The notes under the pieces were generated by a model. The model saw only the letters and a list, made by a program, of their open reading frames with translations, had not been told where the DNA came from and ran no database searches. Of a DNA stretch of 64,000 nucleotides, positions 1-64,000 are shown piece after piece (position 1 is the stretch's first letter; the number at the start of each line of letters is the position of its first letter). The position numbers were made by a program, and so were the translations under genes. This stretch comes from Hyphomicrobiales bacterium (lineage in GTDB: Bacteria > Pseudomonadota > Alphaproteobacteria > Rhizobiales > Rhizobiaceae): NCBI GenBank assembly GCA_900474095.1, contig UCOA01000035.1, positions 1-64,000 on the forward strand, read 5' to 3'.

Positions 1-2673
1 CCCAGCCGGTTCAGCGGCGGCGGCTTCTGCCTCCGTAACGGCTTCTGCCTCCGGAACAGCTTCTGCGGGCGCTGCCTGTTCCGGTGCCGGCTCGGAAGCC
101 TGGGCCTCGTCGCTTGGGGCATCCGCGTCGTCGTGGTCGGCGGTCTCGGCCGGCGTTTCGACAGCGGTCGAGTCCGCCGGCGTGGCCGCGTTGCCCGCCT
201 GCGCGGACAGGAACGCGACAGCTTCCTCGGCTTTCACGCTGTCGGCGCGATAACCGAGGCCCTTGAGGATTTCTTCCATATCGTCGGGCGTCGCACCGAG
301 AATGGACAGCATTGCCGTCGTCGCGGTGAAGCGGCGGCCGTCATAGGCTCCGTCCGGGCGCGGCGTCGTGCCCGGCTTCCACTGCAAGAGCGGCCGGATG
401 AGGTCGGCGAGCCGCTCGAGAATATCGATGCGGACGGCGCGCTTTCCAAGGAAACGGAAGCCGGCGAGTTTGTAAAAATTGCGCTCGAACGACGGATCGG
501 TGACGACCGAAGTACGGCCAGCCGCCAGGATCGGGATGAGGTCGCCATAACCGGGCTTGTCCAGGCCGTCGTTCTTCAAGGCCCAGAGCAGCGTGATGAG
601 TTCGGCCGGAGCGGGCTTCAGCAGAGCCGGCATGAAGATGTGATAGGCGCCGAAGCGGATGCCGTGGCGGCGGATCGAGGCGCGCGCCTCCTGATCCAGC
701 GACTTGACCTCGTCGGCGACGTCGCGGCGGAACATCACGCCGAGATTTTCGACGAGCTGGAACGCCAGGCCCTTGGCAAGGCCTTCGAGATCTTCAGCCC
801 GCGACAGATCATCGAGCGGCTTCAGGACCGTCGAGATATGATGATTGACGAAGCGCTCGATGCGGGCAAGCACATAATCGCGGGCGTTGCCCTGAAGCTG
901 CTCGTCGGCCAACAGTATGACGCGCGGCCGCATGACATGCTCGCTCGCTGCCAGCCGAGCGACGGGATCGCCGAGCCAGCGCACGAGACCATCGGAAGCA
1001 AGCGCCAGATCGGCATTGCCCGCCGCATGCAGCCGCGCCGCTCGCGCTTCGAATTCCAGCGCAAGCGCCTTTTGTGCTGCACCCTGTATCGCGCGCGCGT
1101 CGAGACCGTCGGTCACTGCCGCCAGCGTGAATCGGAACCCGGCCAATTGTCCCACATGATGTCCTTCAACAAAGACATCGCCATTTACACTGATTTCAGC
1201 TTCCAGCATCGCATTCTCTCTCAGGCGCTTCATGAGCACAGATGTCCTGCGATCAACAAAGCGTTTGGTCAACCTTTCATGTAACGCGTCAGACAATCGA
1301 TCTTCGATTTCCCGCGTCTTTTCTTGCCAGTGTGTCGGATCGGCAAGCCACCCCGGACGGTTAGACACATAGGTCCATGTCCTGATTTGTGCAATTCTCG
1401 CGGACAATGTGTCGATTTCACCATCCGTAAGGTCCGCGCGGCGAACCTGTTCGGCCATGAAATCTTCGTTCACTGTGCCACGCCGGACGAGATCGGCATA
1501 GATCGTCGAGATCAGATCGGCGTGTTGCGCTGGCGTTATACGACGATAGTCTGGAAGCGCACAGGCCTCCCAGAGTTTTTCTACACGCTCCGGTGTCGTT
1601 GCGACGCTTGTGATTTCCGGATAACGCGAAAGATAGTCCAGCGCCTGCTGGTCGACGGCCGGCAAGGCCCGCGTCAGCCCGTTTACCGTGGGTGCGACAT
1701 CGAGGCTTTTCTTCAGGGCCGCAAGCGAGGCGAAGTCGAGCGCCTTCGAGCGCCACTGCAGCACCCGCACGGGGTCGAACTGGTGCGATTCGATGCGGTG
1801 GACGAGCTCGTTGTCGAACGGCTCCACCCGCGAGGTGACGCCGAACGTACCATCGCGCAGGTGGCGACCGGCTCGGCCTGCGACCTGCGCCAGTTCGCCC
1901 GGGTTGAGATTGCGGAACTGGTAGCCGTCATATTTCCGATCCTGGGCGAAGGCGACGTGATCGACATCGAGGTTCAACCCCATGCCGATTGCATCGGTGG
2001 CCACCAGATATTCGACGTCGCCGGCCTGATAGAGCGCGACCTGCGCATTGCGCGTTCGCGGCGACAACGCCCCGAGCACAACCGCGGCACCGCCTCGCTG
2101 GCGGCGGATCAGTTCGGCGATCGCATAGACCTCTTCCGCCGAAAAAGCGACGATCGCAGTGCGCTGCGGCAGCCGGGTGATCTTCTTCGAGCCGGCATAG
2201 AGGAGTTGCGACAGGCGCGGCCGCTCGACGACAGTAATGCCCGGCAGCAGGTGCTCGAGGATCGGCCGCATGGTCGCTGCGCCGAGAAGCAGGGTTTCGC
2301 TTCTGCCGCGCAGATGCATCAGCCGGTCGGTGAAAATGTGGCCGCGCTCGAGATCGCCGGCGAGTTGCACCTCGTCGATCGCGACGAACGCCGCCTTGGT
2401 CTCGCGCGGCATGGCCTCGACGGTGCAGACCGAGAAGCGAGCCATATGAGGCGTGATCTTTTCCTCGCCGGTGATCAGCGCGACATTGTGGGCACCGACC
2501 TTCTCGACGACACGGGTATAGACCTCGCGGGCAAGCAGCCGGAGCGGCAGCCCGATCACGCCGGATTCATGCGCGACCATGCGCTCGATCGCATAATGCG
2601 TCTTGCCGGTATTGGTGGGGCCGAGGACCGCGATCACACCGCGGCCGCTCAAGATCATGGGTTGGTCAGGCAC
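1..2673 (-). CDS. SUV3/MgpS-like DExH-box ATP-dependent helicase, 3' end cut by window edge
   Basis: Reverse-strand reading frame open from a GTG at 2673 (alternative ATG at 2658) to the left edge, 891 codons visible. Helicase motifs are clear: Walker A GPTNTGKTHYA near residues 18-28, the DEVQ box near residue 98, and motif VI QVAGRAGRHLR near residue 268. This set matches the SUV3-type RNA/DNA helicases conserved in Alphaproteobacteria. The part nearest the left edge (about 1-180) codes a low-complexity tail rich in Ala, Glu, Pro and Asp, a common disordered extension in this family. A purine-rich AGGA precedes the GTG. Its exact substrate is not known from sequence. The two long plus-strand frames lying opposite it are shadows. 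The frame stays open upstream of 2673, so the start is the least certain part. Confidence 0.85.
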   Translation of the reverse strand, partial: MPDQPMILSGRGVIAVLGPTNTGKTHYAIERMVAHESGVIGLPLRLLAREVYTRVVEKVGAHNVALITGEEKITPHMARFSVCTVEAMPRETKAAFVAIDEVQLAGDLERGHIFTDRLMHLRGRSETLLLGAATMRPILEHLLPGITVVERPRLSQLLYAGSKKITRLPQRTAIVAFSAEEVYAIAELIRRQRGGAAVVLGALSPRTRNAQVALYQAGDVEYLVATDAIGMGLNLDVDHVAFAQDRKYDGYQFRNLNPGELAQVAGRAGRHLRDGTFGVTSRVEPFDNELVHRIESHQFDPVRVLQWRSKALDFASLAALKKSLDVAPTVNGLTRALPAVDQQALDYLSRYPEITSVATTPERVEKLWEACALPDYRRITPAQHADLISTIYADLVRRGTVNEDFMAEQVRRADLTDGEIDTLSARIAQIRTWTYVSNRPGWLADPTHWQEKTREIEDRLSDALHERLTKRFVDRRTSVLMKRLRENAMLEAEISVNGDVFVEGHHVGQLAGFRFTLAAVTDGLDARAIQGAAQKALALEFEARAARLHAAGNADLALASDGLVRWLGDPVARLAASEHVMRPRVILLADEQLQGNARDYVLARIERFVNHHISTVLKPLDDLSRAEDLEGLAKGLAFQLVENLGVMFRRDVADEVKSLDQEARASIRRHGIRFGAYHIFMPALLKPAPAELITLLWALKNDGLDKPGYGDLIPILAAGRTSVVTDPSFERNFYKLAGFRFLGKRAVRIDILERLADLIRPLLQWKPGTTPRPDGAYDGRRFTATTAMLSILGATPDDMEEILKGLGYRADSVKAEEAVAFLSAQAGNAATPADSTAVETPAETADHDDADAPSDEAQASEPAPEQAAPAEAVPEAEAVTEAEAAAAEPAG

Positions 2674-2853
2674 TGTCTCGATCCTGCGCACTTTCAGTCT
2701 GCGAAGGCCATTCACGGCGGTAAAGCCGTTCAACCGGCGCAGCACACATGCCCATGCAGCGTCACAAACGCAAGAGCGCTGTAGCATGAAATACTGCAAA
2801 TGGGGCGTACGGCCTGGGATTCCACCCGCATTTTCCTGAATCGGAACAGCTAT

Positions 2854-2875
2854 GGAACGAATCGGCGACGAATCG
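2854..2875. repeat. 22-bp direct repeat, copy 1 of 2
   Basis: The 22 bases at 2854-2875 recur exactly at 3111-3132, in the same orientation. The core is GAATCGGCGACGAATC, that is two GANTC sites 11 bp (about one helical turn) apart. The downstream half of this copy also forms a stem with GATTCGTC at 2888-2895, followed by TTTTGTT, which could fold as a weak plus-strand terminator. Confidence 0.7.
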
Positions 2876-3110
2876 TTGACTCCTTCGGATTCGTCTTTTG
2901 TTCACTGCTAGATATTGATTTTCTGAGCCGGATTCGCACCAGATGCTGAATCGGTGCCTCCCGGAAAAACGGACGGCCAACGTCAGCTTCGTCAGCATCC
3001 CGCACTCGATGAGATTCAGAATCCAAATAACTGAAAATTCAGAAAAATTTAACCAAGTCGCTCAATCGGTTCGCCGCGGAAAACCGATCGCCGCTATTGT
3101 GCTCAAAGGC

Positions 3111-3132
3111 GGAACGAATCGGCGACGAATCG
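3111..3132. repeat. 22-bp direct repeat, copy 2 of 2
   Basis: Exact second copy of the repeat at 2854-2875, with two GANTC sites starting at 3116 and 3127. It lies between phbB and the first copy, in the same non-coding stretch. Confidence 0.7.
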
Positions 3133-3302
3133 CGGCACCCGAAATTTCCCGATTTGTTCCCTACAAGATATGGTAGGAACATGTAACCTTTGCTCTGAAG
3201 CCGTACCATCTCAGACGTGCAGCAGGAGCGAATCGCAGCCTTGTCCGATAGCGCAAAACGGCGCCACAAGGGCGCCGTTCGCAACAGCAAGAACCAATTC
3301 TG

Positions 3303-4028
3303 TCAGACGAAGAACTGGCCACCATTGGCGGAAATCGTGGAACCGGTGATGAAGCCGGCATCGTCGGACGCCAGGAACACGGCGATACGGGCAATCTCCT
3401 CCGGCTCGCCGAGACGGCCGACAGGGATCTGCGGAATGATACGTTCGGCCAGAACCTTTTCCGGAATTGCCCGGACCATTTCAGTCCCGACATAACCGGG
3501 GCAGATCGCGTTGACGGTGATCCCCTTCGATGCCCCTTCCTGGGCCAGTGCCTTGGTGAAGCCGAGATCGCCCGCCTTGGCGGCCGAATAGTTCACCTGG
3601 CCCATCTGGCCTTTCTGGCCGTTGATCGAGGAGATATTGATCACCCGGCCGAAATTGCGGTCGCGCATGCCGGCCCAGATCGGATGCGTCATGTTGAATA
3701 GGCCGCTGAGGTTGGTGTCGATGACGTCCTTCCAGTTCTCCGGCGTCATCTTGTGGAACATGGCGTCGCGGGTGATACCGGCATTGTTGACGAGAATTTC
3801 GATCGGGCCGAGATCGGCCTCGACCTTGGCGATGCCGGCCGCGCAAGCCGCGTAGTTGGAAACGTCCCATTTAAAGGTCGGAATGCCGGTTTCGGCGGTA
3901 AAAGCCTGCGCCTTCTCGTCATTGCCGGCGTAGTTTGCCGCGACCCTGTATCCTGCGCCCTTCAAGGCGATGGATATGGCAGCGCCGATGCCGCGTGATC
4001 CACCAGTGACCAAAGCTACTCTGCTCAT
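3303..4028 (-). CDS. phbB: Acetoacetyl-CoA reductase (PHB synthesis)
   Basis: Short-chain dehydrogenase of 241 residues that reduces acetoacetyl-CoA to (R)-3-hydroxybutyryl-CoA with NADPH, the second step of polyhydroxybutyrate synthesis. The N-terminal glycine motif TGGSRGIG starts around residue 8; NNAG lies near residue 88; the catalytic YSAAK follows an ISS strand; the C-terminus GGQFFV is typical of PhaB enzymes. ATG at 4028 is chosen because AGGGAGAG sits just upstream; a longer frame to 4085 lacks this and is out of family length. It follows phaA on the same strand after 128 bp, so the two are probably one operon, as in other rhizobia. Confidence 0.96.
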   Translation of the reverse strand: MSRVALVTGGSRGIGAAISIALKGAGYRVAANYAGNDEKAQAFTAETGIPTFKWDVSNYAACAAGIAKVEADLGPIEILVNNAGITRDAMFHKMTPENWKDVIDTNLSGLFNMTHPIWAGMRDRNFGRVINISSINGQKGQMGQVNYSAAKAGDLGFTKALAQEGASKGITVNAICPGYVGTEMVRAIPEKVLAERIIPQIPVGRLGEPEEIARIAVFLASDDAGFITGSTISANGGQFFV

Positions 4029-4156
4029 CCGTCTCTCCCTGTTACCCTGTTCTTTGCTTGATGCCGCGCCCGCGGGCGCAAGCACTAATTCGTCCCGCTG
4101 TTGCCGCGAAGTCTCCTTCCGGCCGCGAGACCGGAGGAATGCCTAGCGAACGATTG

Positions 4157-5338
4157 TCACAGCCGTTCGACACACATGGCAACACCCATGCCGCCGCCGA
4201 TGCACAATGTTGCCAGCCCCTTGGACACGCCGCGACGCTTCATCTCGAACAGTAGCGTGTTGAGAACGCGGGCGCCGGAGGCGCCGATCGGGTGACCGAT
4301 GGCGATCGCTCCGCCATTGACGTTGACGATCGACGTATCCCAGCCGAGATCCTTGTTGACGGCGCAGGCCTGCGCCGCAAAGGCTTCGTTGGCTTCGACA
4401 AGGTCGACATCGGCAACCGACCAGCCGGCTTTTTCCAGAGCCTTGCGCGATGCGGGGATCGGGCCTGTGCCCATGATCTGCGGATCGACCCCAGCCGTTG
4501 CCCAGGAGACGATGCGAGCGAGCGGCAGGATGCCGCGGCGACCGGCTTCCGCCTCGGTCATCAGCAAAGTTGCCGCCGCGCCGTCGTTCAGCCCGGAGGC
4601 ATTGCCGGCGGTGACGGTGCCTTCCTTGTCGAAGGCCGGCCGGAGCTTTGCCATGGAGTCGAGCGTGGCGCCGTGGCGGATATATTCGTCCTGATCGACG
4701 GTGACGTCACCCTTGCGGCCCTTGACGATGAAGGGAATGATTTCGTCGGCGAACCGGCCGGCCTTCTGGGCGGCCTCGGCCTTGTTCTGCGAGGCGAGCG
4801 CAAACTGGTCCTGGTCATCGCGCGACAGCTGCCATTTGCGGGCAACGTTTTCGGCGGTCGTGCCCATGTGATAGCCGTAGAAGGCGTCGGTCAGGCCATC
4901 CTTGATCATGGTGTCGACCATCTTGAAGTCGCCCATCTTGACGCCGCCGCGCAGGTGCGCGCAATGCGGCGCCATCGACATGGACTCCATGCCGCCGGCC
5001 ACGATGATCCTGGCGTCACCCGTGGCAATTTGCTGCATGCCGAGTGCAACCGCGCGCAGGCCTGAACCGCAGAGCTGGTTCATGCTCCAGGCGGTTGCTT
5101 CCTGCGGAATGCCGGCCTTCATGGCCGCTTGGCGGGCAGGGTTCTGGCCTTCGCCGGCCGACAGGACCTGGCCGAGGATGACCTCGTCCACTTCGCCGGC
5201 ATCGACACCGGCGCGCTCGAGCACGCCCTTGATGACCGCCGCGCCGAGTTCGTGCGCAGGCGTATTGGCAAAGGAACCGTTGAAAGATCCGACGGCGGTG
5301 CGGCCGGCGCTGGCGATGACGATAGAGGGAGTGCTCAT
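4157..5338 (-). CDS. phaA: Acetyl-CoA acetyltransferase (beta-ketothiolase)
   Basis: Thiolase of 393 residues, the family's usual length, condensing two acetyl-CoA into acetoacetyl-CoA for PHB synthesis. Visible landmarks are the active-site cysteine in [10 protein letters not shown] near residue 89, the [17 protein letters not shown] block with the catalytic His near 350, and the C-terminal CIGGGMG with the second active cysteine. GAGGAAA precedes the ATG. It is first in the phaA-phbB pair and diverges from phaR across a 228-bp promoter region. Gene symbol phbA is also used in rhizobia. Confidence 0.96.
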
Positions 5339-5566
5339 CAGATATTTCCTCGTTCATTTTTTTCGCGACTGCCAAAGACTGGCAAAGGTCATCGCGCAAG
5401 TCAAACGCCATAATGTGACGACCGACGCAGTTTCGATCAGCAATCGCAAGATGAGACGAATTTTCGCACCTGCGTCGTCGCATCGCACAAAGAGATTGTC
5501 AGAACCGGCGTTTTACGGATACTCTGAAAAACGTAATAAAGACGGGAGCATGGGGAGGAGACCCTG

Positions 5567-6148
5567 ATGGCAAAACACGACGGCCAGATCGTTATCAAGA
5601 AATATGCCAACCGGAGGCTCTACAATACCGGGACCAGCACATACGTCACGCTCGACGATCTCGCGGTCATGGTGAAAAAAGGGGAAGAATTCACCGTCCA
5701 GGACGCCAAATCAGGCGAGGACATCACGCATCAGGTGCTGACGCAGATCATTTTCGAGCAGGAATCCAAGACCGGCAACACGCTTTTGCCGATTTCCTTC
5801 CTGCGCCAGCTGATCTCCTTCTACGGAGACCAGATGCAGATGGTGGTGCCGAGCTATCTCGAGCATTCGATGCAAGCCTTCACCGACCAGCAGGTGCAGA
5901 TGCGCGAGCAGATCAACAAAGCCTTCGGCGACACGCCGCTCGGCAAGAACCTGTCTGTTCCGCTGCAACTGGTGGAAGAACAGGTCCGGCGCAATACCGA
6001 ACTCTTCCATCAGGCCATGCAGATGTTCTCGCCCTTCATGGCAGCGACGCCACAGGCCAAGGAGCCGCGCAAGGCCGAAGCCAAGGACATCGATGAATTG
6101 AAGGAACAGCTGCGCGCGCTGCAGACGAAACTGGAAAACCTCGGCTGA
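5567..6148 (+). CDS. phaR: Polyhydroxyalkanoate synthesis repressor PhaR (AniA)
   Basis: DNA- and PHB-binding regulator of 193 residues. The N-terminal PHB/PHA accumulation regulator DNA-binding domain is recognisable from KKYANRRLYNT at residues 11-21 through the TQIIFEQE segment, followed by the PHB-binding repeat region (LPISFLRQLISFYGDQMQ). The C-terminus (from about residue 165) is a charged coiled-coil-like segment KDIDELKEQLRALQTKLE. In rhizobia this protein (AniA/PhaR) links carbon storage with exopolysaccharide and central metabolism. A strong GGGGAGGAG sits upstream of the ATG. It is divergent from phaA-phbB, which suits direct regulation of that operon. Confidence 0.95.
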   Translation: MAKHDGQIVIKKYANRRLYNTGTSTYVTLDDLAVMVKKGEEFTVQDAKSGEDITHQVLTQIIFEQESKTGNTLLPISFLRQLISFYGDQMQMVVPSYLEHSMQAFTDQQVQMREQINKAFGDTPLGKNLSVPLQLVEEQVRRNTELFHQAMQMFSPFMAATPQAKEPRKAEAKDIDELKEQLRALQTKLENLG

Positions 6149-6157
6149 CCAGCCTTT

Positions 6158-6180
6158 GCCGCGCTGCCGGAGAGCGCGGC
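6158..6180 (+). terminator. Hairpin after phaR
   Basis: GCCGCGCT at 6158-6165 pairs perfectly with AGCGCGGC at 6173-6180 across a 7-nt loop, ten bases after the phaR stop. The T tract behind it is only ATTT, so termination efficiency is uncertain. Confidence 0.55.
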
Positions 6181-6194
6181 ATTTGGCCTCATCC

Positions 6195-6602
6195 TCAAAG
6201 TCCGATCGAGACGTCCCGCCCGGCTGTGCGCATCGACACCGAGAAACCGGCGATCACGTCGATGAAGCTGATCGTCATCAGGATGAAGAAGACGTGCGTC
6301 GCCGCATTTGCGACCAGCAGGAATTCCACCAGGAAGACGATGAACAGCACCATCGACAGCAGATGATCCATCAGCGCCTTGGAGCTGATGCGGGTCGCCT
6401 TGAGAATTTCTACGAAAAGCAGGGCAAGCGCGATGACGATCAGCAGATCCCCGACGCTCATCGTCCAGACGGCGCCCGACAGCATCGTCAGGGACAGGAT
6501 CGTTTCCTCGAAGACTGCGATACCGCCGCTTCCAAGCACGCCGACCATTCCAAGATTGTAGAGAATGAACGGCAGGATCAGCAATGGAATGGCGGCAATC
6601 AT
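6195..6602 (-). CDS. Small inner-membrane protein, function unknown
   Basis: Protein of 135 residues from ATG 6602 (MIAAIPLLILPF), with about four hydrophobic segments: near residues 3-20, 43-65, 80-105 and 110-125. No catalytic motif is recognised. A conserved small membrane protein occurs in the same place next to phaR in other rhizobia, but no function is known to me. The frame could start 16 codons earlier at 6650; the later start is preferred because it gives an N-terminal membrane segment and has GGGAG upstream. Confidence 0.75.
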   Translation of the reverse strand: MIAAIPLLILPFILYNLGMVGVLGSGGIAVFEETILSLTMLSGAVWTMSVGDLLIVIALALLFVEILKATRISSKALMDHLLSMVLFIVFLVEFLLVANAATHVFFILMTISFIDVIAGFSVSMRTAGRDVSIGL

Positions 6603-6814
6603 CGGCAATGGCTCCCAGTTTGGCGCGCCGGGCCTCCCGGCCCAATGCATAATTTGATCGGAACGTTACAGCGTCCTTTGCGCGTCTGCGCGGCACTGCG
6701 GTGTCGATCAATATTTGCTTACAGCACGGTAATGGTCAAGAAAATGACCGTCCGGCGCAGATAGGCGACAATCCCTGAAAAACTCCCGAAAACCGAACGC
6801 GCCGCAAGCAGACA

Positions 6815-6844
6815 ACAGAAAAGGGCCGGCAAAAGCCAGCCCTT
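6815..6844 (-). terminator. Intrinsic terminator of rpmF
   Basis: On the reverse strand AAGGGCTGGC, a TTTT loop and GCCGGCCCTT form a 10-bp stem with one G-T wobble (plus-strand arms 6821-6830 and 6835-6844), followed by TTCTGTTG. It lies 29 bases past the rpmF stop. Confidence 0.75.
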
Positions 6845-6872
6845 CAAAAATCAAGCCTGACGGCGACGCTTA

Positions 6873-7058
6873 TTAAGCGGAAGCCTTCGGGGTCAGAACC
6901 TGGCGACCGCGGTACATGCCGGTCTTGAGGTCGATGTGGTGCGGGCGGCGCAGTTCGCCGGAGTTCTTGTCTTCGACATAAGTCGGGGTCTTCAGCGCGT
7001 CAGCGGAACGGCGCATACCGCGCTTGGACGGGCTTGTTTTTCTTTTCGGTACAGCCAT
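6873..7058 (-). CDS. rpmF: 50S ribosomal protein L32
   Basis: Basic protein of 61 residues beginning [18 protein letters not shown], the hallmark of bL32. The middle [16 protein letters not shown] block is typical of Alphaproteobacteria. It has no cysteine, so it is the zinc-free form. ATG 7058 is chosen over 7070 because MAVPKRK is the invariant N-terminus; GGAG lies seven bases upstream. A good intrinsic terminator follows. Standing alone between a membrane protein and a transferase gene, it is likely transcribed from its own promoter in 7059-7216. Confidence 0.97.
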
Positions 7059-7216
7059 TTCATACTCCACTTATCGGGCAAAACTCTGTTGAGCGGCCAG
7101 ACCGTTGGCCGGGACAAACAGATGTCAATCTCGGAATTTGCCGGGCTTATACATGCCTCACCGGCGTTTGACCAGTCCCCATGACCATTTTTTCGCGATC
7201 AGCGGACGGAGACGGA

Positions 7217-7864
7217 TCAAGCCTCGTCTTCCGGTACGATCCATGTTTCCCGGAGTGCTGCCTCCTGCCATTTCCGGAAAGCCGGATGGGTCTTCACCGC
7301 ATCCATATATTCGAGAGAGCCGGGATTGCGCGTGAGGTCGTAGACCTCGAGCCGGTTGACCACCGGCGCAAACATGGCATCTGCGGCGGTGAAGCGCCCG
7401 AACAGGAACGGGCCGCCGGAACGGGCCACGGCCTCGCGCCAGATCGTCTCGATCCGCTCGACATCGGCCATGACGCCCGCGGGCAGGTTGATCGCCCGCT
7501 TTTCACGGCGGATGTTCATCGGGCAGGCACCACGCAAGTCCCTGAAACCGGAGAGCATTTCCATGGAATAGCTGCGCGCGACGGCCCGTTCGGCAGGATC
7601 TTCAGGCCAGAGCCCCGCTCGCGGAAAAAGCTCGGCGACATATTCGATGATCGCCAGCGATTCCCAGACGCGTACATCGCCATGATGCAGGACCGGAACG
7701 CGGCCGGTGGGCGAAATTTCCTTGAATTTGGGGTGTCCGTTGGCAAAATCGAAGGGGATGACGACATCCTCGAACGGCACGCCGCAGGCTTCGAGCGCCA
7801 GCCAGGGCCGGAGCGACCAGGAGGAATAGTTCTTGTTGCCGACGTAGAGCGTGAGCTTGGTCAC
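7217..7864 (-). CDS. Glutathione S-transferase family protein
   Basis: Cytosolic GST-fold protein of 215 residues. The N-terminal thioredoxin-like domain carries NKNYSSWSLRPWLAL (residues 10-24) with the probable catalytic serine, cis-Pro in GRVPVL and the glutathione-contacting ES in VWESLAIIEY. The all-helical C-terminal domain follows from about residue 90 and includes FTAADAMFAPVVNRL. Sequence style suggests the maleylacetoacetate isomerase/zeta-like or YfcF-like branch, but the substrate cannot be named. It is followed by mtgA's 3' end upstream on the same strand (78-bp gap). Confidence 0.9.
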   Translation of the reverse strand: MTKLTLYVGNKNYSSWSLRPWLALEACGVPFEDVVIPFDFANGHPKFKEISPTGRVPVLHHGDVRVWESLAIIEYVAELFPRAGLWPEDPAERAVARSYSMEMLSGFRDLRGACPMNIRREKRAINLPAGVMADVERIETIWREAVARSGGPFLFGRFTAADAMFAPVVNRLEVYDLTRNPGSLEYMDAVKTHPAFRKWQEAALRETWIVPEDEA

Positions 7865-7942
7865 CGGTTTTCTCCGATCCTTGTGAATGAGGCCCAGCTA
7901 TAAAGGGAAAGCCGAGTTCCGATCCAATGAAAAGGCCTGATC

Positions 7943-8722
7943 TCATTCATAAAGGCATTTGATATATTCGCCCGACCGGCCGGCACGGCGTTCGATCACC
8001 GAGGCCAGTCGCCGCAAGCCGCGGCCGGGTTTGCCGGCGTTGCGCTCGATAGGATTGGGAAGCGCAACCGCCAGAAGAGCAGCCTGGCGACGCGTGAGCT
8101 TGGCGGCCGAAACGCCGAAATGGTACCGGGCGGCAGCTTCCGCACCGTAGATTCCCGGTCCCCATTCGGCGACATTCAGGTAAAGCTCCATCATCCGCCG
8201 CTTGCTCCAGACAAAATCGGCCACCAGCGCCAAGGGCAATTCCATTCCCTTGCGGATGAAGGAGCGGCCGTTCCAGAGAAACAGGTTCTTGGCCGTCTGC
8301 ATCGGGATCGTCGAGGCGCCGCGGGTGGATTCACCTTCGAGCGCATCGGTGACGACGCCGCGCATCTGCATCCAGTCGACGCCGTCATGGATACAGAATT
8401 GTCCATCCTCCGACATCATCACCGACTGCACGAGATTTGGCGAAATATTGTCGAACGAGGCCCATTGGCGATCATAACCGCGCAGAAGCACGAGATCGCG
8501 CAGCATCAGCGTCGAAATCGGATGGATGAAACTCGGCACATAGAGGATGATCAGGACATAGGGCAGAACAATGATAGCGGCTGCGATCATCGCGATTTGA
8601 CGCCAGCGCCGGCGCAAGGCCTCGACCAATCCCCGAGAACGGCTGGAAGACACTTCTTCTTCCTCTTCCCGAGTTTCCGGTACGATGTCCACCACCCCTG
8701 AGACGCCCGCCTGATAATCCAT
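7943..8722 (-). CDS. mtgA: Monofunctional biosynthetic peptidoglycan transglycosylase
   Basis: Membrane-anchored GT51 enzyme that polymerises lipid II into glycan strands in the periplasm. From ATG 8722 the protein has 259 residues: a charged cytoplasmic N-terminus with a run of glutamates, one transmembrane helix near residues 43-65, then the GT51 domain. Visible GT51 motifs are [14 protein letters not shown] with the catalytic Glu, [17 protein letters not shown], and the later [20 protein letters not shown] block. A longer frame up to 8839 would add 39 unlikely residues overlapping the divergent prenyltransferase promoter; the ribosome site for 8722 (GAGAAT) is weak, so the start is moderately sure. 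Confidence 0.93.
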
Positions 8723-8854
8723 AAAATTCTCATAGAGCAAGTACGGGCAAAATTGAACGGTTTTCTCGGCTTTGCACGGCATGCCGCGCCGGCTCCTGCC
8801 GATATGGTAAAATCCCGTTGCCAGCGGGCTCGCAGTCATGCCAAAGAGCGCCGC

Positions 8855-9769
8855 ATGAGCGAAAACTCCGCATCCTTCGAAGCCCGCCTAAGGCACAATG
8901 CCGCAGCCGTCGAGGCCTGCCTTGTCGACCTTCTTGGCGACCACACGCAACCCGATGAAATCGCCCGGCCGGAACCGCTGCTTGCCGCCATGCGGCATGG
9001 CCTGCTGAATGGCGGAAAGCGCCTGCGCCCGTTCCTGGTCATGGAGAGCGCTGCCCTGCTCGGCGGAGATCCGGGTGCCGCCTTGCGCATCAGTGCGGCA
9101 CTGGAATGCGTTCACAGCTATTCGCTGGTCCATGACGATCTTCCCGCCATGGACGACGACGACCTGCGCCGCGGCCAGCCGACCGTGCACATCGCACATG
9201 GAGAGGCGAATGCGATCCTCGCCGGCGACAGCCTGCTGACACTCGCTTTCGACATCATCGCAGCGCCGGAAACACGGCTCCCGGACCGACAGAAGACCGA
9301 GCTGGTCCTCGCATTGGCACGCGCCTCGGGCCTCGGCGGCATGGCCGGCGGCCAGGCGCTCGACCTGGCCGCGGAAGGCTCAACGCTCGACGAGCCCGGC
9401 ATTACGAGGCTTCAGGCGATGAAGACCGGAGCACTGATCCGCTTTGCGTGCGAGGCCGGTGCCATCATCGCCGGAAGCGCAGAAGCGGAGCGGCAACTGA
9501 TGCGGCAATACGGAGAAAAGATCGGGCTTGCCTTCCAGTTGGCCGACGATCTTCTCGACCTCACCGCCGACGCGGAAACCATGGGCAAAGCGACCGGAAA
9601 GGACGCCGCCCGCGGCAAGGGCACGCTCGTTGCCCTGCATGGGGCGGACTGGGCGGCCAGCCGGCTGGAGCAGCTTGTCGCGGATGCCGAAACCTTGCTC
9701 TCTCCATTCGACGACCGGGCGGCAATCTTGATCGAGGCCGGCCGTTTCATCGCCAATCGCAGGAGCTGA
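8855..9769 (+). CDS. ispA: Farnesyl diphosphate synthase (short-chain polyprenyl synthetase)
   Basis: Trans-prenyltransferase of 304 residues condensing isopentenyl diphosphate with allylic diphosphates, normally to farnesyl diphosphate for ubiquinone, lipid carrier and hopanoid routes. The first Asp-rich motif [15 protein letters not shown] near residues 90-104 has the longer DDxxxxD spacing typical of bacterial FPP synthases; the second is QLADDLLD near residue 229. GGKRLRPFL binds IPP. The start at 8855 (MSENSASF) is preferred to 8753 because the extra 34 residues are out of family. hisC begins three bases after the stop, so the two are co-transcribed. Confidence 0.92.
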
Positions 9770-9772
9770 CTG

Positions 9773-10828
9773 ATGAGCAAGTTCTGGTCGCCGATTGTCG
9801 GCACGCTGAAGCCCTATGTGGCCGGCGAACAGCCGCAGATGGTCAACCTGGTCAAGCTCAACACCAACGAGAATCCGTATGGTCCGTCGCCCCGGGCAAT
9901 CGTCGCCATGCAGGCGGCCGTGGCCGGCACGCTGAAGCTCTATCCGGACCCGAGCGCGCTTGCGCTACGCAAAGCGATCGCCAGGGCCTACGGCGTCTCG
10001 CCGGATGAAGTCTTTGTCGGCAACGGCTCCGACGAGGTGCTGGCACATGCCTTCGTGGCGCTTCTCAAACACGAGAAGCCGCTGCTCTATCCCGATATCA
10101 CCTATAGCTTCTATCCGACCTATTGCCGCCTCTTCGGCATCGATGCCATGGAAGTCCCGCTGAACGACGATTTCGGCATCGACATCGGCGATTATGACTG
10201 CACCTGCGGCGCGATCATCCTTCCGAACCCGAATGCACCCACAGGCATCGGCTTGCCGCTCTCCGCGATCGAATCGCTCCTTGCAGCGCACCCCGAGCAG
10301 CCGGTCGTGATCGACGAAGCCTATATCGACTTCGGCGGCGAGAGTGCGATCCCGCTCACCCGGAAATACGACAACCTTCTGGTCGTCCACACCTTGTCCA
10401 AGTCGCGCTCGCTGGCGGGCCTGCGCGTCGGCTATGCCATCGGCCAGCGGCCACTGATCGATGCCCTGGAGCGCGTGAAGGACAGTTTCAACTCCTATCC
10501 GCTAGACCGCATCGCGCAGGCCGGCGCCATCGCAGCCGTCGAAGACACCGCGTGGTTCGATGAAACACGCAGTGCCGTGACAGCCTCGCGAGACCGCGTT
10601 TCCGGTGCACTGCGCCAGCGCGGCTTCGAAGTGCTTCCTTCGCAGGCCAATTTCGTGTTTGCCCGCCATCCGGACCACAGCGGCGAGGCACTGGCGAAGG
10701 GGCTGCGCGAGCGCGCGGTGCTCGTGCGCCACTTCGCCAAGCCGCGTATTTCCGATTTCCTGCGCATCACGATCGGCACGCCGGAGGAATGTAGCCGGCT
10801 CATCGAGGCGCTCGACGACATTCTTTGA
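9773..10828 (+). CDS. hisC: Histidinol-phosphate aminotransferase
   Basis: PLP-dependent class I/II aminotransferase, 351 residues, converting imidazole acetol phosphate to histidinol phosphate in histidine synthesis. Landmarks: [12 protein letters not shown] near residue 28, the [10 protein letters not shown] segment, DEAYIDFGG, and the PLP lysine in [17 protein letters not shown] near residue 211. The fold-type I C-terminal VRHF and RITIGTPEE blocks fit HisC. It sits three bases after ispA, an unusual pairing of isoprenoid and histidine genes that is seen in other rhizobia. Alphaproteobacteria often have several HisC paralogues, so the true main substrate may differ. Confidence 0.9.
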
Positions 10829-10888
10829 AGGCAAGCGCTTCAGGGCGATTCACCGCCGCGCTGAGACTGCTGACGGCTAAGCTGTAGC

Positions 10889-12142
10889 CTATTCGGCTGC
10901 GGCCTGACCCTGTCCGAAACGCTTCTCGATATAATCGGTGACGAGCGCTTCGAAATCGCCGGCGATATTGGTGCCGCGGATCGTCATCGCCTTCTTGCCG
11001 TCGATATAGACGGGGGCTGCCGGAAGCTCGCCGGTGCCGGGCAGCGAGATGCCGATATCGGCATGTTTGCTTTCGCCCGGGCCATTGACGATGCAGCCCA
11101 TGACCGCGACCTTCAGGCCTTCGACGCCCGGATATTTTTCGCGCCAGACCGGCATGTTGCGGCGGATATCATCCTCGATCTTCCGCGCGAGCTCCTGGAA
11201 GACTGTCGAAGTCGTCCGGCCGCAGCCGGGACAGGCCGCAACGACCGGGATGAATTGGCGGAAGCCCATGACCTGCAGCAGTTCCTGCGCCACCTGCACC
11301 TCGCGGGTGCGGTCGCCACCGGGTTCGGGCGTCAGCGAAATGCGGATCGTATCGCCAATGCCCTGCTGCATAAGGATGCCGAGCGAGGCGGCGGAAGCAA
11401 CGATGCCCTTGGAGCCCATGCCGGCTTCGGTGAGGCCGAGATGCAGCGCATGGTCGGAGCGCGTTGCCAGCATCGCATAGACGGCGATCAGGTCCTGCAC
11501 GTTCGAGACCTTGGCCGACAGGATGATGCGGTTGCGCGGCAGGCCGATTTCTTCGGCAAGCTCCGCAGAGATCAGCGCCGACCGGACGATGGTTTCGCGC
11601 ATCACTTGGCTGGCGGTCAGCGGAAAGCCCTTGGCCTGGTTGTCATCCATCAACCGCGTCAGGAGTTCCTGATCGAGCGAACCCCAGTTGACGCCGATGC
11701 GCACCGGCTTGTTGAATTCGATGGCGCGCTCGATGATGGCGGCGAACTGCTTGTCCTTCTTGTCCTTGAAACCGACATTGCCCGGGTTGATGCGGTATTT
11801 CGCCAGCGCCTCGGCGCAGGCCGGATGGTCGGCGAGCAGCTTGTGGCCGATATAGTGGAAATCGCCGATCAGCGGCACATCGAGACCGAGCCGCTCGAGC
11901 CGCTCGCGGATCTTCGGCACCGCGGCTGCACTTTCGTCGCGGTCGACTGTGATGCGCACCAGTTCCGAGCCGGCACGATGCAGCGCCGCGACCTGGGCGA
12001 CCGTCGCATCGACATCGGCGGTGTCGGTATTGGTCATCGACTGCACGACGACGGGTGCTGCTCCCCCGACGATCACTCCACCGACATCGACGGCAACGGA
12101 GGCGCGGCGCGGCTGCGGATCAAAATCGAAGGCGGAAGACAT
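10889..12142 (-). CDS. ispG: 4-hydroxy-3-methylbut-2-enyl diphosphate synthase (flavodoxin)
   Basis: Iron-sulfur enzyme of the MEP isoprenoid pathway (also gcpE), 417 residues, converting MEcPP to HMBPP. The N-terminal TIM barrel includes [14 protein letters not shown] and [10 protein letters not shown]; the C-terminal [4Fe-4S] domain shows CPGCGRTT and [11 protein letters not shown] with the cluster cysteines. ATG 12142 is chosen because AAGGGGC stands just before it; a start at 12157 would add five residues. It converges with the ispA-hisC pair, whose product IspA uses the isoprene units made by this pathway. Confidence 0.96.
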
Positions 12143-12263
12143 GAAAGCCCCTTGCACGTGCTGTTGCGGTGATTTCCCTTGAGGTGGATGAGGAAAGCCG
12201 CCTTGTCAACGGCAACATCATGGTTTGACGGCGAATTGATGGCTGCGAGGCCGCAGGCCACCC

Positions 12264-13457
12264 TCAGTCGTGCCCTTTCGGATCGGCGTGAACGGCATGA
12301 TGCGACAAAAGCAGCACCACGATGAACAAGGCCGGAATGCAGCTGAAGATGATCGAAAAGCCGGTATGTTCGGCAATGAAGCCGATCAGCGACGGCGCAA
12401 ACAGCATGCCGGAATAGCCCATGAAGGTGGCGACCGACAGCCCGATGCCCGGCGCGAGGCCCGGCATGTTGCCGGCAGCCGAAAAGGCGATCGGCACCAT
12501 GTTGGAAATGCCTACGCCGGCCAGCGCAAAGCCGACGATGGCCAGCGGCGCATTCGGCGCAAGACCGGCCAGCACGAGGCCGGCAAGGGCCGTCAGGGTG
12601 CAGACGCGCAGGGTCTTCACGCCGCCGAACCGATCGCGCACGTGATCGCCGGCAAAGCGCATGATTGCCATCGTCGCGGAAAAGGCCGCAAAGCCGAAAC
12701 CGGACAGGGCCACCGAGGCGCCGAGTTCGTCGCGCAGGTAAAGCGCGCCCCAATCCAGCACGCTGCCCTCCGGCACCATCGAAAACAGCGCCACGAGACC
12801 GATCAGCCAAGGCAGCGGCGTCATCGGCAGACGCAGCTTCTGCTTGGCCACATCGGGATGCGGCCGGTCATGAAGGATCATCGGCCAGGCAAGGCCAAGC
12901 ACCGCAAGGCAGAGCAGCGTGACGAGAATGGCGTGCGGCAACACGCCAAACTGCGCCATGACCACACCACCGCTGGCCGCGCCGATGAGGCCGCCAAGGC
13001 TCCAGTAGGCATGGCAGGACGACATGATCGCCCGGCGCATCGACTTCTCGACTTCGACCGCATTGGCGTTCATGGCCACATCCATGGCGCCGACAAAGCC
13101 GCCAAGCAGGAACATGCCGATCGCCGCCGTCCAGACATTCGGCAGCAGGGTCAGAAGCAGGAGAAGCGGCGAAAAAATGACGGCCGTGATCTTCACAACC
13201 TTTTGCGAGCCGAGCCGGGCGATGAAACCGCCAGCGATCGGCATCAGCACAAGCGAGCCGATGCCGAAAGCGAGAATCAAGAGGCCGAGCACGCTTTCAC
13301 CGATGCCGAGCTTCTCCTTGAATTCCGGAATCTTCGGCGCCCAGCTGCCGGTGACGAAGCCGTTCATCAGAAACAGCAGCGACACGGCAAGACGGGTTTT
13401 CGGCATATAGCCCGAGCGGACGACGGCCTGCGGCCGGATGATGCTATGTTGATCCAT
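12264..13457 (-). CDS. MFS transporter, YbjJ-like
   Basis: Major facilitator of 397 residues with about 12 hydrophobic segments in two halves. The first segment LLFLMNGFVTGSWAPKIPEF and the following GFIARLGSQKVVKI loop resemble the YbjJ/fucose-permease-like branch. Substrate is unknown. ATG 13457 has AGGAAAAG upstream. It lies 29 bases after the VOC gene, which itself overlaps the DeoR regulator, suggesting a three-gene unit deoR-VOC-MFS. A DeoR partner hints at a sugar-derived substrate, but this is only inference. Confidence 0.85.
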   Translation of the reverse strand: MDQHSIIRPQAVVRSGYMPKTRLAVSLLFLMNGFVTGSWAPKIPEFKEKLGIGESVLGLLILAFGIGSLVLMPIAGGFIARLGSQKVVKITAVIFSPLLLLLTLLPNVWTAAIGMFLLGGFVGAMDVAMNANAVEVEKSMRRAIMSSCHAYWSLGGLIGAASGGVVMAQFGVLPHAILVTLLCLAVLGLAWPMILHDRPHPDVAKQKLRLPMTPLPWLIGLVALFSMVPEGSVLDWGALYLRDELGASVALSGFGFAAFSATMAIMRFAGDHVRDRFGGVKTLRVCTLTALAGLVLAGLAPNAPLAIVGFALAGVGISNMVPIAFSAAGNMPGLAPGIGLSVATFMGYSGMLFAPSLIGFIAEHTGFSIIFSCIPALFIVVLLLSHHAVHADPKGHD

Positions 13458-13486
13458 GGTCTTTTCCTGTGCGATCCGTGTCGGAT

Positions 13487-13867
13487 TCAAACCGTGATTT
13501 CAATGAGATTGCCGTCGGGGTCCCTGAGGACCGCCTCGTAGAAGCCATCGCCCGTCATGCGGGCGGGAGACATGAGAATTCCGGAAGCCTCGGCCTGCGC
13601 CGCCATTGCATCCACAGCCTCACGGCTGCCGAGCGACAGCGCGAGATGGGCGTAGCCCTGCCGTTCTTCCACCACCCTTCGCGTGATCCAGGGACCTTGC
13701 ATGACCTCGATCGTGGGTCCGCCCTTCAGCGTAAGGAAACGCGAGCAAAAGCCGGGCCGCCGGGCGCTTTCATAGAGATCCCCCACCGCCGCCCCAAAAG
13801 TCTCGGCCCAGAAATGACAGAGACCGTCGAGATCGGTAGTCCAAAGGGCGACGTGGGCGATCTTCAT
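13487..13867 (-). CDS. VOC/glyoxalase superfamily protein
   Basis: Protein of 126 residues with two beta-alpha-beta-beta-beta modules: IAHVALWTTDLDGLCHFW at the N-terminus and YAHLALSLGSREAVD with DPDGNLIEITV at the end. Metal-ligand positions of this fold are occupied by His5, His73 region and Glu123. It may be a lyase, isomerase or dioxygenase-like enzyme; the exact reaction is unknown. The ATG overlaps the stop of the DeoR gene by four bases (ATGA), so it is translationally coupled to the regulator. Confidence 0.85.
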   Translation of the reverse strand: MKIAHVALWTTDLDGLCHFWAETFGAAVGDLYESARRPGFCSRFLTLKGGPTIEVMQGPWITRRVVEERQGYAHLALSLGSREAVDAMAAQAEASGILMSPARMTGDGFYEAVLRDPDGNLIEITV

Positions 13868-14646
13868 GCCTTGACCTTTCGCGCATGCGCGATGGCGATG
13901 CCCGCCGCTTCGTAGAGACGGACGTCATCCGCCGGTGCGTCATGTTCGACGATCAGCGCCGAGCACTTGGCTGCGGCAATGACCGTATGCGGCGCCGATG
14001 TTCCGAATTTATCGTTGGTGATCGCTGCCAGCACGGATGCGCTGCTCTGAGCCACCAGTCGCTTGAACTCGGCGTCCTCGTATTCGAAGACAGTCAACCC
14101 GGCTTCGATATCGGCGCCGCAGGCGCCAAGAATGCAGAGATCCGGTCGCAACGTCTCGACGTCACGCTGTGCCTTGGCGCCGATGGCGGCGCCTACACGC
14201 CTGTCGATCCTACCGCCGATGACGATCAGATCGACCCCGGGCTTGCCGATAAGCGCGGCGGCAATCAGCGGCGTGTTGGTGACCGCCGTCAGCTCCAGAT
14301 CGTTCGGAAGAGCCTCAGCGATCGCCAGGTTGGTGGAGCCGGCATCGAAGAACACGGTGGTGCCCGGCTTGATGAAGGCAAGAGCGGCAGCTGCGAGTGC
14401 TGCTTTCCGCTCCGGCGCCTCGCCGACACGTTGGGAAAGGGTTGTGCCGCCAGGTGCCACAGGCAGCGCGCCGCCATAGACCCGCTCGCAAAGCCCGGCG
14501 GCCGCTAGCTCGCGCAGATCGCGGCGGATCGTATCTTCGGAGACGTTGAATTCCTGCGCCAGATCGACAGCCAGCACCCGGCCGGATGCCCGGAGGCGGT
14601 CCTGGATCAGCCGATGACGTTGTTGAAGAAGCAGTTCTGTCTGCAT
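13864..14646 (-). CDS. DeoR-family transcriptional regulator
   Basis: Sugar-responsive repressor type, 260 residues. The N-terminal winged helix-turn-helix spans about residues 5-55 with the family signature RRDLRELAAAGLCERVYGGA. The C-terminal DeoRC sensor domain has FFDAGSTNLAIAEAL, TNTPLIAAAL and FGTSAPHTVIAA, typical for binding a phosphorylated sugar. It heads the deoR-VOC-MFS unit and faces the cystine-type importer across 290 bp; it may regulate its own unit. The effector is not known. Confidence 0.9.
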   Translation of the reverse strand: MQTELLLQQRHRLIQDRLRASGRVLAVDLAQEFNVSEDTIRRDLRELAAAGLCERVYGGALPVAPGGTTLSQRVGEAPERKAALAAAALAFIKPGTTVFFDAGSTNLAIAEALPNDLELTAVTNTPLIAAALIGKPGVDLIVIGGRIDRRVGAAIGAKAQRDVETLRPDLCILGACGADIEAGLTVFEYEDAEFKRLVAQSSASVLAAITNDKFGTSAPHTVIAAAKCSALIVEHDAPADDVRLYEAAGIAIAHARKVKA

Positions 14647-14936
14647 TGGCCAAATCGTGCATAATTACGGATAAATCGGCACAAACAGGCATACTCGCCC
14701 GTTCTACGAAATTCAACCGATTTTTTGATTTTTGGAACAATATGACGCGAAAGCCGGCAAGCCGCCTTGAATTTGAGCGATCGGCACCAATTTTGCGCGG
14801 GAACAGCCGAAATTGGAGAAAAACCTTCGCGGTTGCGCCCTACAATTGAAGTTTTGTGCGCTGTGGGCAGCGGGGCCTTATGCGATTGTCCTTTCACACC
14901 GGCAGACGGGCCGGGAAAAACGATGGAAAAAGACAC

Positions 14937-15713
14937 ATGAAATGGGTTCAGACACTTCTCGCCGCCGCGGCATTTGCTCAGCTGGTTTCGATCGCTCCGG
15001 CCTTCGCCGGCGAAAACCTTGAAGCCGTCAAATCGACCGGCGCCCTGAAGATCGGTACGGAAGGCACCTATGCGCCCTTCACCTACCACGACGAAAACGG
15101 CAAGCTCGTCGGCTTCGATGTCGAGATCGGTGAAGCCATCGCCCAGAAGCTGGGCGTCAAGGCGGAATTCCTCGAAGGCAAGTGGGACGGCCTGATCGCC
15201 GGCCTCGACGCCAACCGCTACGACGCCGTGATCAACCAGGTCGGAATCACCGAAGAGCGCAAGAAGAAGTATGATTTCTCCGAGCCCTACATCGCCTCCA
15301 AGGCCGTTCTGATCGTCAAGGCCGACAACGAGGACGTCAAGGATTTCCCGGATCTCAAGGGCAAGAAGGCGGCGCAGTCGCTGACGAGCAATTTCGGCAA
15401 GCTGGCAGAGGCCTCCGGTGCCGAACTCGTCGGCACCGATGGCTTCGACCAGTCGATCCAGCTCGTATTGACCGGCCGCGCCGATGCGACGATCAATGAC
15501 AGCCTGTCTTTCCTCGACTTCAAGAAGCACAAACCGGATGCGCCCGTGAAGATCGCCGCCGAGCAGGCGAATGCCGACTACTCCGGCATCATCCTCCGCA
15601 AGGGCGAGCCGGAGCTTCTGGAAGCGATCAACAAGGCGCTCACCGAGATCAAGGCCGACGGCACCTATGACGCGATATCCAAAAAGTATTTCGGCGCCGA
15701 CGTTTCAAAGTAA
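14937..15713 (+). CDS. Cystine-type ABC transporter substrate-binding protein
   Basis: Periplasmic binding protein of 258 residues. The signal peptide runs to about residue 24 (cut after PAFA). The mature part resembles the cystine-binding FliY/TcyJ: GTEGTYAPFTYHDENGK, KWDGLIAGLDANRYDAVINQV, ERKKKYDFSEPY and the C-terminal KKYFGADVSK. These fit solute-binding family 3. ATG 14937 gives a proper signal peptide, with GGAAAAAG upstream. It is followed by its permease and ATPase. Cystine is the best guess from sequence resemblance; another polar amino acid is possible. Confidence 0.9.
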   Translation: MKWVQTLLAAAAFAQLVSIAPAFAGENLEAVKSTGALKIGTEGTYAPFTYHDENGKLVGFDVEIGEAIAQKLGVKAEFLEGKWDGLIAGLDANRYDAVINQVGITEERKKKYDFSEPYIASKAVLIVKADNEDVKDFPDLKGKKAAQSLTSNFGKLAEASGAELVGTDGFDQSIQLVLTGRADATINDSLSFLDFKKHKPDAPVKIAAEQANADYSGIILRKGEPELLEAINKALTEIKADGTYDAISKKYFGADVSK

Positions 15714-15803
15714 TCCCAATTATGCGGCATGACCGGGCTGGTTTCGCCGCGCCTCTCTCTACATTATAAGTTTTGATCCGTTCCGGGCGCTCCGGGGCGG
15801 GTC

Positions 15804-16508
15804 ATGTCGTTTGAAAGGCCCCAGTCCGTGCCCTCCTGGCTCCAACTCATGCTCGATTCGCTCCTGCCGCTTTTGCGAGCCGGGCTGATCTTCACCATCC
15901 CGCTGACGCTCCTGTCCTTCGGTCTTGGTCTGGCACTTGGCCTCCTGACGGCGATCACCCGTCTCTTCGGGCCCAAGCCGCTGGTCGCCGTGGCGCGTTT
16001 CTACGTCTGGATCATTCGCGGCACGCCGCTGCTCGTCCAATTGTTTGTCATCTTCTACGGCCTCCCGAGCCTCGGCATTCTGCTCGACGCCTTCCCGGCG
16101 GCGCTGATCGGCTTCACCCTCAACATCGGCGCCTATACCTCGGAAATCATTCGTGCCGTCATCTCCTCGGTGCCACGCGGCCAGTGGGAAGCGGCCTATT
16201 CGATCGGCATGAGCTGGGGCCAGGCGATGCGCCGCACCATCCTGCCTCAGGCGACACGCGTTGCCGTACCACCGCTGTCCAATACGTTCATTTCGCTGGT
16301 GAAGGACACCTCTCTCGCCGCTGCCATCACGGTGCCGGAACTCTTCCAGACGGCGCAGCGCATTGTTGCCACGACCTACGAACCGCTGATCCTCTATATC
16401 GAAGCGGCGTTGATCTACCTGGCACTCAGCTCCGTTCTCTCCGCCCTGCAAGTGCGGTTGGAAAACCGCTTTGCGCGCTATGGCGGCTTCCTGGAGGCGC
16501 GCAAATGA
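15804..16508 (+). CDS. Amino acid ABC transporter permease (cystine type)
   Basis: Inner-membrane permease of 234 residues of the HisM/GlnP group, with about five membrane helices. The EAA loop that docks the ATPase is EAAYSIGMSWGQAMRRTILPQA near residue 131. The conserved RGTPLLVQLF and LNIGAYTSEIIRAVI blocks are present. It lies 90 bp after the binding protein and overlaps the ATPase by four bases. The arrangement equals the E. coli tcyJ-tcyL-tcyN set. Confidence 0.92.
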   Translation: MSFERPQSVPSWLQLMLDSLLPLLRAGLIFTIPLTLLSFGLGLALGLLTAITRLFGPKPLVAVARFYVWIIRGTPLLVQLFVIFYGLPSLGILLDAFPAALIGFTLNIGAYTSEIIRAVISSVPRGQWEAAYSIGMSWGQAMRRTILPQATRVAVPPLSNTFISLVKDTSLAAAITVPELFQTAQRIVATTYEPLILYIEAALIYLALSSVLSALQVRLENRFARYGGFLEARK

Positions 16509-17266
16509 TCGAGCTCACCCATATTGAGAAGCGCTTCGGTGACAATGTCGTCTTGAAGGATATCAGCGTCACCATAGCGGAAGGCACCGTCACCGCCCTG
16601 GTCGGCCCCTCCGGCGGCGGCAAGAGCACGCTGCTGCGCTGCGTCAACCTGTTGGAGATCCCGACCGCCGGCACCATCCGGTTGGGCGAAGAGCAGATCG
16701 TCTTCGCGCCCAACAGAAAGACCGGTTGGGACGCCATCCAGCGCCTGCGCCGCCAGACCGGCATGGTCTTCCAGAACTTCCAGCTCTTTCCGCATCAGAC
16801 GGCGATCGAGAACGTCATGGAAGGGCTGGTCACGGTTCTCAAATGGCCTAAGGAGAACGCAAGGACCCGCGCGCTCGAACTGCTCGAGAAAGTCGGCATG
16901 GCCCACAAGGCCGATGCCTGGCCGGCAACGCTCTCCGGCGGCCAGCAGCAACGCGTGGCGATCGCCCGCGCGCTTGCGCCGTCGCCGCGCGTTCTTCTCT
17001 GCGACGAGCCGACCTCGGCGCTCGATCCGGAACTGGCCGAGGAAGTCGTCGAGGTCCTCAACCGCCTTGCAGCCGAAGGCACAACGATGATCATGGCAAC
17101 CCACGACCTGCGCCTTGCCTCGAAAGTCGCCGATCAGGTGCTGTTTCTCGACGGCGGCCTGATCGTCGAGAGCGGACCGCCAAGGAACATTTTTCAGACG
17201 CCGCAGCGGGAACGCACGAAGAAGTTCATTTCGTCGCTGAACATGGGGAACGACTACGAGATTTGA
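16505..17266 (+). CDS. Amino acid ABC transporter ATPase (cystine type)
   Basis: ATPase of 253 residues that drives the importer. Walker [10 protein letters not shown] near residue 35, Q-loop in [16 protein letters not shown], signature [14 protein letters not shown], Walker [15 protein letters not shown] and the switch histidine in MATHDLRLA are all intact. The ATG lies inside the permease stop (ATGA overlap), which fixes the start. Transcription ends near the RIME-like repeat downstream. Confidence 0.94.
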
Positions 17267-17374
17267 CGGTCAGGGGAGCACTGCTTTTGCGGAGCACGAC
17301 GGCGTAGCCGCATCCGTCAACGCCGCGGCTCCACTGCAGGTCATTGGCTGCCGCAAGAGCCTCCACCGTCTTCC

Positions 17375-17535
17375 TCGCCCCTATGGCGGGGATCCAGCCA
17401 CCGCGCGTCCGCGCGGTGATGGGACTCTGTATCGGAGGGGTGAAGGGTCTCTCTCACGCGACGGATGTCCGTGGCTGGATCCCGGCTCAATCCTCGGGTT
17501 AACCCGAGGATTGAATGACGGAGAAAGAGGGACAC
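17375..17535. repeat. RIME-like palindromic intergenic repeat
   Basis: Between the 3' ends of the ABC ATPase and pyc. Nested palindromes: GGGATCCAGCCAC at 17389-17401 pairs with GTGGCTGGATCCC at 17471-17483; CCGCGCG at 17401-17407 pairs with CGCGCGG at 17410-17416; and a perfect 28-bp palindrome spans 17487-17514, centred on GGTT/AACC. This composition matches the Rhizobium-specific intergenic mosaic elements (RIME), which are non-coding and typically lie between genes. As RNA the hairpins may also end both convergent transcripts. Confidence 0.8.
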
Positions 17536-17552
17536 CTTTACGGGCCTAAACT

Positions 17553-20500
17553 TTACCCGCCATAAACGATCAACAGATCTTTGGCGTCGATCTGGTCGCC
17601 GGTGCGGACCAGAACCTCGGCGATCACGCCGTCCTTTTCCGCATGCAGCGCGGTTTCCATCTTCATCGCCTCGATCGACAGGAGCACGTCGCCTGCCTTG
17701 ACGGTCTGTCCGGTCGAAACGGAGACCGTCGAGATGACGCCCGGCATCGGTGCGCCGAGATGGGCGGCATTGCCGAGATCGGCCTTGCGGCGGGCAGCGC
17801 TCGAGGCCGATCGGTTACGGTCCGGAACCTTGATCAGGCGCGGCTGGCCGTTGAGCTCGAAGAACACCTTGACCATCGCCTGCTCGTCCGGCTCGCTCTT
17901 CGCCTGGTGCAGGATGACCAGCGAGACGCCCTTTTCGAGTTCGGGCAGCAGTTCTTCGCCAGCCGATAGCCCGTAGAAATAGGCGGGCGTCGGCAGGACG
18001 GAGACCGGGCCGTAGGTGTCGGCGGCCTGCGCATAATCGGTAAAGACTTTCGGATACATCAGATAGGAGGCGAATTCGAAGTCGGTTACCTTGCGCTCCA
18101 GCTTGGTCTCGATCTCCTTCCGCTCCTTGTCGAGATCGGCATCGGCAAGCAGCGAGCCCGGACGCTCCGTATAGGCCTTGTCGCCCTTCAGTGCTTTCTC
18201 TTGCAGTGCCTTCGGCCACCCACCCGGAGGTTGGCCGAGATCGCCCTTCAGCATCGACACGACCGAATCCGGGAAGGAGACGTCCCTGGCCGGGTTCTCG
18301 ACATCGGCGACGGTCAGGTCCTGGGAGACCATCATCAGCGCCATGTCGCCGACGACCTTGGAGGACGGCGTCACCTTGACGATATCACCAAACATCTGGT
18401 TGGCATCGGCATAGGCCTGCGCCACCTGGTGCCAGCGGGTCTCAAGCCCGAGTGAGCGAGCCTGTTCCTTGAGGTTGGTGAACTGACCGCCCGGCATTTC
18501 GTGCAGATAGACTTCCGACGCCGGCCCCTTGAGGTCGCTTTCGAAGGCGGCGTACTGATTGCGTACGGCCTCCCAATAGAAGGAGATACGGCGGATCCAT
18601 TCCGGATCGAGACCTGGGTCGCGCTCGGAGCCGCGCAGCGCCTCGACGATCGAGCCGAGACAGGGCTGCGACGTATTGCCGGAGAAGGCATCCATCGCGG
18701 CATCGACGACATCGACGCCGGCGTCCACGGCGGCAAGCACCGTCGCCGCCGCGATGCCCGACGTATCGTGCGTGTGGAAATGGATCGGCAGGTTCGTCGC
18801 CTCGCGCAGCGCCTTGAACAACACCGTCGCGGCGGCCGGCTTCAGGAGACCGGCCATGTCCTTCAGCGCGATCATGTGCGCGCCGGCTTTTTCCAGCTCA
18901 GTGGCCAGCGCGGTGTAGTATTTGAGGTCGTATTTCGGCCGGGCGGAATTGAGGATGTCGCCGGTATAGCAGATCGCCGCTTCGCAGATCTTGTTTTCTT
19001 CCGCGACCGCATCCATCGAGACGCGCATATTGTCGACCCAGTTGAGGCAGTCGAAGACGCGGAAGACGTCGATGCCGCCCCTGGCCGCCTGGCGGACGAA
19101 GTATTTGACGACATTGTCCGGATAGTTCTTGTAGCCGACGCCGTTGGCGCCGCGCAGCAGCATCTGCAGCAGCAGGTTCGGCGCATCCTCGCGCACCTTG
19201 GCGAGACGCTCCCACGGATCCTCGGTCAGGAAGCGCATCGAGACGTCGAAGGTGGCGCCGCCCCAGCATTCGAGCGAGAAGAGATTGGGCAGGGCGCGGG
19301 CGTAGGTGCCTGCGACACGGGCGATGTCATAGGTGCGCACGCGGGTGGCGAGCAGCGACTGATGGCCGTCGCGCATCGTCGTATCGGTCAACAGCACCCG
19401 CTTTTCGGCCCGCACCCACTCGGCGAACTTCTGCGGTCCGAGCGCGTCGAGCTTCTGCTTGGTGCCGTCGGCGATTGCGGCGCTGCTGTGCGGAACGATC
19501 GGCTTTGCCGCATCGGCGCTCGGCTTCGGCCGGCCCTTGGCTTCCGGGTGCCCGTTGACCGTCACGTCGGCGAGATAGGTGAGCAACTTGGTGGCGCGGT
19601 CCTGGCGCTTGACCTGCTGGAACAGTTCCGGCGTCGTATCGATGAAGCGGGTTGTGTAGGAATTGTCCGTGAACTTCGGATGGCTGATGATCGCTTCGAG
19701 GAAGGTGAGGTTGGTTGCGACGCCACGGATACGGAATTCGCGCAGCGCCCGATCCATGCGAGCAATCGATTCCTTCGGCGTCGGCGCCCAGGCGGTGACC
19801 TTGACCAAAAGCGGATCGTAGAAGCGGGTGATGACCGCGCCCGGATAGGCGGTGCCGCCGTCAAGGCGGATGCCAAAGCCGGAAGCGGAGCGGTAGCCGG
19901 TGATGCGGCCATAGTCCGGGATGAAATTCTGTTCCGGATCTTCGGTGGTGATGCGGCACTGCAGCGCATGGCCGTTGAGACGGATGTCCTCCTGTTTCGG
20001 CACGCCCGATTCCGGCGTTCCGATGGCAAAGCCGTCGAGGATGTGGATCTGCGCCTTGACGATATCGATGCCGGTCACGACCTCGGTGACGGTATGTTCG
20101 ACCTGGATGCGCGGATTGACCTCGATGAAATAGAATTTGCCGGTATCCATATCCATCAGATATTCGACGGTACCGGCACCAACATAGTGCGTCGCCTGGG
20201 CGATCCGGGTCGAATAGCTCGCCAGCTCCTGGCGCTGCGCTTCGCTGAGATAGGGAGCCGGGGCGCGCTCGACGACTTTCTGGTTGCGGCGCTGGACCGA
20301 GCAATCGCGCTCGAACAGATGCACCACGTTACCGTGCGTATCGCCAAGCACCTGGCTTTCGACGTGGCGGGCACGCTCGACCAGCTTCTCCAGATAGACC
20401 TCGTCCTTGCCGAAGGCGGCCATCGCTTCACGCTTGGCTTCCGTCACTTCGCGCGACAGGTCCTTCGGATCGCGGATGGCACGCATGCCGCGGCCACCGC

Positions 20501-21011
20501 CGCCCCAGGACGCCTTCAGCATCACCGGGTAGCCGATCTCCTCGGCCATCTTTGCCACGATGTTCATGTCGTCCGGTAGCGGCTCCGTGGCCGGCACGAC
20601 CGGCACGCCGACCTCGATCGCCAGATTGCGGGCCGCCACCTTGTTGCCAAGACGCCGCATCGTGTCGCCCGTCGGGCCGATGAAGATGATCCCGGCAGCC
20701 TTGCAGGCATCGACGAATTCCGGACTTTCCGACAACAGGCCATAACCCGGATGGATGGCATCGGCACCGGACAGCTTGGCGACACGGATGACTTCATCGA
20801 TGGAGAGATAGCTCTCGATCGGTCCGAGATCGCGGGCGAGATGCGGCCCGCGGCCGATCTGGTAGCTCTCATCCGCCTTGAAACGATGGAGCGCGAGCTT
20901 GTCCTCCTCCGCCCATATCGCAACCGTTTTTATTCCCAGTTCGTTTGCGGCGCGAAACACGCGGATGGCAATTTCAGAACGGTTGGCGACAAGGATTTTC
21001 GAGATGGGCAA
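17553..21011 (-). CDS. pyc: Pyruvate carboxylase
   Basis: Biotin enzyme of 1152 residues forming oxaloacetate from pyruvate and bicarbonate (anaplerosis). Domain order: biotin carboxylase (about 1-460, with ATP-grasp GGGGRGMRAI and EVNPRIQVEHTVTE), carboxyltransferase (about 540-840, with TTMRDGHQSLLATR, metal-binding HFHTHDT), allosteric linker, and the biotinyl carrier end with EAMKMET, biotin lysine at about 1117. The start codon is TTG at 21011, backed by a strong GAGGAG seven bases upstream. Length and order are those of the alpha-4 type pyruvate carboxylase known from rhizobia. Confidence 0.97.
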   Translation of the reverse strand: MPISKILVANRSEIAIRVFRAANELGIKTVAIWAEEDKLALHRFKADESYQIGRGPHLARDLGPIESYLSIDEVIRVAKLSGADAIHPGYGLLSESPEFVDACKAAGIIFIGPTGDTMRRLGNKVAARNLAIEVGVPVVPATEPLPDDMNIVAKMAEEIGYPVMLKASWGGGGRGMRAIRDPKDLSREVTEAKREAMAAFGKDEVYLEKLVERARHVESQVLGDTHGNVVHLFERDCSVQRRNQKVVERAPAPYLSEAQRQELASYSTRIAQATHYVGAGTVEYLMDMDTGKFYFIEVNPRIQVEHTVTEVVTGIDIVKAQIHILDGFAIGTPESGVPKQEDIRLNGHALQCRITTEDPEQNFIPDYGRITGYRSASGFGIRLDGGTAYPGAVITRFYDPLLVKVTAWAPTPKESIARMDRALREFRIRGVATNLTFLEAIISHPKFTDNSYTTRFIDTTPELFQQVKRQDRATKLLTYLADVTVNGHPEAKGRPKPSADAAKPIVPHSSAAIADGTKQKLDALGPQKFAEWVRAEKRVLLTDTTMRDGHQSLLATRVRTYDIARVAGTYARALPNLFSLECWGGATFDVSMRFLTEDPWERLAKVREDAPNLLLQMLLRGANGVGYKNYPDNVVKYFVRQAARGGIDVFRVFDCLNWVDNMRVSMDAVAEENKICEAAICYTGDILNSARPKYDLKYYTALATELEKAGAHMIALKDMAGLLKPAAATVLFKALREATNLPIHFHTHDTSGIAAATVLAAVDAGVDVVDAAMDAFSGNTSQPCLGSIVEALRGSERDPGLDPEWIRRISFYWEAVRNQYAAFESDLKGPASEVYLHEMPGGQFTNLKEQARSLGLETRWHQVAQAYADANQMFGDIVKVTPSSKVVGDMALMMVSQDLTVADVENPARDVSFPDSVVSMLKGDLGQPPGGWPKALQEKALKGDKAYTERPGSLLADADLDKERKEIETKLERKVTDFEFASYLMYPKVFTDYAQAADTYGPVSVLPTPAYFYGLSAGEELLPELEKGVSLVILHQAKSEPDEQAMVKVFFELNGQPRLIKVPDRNRSASSAARRKADLGNAAHLGAPMPGVISTVSVSTGQTVKAGDVLLSIEAMKMETALHAEKDGVIAEVLVRTGDQIDAKDLLIVYGG

Positions 21012-21121
21012 GTCGGACTCCTCAAGACTTGAACACGGTAATGCTGCACCGCGAAAAAGATTATTAGCGGTTCATGACAGGAAGTTCAATTTCAGAGTCG
21101 GCACGAGGGCGTTCATTTCCG

Positions 21122-21862
21122 TCAGGAGATCAACCCCAGACGAAACGAAAGAGCAACGGCATGGTGCCGGTTTTTCGCCCGCAGCTTTTCCTGGATGCCG
21201 TTCATGTACCAGTCGACCGTATGGTTGGAGATGTCGAGGATCCGGCTGATCTCGTTCGAGGTCAGACCGTCGGCCAGATAGTTCAAGGCCTCCATTTCGC
21301 GCCGGGTCATCTGGACGTCGACGCTGGAGACCATTTCAGCCAGAACCGATGGATCCGTCAGTTCCAGAAGCCGCCAGAAGACCTTCTTGGCAATGCCGTC
21401 GAACAAGCTCATCTCGACCGGACTGAGATCGACCACGCGGCCGCCGAGCGACAAATTGCCGAGCAGTCCACGGCGCCCGTGGACGGGAAAGATGTACCCG
21501 TCGTGGAGGCCGTAGCCCCGCGCCTCCACCATCATGCGCTCCATGCGCTTGCGGTGCGGATCAGAGCGAAAGGCAACCAGCGTCTCACGCCAGCGGAAGC
21601 CGCGCTGTGCATGGCCGAGAAAGCGGATCGTCGGATCGATGATGACGAATTTCTTCTTGATATAGATTTGTGGCCAGCCATCGGGCCAGCGTCCGGTCAG
21701 CAGCAGGCTCAGCGGATTTTCGTTCGGCTTCGGCTGGCGGACGACGCCGTAAAAGTCAAAGCCGTAGCGGTCCAGGACCCGCTCGAACTCCTGAACGATT
21801 TCGTCCTTGCTCTTCATCTCGTCTATAAGCGCCAGAAACTGCACGAGCAACGTAATATTCAT
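21122..21862 (-). CDS. expR: LuxR-type quorum-sensing regulator, ExpR-like
   Basis: Protein of 246 residues with an N-terminal autoinducer-binding domain (about 15-165) and a C-terminal LuxR helix-turn-helix (about 180-240, including TRREMEALNYLADGLTSNEISRIL written here by position only as 185-208). Acyl-homoserine-lactone contact residues of TraR/LuxR proteins are all in place: Trp63, Tyr67, Asp76, Pro77 and Trp91. In Ensifer meliloti expR sits between pyc and ndvA, exactly as here, and controls exopolysaccharide and motility genes. No luxI-type synthase is in this window, so the signal comes from elsewhere. AAGGGG precedes the ATG. Confidence 0.88.
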   Translation of the reverse strand: MNITLLVQFLALIDEMKSKDEIVQEFERVLDRYGFDFYGVVRQPKPNENPLSLLLTGRWPDGWPQIYIKKKFVIIDPTIRFLGHAQRGFRWRETLVAFRSDPHRKRMERMMVEARGYGLHDGYIFPVHGRRGLLGNLSLGGRVVDLSPVEMSLFDGIAKKVFWRLLELTDPSVLAEMVSSVDVQMTRREMEALNYLADGLTSNEISRILDISNHTVDWYMNGIQEKLRAKNRHHAVALSFRLGLIS

Positions 21863-21913
21863 GAATGCCCCTTCAAAAAATCCATTCCGGCCTGTAATCG
21901 CCTATACCGCAGC

Positions 21914-21951
21914 GCAACATGAATGTCCTGTTCAGCGCCCATTCATGTTGC
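21914..21951. promoter_or_regulatory. Inverted repeat in the expR-ndvA divergent promoter region
   Basis: GCAACATGAATG at 21914-21925 and CATTCATGTTGC at 21940-21951 are perfect 12-bp inverted arms with a 14-bp spacer. The inner motif CATTCATG occurs again at the expR start codon, within the palindrome ATTCATGAAT at 21857-21866. The position 52-90 bp upstream of expR suits an operator, possibly for autoregulation, or an mRNA leader hairpin. The remaining part of the 453-bp gap to ndvA has no credible gene. Confidence 0.5.
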
Positions 21952-22315
21952 AATCTCAATAATCCCCAACGTCAGTCGTAAAACCACCTAAACACCGCGT
22001 CGCCGGTGAGCCGCAAGGCGCGAAAAATAGCAAGCATGAATGATCAACATTGAGGCGTCCGGACTCTTCCACTCACCTTGGTGGTCTATCATAACCAAGT
22101 TTGCTCGGCGAAGCCAAAAGATGAATTCCGGCGAAAAGAATAGGACGGAAGGATGAGGGAAGATCAGTTTTGGAACTTTCATTCCACAAGCCCCAAGCGC
22201 GGGAATGAATACTTTTTCCAGGCTTTTCTTTTCTTCTTCAGCCGTTTTCCCGCGATGCAAGCACTGAGTTGTTTTTCATTGCGTCGCCTTCCAACTGCCC
22301 AAGAGGGATAAGACA

Positions 22316-24073
22316 GTGTCATTGTTCCAGGTCTATGCAAGAGCGCTTCAGTATCTTGCCGTTCACAAACTCCGCGTCTCCGCGATCGTTATCGCCAACA
22401 TCGTCCTGGCGATCATCACGATTGCAGAGCCCATTTTGTTCGGCCGCATCATCGGCGCCATATCCTCCAAGCAGGCTGTAACACCGATGCTCCTGATGTG
22501 GGCCGGTCTCGGCGTTTTCAACACGATTGCCTTCGTGCTGGTCGCCCGTGAGGCTGACCGGCTGGCGCATACCCGCCGCTCGACCCTGATCACCGAAGCC
22601 TTCGGCCGCATCATCTCGATGCCGCTGTCCTGGCATAGCCAGCGCGGTACGTCCAACGCCCTGCACACGCTGCTGCGCGCCTGCGAAACACTGTTCGGCC
22701 TTTGGCTCGAATTCATGCGCCAGCATCTTTCGACGGCCGTGGCGCTGGTCCTGCTCGTGCCGACAGCCTTTGCCATGGATGTGCGCCTGTCGCTGGTTCT
22801 CGTCGTGCTCGGCGTTCTCTACGTCGTCATCGGCAAGTTCGTGATGACGCGTACCAAGGAAGGCCAGGCCTCCGTCGAGGATCACTATCACACCGTTTTC
22901 TCACACGTTTCGGATTCGATCAGCAACGTCTCGGTTGTACACAGCTACAACCGCATCGAGGCGGAGACCCGCGAACTGAAGAACTTCACCCAGAAGCTGA
23001 TCTCGGCCCAGCTACCGGTCCTTGATTGGTGGGCGCTTGCCAGCGCGCTGAACCGCATGGCATCGACCATCTCGATGATGGCGATCCTCGTTATTGGTAC
23101 CTTCCTCGTCCAGAAGGGCGAACTCGGCATCGGCGACGTCATCGCGTTCATCGGCTTTGCCGGCCTGCTGATCGGCCGCCTCGACCAGATGAAGGCCTTC
23201 GTCACGCAGATTTTCGAAGCCCGCGCCAAACTCGAGGACTTCTTCACGCTGGAGGATTCGGTCCGCGAGCGCGAAGAGCCTGCCGATGCCGGCGAGTTGA
23301 ACCATGTCCGCGGCGAGGTCGAATTCCGCGATGTGTCCTTCAACTTTGCCAACTCGAACGAGGGCCTGCGCGATGTCTCGTTCACCGCCAAGGCCGGCCA
23401 GACGATCGCGATCGTCGGCCCGACCGGCGCCGGCAAGACGACGCTGGTCAACCTCTTGCAACGTGTGCATGAGCCGGCACGCGGCAAGATCCTGGTCGAC
23501 GGCGTTGACATCGCGACGGTGACCCGCAAGTCGCTGCGCCGCTCGATCGCCACCGTGTTCCAGGATGCGGGCCTCCTCAACCGGTCGATCTGCGAGAACA
23601 TCCGCCTTGGCCGCGAAGAAGCATCGCTGGTCGAAATCATGGAAGCGGCCGAAGCGGCAGCAGCGGCCGACTTCATCGAAGGTCGCCAGGGCGGTTACGA
23701 CACCAAGGTCGGCGAACGCGGCAACCGGCTGTCCGGCGGCGAACGCCAGCGGATCGCCATCGCCCGCGCGATCCTCAAGAACGCTCCGATCCTCGTGCTC
23801 GACGAGGCGACCAGTGCGCTTGACGTCGAAACTGAAAATCGAGTGAAGACGGCGATCGACAACCTGCGTAAGGATCGAACGACCTTCATCATCGCCCACC
23901 GCCTGTCGACGGTGCGCGAGGCCGATCTGGTGATCTTCATGGATCAAGGCCGGATCGTCGAGATGGGCGGTTTCAACGAACTCAGCCACAGCAACGGCCG
24001 ATTTGCATCGCTGTTGCGTGCTAGCGGCATCCTCACGGACGAGGACGTCCGCAAGAGCCACGCGGCGGCCTGA
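22316..24073 (+). CDS. ndvA: Cyclic beta-1,2-glucan exporter (ABC transporter NdvA/ChvA)
   Basis: Fused membrane-ATPase half-transporter of 585 residues that exports cyclic beta-1,2-glucan from cytoplasm to periplasm as a homodimer. Six membrane helices lie in residues 15-310. The ATPase domain from about 335 has Walker A GPTGAGKTT, Q-loop FQDAGLLNRSI, signature LSGGERQR, Walker B ILVLDEATSALD and switch His in IIAHRLSTV. The start codon is GTG at 22316 with AGAGGGAT upstream. Sequence is close to ndvA of Ensifer over the whole length. Works with ndvB and probably opgC nearby. A clear terminator follows. Confidence 0.96.
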   Translation: MSLFQVYARALQYLAVHKLRVSAIVIANIVLAIITIAEPILFGRIIGAISSKQAVTPMLLMWAGLGVFNTIAFVLVAREADRLAHTRRSTLITEAFGRIISMPLSWHSQRGTSNALHTLLRACETLFGLWLEFMRQHLSTAVALVLLVPTAFAMDVRLSLVLVVLGVLYVVIGKFVMTRTKEGQASVEDHYHTVFSHVSDSISNVSVVHSYNRIEAETRELKNFTQKLISAQLPVLDWWALASALNRMASTISMMAILVIGTFLVQKGELGIGDVIAFIGFAGLLIGRLDQMKAFVTQIFEARAKLEDFFTLEDSVREREEPADAGELNHVRGEVEFRDVSFNFANSNEGLRDVSFTAKAGQTIAIVGPTGAGKTTLVNLLQRVHEPARGKILVDGVDIATVTRKSLRRSIATVFQDAGLLNRSICENIRLGREEASLVEIMEAAEAAAAADFIEGRQGGYDTKVGERGNRLSGGERQRIAIARAILKNAPILVLDEATSALDVETENRVKTAIDNLRKDRTTFIIAHRLSTVREADLVIFMDQGRIVEMGGFNELSHSNGRFASLLRASGILTDEDVRKSHAAA

Positions 24074-24106
24074 TTGCCGTAAGGGGCAACATGCTCTTCC
24101 ATCTAA

Positions 24107-24138
24107 CCCCTCATGGCGCCGCCATGGGGGGATTTTTT
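24107..24138 (+). terminator. Intrinsic terminator of ndvA
   Basis: CCCCTCATGGC and GCCATGGGGGG form an almost perfect stem (one T-G wobble) around a short GCC loop, followed by ATTTTTT. It starts 34 bases after the ndvA stop. Confidence 0.85.
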
Positions 24139-24225
24139 ATGCGCAGATCGGTTCGCGCGCAACGGCACACGCCATTCACGGATGAAGCCGGACTTTGCCA
24201 ACCGACAAGGCCGTGGCCGCGGAGT

Positions 24226-24350
24226 TCACTTTGGTAGAGCGATGCGAATGGGGCGCGTTCCAATCTGCGCGCCTGTCGCGCGGTCGATGGTGACCGGGTC
24301 AATCTCGATTCCAGTCTCTGCATCGAAGAAGCGGGTCACCTCCCCCCGCT
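24226..24350 (-). pseudogene. Reverse-strand coding-like fragment, unassigned
   Basis: A reverse-strand frame ending in TGA at 24228-24226 reads FFDAETGIEIDPVTIDRATG and then a short tail to ...RIALPK. It looks coding in composition but has no start or family that I recognise. It abuts the broken dehydrogenase at about 24350, which suggests that a deletion joined two gene remnants here. Confidence 0.25.
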
Positions 24351-24353
24351 CCG

Positions 24354-24857
24354 GTGCTTTTGTCCCCAGGCACCGAAGGCTACTCGGAATCGCTCGACCA
24401 CGAGGTGCGAACGCAGGGCATACGCATCGTCTTGGTAGCGCCGGGCGTCACCCGCACGGCTTTCGAGGAGAACATCACGCGCGCCGATCGGCCGCTTCGC
24501 GTCTACGACGCCGTTCGGGCCGACGCGGAAAAGCTGATGCGGGAGATCATCGAGACCGGGGACGCCCCGGAAGTGGTTGCCGACACGGTCGTCAAGGCGG
24601 CCAACGCGGCATCGCCGAAAAGACGCTACACAGCGGGCAGGGCGGCAGGGCAGGTCCGTTTCCTCCGTCGCTTCCTGCCGGAGTCCATCGTCGACAAGAA
24701 CCTTCGGAAATTCAACCAGCTTCCCGCCCTGACCCTTCGCCATCGCCGGATGCGGAGTTTCCGCGCCCGGCTGCTCGTTATTCTGGAAAGGAAACGAATT
24801 CTCGTGAAGTTTCCTTATCGACCCCTGATCGGCGAGGCACTCCCCGTCAAACCCTAA
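24354..24857 (+). pseudogene. C-terminal remnant of a short-chain dehydrogenase
   Basis: The readable protein starts inside an SDR fold: GYSESLDHEVRTQGIRIVLV and APGVTRTAFEEN correspond to the helix after the catalytic Tyr-x-x-x-Lys and to the PG motif. The cofactor-binding N-terminal half and the catalytic tyrosine are missing; upstream sequence codes nothing alike in any frame. From about residue 125 (after FNQLP, the usual end of such proteins) the frame runs on into unrelated sequence and overlaps the opgC 3' end. It is therefore taken as a decayed gene, not a functional enzyme. Confidence 0.7.
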
Positions 24858-26010
24858 CGGCCCCGGGCCGAGACAGGCCACCGAGCCAATCGAGATAACG
24901 AGCATAGGCAAAATGGAGGCCTATGCCGATGATAACGAACAGTGAACCCCAGAGCGGATCGCGCCCCGTGACGAACAGAAGGACCTGGCCTGCCATGGCA
25001 AGGATCGTGCCGAGAATGAAGACCGGTAGCGAATGGCGACCGATCATCACCAGGGGATGATCAAGGCGCAGCCGCGCCATCCGGCTGAACACCGGAAAGA
25101 CCGCCAGCAGATAAGCAAGCGAAAGGACGTGCAGCAGCCGCGTCAGCGAGAGGAAGGTCTTGTCAAAGCCCGTCAGCACGGTGGGCAGGCCGTAGGAGAA
25201 ATCGATGTTCCACCAGGCGAACACCACCCAGAAGAACGACAGCCCCACATAACCGGCTGATAGGGCGACGAGCAGCGGGTGGCGCGGCAGCGGCTTGCCG
25301 GCGCGCGAGCGCATCATGCAGATCATCCCGATGACGAAGAGGAACTGCCAGGACCAGGGATTGAGGAACCAGTAGCCTTCATCGAGGAAATTGATCGGCA
25401 CGATCATGAAGATGCCGGCGGCGAGCCAGAGTGCCGCGGAAGCGACAAGTAACAGCAAGGGACTGCGGCCATAGAGCCAGAGCACGCCCGGCAAAAGCAG
25501 GAAGACGACGGCGTACATGGACAGGATGTTGTTGTAGCCCAACTGGTGGCCCAGGAGAACCATCGCAACGAAGCCCTGTTCGGTATGATCGACCAGCGGC
25601 CGGATGTTGATCTCGCTGATCAGATCCTGCCGCCCGAAATAGAGCGCCCCGCCAGCGAAGATCGCCAGGGTGATGATGCTGGTCATGATATGCGCGACAT
25701 AGAGCGTGAACGCCCGGCGCCAGATCTTCAGGCTGAGGGCGAGGCGATTGCCGACTTTGAATTTCCGCCCATAGGCAAGCCCGGCCGAAAGGCCCGAGAT
25801 CAGCACGAAGGCCTCCGCAGAATCGGAGAAGCCGAAGTTCTTCGTCGTCAGATATTCGAGATATTGCCCTGGCACATGATTGACGAAGATGGTGATGAGG
25901 CAGAGCGCGCGAAACACGTCAAGGCGGGTGTCACGCTCGGGAGGGATGGATCGCTTCGTTCCGGTCTGTCCGTCATCGGCAGACGGTTCGAATTGCAGTT
26001 TTTGAAGCAT
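24847..26010 (-). CDS. opgC: OpgC-family membrane acyltransferase (glucan succinylation)
   Basis: Polytopic protein of 387 residues with about ten membrane helices. The N-terminal RDTRLDVFRALCLITIFVNH with its conserved Arg and His (about residues 26-45) and the FSDSAEAFVLISGLSAGLAYG block define the OpgC family, which adds succinyl groups to periplasmic glucans. Lying between ndvA (exporter) and ndvB (synthase), it most likely modifies cyclic beta-1,2-glucan with anionic groups. The ribosome site before ATG 26010 is weak. It follows ndvB on the same strand after 131 bp. Confidence 0.88.
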   Translation of the reverse strand: MLQKLQFEPSADDGQTGTKRSIPPERDTRLDVFRALCLITIFVNHVPGQYLEYLTTKNFGFSDSAEAFVLISGLSAGLAYGRKFKVGNRLALSLKIWRRAFTLYVAHIMTSIITLAIFAGGALYFGRQDLISEINIRPLVDHTEQGFVAMVLLGHQLGYNNILSMYAVVFLLLPGVLWLYGRSPLLLLVASAALWLAAGIFMIVPINFLDEGYWFLNPWSWQFLFVIGMICMMRSRAGKPLPRHPLLVALSAGYVGLSFFWVVFAWWNIDFSYGLPTVLTGFDKTFLSLTRLLHVLSLAYLLAVFPVFSRMARLRLDHPLVMIGRHSLPVFILGTILAMAGQVLLFVTGRDPLWGSLFVIIGIGLHFAYARYLDWLGGLSRPGAVRV

Positions 26011-26141
26011 TCAGAATGTTCTCGTCCGAGTTCAGTGCCCCCTGCCCCCTTGACGCAATACGACTGCTGGCAATCAGAATAAAGTCGGCTTTGCAACTTT
26101 TGGTGCAAAGCCGGCTGCACGTCTGACGAAGTCGCCAGCAG

Positions 26142-29100
26142 CTACACCAAAACGCCTTCATGCGCGTTTTTTGTGACAGTTTTATTGACGCTGACGATCG
26201 GCTCGCCGCTTTCCGCATCTTTCGTCACAGAAATTACATGTGCCTTGCCGTCGATAGTAAGCGTCGCCGAGAAACCATCCCAGGCTTTCGGCAGAACCGG
26301 GCGAACGGTCAGCATCCCGCCCTGCCTGCGAATGCCGAGGATGCCTTCGACCGCTGCGCGATAGAGCCAGGCCGCCGAACCGGTGTACCAGGTCCAGCCA
26401 CCACGTCCGGTCAGATCGCCGTCGCCATAAATATCGGCGGCCACCACATAGGGTTCGACCCGGTAGTGATCGGCGCTGTCTCGATCGCGGGAGTGGTTGA
26501 CCGGATTGAGCATCTCGAACGCACGCCAGGCGTCTTCCGAACGGTTCTGCGCCGCAAGCGCCAGCACGACCCACGTCGCCGCATGGGTATATTGTCCACC
26601 ATTTTCGCGAACACCAGGCGGATAGGCCTTGATGTAGCCCGGATCCTGCTCCGTTCCGGAGAGCGGAGGCGTGAACAGGCGGATGATCCGGTGATCGGCA
26701 TCCGCCAGTTCCGAAAGCACGGCGTCCATGGCCTGCGCCGAGCGAGCCGGATCGCCTTCGCCTGACAGAACGCTCCAGGACTGGGCGATCGAATCGATAC
26801 GGCATTCGCTGCCGTTGGCAGCGCCGAGCGGCGTCCCGTCGTCGTAGTAGCCACGGCGATAGTATCCACCGTCCCAGCCGGCGGTTTCAAGCGCCCGCTT
26901 GAGACCGGCAAGATGCGTTTCCCAGGCCGAAACCCGCTTGCTGTCTCCGCGCTCGCGCGCGATCTCAACGAAGGAGCGCAGGGTGGCCGCAAGGAACCAA
27001 CCGAGCCAGACGCTGGTGCCGCGCCCTTCGATACCGACACGGTTCATACCATCGTTCCAGTCGCCGCCGAGGATCAACGGCAAGCCGTTTTCACCCTTGC
27101 GAGCAATCGCCAGATCGAGTGCCAGCGCGCAATGCTCATAGAGAGAGGCACGCCGCTCTGAAACGAGTGGCTGGAAGAAATTGTCGTGCTGGCCGGGTTC
27201 AAGGGGGGCGCCCTCGATAAAGGCAATCTGCTCGTCGAGAATGTCCTTTGTGCCGGTCACGTTGCAATAATATTGCACCGCATGGCCAAGCCAGACGACG
27301 TCGTCGGAGATCAAGGTGCGGACCCCCGAGCCATTGCCCGGCAGCCACCAGTGCAGGACATCGCCTTCCGGGAACTGCCGCGCCGCGGCGTTGAGGATCT
27401 GTGCCCGCGCAAGTTCCGGACGATGCGCGATGAAGGCGAGCGTATCCTGCAACTGGTCGCGGAAGCCGAAGGCGCCGCTTGCCTGATAGAAGGCAGACCG
27501 AGCCAGGATGCGGCAACCGAGGCTCTGATAGGGCAGCCAGGCATTGACCATGTTGTTGAACGCCTTGTCGGGCGTATCGACCTGGAGAATGCCGGTGAAG
27601 TCCTGCCAGAAACTGTTCGAGGCTTCGAGAACCGCATCGAAAGTCGTGCCGCGCGCCGTCTCGAGATGTTCGAGCGCCTGAGCGGCATGGTCGGCGTCGC
27701 CCATGTAGAAGGTCAGCTCGCGGCTTTCGCCGGGCTCCAGCGCCACATCGAGGACCAGCGCTGCGCAGGGGTCGCCATCCGCATCGATCGCGCCTGACAG
27801 GGAGTTGCCGTCAAGCACCGCCTTCGGCGCATGAATGCTGCCGGCGAGTCCGATGAATTCGCGGCGGCTCGCGGTGAAGCCCACCGGCATTTCGCTCGCC
27901 GCCAGGAAAGCGGTGCGGCCGGAATAGTCGATGCTGTACGGGTTGGTGGCCAGCACCGCGCCGCTTGCCTCGTCAAGATGCGACAGGATGAAGGGCGCAG
28001 TTTTGCTGCGATTGTTGCCGAGCACCCATTCGGCATAGCCGTAGACCTTAAGGGTTCGGGCCTCGCCGGAGAGATTCTTTAACCGCATCCGCCAGTATTT
28101 CACCGGCGCCTTGCGATGAACGGCCTGGCTGACCTCCATCTCCAGCTCGTCCTGCACGCTCTTGAAGACCGAATAGCCGAGGCCATGCCGCGTTTCGAAG
28201 AGCACGGACGTGCGCCGAGACAGGGCGGCATAGGGCGACATCACCGCATCACTGTCCATGTCTCTCACGAAGATCGCTTCACCCGGCCGGTTGATCACCG
28301 GATCGTTGGTCCAGGGTGTCAGCTGGTAGTCGCGCGAATTGCGGGCCCATGTGAATGCAGCGCCTTCCGCCGCCACGTGGAAACCGAAGTTCTCGTTGGA
28401 AATGACGTTGATCCATGGCTGCGGCGTCGCTTCGCCGCCGCGCAGGCGCGTCACATATTCACGGCCGTCCTTGGAAAAGCCGCCATAGCCGTTCCAGAAG
28501 TCGAGCCCGTCGCCAGTAATCGCAGCCGGCGTCGCATCACGGTCCGGCACAGGAGCTGCGAGCAGCGGCAGGGCAATCTTTTTCTTCTTGACTGCAGGCG
28601 TCGAGAACAGCGCTTCGGCGCGGGAAATCTGGTCCGAGATCTTGCCGTTGCGGGCATGGAAGATGGCACGCGACGCGGCCAGCAGCGCCGACCAAGTCTG
28701 CGGCTCCATTATATCGCGTCGGACCGCGAAGATGTGCTGGCGGGCGCTATCCGGCAGACGCAGGCGCAAGTTTTCGCACATCGCGTCGAGCGTGTGCTGC
28801 ATGTCCTGCGCATAGGACGAAGCCCGTTCGTTGATAACGACGAGATCGGCGGTGACGCCGCGCGTGCGCAGATATTCCTGCGCCTTCAGGGCTTCACGCG
28901 CGATGCCGAGGTCAACGTCATCGTTGATGCGGACGGCAAAGATCGGAAAGTCGCCCGAAATCGCCAGCGGCCAGAGCGACGATTGCGATGCGAGACCCGC
29001 CTGAACGGTTGTAATATCAGCGCGCAGCTGCATGTCGGGATAGGTGAGATAACGGCCAAGCGTCTGGAAGCTTGCCGCTTCCTGCGAGGTGACGCCGACG

Positions 29101-32100
29101 TGGCGCATCTGCACCTGGCTGCGGGTCCAGGCGTGGATCATTTCGTGATTGAAGCTGTCCGGATGGCGATAGCGATCGACGGCCTTGTCGATCTGTTCAC
29201 GACCGGGCGCAGCGATGGTCCAGAAGATCACACTGACCTTCTTGCCCGCCGGAACACGAACGATACGGCGAAGCGAAACGATCGGGTCGAGCGTGTAGCC
29301 GTCGGTGCCTGAAAGCTTCGCGTCGGTATCGAAGGCCTGCGCTTCGGCAAGCGTGCGGCCCGTACCGATGAACCGGCGCCTGTCCGTCTCGGCCTCCGTG
29401 TGACGGCTGCTGCCGGCATTGTCGGCGATCAGGTGAGCCACCTGCATATCCGGGTCGCTAGGACTACGCTTGTTGCGCGTGACGCGGATGACGTCGCCCT
29501 TCGGGTCGATTTCCGTGCGCAGGAACATCTTGGCAAAGAGCGGATGGGCGCTGTCGATATCGTCGGTTGTCAGCACCGGCTCGGCATAGGAGGTCACCTC
29601 GATGAAGCGGTCCTCAGAGCCCCTGTTGAGAAGGATCACCCGACGGCCTTCGGCATCATGCTCCGTGGCGACGATGCATTCGACCTCGCTGGTGAGTTCG
29701 CCGACGGTCTTGACGAATTCGGCCTTGTCGTCGCCGAACCGGATCATGGCCTTTTCGCCTTCCGCCCGGCGCGGTTCGGCCGTTGCCGACCACCAGTCGC
29801 CAGTCGCCATGTCGCGCAGGAAGATAAACGTGCCGGACCGGTCTTCGCTCGGATCGGGATTCCAGCGGGCAACGGTCTGGCCGTTCCAGCGGGAATAGCC
29901 GCTGCCAAATGCCGTCAGCATGACGGAGTAGTGGCCGTTCGACAGGAAGACCGTCTCGCGATCCTTGATCAGCGGATTGTTGACGACCCTGACTTCCGGA
30001 CGAAGCAGATCTTCCTGACCCTTGCCGACCGATTCCGGTTCCTTCTTGGTGTTGATGATCGGGATATCGCGCGGCGCCTTTTCCTGCAGCAGGAGTTCGG
30101 CCGCTTCGATGACCGGATCGGCATGGAACCACTCGCGCAGACGCCCATTGAAGACGACGTTGGCGACGGCTGCGATCGACATGCCGTGATGGTGGGCATA
30201 ATAGTTGCGCACCACCGCGCAAGTCCTGCCCTCAGGCACGCGGGTCGGCGTGAAGTCGACGGCATCATGGAAGCCGTAGGCCCCGAGTGCGCCAACGCCC
30301 TGCAGGCGCTCCAGATTGGCGAGCGCCGCCTTTGGATCATACATGCTGGCGAGGATCGAGGCATAGGGGGCGATGACGGCATTCTGGCCGAGGCCACGCT
30401 TCAGGCCGAGCGTCGGCACACCGAAATTGGTGTATTGATAGGTCAGTTCATGGTCGCGGGCATTGAACGCCGCTTCCGAGATGCCCCAGGGCGTGCCGAG
30501 GCGGCGGCCGTGGTTCATTTGTTCCTTGACGATCAGATTGTTGGTCTGGTTCAGGATGCCACCTTGAGGCTCCTGCATGACCAGCGGCGGCATCAGATAT
30601 TCGAACATCGAGCCCGACCAGGAGATGAGCGCGCCACGAGCGCCGATCGGCACGATCGGACGGCCGAGCTTGTACCAGTGTTCCGTCGGCAGGTCGCCCT
30701 TTGCGATGGCAAACAGGCTGGTGAGGCGCGCTTCCGATGCGAGAAGGTCGTAGCAGGCTTCGTCAAGCTCGTTCGAATTGACGCGGTAGCCAATCGACAG
30801 AAGCCGCCGTTCCGGACGGAACAGGAAGCTGAAGTCCATCGAGAATGCGATATCGCGCGCCCGGTCGCGCACGACGATCAGACGCTGGCGCAGGACCTCG
30901 ATGGCACCGAGGTCGAAAACGCCGTCGGCAATGTGGGATTCGCAGGTGTTGACCAGAAGGGTCGCCCACTTCGTCACTTCGCCGCTCTGCGCACTCCTCA
31001 CCTCGTGATCGAGATTGGTGGTGAGCTTCTGGATGTCGCGCGCCAGAACCACCAGGTTGATGACCCGGATCGAGGCAAACTCATGTTCGCGCTTGACCGC
31101 CTGCAGAGCATTGTGGAAGCCGACGATCCGCTCTTCCATCAGCCGCCGCAGCGGCCGCACGGTCTTGCGGTCATCCGGCAGTTCGCCCAGCACTTCGGAC
31201 AGGATGGAGGCGACATCGCCGATACCGTCCAGATTGCCCTGGATATGCGCGGACGGTGCTTCAGCCCATTCGCGGCACATCGAGGAGACGGCGATCAGAT
31301 GGCCGGCGAGGTTGCCGCTGTCGACGGCCGAAACATACTTCGGCTCCATCGTCTCGAGCGGGTTCGTCGTATACCAGTTGAACAGGTGACCCCGGTATTT
31401 CGGCATGCGGTCGATCGTGGCAACGGTCTCCTCCAGACGCCGTACGGTTTCCTCAAAACCGATCCAGCCGAAATCGCGGGCCGACATGACGGATAGCAGG
31501 TAGACGCCGATATTCGTCGGCGAGGTCCGTTCGGCCAGAACCGGATGCGGGATTTCCTGGAAATTGTCCGGCGGCAGGAAGTTCTGCTCGGCGGTAACGA
31601 AGGTCTCGAAATAAAGCCAGGTCCGGCGCGCGATCTTGCGCAATTCCTCAACGACATTTTCCGGCACGACCAGCTGGTCTTCGGTCTCGGCGGACTGGCT
31701 GACGAACCAGGCGATGGCCGGAGAGAGCGCCCAGAGCAGGGCAAACGGGATGCCGATAAAGGGAACGCCGGTATCGGAGATGGCTGCAAGCAAGAGCGAC
31801 ACCACCGACAGCGCCGGCGCGGTCCACATCGAACGGTAGTAGTCCCAGATGGTGCCGCTCGCCGAGCTCTGCACCTGCGCTGCGGTGCGCCATTCGAGCA
31901 TCAGCTGGCCGCTGACGAAGGTTCGGTAGAGGGAGCGCACGATGGCATCGGCCATCATTGCGGCCGAATGGGCGATGAAGACGATGCGCAGCGCGACCTG
32001 CGCGTTGGCCGCCTGGATTTCCGAGAGAACAGCATGCAAATGGGCGCGGGCAACGATATCGTTGCGGCGCGGCATGATGCCCGAAATGAGCGACAGGGTC

Positions 32101-34631
32101 GGCGCGACGAACAAGCTGAAGATCAGCACGAACTGCCAGACCAGCGCCTGTGTCGGCTCCATGTAGTACCAGCCCATGACCGAGGCGATGAGCCAGGCCG
32201 AGGGGATCAGCGAGCGACGCAGATTGTCGTACATCTTCCAGCGACCGAGCATGCTGACGCCGTTGGAAAGATCGAACATGTAAGGCAGGAGCTGCCAGTC
32301 GCCCCGCGCCCAGCGATGCTGGCGCGACATCTCGACTTCGTAGCGGATCGGGAAATCCTCGACCAGTTCGACGTCGGTAACCAGCGCGCACTTGGCGAAC
32401 GAGCCTTCCAGGAGGTCATGGCTGAGAACCGCGTTTTCCTCGATCCTGCCCTTCAGCGCCGCCTCGAAGGCATCGACATGGTAGAGGCCCTTGCCGGTGA
32501 ACGTGCCTTCGCCGGCGATGTCCTGATAGACATCGGAGACGGTGAAGACATAGGGGTCGATGCCGCGATTGACCGAGAAGATACGCTGGAACGCCGAAGC
32601 TTCGTTGCCGGTGGTCAGGGACGGCGTCACGCGCGGCTGCAGGATACTGTAGCCTGCAGTCACCTTCTGCGTGACCGGATCGACGACGGGACGGTTGATG
32701 GGGTGGTACAGCTTGCCGACCAGCTTGGTCACGGCATCGCGCATCAGGCGCGTGTCGGAATCAAGCGTCATCACATATTGCACGTTTTCCGGGACGATAT
32801 TGGCGCCGGCAAGGAAGCTCGTATCGCTGTCGCCGCGCAGAAGCAGGTTCATTTCATGCAGCTTGCCGCGCTTGCGCTCCCAGCCCATCCACACTCCTTC
32901 CGCCTCGTTGTAGAGGCGGCGGCGGTGCAGGAGGTAGAAGCGGGTGCGGCCGTCATGGGCGTAGCGCTCGCTCAAAATCGCGATTTCGCGCTTGGCGTAG
33001 TCGAGCACGTCAAGATCGGCAGCAGTTTCCTCCTCCTTGCTGTCGGCCCAGTCGCTCAGAAGCGCAAAATAGACCTCACCCTTCGGATTGGCGAGATAGT
33101 GCACTTCGATGTTGCGTACGAGCTCATCGACATGATCGCGCTTGGAGATCAGACAGGGCACGACGACGAGAGTCCGCGCGTCCTGCGGAATCCCGTTGAG
33201 AAACTCATAACCCACCAGACGAGACGGCGTCACGCAGAGTGTGACCAGCGTGTTGAACAGACCGGCCGCGCCTTCCGACGCGGGAAGCGCGAACAGGAGC
33301 AGCATGATCAGCTTGGCGCCCGTCGGAATATCCATCGGGCTGACGAAGACATAGACCGCGATCATCGCCAGAATCGTCAGCACGATGTTGGGAGCGGCAA
33401 TCGCGAGCCAATCGAGTTCGCGGCTCACACGGATGATGTTCTGAAGAACGGTCGGACGGTAGCCGATCCTCTGCTCCAGAAGCCGGTGCTGCTCGCCGAC
33501 GAGGAACCCGCCGACATTCGGCTCATGCGGGATTTCCTCAGGCGCCGCCGCCTGCTCCCTTACCATCTCCAGGGCGGTCTGGGTCACTTCCAGTTCGGTA
33601 TAGCCGGACCGGCGCGCCAATCGCTCGATGGTGTTGCGATACTTGTTGCGCGAACCGAAATCGAGCAGGGAATAGTCCGAATCGTCCCTGAGCGCATCAT
33701 CGAGCTTGCTGACACTCTCGAACCAGACAGCCCAGTCGTTGTCGTCGATTTCGCGCAGGCTGCGGATGATGTTGCTCATCGTCGCATTGCCGGACGATAG
33801 CCGGTTCTGCTCGGCGACCAGAGCTTCCTCGACATTGCTGCCGCGTTTCTCCAACTGCTCTTCGAGCCAGGTGATCACGTAACCCGATGTCTGCGATCCG
33901 TCGCGCAGGCGGTAGAGAAGCTGGGTCACGAAGGTATTGTCAGCGGTCAGCAGCTGGGCATCCGCAAGAACCGGCCTGAATTTCTCGGGTTCACCCAGTC
34001 GAACGATCTGATCGGCGACGTCGTTTGCCTTCTTGCGCATGCCACGCGAACGGTCGACGCGGATGGCGATGCGGCGCAGGTTCTCGATCAGCACGAAGCG
34101 GACAATGGACGGCAACGCCCAGAGTTCGCCGATCTTGAAGGTCTCGTGATTCTGGAAACCGGCGACCATCGCCGTCAGGCTTTCGCGCGAAACCGTGCTG
34201 TGGGTGTGGGCGATGTAGAGCCAGGCAAGCGCCATGGTGCGCGGGATCGTCGTGCCGGCGACGGACAGCGTCGGCAGTTGGCGATAGAACTTGCGCGGAA
34301 AATCGCGCCGGACTTCCTGAATCGCCTCCTCAACCAGATAGTGGTTGTCAAGCAGCCATTCCGCGGCGGGCGTGATCGAGGCGCCGGCCTCGACGTCGGC
34401 GGCGGTCACCTTGTAGACACGAAAAATCTCATGCTCGTTTTCGCGATGGCGCGTACGGAACTCGAACGGGAAAAAACCTGAAAGGCTTGCCACGCCATCG
34501 CGGGCCAAGGCGGCCCCGCATTCATGAAGCTGGTCAATGGTAAAATAGGTTGACCGGATCGAATCGTTATAATCGATCGGCTTGATTTCAGCTTCGCCCG
34601 GAGGCGTGAAAGGCGTGTTTTGAAGGTTCAT
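26142..34631 (-). CDS. ndvB: Cyclic beta-1,2-glucan synthase
   Basis: Giant inner-membrane enzyme of 2829 residues (ChvB/NdvB, usual length about 2830) that starts, elongates, trims and cyclises beta-1,2-glucan from UDP-glucose. N-terminal region with membrane helices; GT84 glycosyltransferase with TLDSDTRL near residue 620 and the QHRWARGDWQLLP processive motif near 770; further helices about 810-1000; a glucoamylase-like domain in the middle; and a C-terminal GH94 phosphorylase-like domain with GGDWNDGMNRVG near 2525 that sets chain length. ATG 34631 (MNLQNTPFTPP) is preferred to the 36-codon extension to 34739. No strong ribosome site is seen. Glucans from this enzyme support low-osmolarity growth and plant infection in rhizobia. 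Confidence 0.96.
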   Translation of the reverse strand: MNLQNTPFTPPGEAEIKPIDYNDSIRSTYFTIDQLHECGAALARDGVASLSGFFPFEFRTRHRENEHEIFRVYKVTAADVEAGASITPAAEWLLDNHYLVEEAIQEVRRDFPRKFYRQLPTLSVAGTTIPRTMALAWLYIAHTHSTVSRESLTAMVAGFQNHETFKIGELWALPSIVRFVLIENLRRIAIRVDRSRGMRKKANDVADQIVRLGEPEKFRPVLADAQLLTADNTFVTQLLYRLRDGSQTSGYVITWLEEQLEKRGSNVEEALVAEQNRLSSGNATMSNIIRSLREIDDNDWAVWFESVSKLDDALRDDSDYSLLDFGSRNKYRNTIERLARRSGYTELEVTQTALEMVREQAAAPEEIPHEPNVGGFLVGEQHRLLEQRIGYRPTVLQNIIRVSRELDWLAIAAPNIVLTILAMIAVYVFVSPMDIPTGAKLIMLLLFALPASEGAAGLFNTLVTLCVTPSRLVGYEFLNGIPQDARTLVVVPCLISKRDHVDELVRNIEVHYLANPKGEVYFALLSDWADSKEEETAADLDVLDYAKREIAILSERYAHDGRTRFYLLHRRRLYNEAEGVWMGWERKRGKLHEMNLLLRGDSDTSFLAGANIVPENVQYVMTLDSDTRLMRDAVTKLVGKLYHPINRPVVDPVTQKVTAGYSILQPRVTPSLTTGNEASAFQRIFSVNRGIDPYVFTVSDVYQDIAGEGTFTGKGLYHVDAFEAALKGRIEENAVLSHDLLEGSFAKCALVTDVELVEDFPIRYEVEMSRQHRWARGDWQLLPYMFDLSNGVSMLGRWKMYDNLRRSLIPSAWLIASVMGWYYMEPTQALVWQFVLIFSLFVAPTLSLISGIMPRRNDIVARAHLHAVLSEIQAANAQVALRIVFIAHSAAMMADAIVRSLYRTFVSGQLMLEWRTAAQVQSSASGTIWDYYRSMWTAPALSVVSLLLAAISDTGVPFIGIPFALLWALSPAIAWFVSQSAETEDQLVVPENVVEELRKIARRTWLYFETFVTAEQNFLPPDNFQEIPHPVLAERTSPTNIGVYLLSVMSARDFGWIGFEETVRRLEETVATIDRMPKYRGHLFNWYTTNPLETMEPKYVSAVDSGNLAGHLIAVSSMCREWAEAPSAHIQGNLDGIGDVASILSEVLGELPDDRKTVRPLRRLMEERIVGFHNALQAVKREHEFASIRVINLVVLARDIQKLTTNLDHEVRSAQSGEVTKWATLLVNTCESHIADGVFDLGAIEVLRQRLIVVRDRARDIAFSMDFSFLFRPERRLLSIGYRVNSNELDEACYDLLASEARLTSLFAIAKGDLPTEHWYKLGRPIVPIGARGALISWSGSMFEYLMPPLVMQEPQGGILNQTNNLIVKEQMNHGRRLGTPWGISEAAFNARDHELTYQYTNFGVPTLGLKRGLGQNAVIAPYASILASMYDPKAALANLERLQGVGALGAYGFHDAVDFTPTRVPEGRTCAVVRNYYAHHHGMSIAAVANVVFNGRLREWFHADPVIEAAELLLQEKAPRDIPIINTKKEPESVGKGQEDLLRPEVRVVNNPLIKDRETVFLSNGHYSVMLTAFGSGYSRWNGQTVARWNPDPSEDRSGTFIFLRDMATGDWWSATAEPRRAEGEKAMIRFGDDKAEFVKTVGELTSEVECIVATEHDAEGRRVILLNRGSEDRFIEVTSYAEPVLTTDDIDSAHPLFAKMFLRTEIDPKGDVIRVTRNKRSPSDPDMQVAHLIADNAGSSRHTEAETDRRRFIGTGRTLAEAQAFDTDAKLSGTDGYTLDPIVSLRRIVRVPAGKKVSVIFWTIAAPGREQIDKAVDRYRHPDSFNHEMIHAWTRSQVQMRHVGVTSQEAASFQTLGRYLTYPDMQLRADITTVQAGLASQSSLWPLAISGDFPIFAVRINDDVDLGIAREALKAQEYLRTRGVTADLVVINERASSYAQDMQHTLDAMCENLRLRLPDSARQHIFAVRRDIMEPQTWSALLAASRAIFHARNGKISDQISRAEALFSTPAVKKKKIALPLLAAPVPDRDATPAAITGDGLDFWNGYGGFSKDGREYVTRLRGGEATPQPWINVISNENFGFHVAAEGAAFTWARNSRDYQLTPWTNDPVINRPGEAIFVRDMDSDAVMSPYAALSRRTSVLFETRHGLGYSVFKSVQDELEMEVSQAVHRKAPVKYWRMRLKNLSGEARTLKVYGYAEWVLGNNRSKTAPFILSHLDEASGAVLATNPYSIDYSGRTAFLAASEMPVGFTASRREFIGLAGSIHAPKAVLDGNSLSGAIDADGDPCAALVLDVALEPGESRELTFYMGDADHAAQALEHLETARGTTFDAVLEASNSFWQDFTGILQVDTPDKAFNNMVNAWLPYQSLGCRILARSAFYQASGAFGFRDQLQDTLAFIAHRPELARAQILNAAARQFPEGDVLHWWLPGNGSGVRTLISDDVVWLGHAVQYYCNVTGTKDILDEQIAFIEGAPLEPGQHDNFFQPLVSERRASLYEHCALALDLAIARKGENGLPLILGGDWNDGMNRVGIEGRGTSVWLGWFLAATLRSFVEIARERGDSKRVSAWETHLAGLKRALETAGWDGGYYRRGYYDDGTPLGAANGSECRIDSIAQSWSVLSGEGDPARSAQAMDAVLSELADADHRIIRLFTPPLSGTEQDPGYIKAYPPGVRENGGQYTHAATWVVLALAAQNRSEDAWRAFEMLNPVNHSRDRDSADHYRVEPYVVAADIYGDGDLTGRGGWTWYTGSAAWLYRAAVEGILGIRRQGGMLTVRPVLPKAWDGFSATLTIDGKAHVISVTKDAESGEPIVSVNKTVTKNAHEGVLV

Positions 34632-35083
34632 GGGTACGGGTTCTGGATCCAGGCGGTGTTGAAGGGTCCGGCTGCGGTCGTCGTGCCGGATGGGCTGCAG
34701 CCCTGATGTATTGCTCTGCGCCCCCACGACCCTAGACACTCGTCTGTGTTCTACCGTCAGCCGTCAGGTCTCGCGCAGGCGGGAAACCGTAGACTTTGGC
34801 ACAGCCCGCAAGGGCCTGGAAGGTCGTGAAGGCGGCAGTCACTTCGCTGTCAGGGCTGCGTGATGCAAGAAATGGGCATTTTTTAGCCGTAGTGCCAATG
34901 TGTTGCAAGGAGCGGCGCCTATTTCCATGCTGCCGCGCTAAAGAAAAACCATTGTCGCAGTCGTCCTTTGCGGCAAATGATGTTAAATCCCCTAAGATCG
35001 TCCCTTCTACACCGTTCATCCAGCCCGCAACGCGCAATGCGCGAAAAGGTTCCGCATTTCTATATTGCTACGCAGCAAAGGTC
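34632..35083. other. 452-bp non-coding region between ndvB and lysR
   Basis: Contains the ndvB upstream region on the left and the lysR 3' flank on the right. No gene, tRNA or strong hairpin was found. An AT-rich patch at about 34870-35000 is the likeliest place for the ndvB promoter, but no clear -35/-10 pair was identified. Confidence 0.5.
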
Positions 35084-35977
35084 TCACTTGACCTGCGCGG
35101 CGATCCAGGCGCGAAAGGCCTGGCTGACCGGATTTTCAAGCTTTCCCTCCGGCACGACCAGATAGTAGCTGTTTTCGGTCTGCATCGGTCGGTCGAAGAC
35201 GACGCGCAAACGGTCGGTCACCAGCTCCTGTTCGATCAGATAGCGTGGCAGGAGCGCAAAGCCGAGGCCGGCGGCGGCAGCCTCGATCACCATCGAAAAC
35301 TGGTCAAATCGGTTGCCGCGATAAGCGGACTTCATCTCGCCGCCATTGCTCTCGAACCATTGAGCCCACATCTTCGGACGAGTGGCGAGATGCAGGAGCG
35401 GTTTGTCTTCCAGTTCGCCCGGCTCCTTCATCGGGTGCTGTTCACAAAGGGCCGGGCTTGCCACGGGCACGATGATCTCGCTGCAGAGATAGCTGCAGGT
35501 CGCGTGCGCCCAGACCGGCTGGCCATAGTGGATGGCGAGGTCGAAATTCTGTTCCTCGAAATCAAAGGGCTGCGAGCGCGAAGCGATATTGATCACCGTG
35601 CCCGGATGTCGTTTCAAGAACTCCGGCAATCGCGGCGTCAGCCAGCGGCTGCCGAAGGTCGGCAACGAGGCGATGGAGAGGGTCGATTCCGAGCGCGCCG
35701 AGGCCATGGCGCGGACCATCAGCTCCTCCGATTGCGCCAACAGCCGGCGCACTTCCGGCAGAAACTTCTGGCCGGCATCGGAGAGGATGACCCGCTGACG
35801 GATGCGTTCGAACAACAGCACGCCGATCTGGCTTTCGAGGTCCTTGATCTGCCGGCTGACTGCGCTTTGCGTCAGGTTCAGCTCGGCTGCGGCCTGAGTG
35901 AAGCTGCCATGGCGCGCGGCGCATTCGAAGGCTTGCAGCGTTGTGACATCAGGGATCAGTCGTCTGCTCAACTTCAT
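35084..35977 (-). CDS. LysR-family transcriptional regulator
   Basis: Regulator of 297 residues. The N-terminal winged helix-turn-helix (about 12-70) reads FECAARHGSFTQAAAELNLT then QSAVSRQIKDLE; the substrate-binding domain follows from about 95 with FDLAIHYGQPVW and GLGFALLPRYLIE. It resembles the GcvA-like branch. It diverges from hglS with 115 bp between the start codons, so it is the probable regulator of the lysine catabolic operon, with a pathway intermediate as the likely effector. That link rests on position only. Confidence 0.9.
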   Translation of the reverse strand: MKLSRRLIPDVTTLQAFECAARHGSFTQAAAELNLTQSAVSRQIKDLESQIGVLLFERIRQRVILSDAGQKFLPEVRRLLAQSEELMVRAMASARSESTLSIASLPTFGSRWLTPRLPEFLKRHPGTVINIASRSQPFDFEEQNFDLAIHYGQPVWAHATCSYLCSEIIVPVASPALCEQHPMKEPGELEDKPLLHLATRPKMWAQWFESNGGEMKSAYRGNRFDQFSMVIEAAAAGLGFALLPRYLIEQELVTDRLRVVFDRPMQTENSYYLVVPEGKLENPVSQAFRAWIAAQVK

Positions 35978-36092
35978 TCCGGCCTCGCATGATCATAGTC
36001 AGAACTGTCGCAATCAATGCCCATTCGACCGATATATGATACGAAATGAGAATGATCGACCCTATCTGTTCAATACTGCGAGGCGCGCTGCC

Positions 36093-37493
36093 GTGAAAGA
36101 GAATAGTTTCGTATCCACCGACGATATCCGCTCGGCCTTTTCCGCGGCGATGTCGGCCATGTACCGGACGGAAGTGCCCGCTTACGGCACTCTGATGGAA
36201 CTTGTCGGGCAGGTGAATGCCGAAACGCTGGCGGCCGATCCGGGGCTGCGGGCCCGGCTCGAAGATACCGATTCGCTGGAGCGCATTTCCGAAGAGCGCC
36301 ATGGCGCCATCCGGCTCGGCACGCCTGCCGAACTCTCGATGATGCGCCGTGTCTTTGCCGTCATGGGCATGCACTCGGTTGGTTACTATGATCTCTCGAC
36401 CGCCGGGGTCCCGGTTCACTCGACGGCTTTCCGTCCGGTCGGCGATGCCAGCCTGAAGACGAACCCTTTCCGCGTCTTTACCTCGCTGCTGCGGCTTGAC
36501 CTGATCGCTGACGAGACCCTGCGAGCTGAAGCCGAACAGATCTTGTCGAAGCGCCAGATCTTCACGCGCGGCGCCATCGCCCTCACGGAAAAGGCGGAGA
36601 AAGAAGGCGGCCTCGACAAGGTGGATGCCGAGCGCTTCGTCGCCGAGGCACTGGAAACGTTCCGTTGGCACGACAAGGCCAATGTCAGCCCCGAGATGTA
36701 CCATCGCCTGCATGGCGCCCACCGGCTGATCGCCGATGTGGTCTCGTTCAAGGGGCCGCACATCAATCATCTGACGCCGCGCACGCTGGATATCGACGCC
36801 GTTCAGGCGCGCATGCCGGACTATGACATTGCCCCGAAGGCGATCGTCGAAGGCCCGCCGACCCGCAAATGCGCCATCCTGTTGCGCCAGACCTCGTTCA
36901 AGGCACTCGAAGAGCCGGTCTCCTTCCAGTCGGCCGATGGCAGCTGGCGGCAGGCCTCGCACACCGCCCGGTTCGGCGAGATCGAGCAGCGCGGTATCGC
37001 GCTGACGCCGAAGGGCCGCGCGCTCTATGACGAACTGCTGAACGCATCGCGCCAGATCGTTCGTCCGGCTGCCGATGGTTCGAATGCGGCAGAGTATGAA
37101 GAAGCGCTCGCAGACGCCTTCATCCCCTTCCCTGACACATGGGCCGGCATCCGCGCCGAAGACCTCGGCTATTTTTCCTATTCGCTGACGAGCAGGGGCC
37201 GTAACACCAAGGCCGATGCTTCGAAAAGCCTCGACAGCCTGATCGCGGACGGGCTCGTGCAGTTCGATCCGATCGTCTACGAGGACTTCCTGCCCGTCAG
37301 TGCCGCCGGCATTTTCCAGTCCAACCTCGGCGACGATGTCGCCCAGGAATTCGTGGCAGGCCCAAACCAGCAGCGCTTCGAAGTCGATCTCGGCGCCAAG
37401 GTGCTGAACGAGTTCGACCACTATGCCGGGATCGAGCAGGCTTCCATAGCCGACTGCCGCCAAATGCTTTCCTCCGCCGAGGCTGCGGAGTAA
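36093..37493 (+). CDS. hglS: 2-oxoadipate dioxygenase/decarboxylase
   Basis: DUF1338 family Fe(II) enzyme, 466 residues from GTG 36093 (GAGG ten bases upstream). The family member HglS of Pseudomonas putida turns 2-oxoadipate into D-2-hydroxyglutarate in lysine catabolism. The iron ligands and substrate arginine are conserved at nearly the same numbers: His70 and Arg74 in ERHGAIRLG, His226 in PHINHLTPR, and Glu296 in RFGEIEQRG. The upstream extension to 35898 would run through the lysR promoter and is rejected. First gene of a four-gene unit whose next products would use and supply its product and substrate. Confidence 0.9.
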   Translation: MKENSFVSTDDIRSAFSAAMSAMYRTEVPAYGTLMELVGQVNAETLAADPGLRARLEDTDSLERISEERHGAIRLGTPAELSMMRRVFAVMGMHSVGYYDLSTAGVPVHSTAFRPVGDASLKTNPFRVFTSLLRLDLIADETLRAEAEQILSKRQIFTRGAIALTEKAEKEGGLDKVDAERFVAEALETFRWHDKANVSPEMYHRLHGAHRLIADVVSFKGPHINHLTPRTLDIDAVQARMPDYDIAPKAIVEGPPTRKCAILLRQTSFKALEEPVSFQSADGSWRQASHTARFGEIEQRGIALTPKGRALYDELLNASRQIVRPAADGSNAAEYEEALADAFIPFPDTWAGIRAEDLGYFSYSLTSRGRNTKADASKSLDSLIADGLVQFDPIVYEDFLPVSAAGIFQSNLGDDVAQEFVAGPNQQRFEVDLGAKVLNEFDHYAGIEQASIADCRQMLSSAEAAE

Positions 37494-37503
37494 AGCTGAA
37501 GTC

Positions 37504-38925
37504 ATGATCGACCAAGGGCATATTGCGGCACTGACCGGTATTCTCGGCGACAAAGGCATTGTCACCGAGCCTGGCGACATGGCGGCCTATGAGACAGGCG
37601 CGCGCTACGATGAGGGCCGGGCGGCCCTCGTCCTACGGCCGCAGACGACCGAGGAAGTTTCAGCCGCAGTTGGCTACTGCGTGAAAAACGGCATCGCTCT
37701 TATTCCTCAATCGGGCAATACCGGCCTCGTTTCCGGGGCGACGCCCGACGCGACCGGCGCGCAAGCCGTGCTCAGCCTCGACCGGATGACGCAGCGCTTC
37801 GAGGTCGATCTCGACAACCGCTCGCTGCGGGCCGGGGCGGGGCTGCGGCTTTCGGACGTCAATCAGAAGCTCGAAAAACACGGACTGTTCTTTCCGATCG
37901 ACCTCGGCGCCGACCCGCGTCTGGGCGGCATGCTTGCCACCAATACCGGCGGTTCGCGCTTCCTGAAATATGGTGACGTGCGCCGCAATGCGCTCGGCAT
38001 CAAGGTGGTTCTGGCTGACGAGAGCGGCACCGTCCTCGATCTGACGTCGGAGCTGCGCAAGAACAATACCGGTATCGATTGGAAACAGATATTCATCGGC
38101 ACCTCCGGCGCCTTCGGCATCATCACCGAATGCGTGCTGAACCTCGAACCCCTTCCGAAGCAGGTGGCGACCGCTTATCTGGTGCCGGCAAGCGGCGCGC
38201 ATGTAATGCCGCTGCTGCGCGCGATGGAAGACAGGCTGGGCGCCTATCTTTCGGCTTTCGAGGGCATGTCGAAAAATTCCGTCGCGGCAGCGCTCGATCA
38301 TGCGCCGTCGCTGAAAAACCCATTCCAGGGCGGCAAAGTGCCTGACTATGTCATCCTCGCCGAAGTCTCCCGGACGTGGGAACCGCGCGAGGGCGAGCAA
38401 TCGCTGGATTCAGTGCTCGAAACGGTGCTGGCCGAGATCTGGGAAAGCGACGATGCGCCGCTGGCCGACGCCTTTGTCGGCCCGGCGCATGAAATGTGGG
38501 CATTGCGCCATGCGCTTTCCGAGGGGGTCAAGCATTCCGGAAAGCTGATCGCCTTCGATCTTTCCTTCCGCAGAGGTGATATCATGGCCTTCTGCGATCG
38601 CATGAAGGACGAAATGCCTCACACCTTTCCGGAGGTTACGATCTGCGATTTCGGCCATATCGGCGATGGCGGCGTGCACTTCAACCTCGTCGTGCCGAAG
38701 GACAGTGGCTCGGCAGCGGACAAGGATTTCGAGCGGCGGCTGCGCGACCGGGTATTTGCCATCGCCGTTCAGGATTTCAACGGCAGCTTCAGCGCCGAAC
38801 ATGCCATCGGTCGGAAAAACCAAGCCTACTACGACCTTTATACGCAACAGAAGATCAAGGACATGGCCCAGGGCCTCAAAGCTATCACCTCGCCGGGAGA
38901 CCTCGGCACGGTGCGCTTCGGATAG
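37504..38925 (+). CDS. FAD-linked oxidase, D-2-hydroxyglutarate dehydrogenase candidate
   Basis: Flavoprotein of 473 residues of the vanillyl-alcohol oxidase/GlcD group. The FAD domain has PQSGNTGLVSGATPD near residue 63 and DLGADPRLGGMLATNTGG near 135; the FAD-linked C-terminal domain has FGHIGDGGVHFNLV near residue 385 with metal-binding histidines and ends in FSAEHAIGRKN. Relatives oxidise D-2-hydroxyglutarate or D-lactate. Ten bases after hglS, which makes D-2-hydroxyglutarate, so oxidation of that product to 2-oxoglutarate is the natural role; this is inferred from context. Confidence 0.88.
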   Translation: MIDQGHIAALTGILGDKGIVTEPGDMAAYETGARYDEGRAALVLRPQTTEEVSAAVGYCVKNGIALIPQSGNTGLVSGATPDATGAQAVLSLDRMTQRFEVDLDNRSLRAGAGLRLSDVNQKLEKHGLFFPIDLGADPRLGGMLATNTGGSRFLKYGDVRRNALGIKVVLADESGTVLDLTSELRKNNTGIDWKQIFIGTSGAFGIITECVLNLEPLPKQVATAYLVPASGAHVMPLLRAMEDRLGAYLSAFEGMSKNSVAAALDHAPSLKNPFQGGKVPDYVILAEVSRTWEPREGEQSLDSVLETVLAEIWESDDAPLADAFVGPAHEMWALRHALSEGVKHSGKLIAFDLSFRRGDIMAFCDRMKDEMPHTFPEVTICDFGHIGDGGVHFNLVVPKDSGSAADKDFERRLRDRVFAIAVQDFNGSFSAEHAIGRKNQAYYDLYTQQKIKDMAQGLKAITSPGDLGTVRFG

Positions 38926-38958
38926 TCCTTTGAAAAGAGAAACGGGAGTTTGCTCATC

Positions 38959-40481
38959 ATGAACATTGCAGCGAAGACGGTGAACGTCGTTCAGGAAACC
39001 GCGGCCCTGCTGGAGAAGCTCGGCGTCGCCAAGGACCTCTATACCGGTGGCGACATGGCCTCCTTCTCGCCGGTGACGGGCGAACAGATCGCCAGCCTGA
39101 AGACGGTTTCGGCCGCTGAAGCTGCCGCAAAGATCGAAACGGCCGACGCTGCCTTTCGCGCCTGGCGCCTCGTTCCGGCCCCGAAGCGCGGCGAACTGAT
39201 CCGCCTGCTCGGCGAGGAACTGCGCGCCCATAAGGCCGATCTCGGCCGTCTGGTGTCGATCGAAGCCGGCAAGATCACCTCGGAAGGTCTCGGCGAAGTT
39301 CAGGAAATGATCGACATCTGCGATTTCGCCGTCGGTCTGTCGCGCCAGCTTTACGGCCTGACGATTGCCACCGAGCGCCCCGGTCACCGCATGATGGAAA
39401 CCTGGCATCCGCTCGGCGTCATCGGCGTCATCTCCGCCTTCAACTTCCCGGTCGCCGTCTGGGCCTGGAATTCGGCGCTCGCGCTCGTCTGCGGCAATGC
39501 CGTCGTCTGGAAGCCGTCGGAAAAGACCCCGCTCACCGCACTTGCATCGCAAGCTATCCTTGAGCGCGCCATCGCCCGCTTCGGCGATGCGCCGGAAGGC
39601 TTGGCCCAAGTCCTGATCGGCGATCGCGCCATCGGAGAAGTGCTGGTTGATCACCCGAAGGTGCCGCTGGTTTCGGCAACCGGCTCCACCCGCATGGGCC
39701 GCGATGTCGGTCCGCGTCTTGCCAAGCGCTTCGCCCGCGCCATCCTCGAACTCGGCGGCAACAATGGCGGCATCGTCTGCCCGTCGGCCGATCTCGACAT
39801 GGCGCTGCGCGCCATCGCTTTCGGTGCGATGGGCACGGCCGGCCAGCGCTGCACGACGCTGCGCCGTCTGTTCGTTCATGAAAGCGTCTACGACAAGCTG
39901 GTTCCGCGCCTGAAAAAGGCTTACCAGAGCGTATCGGTCGGCAATCCGCTGGAATCGACCGCTCTCGTCGGCCCGCTGGTCGACAAGACGGCTTTCGACA
40001 ACATGCAGAAGGCGCTTGCCGACGCGAAAGCCCATGGCGGCTCGGTCACCGGTGGCGACCGCGTCGATCTCGGCCATGCCAACAGCTACTACGTCAAGCC
40101 GGCCCTGGTCGAAATGCCGAAGCAGGATGGCCCGGTGACCGAGGAAACCTTCGCGCCGATCCTCTACGTGATGAAGTACAGCGACTTCGACGCTGTCGTT
40201 GCCGACCACAACGCCGTCGGCGCTGGCCTCTCCTCGTCGATCTTCACGCTCGACCTGCAGGAAGCCGAGCGCTTCCTGTCGCCTGACGGCTCCGACTGCG
40301 GCATCGCCAATGTCAACATCGGCACCTCCGGTGCGGAAATCGGCGGCGCGTTCGGCGGTGAAAAGGAAACCGGCGGCGGTCGTGAATCCGGCTCGGACGC
40401 CTGGCGCGCCTACATGCGCCGCGCCACCAACACGATCAACTATTCGAAGGCCCTGCCGCTGGCACAGGGCGTCTCGTTCGA

Positions 40482-40491
<10 letters not shown>
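38959..40491 (+). CDS. amaB: L-2-aminoadipate-6-semialdehyde dehydrogenase (AmaB/ALDH7 type)
   Basis: Aldehyde dehydrogenase of 510 residues. NAD-binding VISAFNFPVAVWAWNSALAL and KPSEKTPLTA, the general base in LELGGNNGGIV, and the nucleophile in GTAGQRCTTLRR are intact. The NFPVAVWAWN and GGEKETGGGRESGSD blocks are those of the antiquitin (ALDH7A1) branch, which oxidises 2-aminoadipate semialdehyde. ATG 38959 is preferred to the TTG three codons before; GGGAG stands about ten bases upstream. Its neighbours support a role in lysine or pipecolate breakdown. Confidence 0.9.
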
Positions 40492-41769
<1,278 letters not shown>

Positions 41770-41933
41770 ACTACCCTTGACGGCCGCGGCGTTGCCCGGC
41801 GCCGTGAAGGGCTTTTCCTTCGAACCAGGAACGTTCGAAAGGGTTTTGCGCGGCAGGAAATTGCTGCTATCCGGTAGGTTGCAGCGATGCGCGCGACGCG
41901 TCGTGAGCGGACACAGAGAGGGGCAGCCGGAGC

Positions 41934-43352
41934 ATGTTCTCCCGTTTACGGCAATCGACGGACATCATTGAAAATCTCAGGAAAACGTCGTTCGAGCCCG
42001 CGCATTCCGCCTATTACAAAGGCAAGCCCGGCCGGCCGCTGAACCTTATCCTCAAGGCGCGCCACGATTTCCTGTCGATCTGGCGCAAAAGCGACTATAC
42101 CGACAGCATCTCTGCCGCGAAGATCTTCGGACGCCAGATCGTCGTCGTCAATTCACCGGATGCGATCCGCTACGTCGTGGCGAAGCGGCACGAGAATTTC
42201 GAGCGCAAGACACCGCAGATGCGGCGCGCGCTGGAGTTCCTGCTGGGCGACGGCCTGTTCATCTCCGATGGCGAAACCTGGAAGCAACGACGGCCGCTGG
42301 TCAACGATATCGTCCATAAGAACCGTGTGCCGGCTTTCGGCAAGATCATGGAGAATACGACAAGCGAGCTTGTCCAGCGTTGGGAGTCTCTGCCGGACGG
42401 CGCCCACGTCAACGCCTTGTTCGAGATGGCTGGACTGACGGCCGAGATCATTTCGCGATCCGTTTTCGGCAACGATCTCGGCGAAGACGCAGCCAATGCC
42501 GTCAGCGAGGGGTTCGAGAGCTACCAGTCGCTGATCGATTCCGTCAATATCGGCTATTTCCTCGGCTTCGACGAAGGCCTGCCGGTGCTGCGGACGCCGA
42601 AGCTGCGCCGCTCCGTTTCGCGCATCCACCAGATCATCGACAAGGTGGTCGAGGACCATCTGGCCGGGCGCGGCGACAACAATTCGATGATCGAACTTCT
42701 GGTGCGCCGGCAAAAACGCAATCCGGAGCTGAAGCTCGATGTGGTGGCGCTGCGCAACGAGGCAGCGACGATTTTCATGGCCGGCCACGAGACAACGGCG
42801 GCGACCCTGACCTGGGCCTGGTATCTGCTGTCGCGAGCTCAGTGGGTGGAAAAATCCCTGCACGAGGAGATCGCCCGCGTCTGCGGCAACCGCATGCCGA
42901 CACTCGACGACCTTCCACAGCTAGAATGGTGCAGGGCGGTGATCGAGGAGACGCTCAGGCTCTATCCGCCGGTGCCGATCCTCGCGCGGCAGGCGAACGA
43001 AGCCGACCGGATCGGCGATATCGACGTCAAACCCGCCTCGCTGATCCTGATCGTGCCGTGGCTTCTGCATCGCACCGAGGCCTTCTTCAAGGACGCGCAT
43101 CTGTTCAAGCCGGAGCGCTTCCTGAACGGGCAGAGGCCGATCCCCTACAGCTACGTCCCCTTTGCCAGCGGTCCGCGCGTCTGCCCCGGGCTGCAATTCG
43201 GTCTCACGGAAGCGATCCTGTGCCTGGCGATCCTTGCCCAGCGCTTCAGGGTGCGCGTCGCGGAGGGCGCCAAGGTGGAGCCGCAATGCCGGCTGACGCT
43301 GAGACCGCGCGGCGGCTTGCCGGTGACGCTCCACCGGCGGGAAAGGGTGTAG
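41934..43352 (+). CDS. Cytochrome P450
   Basis: Heme monooxygenase of 472 residues. The I-helix oxygen-binding AGHETTAATLTW (about residue 282), K-helix EETLRLYPP (ExxR, about 338) and heme-binding FASGPRVCPGLQFG with the thiolate Cys (about 416) are intact. No membrane anchor or fused reductase is seen, so it needs separate electron donors. The sequence resembles fatty-acid/terpenoid hydroxylases more than camphor-type P450s. The ATG has GAGAGGGG upstream. The next gene, a lipid acyltransferase, starts five bases after the stop, which hints at a lipid substrate. Confidence 0.92.
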   Translation: MFSRLRQSTDIIENLRKTSFEPAHSAYYKGKPGRPLNLILKARHDFLSIWRKSDYTDSISAAKIFGRQIVVVNSPDAIRYVVAKRHENFERKTPQMRRALEFLLGDGLFISDGETWKQRRPLVNDIVHKNRVPAFGKIMENTTSELVQRWESLPDGAHVNALFEMAGLTAEIISRSVFGNDLGEDAANAVSEGFESYQSLIDSVNIGYFLGFDEGLPVLRTPKLRRSVSRIHQIIDKVVEDHLAGRGDNNSMIELLVRRQKRNPELKLDVVALRNEAATIFMAGHETTAATLTWAWYLLSRAQWVEKSLHEEIARVCGNRMPTLDDLPQLEWCRAVIEETLRLYPPVPILARQANEADRIGDIDVKPASLILIVPWLLHRTEAFFKDAHLFKPERFLNGQRPIPYSYVPFASGPRVCPGLQFGLTEAILCLAILAQRFRVRVAEGAKVEPQCRLTLRPRGGLPVTLHRRERV

Positions 43353-43357
43353 AGCCT

Positions 43358-44347
43358 ATGGCCGAGGCGAACAAAAAGTCGACCAGCGGTCCAGCGAAAC
43401 GGTCTGCCTGGGTCTACAGCCCCCCGGCCGCGCCGCCGCTTTTAGACCTGTTTGCGAGCGCGGACCGCCGCCGTACTGCATTTCGCTACCATGTGACCGG
43501 CAATATCCAGAACCTTCTCGACCTGGCTGTCCACTTCGCACTGAAAGCCATGCCGGCCCGGCTTTGTTCGTCGGCAGGCGCGTGGCTTGGCGCTTTCGTC
43601 ATGCCCCGCTGGCATAAATCGGCGGTGAAGAAGGCGCAGAGGAACCTGGAGCGGCTTTTGCCGGATGCGACCGAAGACGAACGAGACCGGATTTTGAGGC
43701 AAAACTGGCAGAACCAGGGACGCATCATGACGGAGTTCTCGATCGTCGGGCGCCTGGCGGAACGCGTCGTCTGGCACAATCTCGACTATTTCACCGAATC
43801 CCATGCGAAGGGACCGGTGATCATGGTCGGGATGCATCTCGGTAACTGGGAAATCTGGTCACCGAAGCTCGTCGAACTCGGGCTCAATCCATCAGCCAAC
43901 TACACGCCACCCGCCGGAAGGGCGCGGGCCTGGATCGCCGAGCGCGTCCGGCGCAAGCTAGGCTACGGCCTGATGCCTCCCGGCAAGGAAGGAATACGGC
44001 CGGCGCTGAAGATTTTGAAAGACGGTGGCGCGATTTCGGTGTTCTGCGACGAGGGCTTCGCGGGCAAGATTCGTGGTCCCTTTTTCGGCCGCGCCCCGCA
44101 TCTCGAAGGTAATCTCGCAGTCGTCGTGCGGCTTGCGCGGCTCACCCAGGCGACAATTTGCCCAGGCTATATCCTGCGCAGGGAAGGGGCAAAATTCGAA
44201 GCCTTCGCCCTGCCGCCAATCGTCCTGCCGCCGGAGGATAAGCCGGGTGAGCGGCTCATGGACGACGTCCTGCTGCTCAATTCGGTGATCGAGCCGATCG
44301 TCCTCGCCCACCTCGACCAATGGTATTTTCTCGACAACGCGCTTTGA
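43358..44347 (+). CDS. LpxL/HtrB-like lysophospholipid or lipid A acyltransferase
   Basis: Protein of 329 residues. The acyltransferase signature VGMHLGNWEIW (HxxxxE, about residue 158) and downstream VFCDEGFAGKIRGPFFGR match the lauroyl/myristoyl transferase family acting at the inner membrane. The N-terminal 40 residues are charged and proline-rich, then a hydrophobic stretch follows (about 58-90). Coupled to the P450 gene by a 5-bp gap, so both likely act on the same lipid, for example hydroxylation and acylation. The main lipid A acyltransferases of rhizobia lie elsewhere, so this is probably an accessory enzyme. Confidence 0.8.
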   Translation: MAEANKKSTSGPAKRSAWVYSPPAAPPLLDLFASADRRRTAFRYHVTGNIQNLLDLAVHFALKAMPARLCSSAGAWLGAFVMPRWHKSAVKKAQRNLERLLPDATEDERDRILRQNWQNQGRIMTEFSIVGRLAERVVWHNLDYFTESHAKGPVIMVGMHLGNWEIWSPKLVELGLNPSANYTPPAGRARAWIAERVRRKLGYGLMPPGKEGIRPALKILKDGGAISVFCDEGFAGKIRGPFFGRAPHLEGNLAVVVRLARLTQATICPGYILRREGAKFEAFALPPIVLPPEDKPGERLMDDVLLLNSVIEPIVLAHLDQWYFLDNAL

Positions 44348-44446
44348 CTTCTCCAGCGTCGCTCGTTTTTTCAGACGCGCCAAGATCACTGTAACGCTTT
44401 GCTGCAAATTTCCTAAAATCGATTCCGATTTAAGGAATTTATTCGG

Positions 44447-45040
44447 TTAGCTCGCCTCCAGCGTCTTCCCGTACAACTCGGCGACCAGTGCCGCAAAACG
44501 CGAACCGGCAATATCGAGGGGTCCGCTATTGTCGATCCTAATCACATCCGCATCGTCGAGAATGTCCGGCGCCTGCCGCTGCAGGCGCTTCACGATCTCC
44601 GCCTCGCTCTCGCGCCCGCGCGCCACAAGCCGCTGAGCGAGCGCTTGCGGCGAAGCCGTGACGTTGACGACCACGACCTTCGGGAAGACCTGTCGGAACT
44701 GCGCAAGCGCCCCGCGGCTGCCATTTGCGATCAGGATTCGCCCCGCACGCACGCGAGCCAGTGCCTCGCACGGAATGCCATATTGCAGCCCGTGCGCCCG
44801 CCAGGCGACGGCAAAATCGCCCGCGGCAAGCCGGGCGTCGAAATCATCTTCGGAAACGCTCTCGTGATCCTCGCCTCCGGCGTCGGAGGGACGGGTAATC
44901 ACCCGGCGAACGAAGTCGATCTCGGCGCGGCTCGCGAAATGCTGCGCAACGAAACCGATGACGCTGTCCTTGCCTGCGCCGCTTGGTCCGACCACGACGA
45001 TGATCGCACCGTGCCGATGGTCTGACGGAAAGCCGTGCAT
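44447..45040 (-). CDS. phnN: Ribose 1,5-bisphosphate phosphokinase PhnN
   Basis: Kinase of 197 residues that makes PRPP from ribose 1,5-bisphosphate, the last step of the C-P lyase route. Walker A GPSGAGKDSVIGF near residues 19-31; guanylate-kinase-like fold with RRVITRP and the AWRAHGLQYGIP block of the family. The ATG overlaps the phnM stop by one base (TGATG). Last gene of the phn operon. C-terminal end has no obvious terminator, only an AT-rich flank. Confidence 0.95.
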   Translation of the reverse strand: MHGFPSDHRHGAIIVVVGPSGAGKDSVIGFVAQHFASRAEIDFVRRVITRPSDAGGEDHESVSEDDFDARLAAGDFAVAWRAHGLQYGIPCEALARVRAGRILIANGSRGALAQFRQVFPKVVVVNVTASPQALAQRLVARGRESEAEIVKRLQRQAPDILDDADVIRIDNSGPLDIAGSRFAALVAELYGKTLEAS

Positions 45041-46179
45041 CAGGCGACCCGCCGGCCTTCGCGCCAGACGGAACGGACAACCGGGATGCCCTCCTGACGC
45101 TGGACCCTAACGATATCGGCGCGCAGGCCGGTGGCGATCCGGCCGCGATCGGTGAGACCGACCGTGCGGGCTGGCGTGGCGGTGACCATGGCGAGCGCCT
45201 GTGGCAGGCTGACGCTTTCCACCTCGTCCGACAATACGAAGGGCGCATGGATCAGGCTGAACGGCACGTAGTCTGAGGAGAGCACATCGAGCACGCCACG
45301 CGCGGCGAGATCGCGCGCGGCGATATTGCCGGAGTGCGACTTGCCCCGCACGATGTTCGGCGCGCCCATCAGCACACTCAGGCCCGCGGCATGCGAGGCT
45401 TCCGCGGCTTCGAAGCTCGTCGGGAACTCCGCAAGGCGAATGCCGAAACCGACCGATTCCTCGACATGCGCGATGGTCGCGTCGTCGTGGCTGGCAATCG
45501 TGATGCCACGCTCGGCGCAGGCCCTGGCGATCTCGGTCCGATGTGGCGCGGCGTATTTGGCAGAAAGCGCCTGCTGGCGGGCGCAGAATTCGGCAAAGGC
45601 CTCGTCCGTCATGCCGCGCTTGTTCTTGTAGTAGAGCGTGTACTGATCCATCGTCTGGAATTGCCGCTGGCCCGGCGCATGGTCCATCAGCGAAACGAGG
45701 CCGACCTGGCGATCGTTCTCGAACTCCTGGAAATGGGCGAGCACATTATCGGTCGAGACCTCGCAGCGCAGGTGAATGCGGTGATCTGCCCGCAGGCGAT
45801 TTTCACGGGCGGCTTGCGCCAGCGCATCTGCCATCTCACGCATCTCGCCCTGCTCGAAGCCGCCATCCTCGTCGGAGCCCATGCGCAGGCAGTCGAAAAC
45901 GGTGGTGATGCCGGACGTGACGACCTGGGCGTCATGTGCCTGGATGGCCGCCATTTTCAGCCAGCGGACGCCGGGGCGGGGCGAATAATGCGCTTCCAGG
46001 TGGTCGGTGTGCAGCTCGACCAGACCGGGGACCAGGTAGTCGCCTTCGAAATCCTCGCCCGTGCGGCTGACGCCTTCGGAGATATCGGCAATCTTGCCGT
46101 CACGGATGAGCACCGAGCCGGAGAGAACCTGATCCTCGAGGACGATGCGGGCATTGCAGAGAACGGTTTCAGCGGTCAT
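45040..46179 (-). CDS. phnM: Alpha-D-ribose 1-methylphosphonate 5-triphosphate diphosphatase PhnM
   Basis: Amidohydrolase-fold enzyme of 379 residues that removes pyrophosphate from the triphosphate intermediate. Metal-binding HTDHLEAHYSPRPG near residue 56, FDCLRMG, MDHAPGQRQF, ASHDDATIAHVEES and the DVLSSDYVPFSL segment are diagnostic. ATG 46179 gives the canonical N-terminus MTAETVLCNARIVLED; a longer frame to 46254 overlaps the preceding gene. It starts one base after the stop of the 2H phosphoesterase gene. Confidence 0.96.
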   Translation of the reverse strand: MTAETVLCNARIVLEDQVLSGSVLIRDGKIADISEGVSRTGEDFEGDYLVPGLVELHTDHLEAHYSPRPGVRWLKMAAIQAHDAQVVTSGITTVFDCLRMGSDEDGGFEQGEMREMADALAQAARENRLRADHRIHLRCEVSTDNVLAHFQEFENDRQVGLVSLMDHAPGQRQFQTMDQYTLYYKNKRGMTDEAFAEFCARQQALSAKYAAPHRTEIARACAERGITIASHDDATIAHVEESVGFGIRLAEFPTSFEAAEASHAAGLSVLMGAPNIVRGKSHSGNIAARDLAARGVLDVLSSDYVPFSLIHAPFVLSDEVESVSLPQALAMVTATPARTVGLTDRGRIATGLRADIVRVQRQEGIPVVRSVWREGRRVA

Positions 46180-46180
46180 G

Positions 46181-46888
46181 TCATGCCATCTTTCGTTGGG
46201 ACGTGCCGCCAAGCGGCAAAAGCGAGTGAACGGTGAAAGGTGCGCCGCGCGCATGTTCGGTAAACAGCGCCAGCGAAGTGACGGCGAGCGGCTTGCCAGT
46301 GAATCGCGCGAAGGTCTGCTCCAGCAAGGCCCGCATCGAAACCTGCCGCTCCACCGGCACCGGTCCGGTCAGCGTCATGTGGAACTGGAAGCTCTCGAAC
46401 ACGTAAGGATAACCCCAGGAGAGCAGATTGCTCCGATGCACGTCGGTCAGCGAACCCGGCTTGCGCCGCGACAAATCCTCAGCCGAGAGAGGCGCTCGAA
46501 AGGGTTCGAAACGCCGCACCGTCTCATCGGCAAGCGCCTGCAGCTCCGGACAGTTGGTGGCCGGCACCAGCGCAAAAAACGGCCCGAGCTGCCCCAGCAC
46601 CATTTCCGGTATCTCGAAGGGGGCACATTCCTCGGCAACACTTTCGAAGGCGGCGAGCAATTGTCCTTCGGTTTTCGCGGCAGCAAGCGGAAAAGGCGCC
46701 TTCAGCGTGCCATGAAAGCCGTAGCGGCGTGGATCGGCGGTCAGGGTCGTCAGTTCGACCGCATCGAAATCGCCGGCGGCTTCAAGCCGTGTCATTTCGC
46801 CGGTGAACGGATTGCTGCCCAGCCATTTCGCTGCCGCAATCGTCAGCGGGTGGTCCTCATCCGGCGTCAAATAGAATGCATAGCGCAC
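46181..46888 (-). CDS. DUF1045 phosphonate-operon protein, 2H phosphoesterase-like
   Basis: Protein of 235 residues of the family found in C-P lyase operons (phosphonate metabolism protein, DUF1045). Two HxT motifs, FHGTLKAPF (His59) and FHMTLTGPV (His170), about 110 residues apart define the 2H phosphodiesterase fold, which opens cyclic phosphates. In E. coli PhnP opens ribose 1,2-cyclic phosphate 5-phosphate between PhnJ and PhnN; no phnP is present in this cluster, so this protein may take that step. The assignment as PhnP substitute is inference. It precedes phnM by one base. Confidence 0.85.
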   Translation of the reverse strand: MRYAFYLTPDEDHPLTIAAAKWLGSNPFTGEMTRLEAAGDFDAVELTTLTADPRRYGFHGTLKAPFPLAAAKTEGQLLAAFESVAEECAPFEIPEMVLGQLGPFFALVPATNCPELQALADETVRRFEPFRAPLSAEDLSRRKPGSLTDVHRSNLLSWGYPYVFESFQFHMTLTGPVPVERQVSMRALLEQTFARFTGKPLAVTSLALFTEHARGAPFTVHSLLPLGGTSQRKMA

Positions 46889-47450
46889 AGTCCATTCCCT
46901 ATCGAGGACGTCACGGGAGCGTCGACCGGACGGGTCGATGAGACGCCGTGGCTACGCGCTTTTCGTGACATTATCGTGATGGCCGGCGATGAAACCGGCA
47001 CTTTTTCAATGTACTTTCTGGCCCATCGGACGCCAGTGCTGAAGATTGGAGACGCTGTCGAAAATGAAAGACGACGACGAATCAGGATAACCATGTAGCA
47101 GACGTTTTCCCAGTCGGAATTCGTCCGCAACGCTTTCCGGAGTTTGAGGCCGATGCCGCCTGCAAAAGGTGGTGGCCTCAGCGGACATCATGCCCATGAA
47201 GCCGGGGATCTATTTGTCGAAGCGTAACGTCATCGGAAAACCGCTGCGCACTTTTCGGCATCACGCTCTACAATCCCGCCAGTGCCAGCGGCCTGGGGCT
47301 GTTGTCCGCCGCTGCAGGAATATTGATGCAGTCGAGGTCATCGATTCCTCGATTTCCCCCTTGCCGCCGTAAATTTCGGCGCCGGCCGTCAGATCCTGCG
47401 GCTGGCCGTCGAAAACGGCGCTGCCGCAGGCAGCGGTTGTGGTGAAGAAA
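46889..47450. other. 562-bp gap within the phn gene block, possible small ORF or gene remnant
   Basis: A reverse-strand frame begins at ATG 47458, overlapping the stop of the hexapeptide gene as ATGCATGA, and runs 65 codons to 47261 ([20 protein letters not shown] and onward). Its first about 45 codons look coding; after that a neighbouring frame reads NIPAAADNSPRPLALAGL and a stop, as if a frameshift had occurred. No family is recognised. The rest of the gap to 46889 shows no credible gene. This could be a decayed phn-operon gene or an unusual leader. Confidence 0.3.
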
Positions 47451-48068
47451 TCATGCATTGTGGCGGGTGAGAAATGCATCGGCTTCCAGCATTCTGAAGT
47501 CGTTCAAGGCATCGCGCAGCCTGCCGTGATCCCAGTCCCACCAGGCGAGCTTTTCGAAGCGCCCGGCGATATCCCTGCCGAACCGCTCGCGAATCAGCTT
47601 TGCCGGAACGCCGCCGACGATCGTGTACGGCGCGACGTCCTTGGAGACGACGGCGCCAGCGCCGATCACCGCGCCGTTACCCACCTTGACACCCGGCAAC
47701 AGCGTCGCGCCGTGACCGATCCAGACATCATGGCCGATGACGACGCGGTTTTGCCTTCGCCAGGTAAAGAAATCCTGGTCCATGTCCGCATCCGGCCAAT
47801 AGTCCTTAGCCCGGTAAGTAAAATGGTGCAGCGTTGGCCGCCAGACCGGATGGTTGGTCGCGTTGATCCGCACCGAGGAGGCGATGTTGGCGAATTTGCC
47901 GATCGTCGCGCACCAGACCGAGCCGTCTTCCATGATATATGAATAATCGCCCATTTCCGTTTCAGAAATGCGGCAGCGCTCGGCGATTTCAGTGTAGCGG
48001 GCGATCGTGCAATCGGTCACCCGCGCCGTCTCGTGGATGAGCGGCCTTTCCGACAGCTTGATGGTCAT
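47451..48068 (-). CDS. Hexapeptide-repeat transferase of phosphonate operons
   Basis: Left-handed beta-helix acyltransferase of 205 residues. Hexapeptide turns are visible in [15 protein letters not shown] and in [20 protein letters not shown] then [16 protein letters not shown]; the xenobiotic acetyltransferase-type [11 protein letters not shown] loop carries the likely catalytic His. Members occur within C-P lyase clusters, where they may acetylate aminophosphonates (a role like PhnO), but no activity is established to my knowledge. The ATG overlaps the phnL stop by four bases, so it is coupled to the lyase operon. Confidence 0.85.
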
Positions 48069-48772
48069 GCGGCAGCCTTTCGCGGCGAAAAGGCGGAGAC
48101 GTCGAGGATGCGGTCGGCAACGGCGTCGCGCACTTCCTCGTCATGGAAGATGCCGAGAAGTGCGACGCCTTCGGCCTTCTTGGCGGCGATCATCTCGACG
48201 ACGACGCGGCGGTTCTTGGCGTCGAGCGAGGCCGTCGGCTCGTCGAGCAGAAGGACCGCATGGTCGGTGATGAAGCCGCGGGCGATATTGACGCGCTGCT
48301 GTTCACCACCAGAGAAGGTCGCCGGCGGCAACTGCCAGAGTTCACGCGGCAGGTTGAGCTTTGCCAGCAGATCGGACGCCTTTTCGCGCGCGTCATCTTG
48401 CAAAGCTCCACGCGCCAGAACCGGTTCGGCAACGACGTCGAGCGCCGAAACACGCGGCACGACCCGCAGGAACTGGCTGACATAACCGAGCGTATCGCGG
48501 CGGACTTCCAGAACCGCACGCGGTGCTGCACTGGCGAGATCGACCAGATGGCCGTGATGCTCGATCAGGATCTGTCCGGCATCGACGGCGTAATTGCCGT
48601 AGAGCATCTTCAGGATCGAACTCTTGCCGACGCCGGACGGACCGCCAAGCACGACGCATTCGCCCCTTTTGACGGAGAAGGAAACGCCAGCAACGACAGG
48701 CAGCGTGATGCCGTCACGCAAGTGCATGGTGAAGCTCTTGGCGACCTCGGAAACAACGAGCGGAGTAGCCAT
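48065..48772 (-). CDS. phnL: Phosphonate C-P lyase system ABC-type protein PhnL
   Basis: ATPase-like protein of 235 residues. Walker [14 protein letters not shown] near residue 42, signature [14 protein letters not shown], Walker [13 protein letters not shown] and [12 protein letters not shown]. PhnL with PhnK belongs to the C-P lyase machinery and is not a transporter. ATG 48772 has CAGGAG upstream; an extension to 48832 would overlap the spacer to phnK. Followed with overlap by the hexapeptide transferase. Confidence 0.95.
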
Positions 48773-48834
48773 TGTCAGTTCTCCTGTTTGAGCATGGTTG
48801 ACCGGAAACCGGTTTCCGCGTTTCGCGTCCATGT

Positions 48835-49611
48835 TCAGACCTGCAGGATCGAAGAAACGAGAAGCTGGGTGTAGGGCTCGCGCGGATCGTCAAGCACCCG
48901 GTCGGTCAGACCCTGCTCGATCACCAGACCATCCTTCATCACCATCATGCGGTGGGAGAGAAGGCGGGCAACGGCGAGGTCGTGGGTAACGATGATCGCC
49001 GACAGGCCGAGGTCGTGGACGAGGCCGCGTACCAGGTCGAGCAGGCGCGCCTGTACGGAGACGTCGAGGCCCCCGGTCGGCTCGTCCATGAAGACGAGAC
49101 GCGGGGAAGTGACAAGATTGCGGGCGATCTGCAGGCGCTGGCGCATGCCGCCGGAAAAGGCACGCGGCTGATCGTCGATCCGGTCTTCCTCGATCTCGAC
49201 CCGGCGCAGCCAGTCGGTGGCGGTAGCGCGGATATTGCCGTAGTGGCGCTCGCCGACGGCCATCAACCGCTCGCCGACATTGGCGCCGGCCGACACCGTC
49301 ATGCGCAGCCCATCGGCCGGGTTCTGATGGACAAAGCCCCAGTCGGTGCGCATCAGGAAACGGCGCTCGGCCTCGCCCATGCGGGCAAGATCACGATACT
49401 GACCGTCGCGCATGCGATATTCGACGACACCTGACGTCGGCATCAGCCGCGTAGACAGACATGAAAGCAGGGTCGTCTTTCCCGAGCCGGATTCGCCGAC
49501 GATGGCCAGCACTTCGCCCGGCCAGAGCTCGAAGGAGACGTTACGGCAACCGACACGGCCGCCATAGAATTTCGAGACGCCGTTGACTTTGAGAAGCGGG
49601 ACGGTGGTCAT
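48835..49611 (-). CDS. phnK: Phosphonate C-P lyase system ABC-type protein PhnK
   Basis: ABC-family ATPase of 258 residues that docks on the PhnGHIJ core complex. Walker A GESGSGKTTLLSCL near residue 39, Q-loop VHQNPADGLRM, signature FSGGMRQRLQIARN, Walker B LVFMDEPTGGLD and VTHDLAVARLL are intact. The FVHQNPADGLRM segment is typical of PhnK. It is separated from phnJ by 196 bp that hold a repeat element, so its transcription may be partly uncoupled from phnGHIJ. Confidence 0.95.
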   Translation of the reverse strand: MTTVPLLKVNGVSKFYGGRVGCRNVSFELWPGEVLAIVGESGSGKTTLLSCLSTRLMPTSGVVEYRMRDGQYRDLARMGEAERRFLMRTDWGFVHQNPADGLRMTVSAGANVGERLMAVGERHYGNIRATATDWLRRVEIEEDRIDDQPRAFSGGMRQRLQIARNLVTSPRLVFMDEPTGGLDVSVQARLLDLVRGLVHDLGLSAIIVTHDLAVARLLSHRMMVMKDGLVIEQGLTDRVLDDPREPYTQLLVSSILQV

Positions 49612-49666
49612 GAACGTGCCTCGATAGTTTTCTGATCGGGGGCTCTACCCCCCTCTGTCCTGCCGG

Positions 49667-49765
49667 ACATCTCCCACTCAAGGGGGGCGATCGGGTGGGC
49701 GCGCCATTCGGGCCTGCCTGACGGACCGCTCAGCGGCTTGATCTCCCCCCTTGAGTGGGAGATGT
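49667..49765. repeat. Perfect 21-bp inverted repeat element between phnJ and phnK
   Basis: Bases 49667-49687 (ACATCTCCCACTCAAGG...) are the exact reverse complement of 49745-49765, with 57 bp between. A GC-rich GGGGGCTCTACCCCC hairpin lies just left at about 49639-49652, and CTGTCCTGCCGGACAT directly precedes arm 1. Elements of this look are scattered in intergenic sites of Rhizobiaceae. As RNA it would form a very stable hairpin inside the phn transcript. Confidence 0.8.
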
Positions 49766-49807
49766 CACGAAGTGACCGTGGGGGCAAACTGATGGCTACG
49801 GCAGTTC

Positions 49808-50686
49808 TCATTCCGCCGCCTCCTGCCGCGCCAGCATCTTCCCGGCATGACCCTGAGCCCGCCGGTCCTCGCAGTGGTCGGTATCGGAGCAGACGAACAT
49901 GCGCCCGCCCTTGTCGTCGAGCACCACCTCGTCGAGATAGACTTCGCTTGCGCCGCAGAGCGCACACGGCTTGTCGAAATGCTGGATCTCGAACGGATGG
50001 TCCTCGAAATCGAGGCTGACGACCTCGGTAAAGGGCGGCACGGCATAAATGCGCTTTTCGCGGCCGGCGCCGAAAAGCTGCAGCGCTTCCGACATGTGCA
50101 TCTTCGGATTGTCAAACTTCGGCGTCGGCGAGGGGTCCATCACATAGCGGCCCTCGACCTTGACCGGATAGGCATAGGTTGTGGCGATATGGCCGTTGCG
50201 GGCGATGTCTTCGTAAAGCTTCACATGCATGAGGCCGTATTCCTCCAGGGCATGCATCTTGCGGGTCTCGGTCTCGCGCGGCTCGAGGAAACGCAGGGGT
50301 TCGGGGATCGGCACCTGATAGACCAGGGTCTGGCCCGCCTTCAGCGCCTCCTCCGGAATGCGGTGGCGCGTCTGGATGATCGTCGCCTCGCGGGTTTTGG
50401 TGGTGACCGCGACATTGGCGACCTTCTGGAAGAAAGCGCGGATCGAAACGGCGTTGGTCGTGTCATCGGCGCCCTGGTCAATGACCTTCAGCACGTCGCC
50501 CGGCCCGAGGATTGCCGCCGTTACTTGCACGCCGCCGGTGCCCCAGCCGTAGGGCATCGGCATTTCGCGCGACGCGAACGGAACCTGATAGCCGGGTATC
50601 GCGATCGCCTTGAGGATCGCGCGGCGGATCATCCGCTTGGTCTGCTCGTCGAGATAGGCGAAGTTGTATGTGGCTAGATCACGCAT
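49808..50686 (-). CDS. phnJ: Carbon-phosphorus lyase catalytic subunit PhnJ
   Basis: Radical-SAM enzyme of 292 residues that breaks the C-P bond of ribose 1-methylphosphonate 5-phosphate. The four cysteines fall at 241, 244, 266 and 272 (CALCG ... CSDTDHC), the same numbers as in E. coli PhnJ, where they hold the [4Fe-4S] cluster and the thiyl radical. The glycine-rich GYQVPFASREMPMPYGWGTG region (residues 32-51) with the radical glycine is also intact. No gross change suggests loss of function. Confidence 0.97.
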   Translation of the reverse strand: MRDLATYNFAYLDEQTKRMIRRAILKAIAIPGYQVPFASREMPMPYGWGTGGVQVTAAILGPGDVLKVIDQGADDTTNAVSIRAFFQKVANVAVTTKTREATIIQTRHRIPEEALKAGQTLVYQVPIPEPLRFLEPRETETRKMHALEEYGLMHVKLYEDIARNGHIATTYAYPVKVEGRYVMDPSPTPKFDNPKMHMSEALQLFGAGREKRIYAVPPFTEVVSLDFEDHPFEIQHFDKPCALCGASEVYLDEVVLDDKGGRMFVCSDTDHCEDRRAQGHAGKMLARQEAAE

Positions 50687-50732
50687 TGTCGATTACCTTG
50701 AGGTGCATGGAATAGCGGGAGAGAGATCCGGA

Positions 50733-50945
50733 ATGGACGCCGAACCCACCACCTTTGGCGGATTGCCAATCATGCTGGCAGGCCTTGTCGTTTTGGCTTT
50801 GGCCCTTATGGGAGACCGCGCTGCGAAAGAAGAGAAACGCCAAGCGACGGGATCGGGAGGCGACGGCGGCGTCTATGTCGCAAGCGACGGTGATACCGGC
50901 GGAGATTGCGGCGGCGGTGGAGATGGGGGTGGCGGCGGCGACTAA
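50733..50945 (+). CDS. Small membrane protein with Gly/Asp-rich tail, on the opposite strand inside the phn operon
   Basis: Open frame of 70 codons from ATG 50733, with GGGAGAGAG upstream. It predicts one membrane helix (about residues 11-27, LPIMLAGLVVLALALMG), a basic and acidic linker (DRAAKEEKRQA) and a tail made largely of Gly and Asp ending GGGGDGGGGGD. Small proteins of this design are common but uncharacterised. It lies between fosX and phnJ, transcribed against the operon. It could be spurious; the helix plus biased tail and the ribosome site argue for a real gene. Confidence 0.5.
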   Translation: MDAEPTTFGGLPIMLAGLVVLALALMGDRAAKEEKRQATGSGGDGGVYVASDGDTGGDCGGGGDGGGGGD

Positions 50946-50968
50946 TCCGCCTGGCGAAATCAAAGCCA

Positions 50969-51391
50969 TCATTCTTCCGCCGCCTTCTCTAAACGGGAAT
51001 ACGTCTTGAGCCGCTCGGCAAGCGTACCGCTGTGCAATTCGAAAAGATGGTTGTCGGCGTCGTGGAAATAGATCGACCGCCCTTCGCCTTCGACACGCGG
51101 GCGGGGCGGCATGACATCGAGATTGAGCGCGCGGATGCGCTCGAGGTAGATGTCGATGTCCTCGTCGCGGATCTTGAAAGCGACGTGGTTGTAGGTGCGC
51201 TCGCTCAGACCCTTGCCCTGCATGATCGCGATCCAGAGATCGCCGATGGTGAAGAATTTCTCCGGCGCCCGTGAGAACTGCTTTTCGCCGCTCGCATAAA
51301 CCTGTTTGGCGCCGAATACCGTTTCGAGAATCTCCGTCATCCGGCCGAGATCGCTGACGATGAAGGTGAGGTGGGAGAGGTCCTCGATCAT
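50969..51391 (-). CDS. fosX: FosX-type fosfomycin epoxide hydrolase homologue
   Basis: VOC-fold metalloenzyme of 140 residues. The Mn ligands of FosX are His7, His69 and Glu118 and the catalytic base is Glu44; all four are present at these numbers (IEDLSHLTF, RTYNHVAFK, HLFELH, RAPEKFF). The Mesorhizobium loti FosX, which is weakly active on fosfomycin, also lies in a phn operon and is very similar. The natural substrate may be an epoxyphosphonate or another phosphonate. The ATG overlaps the phnI stop by four bases. Confidence 0.9.
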   Translation of the reverse strand: MIEDLSHLTFIVSDLGRMTEILETVFGAKQVYASGEKQFSRAPEKFFTIGDLWIAIMQGKGLSERTYNHVAFKIRDEDIDIYLERIRALNLDVMPPRPRVEGEGRSIYFHDADNHLFELHSGTLAERLKTYSRLEKAAEE

Positions 51392-52500
51392 TCCGCCGCC
51401 TCCCGGATGGCGCCATCCTTTTCGGCACGGGACTGTGCGTCGTATTCGGCGCGCATGCGGCGGACGAGATCGAGCTCGGCCTGGAAGTCGACGTAATGCG
51501 GCAGCTTCAGATGCTCGACGAAGCCAGTCGCCTGGACGTTGTCGGAATGCGAGATGATGAATTCCTCGTCCTGCGCCGGCGCGACGATATCTTCACCGAA
51601 TTCCTCGGCACGAAGCGCCCGGTCGACCAGCGACATGGCCATGGCCTTGCGCTCGCTCTGACCGAAGACCAGGCCATAGCCGCGGGTGAACTGCGGCGGG
51701 TTCTTGGCCGACCCCTGGAACTGGTTGACCATCTGGCATTCGGTGACCTGGATGCGGCCGAGCGAGACGGCGAAGTTGAGTTCGGGAATGTCGAGTTCGA
51801 CCTCGACTTCGCCGATGCGGACTTCACCGACGAAAGGATGGGTCCGGGCATAGCCGCGCTGGGTCGAATAGGCGAGCGCCAGCAAAAACCCCTCGTCGCC
51901 ACGCGACAGCGCCTGCAGGCGCAGGTCGCGCTTCAAGGGAAACTCCAAGGGTTCACGTGTAAGGTCGCCGGCCACATGATCCTCCGGCAGCTTGCCGTCG
52001 CCCTCGATCAGGCCTTCACCGGCGAGAATATCGGAAACGCGCATCATCGGGCTATCGTCCGCACCGCGGCGAACGGGATCGGCGACCGGCTCGTCGGTCA
52101 GCAGCGACGGATCGAGCAGGCGGTGGGTATAGTCGAAGGTCGGGCCCAGGAGCTGGCCGCCCGGCAGGTCCTTGTAGGTTGCCGAGACGCGGCGCTCGAT
52201 CTTCATGGTCGCCGTATCGACCGGCTCCGACATGCCGAATCGCGGCAGCGTAGTGCGGTAGGCGCGCAGGATGAAGATCGCCTCGATCATGTCGCCGCGT
52301 GCCTGCCGGACGGCAAGGGCACCCAGCTCGCGGTCGTAAAGCGAGGCCTCCGCCATGACACGGTCGACTGCGAGGCCAAGCTGGGCGACGATCTGGTCGA
52401 TCGAGATCGACGGCAGCGACCGGTCGCCGCGGCGGCGGTCGGCGAGAAGCTGATGCGCATTGGCGATGGCGGCCTCGCCACCCTTGACGGCAACATACAT
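51388..52500 (-). CDS. phnI: C-P lyase core subunit PhnI (nucleosidase component)
   Basis: Protein of 370 residues that, with PhnG, PhnH and PhnL, swaps adenine of ATP for the phosphonate. It begins MYVAVKGGEAAIANAHQLLA, the PhnI N-terminus, and shows QIVAQLGLAVDRVMAEASLY, RTTLPRFG and GYGLVFGQSERKAMAM. ATG 52500 has AGGGAG upstream and begins two bases after phnH ends; an extension to 52545 is rejected. The fosX gene overlaps its stop. Confidence 0.95.
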   Translation of the reverse strand: MYVAVKGGEAAIANAHQLLADRRRGDRSLPSISIDQIVAQLGLAVDRVMAEASLYDRELGALAVRQARGDMIEAIFILRAYRTTLPRFGMSEPVDTATMKIERRVSATYKDLPGGQLLGPTFDYTHRLLDPSLLTDEPVADPVRRGADDSPMMRVSDILAGEGLIEGDGKLPEDHVAGDLTREPLEFPLKRDLRLQALSRGDEGFLLALAYSTQRGYARTHPFVGEVRIGEVEVELDIPELNFAVSLGRIQVTECQMVNQFQGSAKNPPQFTRGYGLVFGQSERKAMAMSLVDRALRAEEFGEDIVAPAQDEEFIISHSDNVQATGFVEHLKLPHYVDFQAELDLVRRMRAEYDAQSRAEKDGAIREAAE

Positions 52501-52502
52501 GA

Positions 52503-53123
52503 TCAGATCTCCCTGCGGCAAAGTCTGGTGGTGCGCGGCAGGCAAAGAATGTTCGTGCCCGTTATCAGAATCAGATCGACGCCCCTGGGAAACAGCGAGC
52601 GGTTTTCCGCTGAGAGTGTGAGGAAAATACCCGGCAGGCCGATCGGCGAAACGATGGTCTCGCCCTTTATCCCCGGGCCGGTGGCGACCAATTCCGCGCC
52701 GCCTTCGAGCGCGGCAATTTCAAGCACCAGCGTTGCGGAGCGATCCGGATATTCCTGCGTGCCAAGCGCAAACTGGTCAAAGCCCGGAACCATGCCGCCA
52801 GCCTCCACGAAGACGAAACGGGCCTCCGGCCTGACGTCCGTCAGCGGCGCGCCGGTGTGGAAGGACAGCCAGGCCGGCACTGATGAATTGGCAAGGGCAG
52901 GGCTCAGCCAGACGGGGGTTCCGTCGTCGCACAGGGTCAGTGCAATCGCACCGGCGCCGGGACCGAGCGGCGCTGGCGGCGTCGCGGAGACCCCAAGGGG
53001 CGCGATCATACCCGGACGTGCCATGGCATCCATCAGTGCCCGGAACACGGCCTGCGACTGGAAGACAGGCTCAGTGAAGGCGCCTGCAAAGGCGCTGGCG
53101 TGAATCTCGGTCGGAGCGCCCAT
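52503..53123 (-). CDS. phnH: C-P lyase core subunit PhnH
   Basis: Protein of 206 residues, usual length for PhnH, a structural subunit of the PhnGHIJ complex related in fold to PLP transferases but without a cofactor. Family features: QAVFRALMDAMARPG near residue 24, TLCDDGTPVWLSPAL, FALGTQEYPDRSATLVLEI, and a C-terminal FPRGVDLILI. The ATG overlaps the phnG stop by one base (TGATG), so translation is coupled. Confidence 0.93.
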   Translation of the reverse strand: MGAPTEIHASAFAGAFTEPVFQSQAVFRALMDAMARPGMIAPLGVSATPPAPLGPGAGAIALTLCDDGTPVWLSPALANSSVPAWLSFHTGAPLTDVRPEARFVFVEAGGMVPGFDQFALGTQEYPDRSATLVLEIAALEGGAELVATGPGIKGETIVSPIGLPGIFLTLSAENRSLFPRGVDLILITGTNILCLPRTTRLCRREI

Positions 53124-53572
53124 CAGTTGTCTCCCCGGACCATGGTGAAGAAATCGACCCGCGTCGCGGCCGTCTGTTCAGCCTGCTTGCGGTCTTCCGC
53201 CTCGATGCGGCTTTCGACCGCATCGATCAGCGAATCGACGGCCGGCCTATGTTCTGCTCGCTGGTGAAGAGCATCGAAAACCGCGGCAAGACGCGCCTTC
53301 TCACGGTCGTTGCCGAGCAGCTGGCCATGGCCGATCTCGCCCGAGCCGAGCCGCACGGTAGCGCGGCTGACCGTTGCCTCCCCGAGATTAAATGCATCGC
53401 CAGCGCCGCCGATTCGGCCGCGCACCATCACGAGACCGCTTTCCGGTCCGCGCACCGCATGGACCTCCGGCTTCGGCTCAATCGCCTGCCAGCCAGCCGT
53501 GAGCTCCGCAACCGAGGCCTTGGCCAGCAGCTCCATCGCCCGCTTGCGCTCATTCACCGCCGTGCCGCCCAT
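53123..53572 (-). CDS. phnG: C-P lyase core subunit PhnG
   Basis: Protein of 149 residues, first gene of the phn operon. Recognised by RKRAMELLAKASVAEL near residue 9, VHAVRGPESGLVMVRGRIGG, FNLGEATVSRATVRL and GHGQLLGNDREKARLAAVFDA. Together with PhnH, PhnI and PhnJ it forms the lyase core. The ATG at 53572 lacks a strong ribosome site; GTG at 53557 is an alternative start. The candidate PHO box and GntR-type operator lie 36-104 bp upstream. Confidence 0.93.
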   Translation of the reverse strand: MGGTAVNERKRAMELLAKASVAELTAGWQAIEPKPEVHAVRGPESGLVMVRGRIGGAGDAFNLGEATVSRATVRLGSGEIGHGQLLGNDREKARLAAVFDALHQRAEHRPAVDSLIDAVESRIEAEDRKQAEQTAATRVDFFTMVRGDN

Positions 53573-53607
53573 TTTGGTTCATCGCATCCATTGCTTTCGT
53601 CCGAAAT

Positions 53608-53625
53608 GTCTAATAATGTAGACAA
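53608..53625. promoter_or_regulatory. Candidate PhnF (GntR/HutC) operator
   Basis: TGTCTAATAATGTAGACA is a perfect inverted repeat with 6-bp arms, midway between phnF and phnG. It overlaps a second dyad, ATGTAGACAACTATACAT (53617-53634, arms ATGTA/TACAT). HutC-type GntR proteins bind such dyads. Binding here could block phnG transcription or phnF itself. Confidence 0.55.
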
Positions 53626-53658
53626 CTATACATCTGACAAGCGTTTTAGAATCCCAAC

Positions 53659-53676
53659 ATGACGAGCTTGTGACAT
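53659..53676 (-). promoter_or_regulatory. Candidate PHO box upstream of phnG
   Basis: Reverse strand reads ATGTCACAAGCTCGTCAT: TGTCAC and CGTCAT begin exactly 11 bp apart, the spacing of PhoB half-sites (consensus CTGTCAT repeated every 11 bp). It lies about 90 bp upstream of phnG, where a PhoB site is expected in a phosphate-starvation operon. It overlaps the phnF start codon. Two mismatches from consensus leave it unproven. Confidence 0.45.
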
Positions 53677-54412
53677 GAATGCGAAAAAGGCGGTCGAGCG
53701 ACAGACAGGAGTCGCCCTCTGGCGGCAGATCGCCGATCTTATCCGTTCGTCTATCAGCAATGGCGACTACGACCAGACGGGCATGGTGCCACCGGAAATC
53801 GTTCTCGCTGGCCAGTTCGGCGTCAACAGGCATACGGTGCGCAGCGCCCTTGCCGCCCTCGCCGATGAAGGGCTCGTTCAGGCAATCCAGGGTCGAGGCA
53901 CGATGGTACAGCGGAAAGAACGGCTCAGCTTTCCGATTTCGCGGCGCACGCGCTTTTCGCAAGGCCTCGGCGGTCAAGCCCGCGAGACGGTAGCGAAGCT
54001 GCTCTCCCAGGCCGTCTTGCCGGTTGCGGGAGACGTTGCGGCAGGGCTGAGGATCGCCCCTGGAACCGACTGCATCCAGCTCAGTCTCGTCAGCAGCGCC
54101 GATGGTCGGCCGGTGTCCTGTTCCACCAATTTCTTTCCGATTGGTCGCTTCCCGCACATGGCAGAGCACGTCGAAAAACTGGGCTCGATCACCAAGGCTT
54201 TCGCCGCCGAAGGCCTGCCGGACTACGTGCGTATCTCGACGGAGCTTGTCGCCCGCCACGCCGATGCCGAAGAATTGGCGCTGCTGCGCCTTTCGCCCGG
54301 TGCCATCGTCATCGAGGCGACCGCCGTCAACGGCGATCCGGATGGCGTCCCGGTGCAGTTCGCCCGTACCCGCTTCGCCGCTGATCGCGTCAAGCTGAAG
54401 ATCGAAACCTGA
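53675..54412 (+). CDS. phnF: Phosphonate operon GntR/HutC-type regulator PhnF
   Basis: Transcription factor of 245 residues. N-terminal GntR winged helix (about 10-80) with LWRQIADLIRSSI, FGVNRHTVRSALAALADEGL and QGRGTMV; C-terminal UTRA ligand domain (about 95-240) with the TNFFPIGRFP and ALLRLSPGAIVIEATAVN segments. PhnF proteins repress phn genes until a phosphonate-derived ligand binds. It is divergent from phnG, with candidate operators in the 102-bp gap. The hairpin at 54423-54451 follows its stop. Confidence 0.93.
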   Translation: MNAKKAVERQTGVALWRQIADLIRSSISNGDYDQTGMVPPEIVLAGQFGVNRHTVRSALAALADEGLVQAIQGRGTMVQRKERLSFPISRRTRFSQGLGGQARETVAKLLSQAVLPVAGDVAAGLRIAPGTDCIQLSLVSSADGRPVSCSTNFFPIGRFPHMAEHVEKLGSITKAFAAEGLPDYVRISTELVARHADAEELALLRLSPGAIVIEATAVNGDPDGVPVQFARTRFAADRVKLKIET

Positions 54413-54422
54413 GGCCGCGAAA

Positions 54423-54451
54423 AAGGGCGCGATGCCGTGGCACGCGCCCTT
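54423..54451. terminator. Hairpin between convergent phnF and FAH-family gene
   Basis: AAGGGCGCG at 54423-54431 pairs with CGCGCCCTT at 54443-54451 across an 11-nt loop. On the reverse strand the stem is followed by TTTTT-like sequence, so it best terminates the hydrolase gene; on the forward strand the T tract is weak. Likely a shared terminator. Confidence 0.7.
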
Positions 54452-54477
54452 CCTTCAATTCTGGTCAATTGCAGCGA

Positions 54478-55317
54478 TCAGACGTCGGCGACGAAAGTCT
54501 GCTTCTGCGTACCCAAGCCCTCGATGCCGAGCTCGACGACATCGCCGGCCTTCAGGTACTGCGGTGGCTTGAACCCCATGCCGACGCCGGGAGGGGTGCC
54601 GGTCGAAATGATGTCGCCGGGATGCAGCGTCATGAACTGGCTCAAATAGCTGACGACATTCGCAACGCCATAAACCATGGTCTTCGACGAGCCGTCCTGC
54701 TTGGTCACGCCGTTGACGGTGAGCCACATCTTCAGCTTCTGCGGATCGGCAACCTCGTCGCGGGTCACCAGCCATGGGCCGGTCGGGCCGAACGTGTCGC
54801 ATGACTTGCCCTTGGTCCACTGTCCCGAGCGCTTGGTCTGGAAATCGCGCTCGGAAACATCGTTGATGACACAGTAGCCGGCGACGTGTTCCAGCGCGTC
54901 AGCTTCCGATACGTACTTGGCCTTTCTGCCGATCACCACGCCGAGTTCGACCTCCCAGTCGGTGGCTTCCGAGCCGCGCGGGATGACGACGTCGTCGTTC
55001 GGGCCGACGATGGCTGACGTCGCCTTCATGAAGATCACCGGCTCCGGCGGCACATTCGCACCGGTTTCAGCGGCGTGATCGGCATAGTTCAGCCCGATGC
55101 AGATGAACTTGCCGGTTCCGGCAACGCAGGCGCCGAGGCGCGGGCTGCCGCCGACGACCGGCAGGCTGTCGATATCGAGCTCCTTGGCCCAACCCATATC
55201 GCTGATCGCATCGCCGCCGACATCGGCGATCACGCCGCTCAGGTCCCTGATCTGGCCATCCTTGTCGAGGACACCCGGCTTTTCCGACCCAAGGGGTCCG
55301 TACCGCAGAAGTTTCAT
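54478..55317 (-). CDS. Fumarylacetoacetate hydrolase family protein
   Basis: FAH-fold hydrolase of 279 residues. The short N-terminal domain is followed by the catalytic domain (about 68-275): GLNYADHAAE, the metal-binding acids in ATDWEVELGVVIGRKAKY and the SERDFQ motif, DTFGPTGPWLVTRDE, and STGTPPGVGMGFKPP. This branch includes ureidoglycolate lyase and 2,4-didehydro-3-deoxy-L-rhamnonate/fuconate hydrolases, so the substrate is uncertain. ATG 55317 with AAGGGAAGAG upstream is preferred to 55362. It is a single gene, downstream of the aldolase but separated by 183 bp including a hairpin. Confidence 0.88.
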   Translation of the reverse strand: MKLLRYGPLGSEKPGVLDKDGQIRDLSGVIADVGGDAISDMGWAKELDIDSLPVVGGSPRLGACVAGTGKFICIGLNYADHAAETGANVPPEPVIFMKATSAIVGPNDDVVIPRGSEATDWEVELGVVIGRKAKYVSEADALEHVAGYCVINDVSERDFQTKRSGQWTKGKSCDTFGPTGPWLVTRDEVADPQKLKMWLTVNGVTKQDGSSKTMVYGVANVVSYLSQFMTLHPGDIISTGTPPGVGMGFKPPQYLKAGDVVELGIEGLGTQKQTFVADV

Positions 55318-55469
55318 GTTTTTCTCTTCCCTTAAAACACAGACTGTCGTGCCGCCTGACAAATCAAAGGCGAGCAGCGTTGTAAAGCGCTTATCAGCGG
55401 GTGGGCAAATCTTGCCGTGCGATCAGGACGCACTGGTTGACAGACGTCCTGCCGCCGCCCAGGGAGGTA

Positions 55470-55492
55470 GTGGCGGGATGTTGTCCCGCCAC
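55470..55492 (-). terminator. Hairpin after the aldolase gene
   Basis: GTGGCGGGA (55470-55478) and TCCCGCCAC (55484-55492) make a perfect 9-bp stem with a 5-nt loop, just past the aldolase stop at 55501. No T tract follows on either strand, so it may be an mRNA-stabilising stem instead of a true terminator. Confidence 0.5.
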
Positions 55493-55500
55493 CGTGCACC

Positions 55501-56547
55501 TCAGGCAACCTTCGAATAGGCCCTTGCCATGTCCGGCAGGCGGGTCACGCGGATTTTCGATGCCTGACCGGCCGCGTTGAAGGCGATGAAGCGCTCCTTG
55601 CAGACCTCGACCATGCGGGCGGTGGCGGGCTTCAGATAGTTACGCGGATCGAAATTGTCCGGATGCTGCAGATGATGCTTGCGGATCTCGCCGGTGAAAG
55701 CAAGGCGAAGGTCGGTGTCGATATTGACCTTGCGGACGCCGAGCGGGATCGCCTTCTGGATTTCGGCGACCGGCACGCCCCAGGTCTGCTTCATCTTGCC
55801 GCCGAATTCATTGAACAGGTCCTGCAGGTCCTGCGGCACCGTCGACGACCCGTGCATGACCATGTGCGTGTTCGGCAGACGCTTGTTGATCTTGGCGATC
55901 GTTTCGATCGAGAGGATTTCGCCGTCCGGCGCGCGGGTAAACTTGTAGGCGCCGTGGCTGGTGCCGATCGCAACGGCCAGCGCATCGACCCCGGTTTTCT
56001 CGACAAAGTCGAACGCCTGTTCCGGGTCGGTCAGCAGCTCCTCGCGCGAAAGTGTGCCCTCGAAACCATGGCCGTCTTCCTTTTCGCCGGCACCCGTCTC
56101 GAGATTGCCGAGACAGCCAAGTTCGCCTTCGACCGAGACGCCGGCCGCATGGGCGATCTTCACCACTTCCGCCGTGACGCCAACATTGTAGTCATAGCTT
56201 GCGATCGTCTTGCCGTCGGCCAGAAGCGACCCGTCCATCATCACCGAAGTAAAACCGTTGGTGATCGCCGAAATGCAGGTCGAGGGCTGGTCACCGTGGT
56301 CGAGATGCAGGCATACCGGAATATGCGGGTATTCTTCGGTGGCACCGAGGATGAGGTGGCGCAGGAAAGCATCGCCCGCATAGGCGCGGGCGCCGCGGCT
56401 GGCCTGCAGGATAACGGGCGAGTCCGTAGCATCGGCCGCGCGCATCACCGCCTGGATATATTCCAAATTGTTCACGTTGAAGGCGGGCAGCGCGTAGTTG
56501 TTTTCAGCAGCGTGGTCCAGCAGCTGCCGTAGGGTGATCAAGGCCAT
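55501..56547 (-). CDS. fba: Class II fructose-bisphosphate aldolase
   Basis: Zinc-dependent aldolase of 348 residues cleaving or forming fructose 1,6-bisphosphate in glycolysis, gluconeogenesis or the Calvin cycle. Metal and substrate sites: [12 protein letters not shown] near residue 79, the [11 protein letters not shown] loop near 141, GTSHGAYKF near 196, and MHGSSTVPQ near 232, with VNIDTDLR near 276. It is the CbbA-like type IIB form with the extra [15 protein letters not shown] loop. GGGAG lies upstream of the ATG. No cbb partners are in the window, so a central-carbon role is likeliest. Confidence 0.95.
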
Positions 56548-57196
56548 TCAAAGTCTCCCGTTGTGCTGGCGCCATCATTCCTGATCAATGTCGGCGCCCA
56601 TATTCTCCGCTTGAGCAGAAGTGCGTGCCACAAACGCCAACTGGATCATCGAGACCAGGCCTCCTGGCGAAATGCGGACGGATTTGACCGCACCATAATT
56701 GATGATCCGGGTTTGGCAACCGCTGACGCGACCGAAAAGACGGGCTTTAGCGAGCGGAAACGTTGCAGATGGGGCTCTGTGGACAAATTACCGTGCATTT
56801 TTTTGCTCCGCCAAGAAAAGCAACCCATGATAGAAATTAAGCCCGTCTACGCGGTCCTTTGTTGGGACGAAGGCCGGCGAGCAACCCCGGACGGTTACGG
56901 AGTACGAATTGCATGATCATTTCCATTCGGAGCCAGTCCAGGAATGCATATTACGTAAACTGCCGTAAATAATACTTAAACTTGCGCGGTGCACTTCTAT
57001 CATCCGGTGGCTGAGCAATATACCGGGCGCAATTCCGTCGAAAAATGCCGCAATTGAAATGCAACCGCCGCGCTATAGTTACATGTCTGTCAGCGACATC
57101 GCGGCGTTTGAACGACGAAACACGGCCTTGCCTTTGCGAAAAATTTGGCATTCTCTCGCCGCTTCACAACCTAAAAAGAGGGGAAGGAAAACAAAA
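56548..57196. other. 649-bp non-coding region upstream of oppA
   Basis: Holds the aldolase upstream region and the opp promoter region. No convincing gene; a short frame from ATG 56827 (29 codons) is not supported. The part 56950-57080 is AT-rich for this genome and contains TTGAAA and TATAGTT near 57053 and 57073, but their spacing is too short for a standard promoter, so no promoter is called. Confidence 0.5.
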
Positions 57197-58795
57197 ATGA
57201 CAATGGCAAAAATCAACCTTCGCACGGCGATCCTGCTCGGATCGTTTCTCATTGGCGCGAGCCAGGTGCTCGCCGAAACCGTCCTGCATCGCGGCAATGC
57301 CGGCGAGCCGCAGACGCTCGATCAGGCTCACACCTCGATCAACATCGAAGAGTTCATCCTCAAGGATCTCTATGAAGGCCTGACCATCTACGACGCGGCT
57401 GGCAAGGTCGTTCCGGGTGCAGCCGAAACCTGGGATCTCTCCGACGACGGCCTCGTCTACACCTTCAAGCTGCGCGCCGACGCCAAGTGGTCGGATGGCT
57501 CTCCGGTGACCGCGGAGGACTTCGTCTTCTCGCTTCAGCGCATCGAGGATCCGAAGACCGCAGCCGGCTATGCCAACATCCTTTTCCCGATCAAGAACGC
57601 CGAAAAGGTCAACAAGGGCGAAGTGCCGGTCGATCAGCTCGGCGTCAAGACCGTCGACGACAAGACGCTTGAAATCACTCTGGAACGCCCGACCCCCTTC
57701 TTCCTCGAGCTTCTCGCCCACCAGACCGCTCTGCCCGTTTCCAAGGCAAGCGTCGAAAAGAACGGTGCCGATTTCGTCAAGCCGGGCGTCATGGTCTCGA
57801 ACGGGGCCTACAAGCTCGTCGCCCATACCCCGAACGACAGCCTGACCACTGAAAAGAACCCCAATCACTGGGACGCGGCTAACATCAAGATCGACAAGGT
57901 GATCTTTTACCCGATCGACGACCAGGCAGCCTCCGTCCGCCGCTTCGAGGCCAAGGAAATGGACCTCGCCTACAACTTCTCGGCCGACCAGCTGGACCGC
58001 CTGCGCAAGTCCTATGGCGAGCAGGTCCATGTTTCGCCGACGCTCGCGACTTACTACTACGCCTTCGACACCCGCCAGGAGCCCTATAACGACGTCCGCC
58101 TCCGACGGGCGCTCTCGATGGCCGTCGATCGCGACTTCCTCGCCAAGGAAATCTACTCGGGCTCGCAACTGCCGTCCTACTCCATGGTGCCGCCCGGCAT
58201 GGCCAGCTACGGCGATCCTGCAAAGGCCGACTTCTCCGAGATGTCACAGCTCGACCGCGAAGATGAAGCGGTCAAGCTGATGAAGGAAGCCGGCTACGGC
58301 GAAGGCGGCAAGCCGCTCAACATCGAAATCCGCTACAACACCAACCCGAATCACGAGCGTGTCGCCACCGCTGTCGCCGACATGTGGAAGAACACGTTTG
58401 GCGCCAAGGTGTCGCTGGTCAATCTCGACGTCTCCTCGCACTATGCCTACCTGCAGGAAGGCGGCAAGTTCAACGTCGCCCGCGCCGGCTGGGTGGCAGA
58501 CTATGCCGACGCCGAAAACTTCCTGGCGCTCAGCCTCTCCTCGAACAAGACCTTCAACTACGGTCACTTCGAGAATGCCGAGTTCGACGCCCTGATGAAG
58601 AAGTCCTACGAGGAGGTCGATCCGACGGCCCGCTCGAAGATCCTGCATGAAGCCGAGGCGCTTCTGATGAAGGAACAGCCGATCGCGCCGTTCCTGACCC
58701 AGGCAGACCTTTGGCTGGTGTCCGACAAGGTGAAGGGTTGGCAGGATAACGCCGTCAACGCGCATCTCAGCCGCTTCCTGAGCGTTTCCGAATAA
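57197..58795 (+). CDS. oppA: Peptide ABC transporter substrate-binding protein
   Basis: Periplasmic solute-binding family 5 protein of 532 residues. A signal peptide ends about residue 26 (SQVLA, then ETVLHRG). Family blocks include NAGEPQTLDQAHTSI, AETWDLSDDGLVYTFKLR with the SDGSPVTAEDFVFSL segment, RRALSMAVDRDFLA and FNVARAGWVADYADAENFL. It is closest to oligopeptide-binding OppA. ATG 57197 is used; a second Met two codons on is possible. GGGGAAGGA is upstream. First gene of the opp operon; a stable hairpin follows its stop. Confidence 0.93.
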   Translation: MTMAKINLRTAILLGSFLIGASQVLAETVLHRGNAGEPQTLDQAHTSINIEEFILKDLYEGLTIYDAAGKVVPGAAETWDLSDDGLVYTFKLRADAKWSDGSPVTAEDFVFSLQRIEDPKTAAGYANILFPIKNAEKVNKGEVPVDQLGVKTVDDKTLEITLERPTPFFLELLAHQTALPVSKASVEKNGADFVKPGVMVSNGAYKLVAHTPNDSLTTEKNPNHWDAANIKIDKVIFYPIDDQAASVRRFEAKEMDLAYNFSADQLDRLRKSYGEQVHVSPTLATYYYAFDTRQEPYNDVRLRRALSMAVDRDFLAKEIYSGSQLPSYSMVPPGMASYGDPAKADFSEMSQLDREDEAVKLMKEAGYGEGGKPLNIEIRYNTNPNHERVATAVADMWKNTFGAKVSLVNLDVSSHYAYLQEGGKFNVARAGWVADYADAENFLALSLSSNKTFNYGHFENAEFDALMKKSYEEVDPTARSKILHEAEALLMKEQPIAPFLTQADLWLVSDKVKGWQDNAVNAHLSRFLSVSE

Positions 58796-58801
58796 CGGAT
58801 T

Positions 58802-58835
58802 TGACGCGCGGCAGCCACGCTGTTGCCGCGCGTCA
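58802..58835 (+). terminator. Strong hairpin between oppA and oppB
   Basis: TGACGCGCGGCA (58802-58813) and TGCCGCGCGTCA (58824-58835) form a perfect 12-bp stem with a 10-nt loop. There is no T tract, so it probably protects the 3' end of the oppA message or attenuates, allowing more binding protein than permease. It ends 18 bases before the oppB start. Confidence 0.6.
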
Positions 58836-58853
58836 CGGTCAGAGAGCAAAACC

Positions 58854-59777
58854 ATGATCTCCTTTGTCCTGCGCCGCCTCGCGAGCGCCGTGCCGACCCT
58901 GTTTATCGTCGTCACGATTTCCTTCTTCCTGATGCGGTTCGCCCCCGGCGGCCCCTTCAATCTCGAACGTCCGCTGCCGCCGCAGACCATGGCGAACCTT
59001 ATGGCGACGTATCATCTCGATCAGCCGCTCTGGAACCAGTACCTCACCTACATCGGCAATGCCGTCACCGGCGACTTCGGGCCGAGTTACATCTACAAGG
59101 ACAACACCGTCGCCGAACTGATCGGCAAGGGCCTGCCCTATTCGATGGAACTCGGTTTCTATGCGCTGCTTCTGGCTCTGGTCGGCGGCGTTCTCGCCGG
59201 CACCATCGCGGCTCTTCGGCAAAACAGTTTCCTCGATTTCCTCATCATGTCGGTCTCGACCGTCGGCGTCACCGTACCGAATTTCGTCGTCGGTCCGGTG
59301 CTGACGCTTGTCTTCGCAATCACGCTCGCCTGGCTGCCGGCCGGTAGCTGGGGCGACGGCTCGCTGCGCTTCCTGATCCTGCCGATGGTAGCGCTTGCCC
59401 TGCCGCAGCTTGCGGTCTTTGCCCGGCTGACCCGCGGCTCGATGATCGAGGCGCTGCATACCGACCATATCCGCACCGCCCGCGCCTATGGCCTGCCATC
59501 GCACGTCGTCGTCGTCACTCATGCGATGCGCGCGGCGATGCTGCCTGTCGTTTCCTACCTTGCGCCCGCCGCCGCAGCGCTTTTGACCGGTTCGGCTGTC
59601 GTCGAGACGATCTTTACGATTCCCGGCGTCGGCCGCTATTTCGTGCTCGGCGCAATCAATCGCGATTACACGCTGGTGATGGGAACCGTGGTGCTGATCG
59701 CCATCTTCGTCATCGTCTTCAATCTTGTGGTCGACATTCTATACGGCCTTCTCGATCCGAGGGTTCGCCATGACTGA
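58854..59777 (+). CDS. oppB: Peptide ABC transporter permease OppB
   Basis: Inner-membrane permease of 307 residues with six membrane helices. N-terminal FVLRRLASAVPTLFIVVTIS and the GPFNLERPLP loop are typical; the EAA docking loop reads RTARAYGLPSHVVVVTHAMR near residue 205; the ETIFTIPGVGRYFV motif near 258 is diagnostic for the OppB/DppB group. Overlaps oppC by eight bases. Confidence 0.94.
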   Translation: MISFVLRRLASAVPTLFIVVTISFFLMRFAPGGPFNLERPLPPQTMANLMATYHLDQPLWNQYLTYIGNAVTGDFGPSYIYKDNTVAELIGKGLPYSMELGFYALLLALVGGVLAGTIAALRQNSFLDFLIMSVSTVGVTVPNFVVGPVLTLVFAITLAWLPAGSWGDGSLRFLILPMVALALPQLAVFARLTRGSMIEALHTDHIRTARAYGLPSHVVVVTHAMRAAMLPVVSYLAPAAAALLTGSAVVETIFTIPGVGRYFVLGAINRDYTLVMGTVVLIAIFVIVFNLVVDILYGLLDPRVRHD

Positions 59778-60900
59778 TATCGTCACCACCCCGGCGTTGC
59801 CGCCCGAAACCACAAGCCGAAGCCTGTTTCAGCTCGCGGCAATGCGCTTCCGCCGCAACCGCGCCGCCATGGCCGGCTGCGTCATGCTGGCACTGATCGC
59901 GCTGTTCTCCTTCCTCGGTCCCCATTTCATCAGCCACACCTATGACCAGGTGTTTCCATCCTACGTCTCGATCCCGCCGAGCTTCGAACCGCGGCCGGAC
60001 GCGTCGAGTCTTCAGGACGTGATGGAAGGCGTTGCCGGACGGGCACGCGTCGATCTGAAGGAGTTTGCCGTTGACGGCCAGACCTTCACGGCCACAGTGA
60101 CCTCCGACGCACCGATCGATCCCCGCGCCACGCGCTATTTCGACCGGGCCAACGAATTCGACGGCACCGAAGTGGTGGCGACGGAGAATGATGGGAAGAC
60201 GCTGAAGGTCACCGGCAGCGTCGAGCGCGAGTATTTCCTGTTCGGCACGGATTCCAACGGCCGCGATCTGATGGCCCGCGTCATGCTCGGCGGCCAGATC
60301 TCGATCGCCGTCGGACTGCTCGCGAGCCTCGTCTCGCTATCGATCGGCGTGCTTTATGGCGCGATTTCGGGCTATGTCGGCGGTCGCATCGACAACGTCA
60401 TGATGCGCTTCGTCGAAATCCTCTATTCGCTGCCCTTCGTCTTCCTCGTCGTCGTGCTCGTCGTCTTCTTCGGGCGCTCGTTCATCCTGATCTTCCTCGT
60501 CATCGGCGCGGTGGAATGGCTGGACATGGCCCGCATCGTGCGCGGCCAGACGCTGGCGTTGAAACGGCGCGAATTTATCGGCGCGGCGCAGGCGCTCGGT
60601 CTCACTGACTGGCAGATCATCCGCCGCCATATTATTCCGAACACCATCGGGCCGGTCGTCGTCTTCGTCACCGTCGTTGTGCCGAAGGTCATTTTGCTCG
60701 AAAGCTTCCTCTCCTTCCTCGGTCTCGGCGTCCAGGCGCCGCTGACGAGTTGGGGCGCGCTGATTGCGGAAGGTGCCAACAACATCCAGTCGGCGCCGTG
60801 GCTTCTGATCTTCCCGGCGATCTTCTTCGTCCTCACCCTCTTCTCGCTGAATTTCGCCGGCGACGGCCTGCGCGATGCGCTCGACCCGAAGGACCGCTGA
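59770..60900 (+). CDS. oppC: Peptide ABC transporter permease OppC with long periplasmic loop
   Basis: Permease of 376 residues. After the first membrane helix (about 35-53) comes an unusually long periplasmic segment of about 110 residues (from SHTYDQVFPSYV to GSVEREYFLFG), then the LFGTDSNGRDLMARVM motif, five further helices and the EAA loop GAAQALGLTDWQIIRRHIIP near 276. Shorter OppC proteins have about 300 residues. Similar extended loops occur in YejE-type permeases and may contact the binding protein. The start at 59770 overlaps the oppB stop. Confidence 0.92.
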   Translation: MTDIVTTPALPPETTSRSLFQLAAMRFRRNRAAMAGCVMLALIALFSFLGPHFISHTYDQVFPSYVSIPPSFEPRPDASSLQDVMEGVAGRARVDLKEFAVDGQTFTATVTSDAPIDPRATRYFDRANEFDGTEVVATENDGKTLKVTGSVEREYFLFGTDSNGRDLMARVMLGGQISIAVGLLASLVSLSIGVLYGAISGYVGGRIDNVMMRFVEILYSLPFVFLVVVLVVFFGRSFILIFLVIGAVEWLDMARIVRGQTLALKRREFIGAAQALGLTDWQIIRRHIIPNTIGPVVVFVTVVVPKVILLESFLSFLGLGVQAPLTSWGALIAEGANNIQSAPWLLIFPAIFFVLTLFSLNFAGDGLRDALDPKDR

Positions 60901-60901
60901 A

Positions 60902-62503
60902 ATGAATGATTCACGGGAAACAATTCTCGCCGTCCGAAACCTCAAGGTCTCGTTCTCGACCCCGGATGGAACGGTGGAAGCGGTTAAGGGCATTGATCTC
61001 GACATCAAGGCTGGCGAGACGCTGGCCGTGGTAGGCGAATCGGGCTCCGGCAAGAGCCAGACGATGATGGGCATCATGGGGCTGCTTGCCGGAAACGGCA
61101 CGGTGTCCGGCTCGGCCAAATATCGCGGCCAGGAGCTCATCGGCCTGCCGCTGAAAGCGCTGAACCATGTGCGCGGCGAAAAGATCACCATGATCTTCCA
61201 GGAGCCGATGACCTCGCTCGATCCGCTCTACACGATCGGCCGGCAGATTGCCGAGCCGATCGTCCATCACCGCGGCGGCACGTTCAAACAGGCGCGTGCC
61301 CGCGTGCTCGAACTCCTTGAACTGGTCGGCATTCCCGACCCGGCACGACGGATAGACAGCTATCCACACGAAATGTCCGGCGGCCAGCGCCAGCGCGTGA
61401 TGATCGCCATGGCGCTCGCCAACGATCCGGACATCCTGATTGCTGACGAGCCGACGACGGCGCTCGACGTCACCATCCAGGCGCAGATCCTCGAACTCCT
61501 GCGTTCGCTGCAGGTCAAGTTCGGCATGGCCGTCGTGCTCATCACCCACGATCTCGGCATCGTCCGCCATTTCGCCAGTCGCGTTGCCGTCATGCGCCGC
61601 GGCGAGGTGGTCGAGACGGGAACCAGTGCCGACGTCTTTGAGCGGCCACGGGCGGACTATACCAGAATGCTGTTGGCTGCCGAGCCGCGCGGTCACAAGG
61701 CGGCCCCCGGCGACAACGCTCCGATCGTTCTCGAAGGAACGAACGTAGCGGTCGACTATGCCACCGGCGGCGGCCTGTTCGGCAGTGCCGCCGGCGTGTT
61801 TCGCGCCGTCGACGGCGTCAGCATCCGGCTGAGAGAGGGCCAGACCATCGGGATCGTCGGCGAATCGGGCTCCGGCAAATCGACGCTCGGCCGCGCGCTT
61901 CTGCGGCTGATCCCGAGCAGCGGGCGTTACCAGTTCGGCGCGACGAACATCTCCGATTTCGGCCGCGCCGCCATGCGGCCGCTGCGCCGTGAGCTGCAGC
62001 TGGTGTTTCAGGATCCGTACGGATCGCTCTCGCCGCGCCTGACTGTAGGCGAAATCGTCACCGAGGGGCTTTATGTCCATGAGCCGCAGCTCAGCCGCGC
62101 CGAGCGTGACAGGCGGGCGATCGAGGCACTCAAGGAGGTCGGCCTCGATCCGGCCGCCCGCAACCGCTATCCGCATGAATTCTCCGGCGGTCAGCGGCAG
62201 CGCATCGCCATTGCCCGTGCCATCATCCTCAAGCCGAAGGTCGTCATTCTCGACGAACCGACCTCGGCGCTCGACCGCTCCGTGCAAGGACAGGTCATCG
62301 ACCTTCTGCGCGACCTGCAGAAGGCAAACGGCCTCTCCTACATCTTCATCAGCCACGACCTGTCGGTGATCAAGGCGATGTCGGATTATGTCGTGGTGAT
62401 GAAGAACGGCAAGATCGTCGAGGAAGGCGATACTGATACGATCTTTAAGGCACCGCGCGAGAGCTACACCCAGACCCTGATGAGCGCCGCCTTTACCGCG
62501 TGA
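60902..62503 (+). CDS. oppDF: Fused dual peptide ABC transporter ATPase (OppD-OppF)
   Basis: Single chain of 533 residues with two nucleotide-binding domains. Domain 1 (about 8-265): Walker [10 protein letters not shown], signature [14 protein letters not shown], Walker [13 protein letters not shown]. Domain 2 (about 280-530): Walker [10 protein letters not shown], signature [14 protein letters not shown], Walker [13 protein letters not shown]. It equals OppD plus OppF of enteric bacteria joined head to tail, a common arrangement in Rhizobiales. ATG 60902 starts right after the oppC stop. The gene's end overlaps the convergent EamA gene by 11 bases. Confidence 0.94.
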
Positions 62504-63446
62504 TCTCTCCGAGCCCGGCTTCGATAGCCGGGTCCGGCTGCGGCAGTTGCCGTCGTTTCAACTGCTGTTCGCGGAAGAAAATGAACAGGCCGGACGCAAC
62601 GATCAGGCCGGAGCCGAGGATGACGGTCCAGCCTGGCTTATCGCCGAAGAAGATCCAGCCGAAGACCACCGCCCAGAAGAGCAGCGTATATTGCAGGGGC
62701 ACCACCGTCGCCGCATCCGCGAGTTTCAACGAGCGGGTGACGAGAAGGTGGGCGAGCATGGCGACGATGCCGAGAAGGCTGAGGCAGAGCAGGGCCTGCA
62801 GGTCCATCGGCGCCCAGCCGGCCGGATTGGCGCCGACACCGACCAGCGAGAAGATCAGGGCGCCGCTCAGCTGCCAGAAGATCAGCGTCGTATCCGGCGT
62901 CGCCCGCAGGGTTCGGCCTAGCAGGAGCGCGACGGCGTAGGCCGCGCTGCCGACCAGCGCGATCAGCGCCGGCAGCGAGAAACTCTCGCTCGACGGCTCG
63001 AGCGCGATAATGACACCGGCAAAGCCGACCAGGATTGCCGTCCATCGCCGCCAGCCCACATGCTCACCGAGCAGGAACGGAGACGCCGCGGCCACATAGA
63101 TCGGTGCCGCCAGCCAATAGGTCATCGCATCGGCAAGCGGCATATAGGCGACGGCGAAATAGAAGGCGGAGGCATCGACGGCAAACAGCAGCGACCGCAG
63201 TCCCTGCAACCAAGGGCGATCGACGATCAGCAGGCTGCGCCAGCCGCGCTTGATGAAGAACGGAATAAGCACCACCAGCGCCGCCAGGCTGCGGATCGTC
63301 ATCAGTTGGCTGACGGAATAGGTCGACACGAGCCATTTCCCCATCGTGTCGTTGAGCGAGAACATCAGCATGCCAAGCAGCATGAAGATGACGCCAGTAC
63401 GAGCCGCGTTCGAAGTATGGGCAATGGGGGCTGTTGCGGCGGTCAT
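62493..63446 (-). CDS. EamA/DMT-family transporter
   Basis: Membrane protein of 317 residues with ten helices in two EamA repeats: repeat 1 about 17-150 (GVIFMLLGMLMFSLNDTMGK) and repeat 2 about 160-295, including the conserved VVPLQYTLLFWAVVFGWIFF near 252. The family exports amino acids or metabolites; no substrate can be named. The gene stands alone and is convergent with the opp operon, ending within its last codons. Confidence 0.88.
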   Translation of the reverse strand: MTAATAPIAHTSNAARTGVIFMLLGMLMFSLNDTMGKWLVSTYSVSQLMTIRSLAALVVLIPFFIKRGWRSLLIVDRPWLQGLRSLLFAVDASAFYFAVAYMPLADAMTYWLAAPIYVAAASPFLLGEHVGWRRWTAILVGFAGVIIALEPSSESFSLPALIALVGSAAYAVALLLGRTLRATPDTTLIFWQLSGALIFSLVGVGANPAGWAPMDLQALLCLSLLGIVAMLAHLLVTRSLKLADAATVVPLQYTLLFWAVVFGWIFFGDKPGWTVILGSGLIVASGLFIFFREQQLKRRQLPQPDPAIEAGLGEITR

Positions 63447-63586
63447 GGCATCGGTTCCGGGAAAGACGCCCTGCCACTCGCATATTCCCGCGCTTCAATC
63501 CATCCACGAAAATCGATGGTTCGATGAACAATCGGAATGCAACTCCGCTCACCCCTTCCGCTCCCGCGATTTCGCACTGCAGCACG

Positions 63587-63601
63587 ATAGAAATGTTCTA
63601 T
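63587..63601. promoter_or_regulatory. Palindrome ATAGAA-ATG-TTCTAT, candidate operator
   Basis: Perfect 6-bp arms around a 3-bp centre, in the 267-bp region between the divergent EamA gene and the molybdopterin oxidoreductase. Position 112 bp before the latter start suits a regulator site. No regulator gene is adjacent within the window. Confidence 0.35.
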
Positions 63602-63713
63602 TAGCGTATGCGAAACAGCCCATTGAAAGAAAACCGAAATTCGATCACAAGCGCATGCAATTGGACTTTTTGATCATGTTTCTTCTATCGACCGCGCAAG
63701 GATCGCTTCGTTC

Positions 63714-64000
63714 ATGGGCAAGACTGTTTTCATCGGCAAGCGTTCCAGCGCGGCAGGCGGCTGGAGTGCGCTGAAAAGCTGCGGCAAGCGCCTTCTGGAA
63801 AGCGGCTCGCCGCTTGCGGGCGCCCGTGCCTTGCTGAAGGCCAACCAGCCCGAGGGCTTCGACTGCCCCGGTTGCGCCTGGGGCGACCCGGAACATGGTT
63901 CCTCGTTCGAATTCTGTGAGAACGGCGTCAAGGCCGTTGCATGGGAAGCGACCGACAAGCGCACGCCGCCCGACTTCTTTGCCGCCCATACCGTATCCGA
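63714..64000 (+). CDS. YdeP/FdhF-like molybdopterin oxidoreductase, 5' part only
   Basis: Open frame of 95 codons cut by the right edge. The N-terminal segment FDCPGCAWGDPEHGSSFEFC carries Cys51, Cys54 and Cys68, the iron-sulfur motif of the FdhF/YdeP group (alpha subunit of putative formate dehydrogenase-like oxidoreductases). Full-length relatives are about 760 residues and bind bis-MGD. ATG 63714 has AGGATCG upstream. Electron donor and substrate are unknown; in enterics YdeP is tied to acid resistance. Confidence 0.85.
   Translation, partial: MGKTVFIGKRSSAAGGWSALKSCGKRLLESGSPLAGARALLKANQPEGFDCPGCAWGDPEHGSSFEFCENGVKAVAWEATDKRTPPDFFAAHTVS

Follow-up and report, generated by a model that had tools for sequence, protein, structure and literature searches.

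Why should sites for the methyltransferase CcrM (GANTC) crowd into one intergenic region of a stretch of DNA that is otherwise depleted in them, and what is such a region doing upstream of a helicase gene? The window (the whole 64,000-nucleotide, or 64-kb, stretch of DNA analyzed here) carries 13 GANTC sites between 2818 and 3234 by direct count, irrespective of strand (positions 2818, 2838, 2859, 2870, 2878, 2888, 2931, 2948, 3013, 3019, 3116, 3127, and 3230), eight of which fall within 2818–2952, exactly as the first-pass annotation had reported. The flanks are also as described there, with the helicase gene on one side, phbB and phbA on the other, and all of them on the minus strand. At the density found elsewhere in the window (1.26 GANTC per kb), only ∼0.5 sites would be expected in these 417 bp, the next-best 417-bp stretch within the 64 kb holds 3, and the window as a whole has 93 sites versus 367 expected from dinucleotide shuffles. 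Because dinucleotide shuffles of the cluster itself (n = 2000) average 3.5 sites, the “one or two” originally expected is too low for the local composition; because the largest of these shuffles reached 12, local composition alone can come close to the 13 observed. In the chromosome of a same-genus relative (G003, sampled as 80 stretches amounting to 1.6 Mb, or 36% of 4.40 Mb, with 10,000 bases given as N and 1.27 GANTC per kb), the homologous cluster is the largest, at 12 sites, and the next three have 7, 6, and 6. Equal GANTC density elsewhere, which the annotation had named as evidence that would speak against it, was thus found neither in the 64 kb nor in the G003 sample.

The gene beside the cluster occupies positions 1–2673 of the minus strand; it begins with GTG at 2673, its 3′ end lies outside the window, and it encodes a Suv3-like DEXQ-box RNA helicase. 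Its product matches the Pfam families DEXQc_Suv3 (1e-26) and Helicase_C (2.9e-9), and its best solved chain is that of a Suv3 helicase (6f4a_B, 1e-36). From its Suv3 type and from synteny beside phbB, it is probably the same gene as S. meliloti SMc03877. The latter is an RNA helicase that has been named mgpS (PMC4941405).

On comparison of sequences, the GANTC cluster proves to be the most conspicuous part of a composite element that precedes mgpS and whose unit is about 90 bp long. The unit is described by a 94-position sequence model (R1) built from 43 sequences, the window's own included. R1 recovers two units on the plus strand, an mgpS-proximal one at 2835–2921 (73.9 bits, E = 3.3e-22) and a distal one at 3108–3177 (42.5 bits, E = 2e-12) that reads GGAACGAATCGGCGACGAATCG ... 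TTTGTTC ... CAAGATATGG and is without the first LexA half-site; only two places in the window's own genome reach E < 0.05, both at the mgpS locus. Across 51 mgpS loci, whose scores are partly circular because 43 of them trained the model, 19 have one unit at E ≤ 1e-4, 21 have two, 10 have three, and 1 has four. Tandem units share one orientation, and the spacing from unit to unit is 178–290 bp in 39 of 44 cases. At one locus (L061), R1 additionally gives a match to the opposite strand at the same position; this match overlaps a unit and has been included in the 45 distal units of the 102 matches.

Within the proximal unit, a LexA-type operator (GAACAGCTATGGAAC, of the form GAAC-N7-GAAC) lies at 2844–2858 on the plus strand and is the best LexA-matrix match in the window. 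The core heptamer, a putative GcrA-type extended GANTC, lies at 2869–2875 (CGAATCG; CGATTCG on the minus strand, that of mgpS), and a mirror half-operator, ATTC-N7-GTTC, lies on the minus strand at 2889–2903, one letter off GTTC-N7-GTTC and 45 bp from the first operator. The 43 rows of the alignment that defines the mirror were chosen by the two GAAC half-sites, so those columns are fixed by the choice itself; in the mirror (NTTC-N7-GTTC), the TC of the first half-site and the whole second GTTC are invariant and the T before TC is present in at least 90%, the other invariant columns being the C-GAA-C of the core. When 50 loci are aligned on GAAC-N7-GAAC alone, GAATC stands at the same offset in 49. 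A dyad (CTAGATATTG) follows at 2908–2917 on the plus strand, and its pattern, CNANATNTNG, is found at the right end of 58 of the 102 units and at the left end of none. The same pattern is present at the right end of the window's distal unit (3164–3173).

GAAC-N7-GAAC is present in 49 of 51 mgpS-proximal units versus 3 of 45 distal units. Within 800 bp upstream of mgpS, it occurs at 25 of 26 loci comprising the window's own and those of other families of the order, and at 24 of 32 loci of the same family; any other spacing from N3 to N15 occurs at no more than 5 and 3 of these loci, respectively, and N7 is thus specific. The corresponding figures are 38 for N7 and at most 4 for other spacings among a further 60 loci of the order, and 2 of 29 for N7 in a class-level sample. 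LexA is encoded in 26 of 26 genomes, and in 25 of the 26 the box precedes lexA by no more than 500 bp (in one of these, the distance of 475 bp is to a partial match of lexA); upstream of recA, the strict box is found within 500 bp in either orientation in only 14 of 25. The mgpS operator has the same form as the boxes that precede lexA and recA in the window's own genome. A LexA matrix made from 37 lexA and recA boxes scores the operator at 16.9 versus 9.0 for the next match in the 64 kb, and scores the homologous G003 box at 14.7, which places it 14th of the 64 matches that exceed 10 in 1.6 Mb. The G003 sample contains 42 strict boxes; the one at mgpS has 7 GANTC within 150 bp, and none of the remaining 41 has more than 2. 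GTTC-N7-GTTC is the LexA consensus given for Caulobacter in PMC12700426, and by its motif, its conservation, and the presence of the box at lexA, the mgpS operator is a predicted site that fits the LexA (SOS) regulon.

As for the core, CGAATC is present in 98 of 102 units and the following base is a purine in all 102, giving CGAATCR in 98, which reads YGATTCG on the mgpS strand. In the further 60 order loci, which did not train R1, 79 matches were reduced to 74 units after five overlapping ones were dropped; CGAATCR is found in 73 of these 74, a figure that is partly selected because the units were found with the model, and in the best unit of all 43 positive loci. In Caulobacter, the form activated by GcrA is reported as YGAKTCG or YGAKTCK, an extended motif that the same source did not recover in Brevundimonas (PMC7987155). 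Five of the 13 GANTC in the cluster (2859, 2870, 3116, 3127, and 3230) read YGAKTCG on the mgpS strand, and 18% of the 2025 GANTC in the G003 sample do so on either strand. One near-invariant GANTC per unit therefore matches the reported motif and constitutes a predicted GcrA site. A CcrM-type RAMA domain is encoded in 15 of 15 genomes tested and GcrA in 19 of 19, the window's own included in both cases, and both proteins are also encoded in genomes without the element.

Beyond the core, GANTC averages 6.1 per 500 bp upstream of mgpS in the window's own locus and those of other families of the order and 7.1 in the family, where seven control pentamers range from 0.4 to 2.2 in the same stretches. 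The further 60 order loci average 4.5 (controls 0.9–1.9), with GANTC absent from the 500 bp counted in 15 of them, and the class-level sample averages 1.5, which is within its control range. At one locus (L322), the core of the element is kept and the best 400-bp count of GANTC is 1. The extra GANTC sites thus vary by lineage, and what they contribute is the least secure component of the mechanism proposed below.

How widely is the element distributed? A DNA search with 2690–3300 matched 30 of 61 genomes, namely the window's own, 24 of 25 from the same genus, and 5 from other genera of the family; among the same-genus genomes, the matches of G008, G014, and G015 are short and G017 has none. 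The loss of the sites in close relatives that the annotation had envisaged as counterevidence is therefore limited to these few cases. With R1 applied to 28 whole genomes (the 150 best candidates scored in each), matches at E < 0.001 define one locus each, which is mgpS wherever mgpS was located, except for one match in G230. Weak off-locus matches (E from 0.003 to 0.09) occur in G112, G018, G000, G013, and G247, and 6 of the 28 genomes (G266, G034, G284, G264, G277, and G099) have no match at E up to 0.1, so the element is apparently dispensable. We also considered a mobile repeat and rejected it, since the whole-genome search gives essentially one locus per genome. In G230, the exceptional match (L263:4011–4084, 36.7 bits, E = 1.1e-8) is a second, weaker unit that lies next to phbB at a distance of 15 kb from mgpS, an arrangement suggestive of an array divided by an insertion.

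At the level of mgpS-upstream loci, the unit is missing from 7 of 58 order and family loci (L041, L065, L069, L070, L071, L074, and L080). The further 60 order loci, hand-picked from other matched genomes of the order and untrained (as is part of the 58-locus and class-level set), have at least one unit at E < 0.001 in 43 cases and none in 17. Outside the order, 6 of 28 class-level loci carry a unit (L093, L095, L099, L101, L117, and L120), and the other 22 have none at E < 5. The order, family, and class sets are the best-scoring 30 of 146, 111, and 90 matched genomes, respectively, and hence lean to close relatives, and related genomes are not independent in any of these counts. The element nevertheless appears to be old and to have been retained at mgpS in a large part of the order as well as in certain members of other orders.

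We hypothesize that this region controls mgpS in cis, as a module in which LexA (SOS) and CcrM/GcrA signals are joined, a reading to which we assign a probability of roughly 0.6 and in which binding and regulation are what we infer. What comparison shows is the unit itself, its near-fixed spacing, its link to mgpS, the proximal LexA-type operator, the near-invariant YGATTCG, and the extra GANTC in many lineages. In such a module, mgpS would be preceded by a tandem array of one to four units, all oriented alike, and LexA would hold the proximal unit until DNA damage occurs. Methylation of the core GANTC by CcrM, together with GcrA and sigma-70 RNA polymerase, would set cell-cycle timing; after passage of the fork, the sites would be hemimethylated for part of the cycle and the output of mgpS would change, and many extra GANTC would sharpen or buffer the methylation signal. 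The position of mgpS close to the origin, as judged by the hemE proxy described below, also counts in favor of the module. Several observations count against the module: a scan of 2600–3320 found no sigma-70-like promoter, the G003 box ranks only 14th by matrix, the recA box is present in only 14 of 25 genomes, CcrM and GcrA are encoded in genomes that lack the element, and PMC7987155, besides the Brevundimonas result, notes that LexA boxes easily overlap GANTC and suggests that such overlap may lack regulatory effect.

The proposal of a methylation-controlled promoter made in the first-pass annotation is therefore carried forward in part. Comparison lends support to methylation-linked control of the helicase (the element and mgpS remain linked, CcrM and GcrA are encoded, and the GANTC is of the extended form), but the dense cluster on which the proposal was built varies by lineage, and the LexA-type operator and the repeated units had been missed. 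If the module operates as we suggest, a fixed LexA–methylation composite would offer a convenient system in which to study the combination of methylation state with DNA damage, and a Suv3-type RNA helicase would join the damage and cell-cycle programmes. If GcrA reads the core, the conserved adjoining purine would be evidence that the extended GcrA motif holds beyond Caulobacter.

CcrM/GcrA-read promoters and LexA-read promoters have each been described before, and their overlap has already been noted. The gcrA promoter of Agrobacterium tumefaciens resembles the mgpS region in having six GANTC in the 250 bp upstream of the gene, with methylation altering the promoter; it differs in serving another gene and in having fewer sites, and its description in PMC11514494 includes, in the parts that concern us, no LexA operator or tandem unit. 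The YGATTCG core fits the YGAKTCG/YGAKTCK of GcrA/CcrM-activated promoters in Caulobacter (PMC7987155), whereas the mgpS site is set in a fixed LexA-operator frame and repeated, and activation there would be by analogy. The ruvC and imuA promoters of Caulobacterales combine a LexA box and a conserved GANTC in one promoter (PMC7987155), whereas GANTC at mgpS also lies outside the box, at a fixed offset, and in box-less distal units. In Brucella abortus, GcrA targets include lexA and uvrA, so that GcrA is found at repair-gene promoters with GANTC-enriched peaks, but mgpS is unmentioned in the main text of that study (PMC6813329). In the openly available text that was examined, we found no description of the element; an earlier prediction of mgpS as a LexA or GcrA target may exist, for example in the figure of predicted alphaproteobacterial LexA targets of PMC3323433.

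An alternative reading would make this a LexA operator region only, with the GANTC sites arising as by-products of degenerate half-sites (GAAC to GAATC) and methylation playing no role. The LexA box is indeed kept where GANTC sites are few, such as at L322, and PMC7987155 proposes overlap of this kind at ruvC and imuA. Yet the distal units are mostly box-less (3 of 45 have a box) and CGAATC is found in 98 of 102 units overall, the enrichment of GANTC extends 300 bp past the core (3.7 per 300 bp), and the base after the core is the purine that the GcrA motif predicts in every one of the 102 units. We therefore regard the by-product reading as unlikely, although it deserves to be taken seriously.

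The region might instead be a structural site rather than a promoter, that is, a methylation-read nucleoprotein array (for timing, titration, or loading) near the origin that borders mgpS by chance. The tandem arrangement, with its near-fixed geometry, would suit such an array, as would an origin-proximal position: with hemE serving only as a proxy for oriC, the distance from mgpS to hemE has a median of 0.14 of the half chromosome and is below 0.25 in 15 of 21 genomes (rounded genome sizes), and hemE lies ∼180–330 kb from the element in six same-genus chromosomes. An origin-proximal mgpS fits a long hemimethylated period, although shared ancestry may explain the position instead. Against an array stand the link to mgpS across families, the location away from the skew minimum, and the six of 28 genomes with no match among their 150 best candidates, and we consider this reading improbable. 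In G003 the element lies at 786 kb and the skew minimum at 930 kb (700–1100 kb block), with a flat floor to 980 kb, and parS-like sites lie at 971 and 973 kb. A replication origin or parS centromere was rejected because the skew minimum, the parS-like sites, and hemE are ∼140–190 kb away in G003, and neither a DnaA box nor parS was found in 2660–3303. With these distances, the absence of a DnaA box from 2660–3303, and the genomes without a match, the replication-linked element suggested by the annotation finds no support. Another G003 cluster, of 6 GANTC in 417 bp (C1 ∼974264; L206), lies near hemE and two parS-like sites.

A motif scan places a CtrA-like half-site, TTAACC, at 3049–3054 on the plus strand, which is TTAACCAT in some relatives. 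With the CtrA motifs as used in PMC11527210 (TTAA-N7-TTAA and TTAACCAT), TTAACCAT occurs at 10 of the 58 order and family loci and TTAA-N7-TTAA at 4, and the window has TTAACC only. Three of the 16 TTAACCAT half-sites in the 1.6-Mb G003 sample are at its mgpS locus, a point in favor of the structural reading; clustering of TTAACC is not unique to it, since 5 fall within one 700-bp stretch of G003 and 3 at the mgpS locus. Tentatively, the tandem units could act as a methylation-read nucleoprotein switch, with LexA, GcrA, and CcrM (perhaps also CtrA) assembled on a fixed near-origin frame. Should this unlikely idea be true, one locus would report both fork passage and DNA damage and set an RNA helicase accordingly, an ancient link in Alphaproteobacteria between replication timing, SOS, and RNA turnover. 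Several smaller features of these loci may be recorded here. TTAACC recurs 155–156 bp apart around the units of L040, L042, L066, L081, and L088; TTAACCATAGGAAAC and GTGGATAA follow the distal units at L272 ∼2166 and L263 ∼4097, in which a partial DnaA box adjoins a CtrA-like half-site; and both occurrences of TTAACCATAGG in the G003 sample are at the mgpS locus.

An RNA feature, for instance a small RNA or a leader in which hairpins are repeated, could account for the inverted half-sites, which could pair in RNA, but the consensus of 43 sequences folds with only −1.37 kcal/mol and 5 pairs and an Rfam search extended to E 1 matched nothing within the element; we rejected an RNA element on these grounds and think the RNA reading very improbable. 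Clustering of GANTC by chance or mutation, for which the best shuffle offers the sole encouragement, is refuted by conservation across the order, the first rank of the cluster in the G003 sample also counting against it, and can be given almost no credence.

Downstream of the LexA–CcrM/GcrA module that we favor, the mgpS leader was inspected by eye on the alignment. A conserved upstream open reading frame was rejected because the alignment indels are not multiples of three. The stretch of leader at 2700–2760, which separates the element from the mgpS start, is also conserved in the genus and appears to contain a small hairpin with a variable loop.
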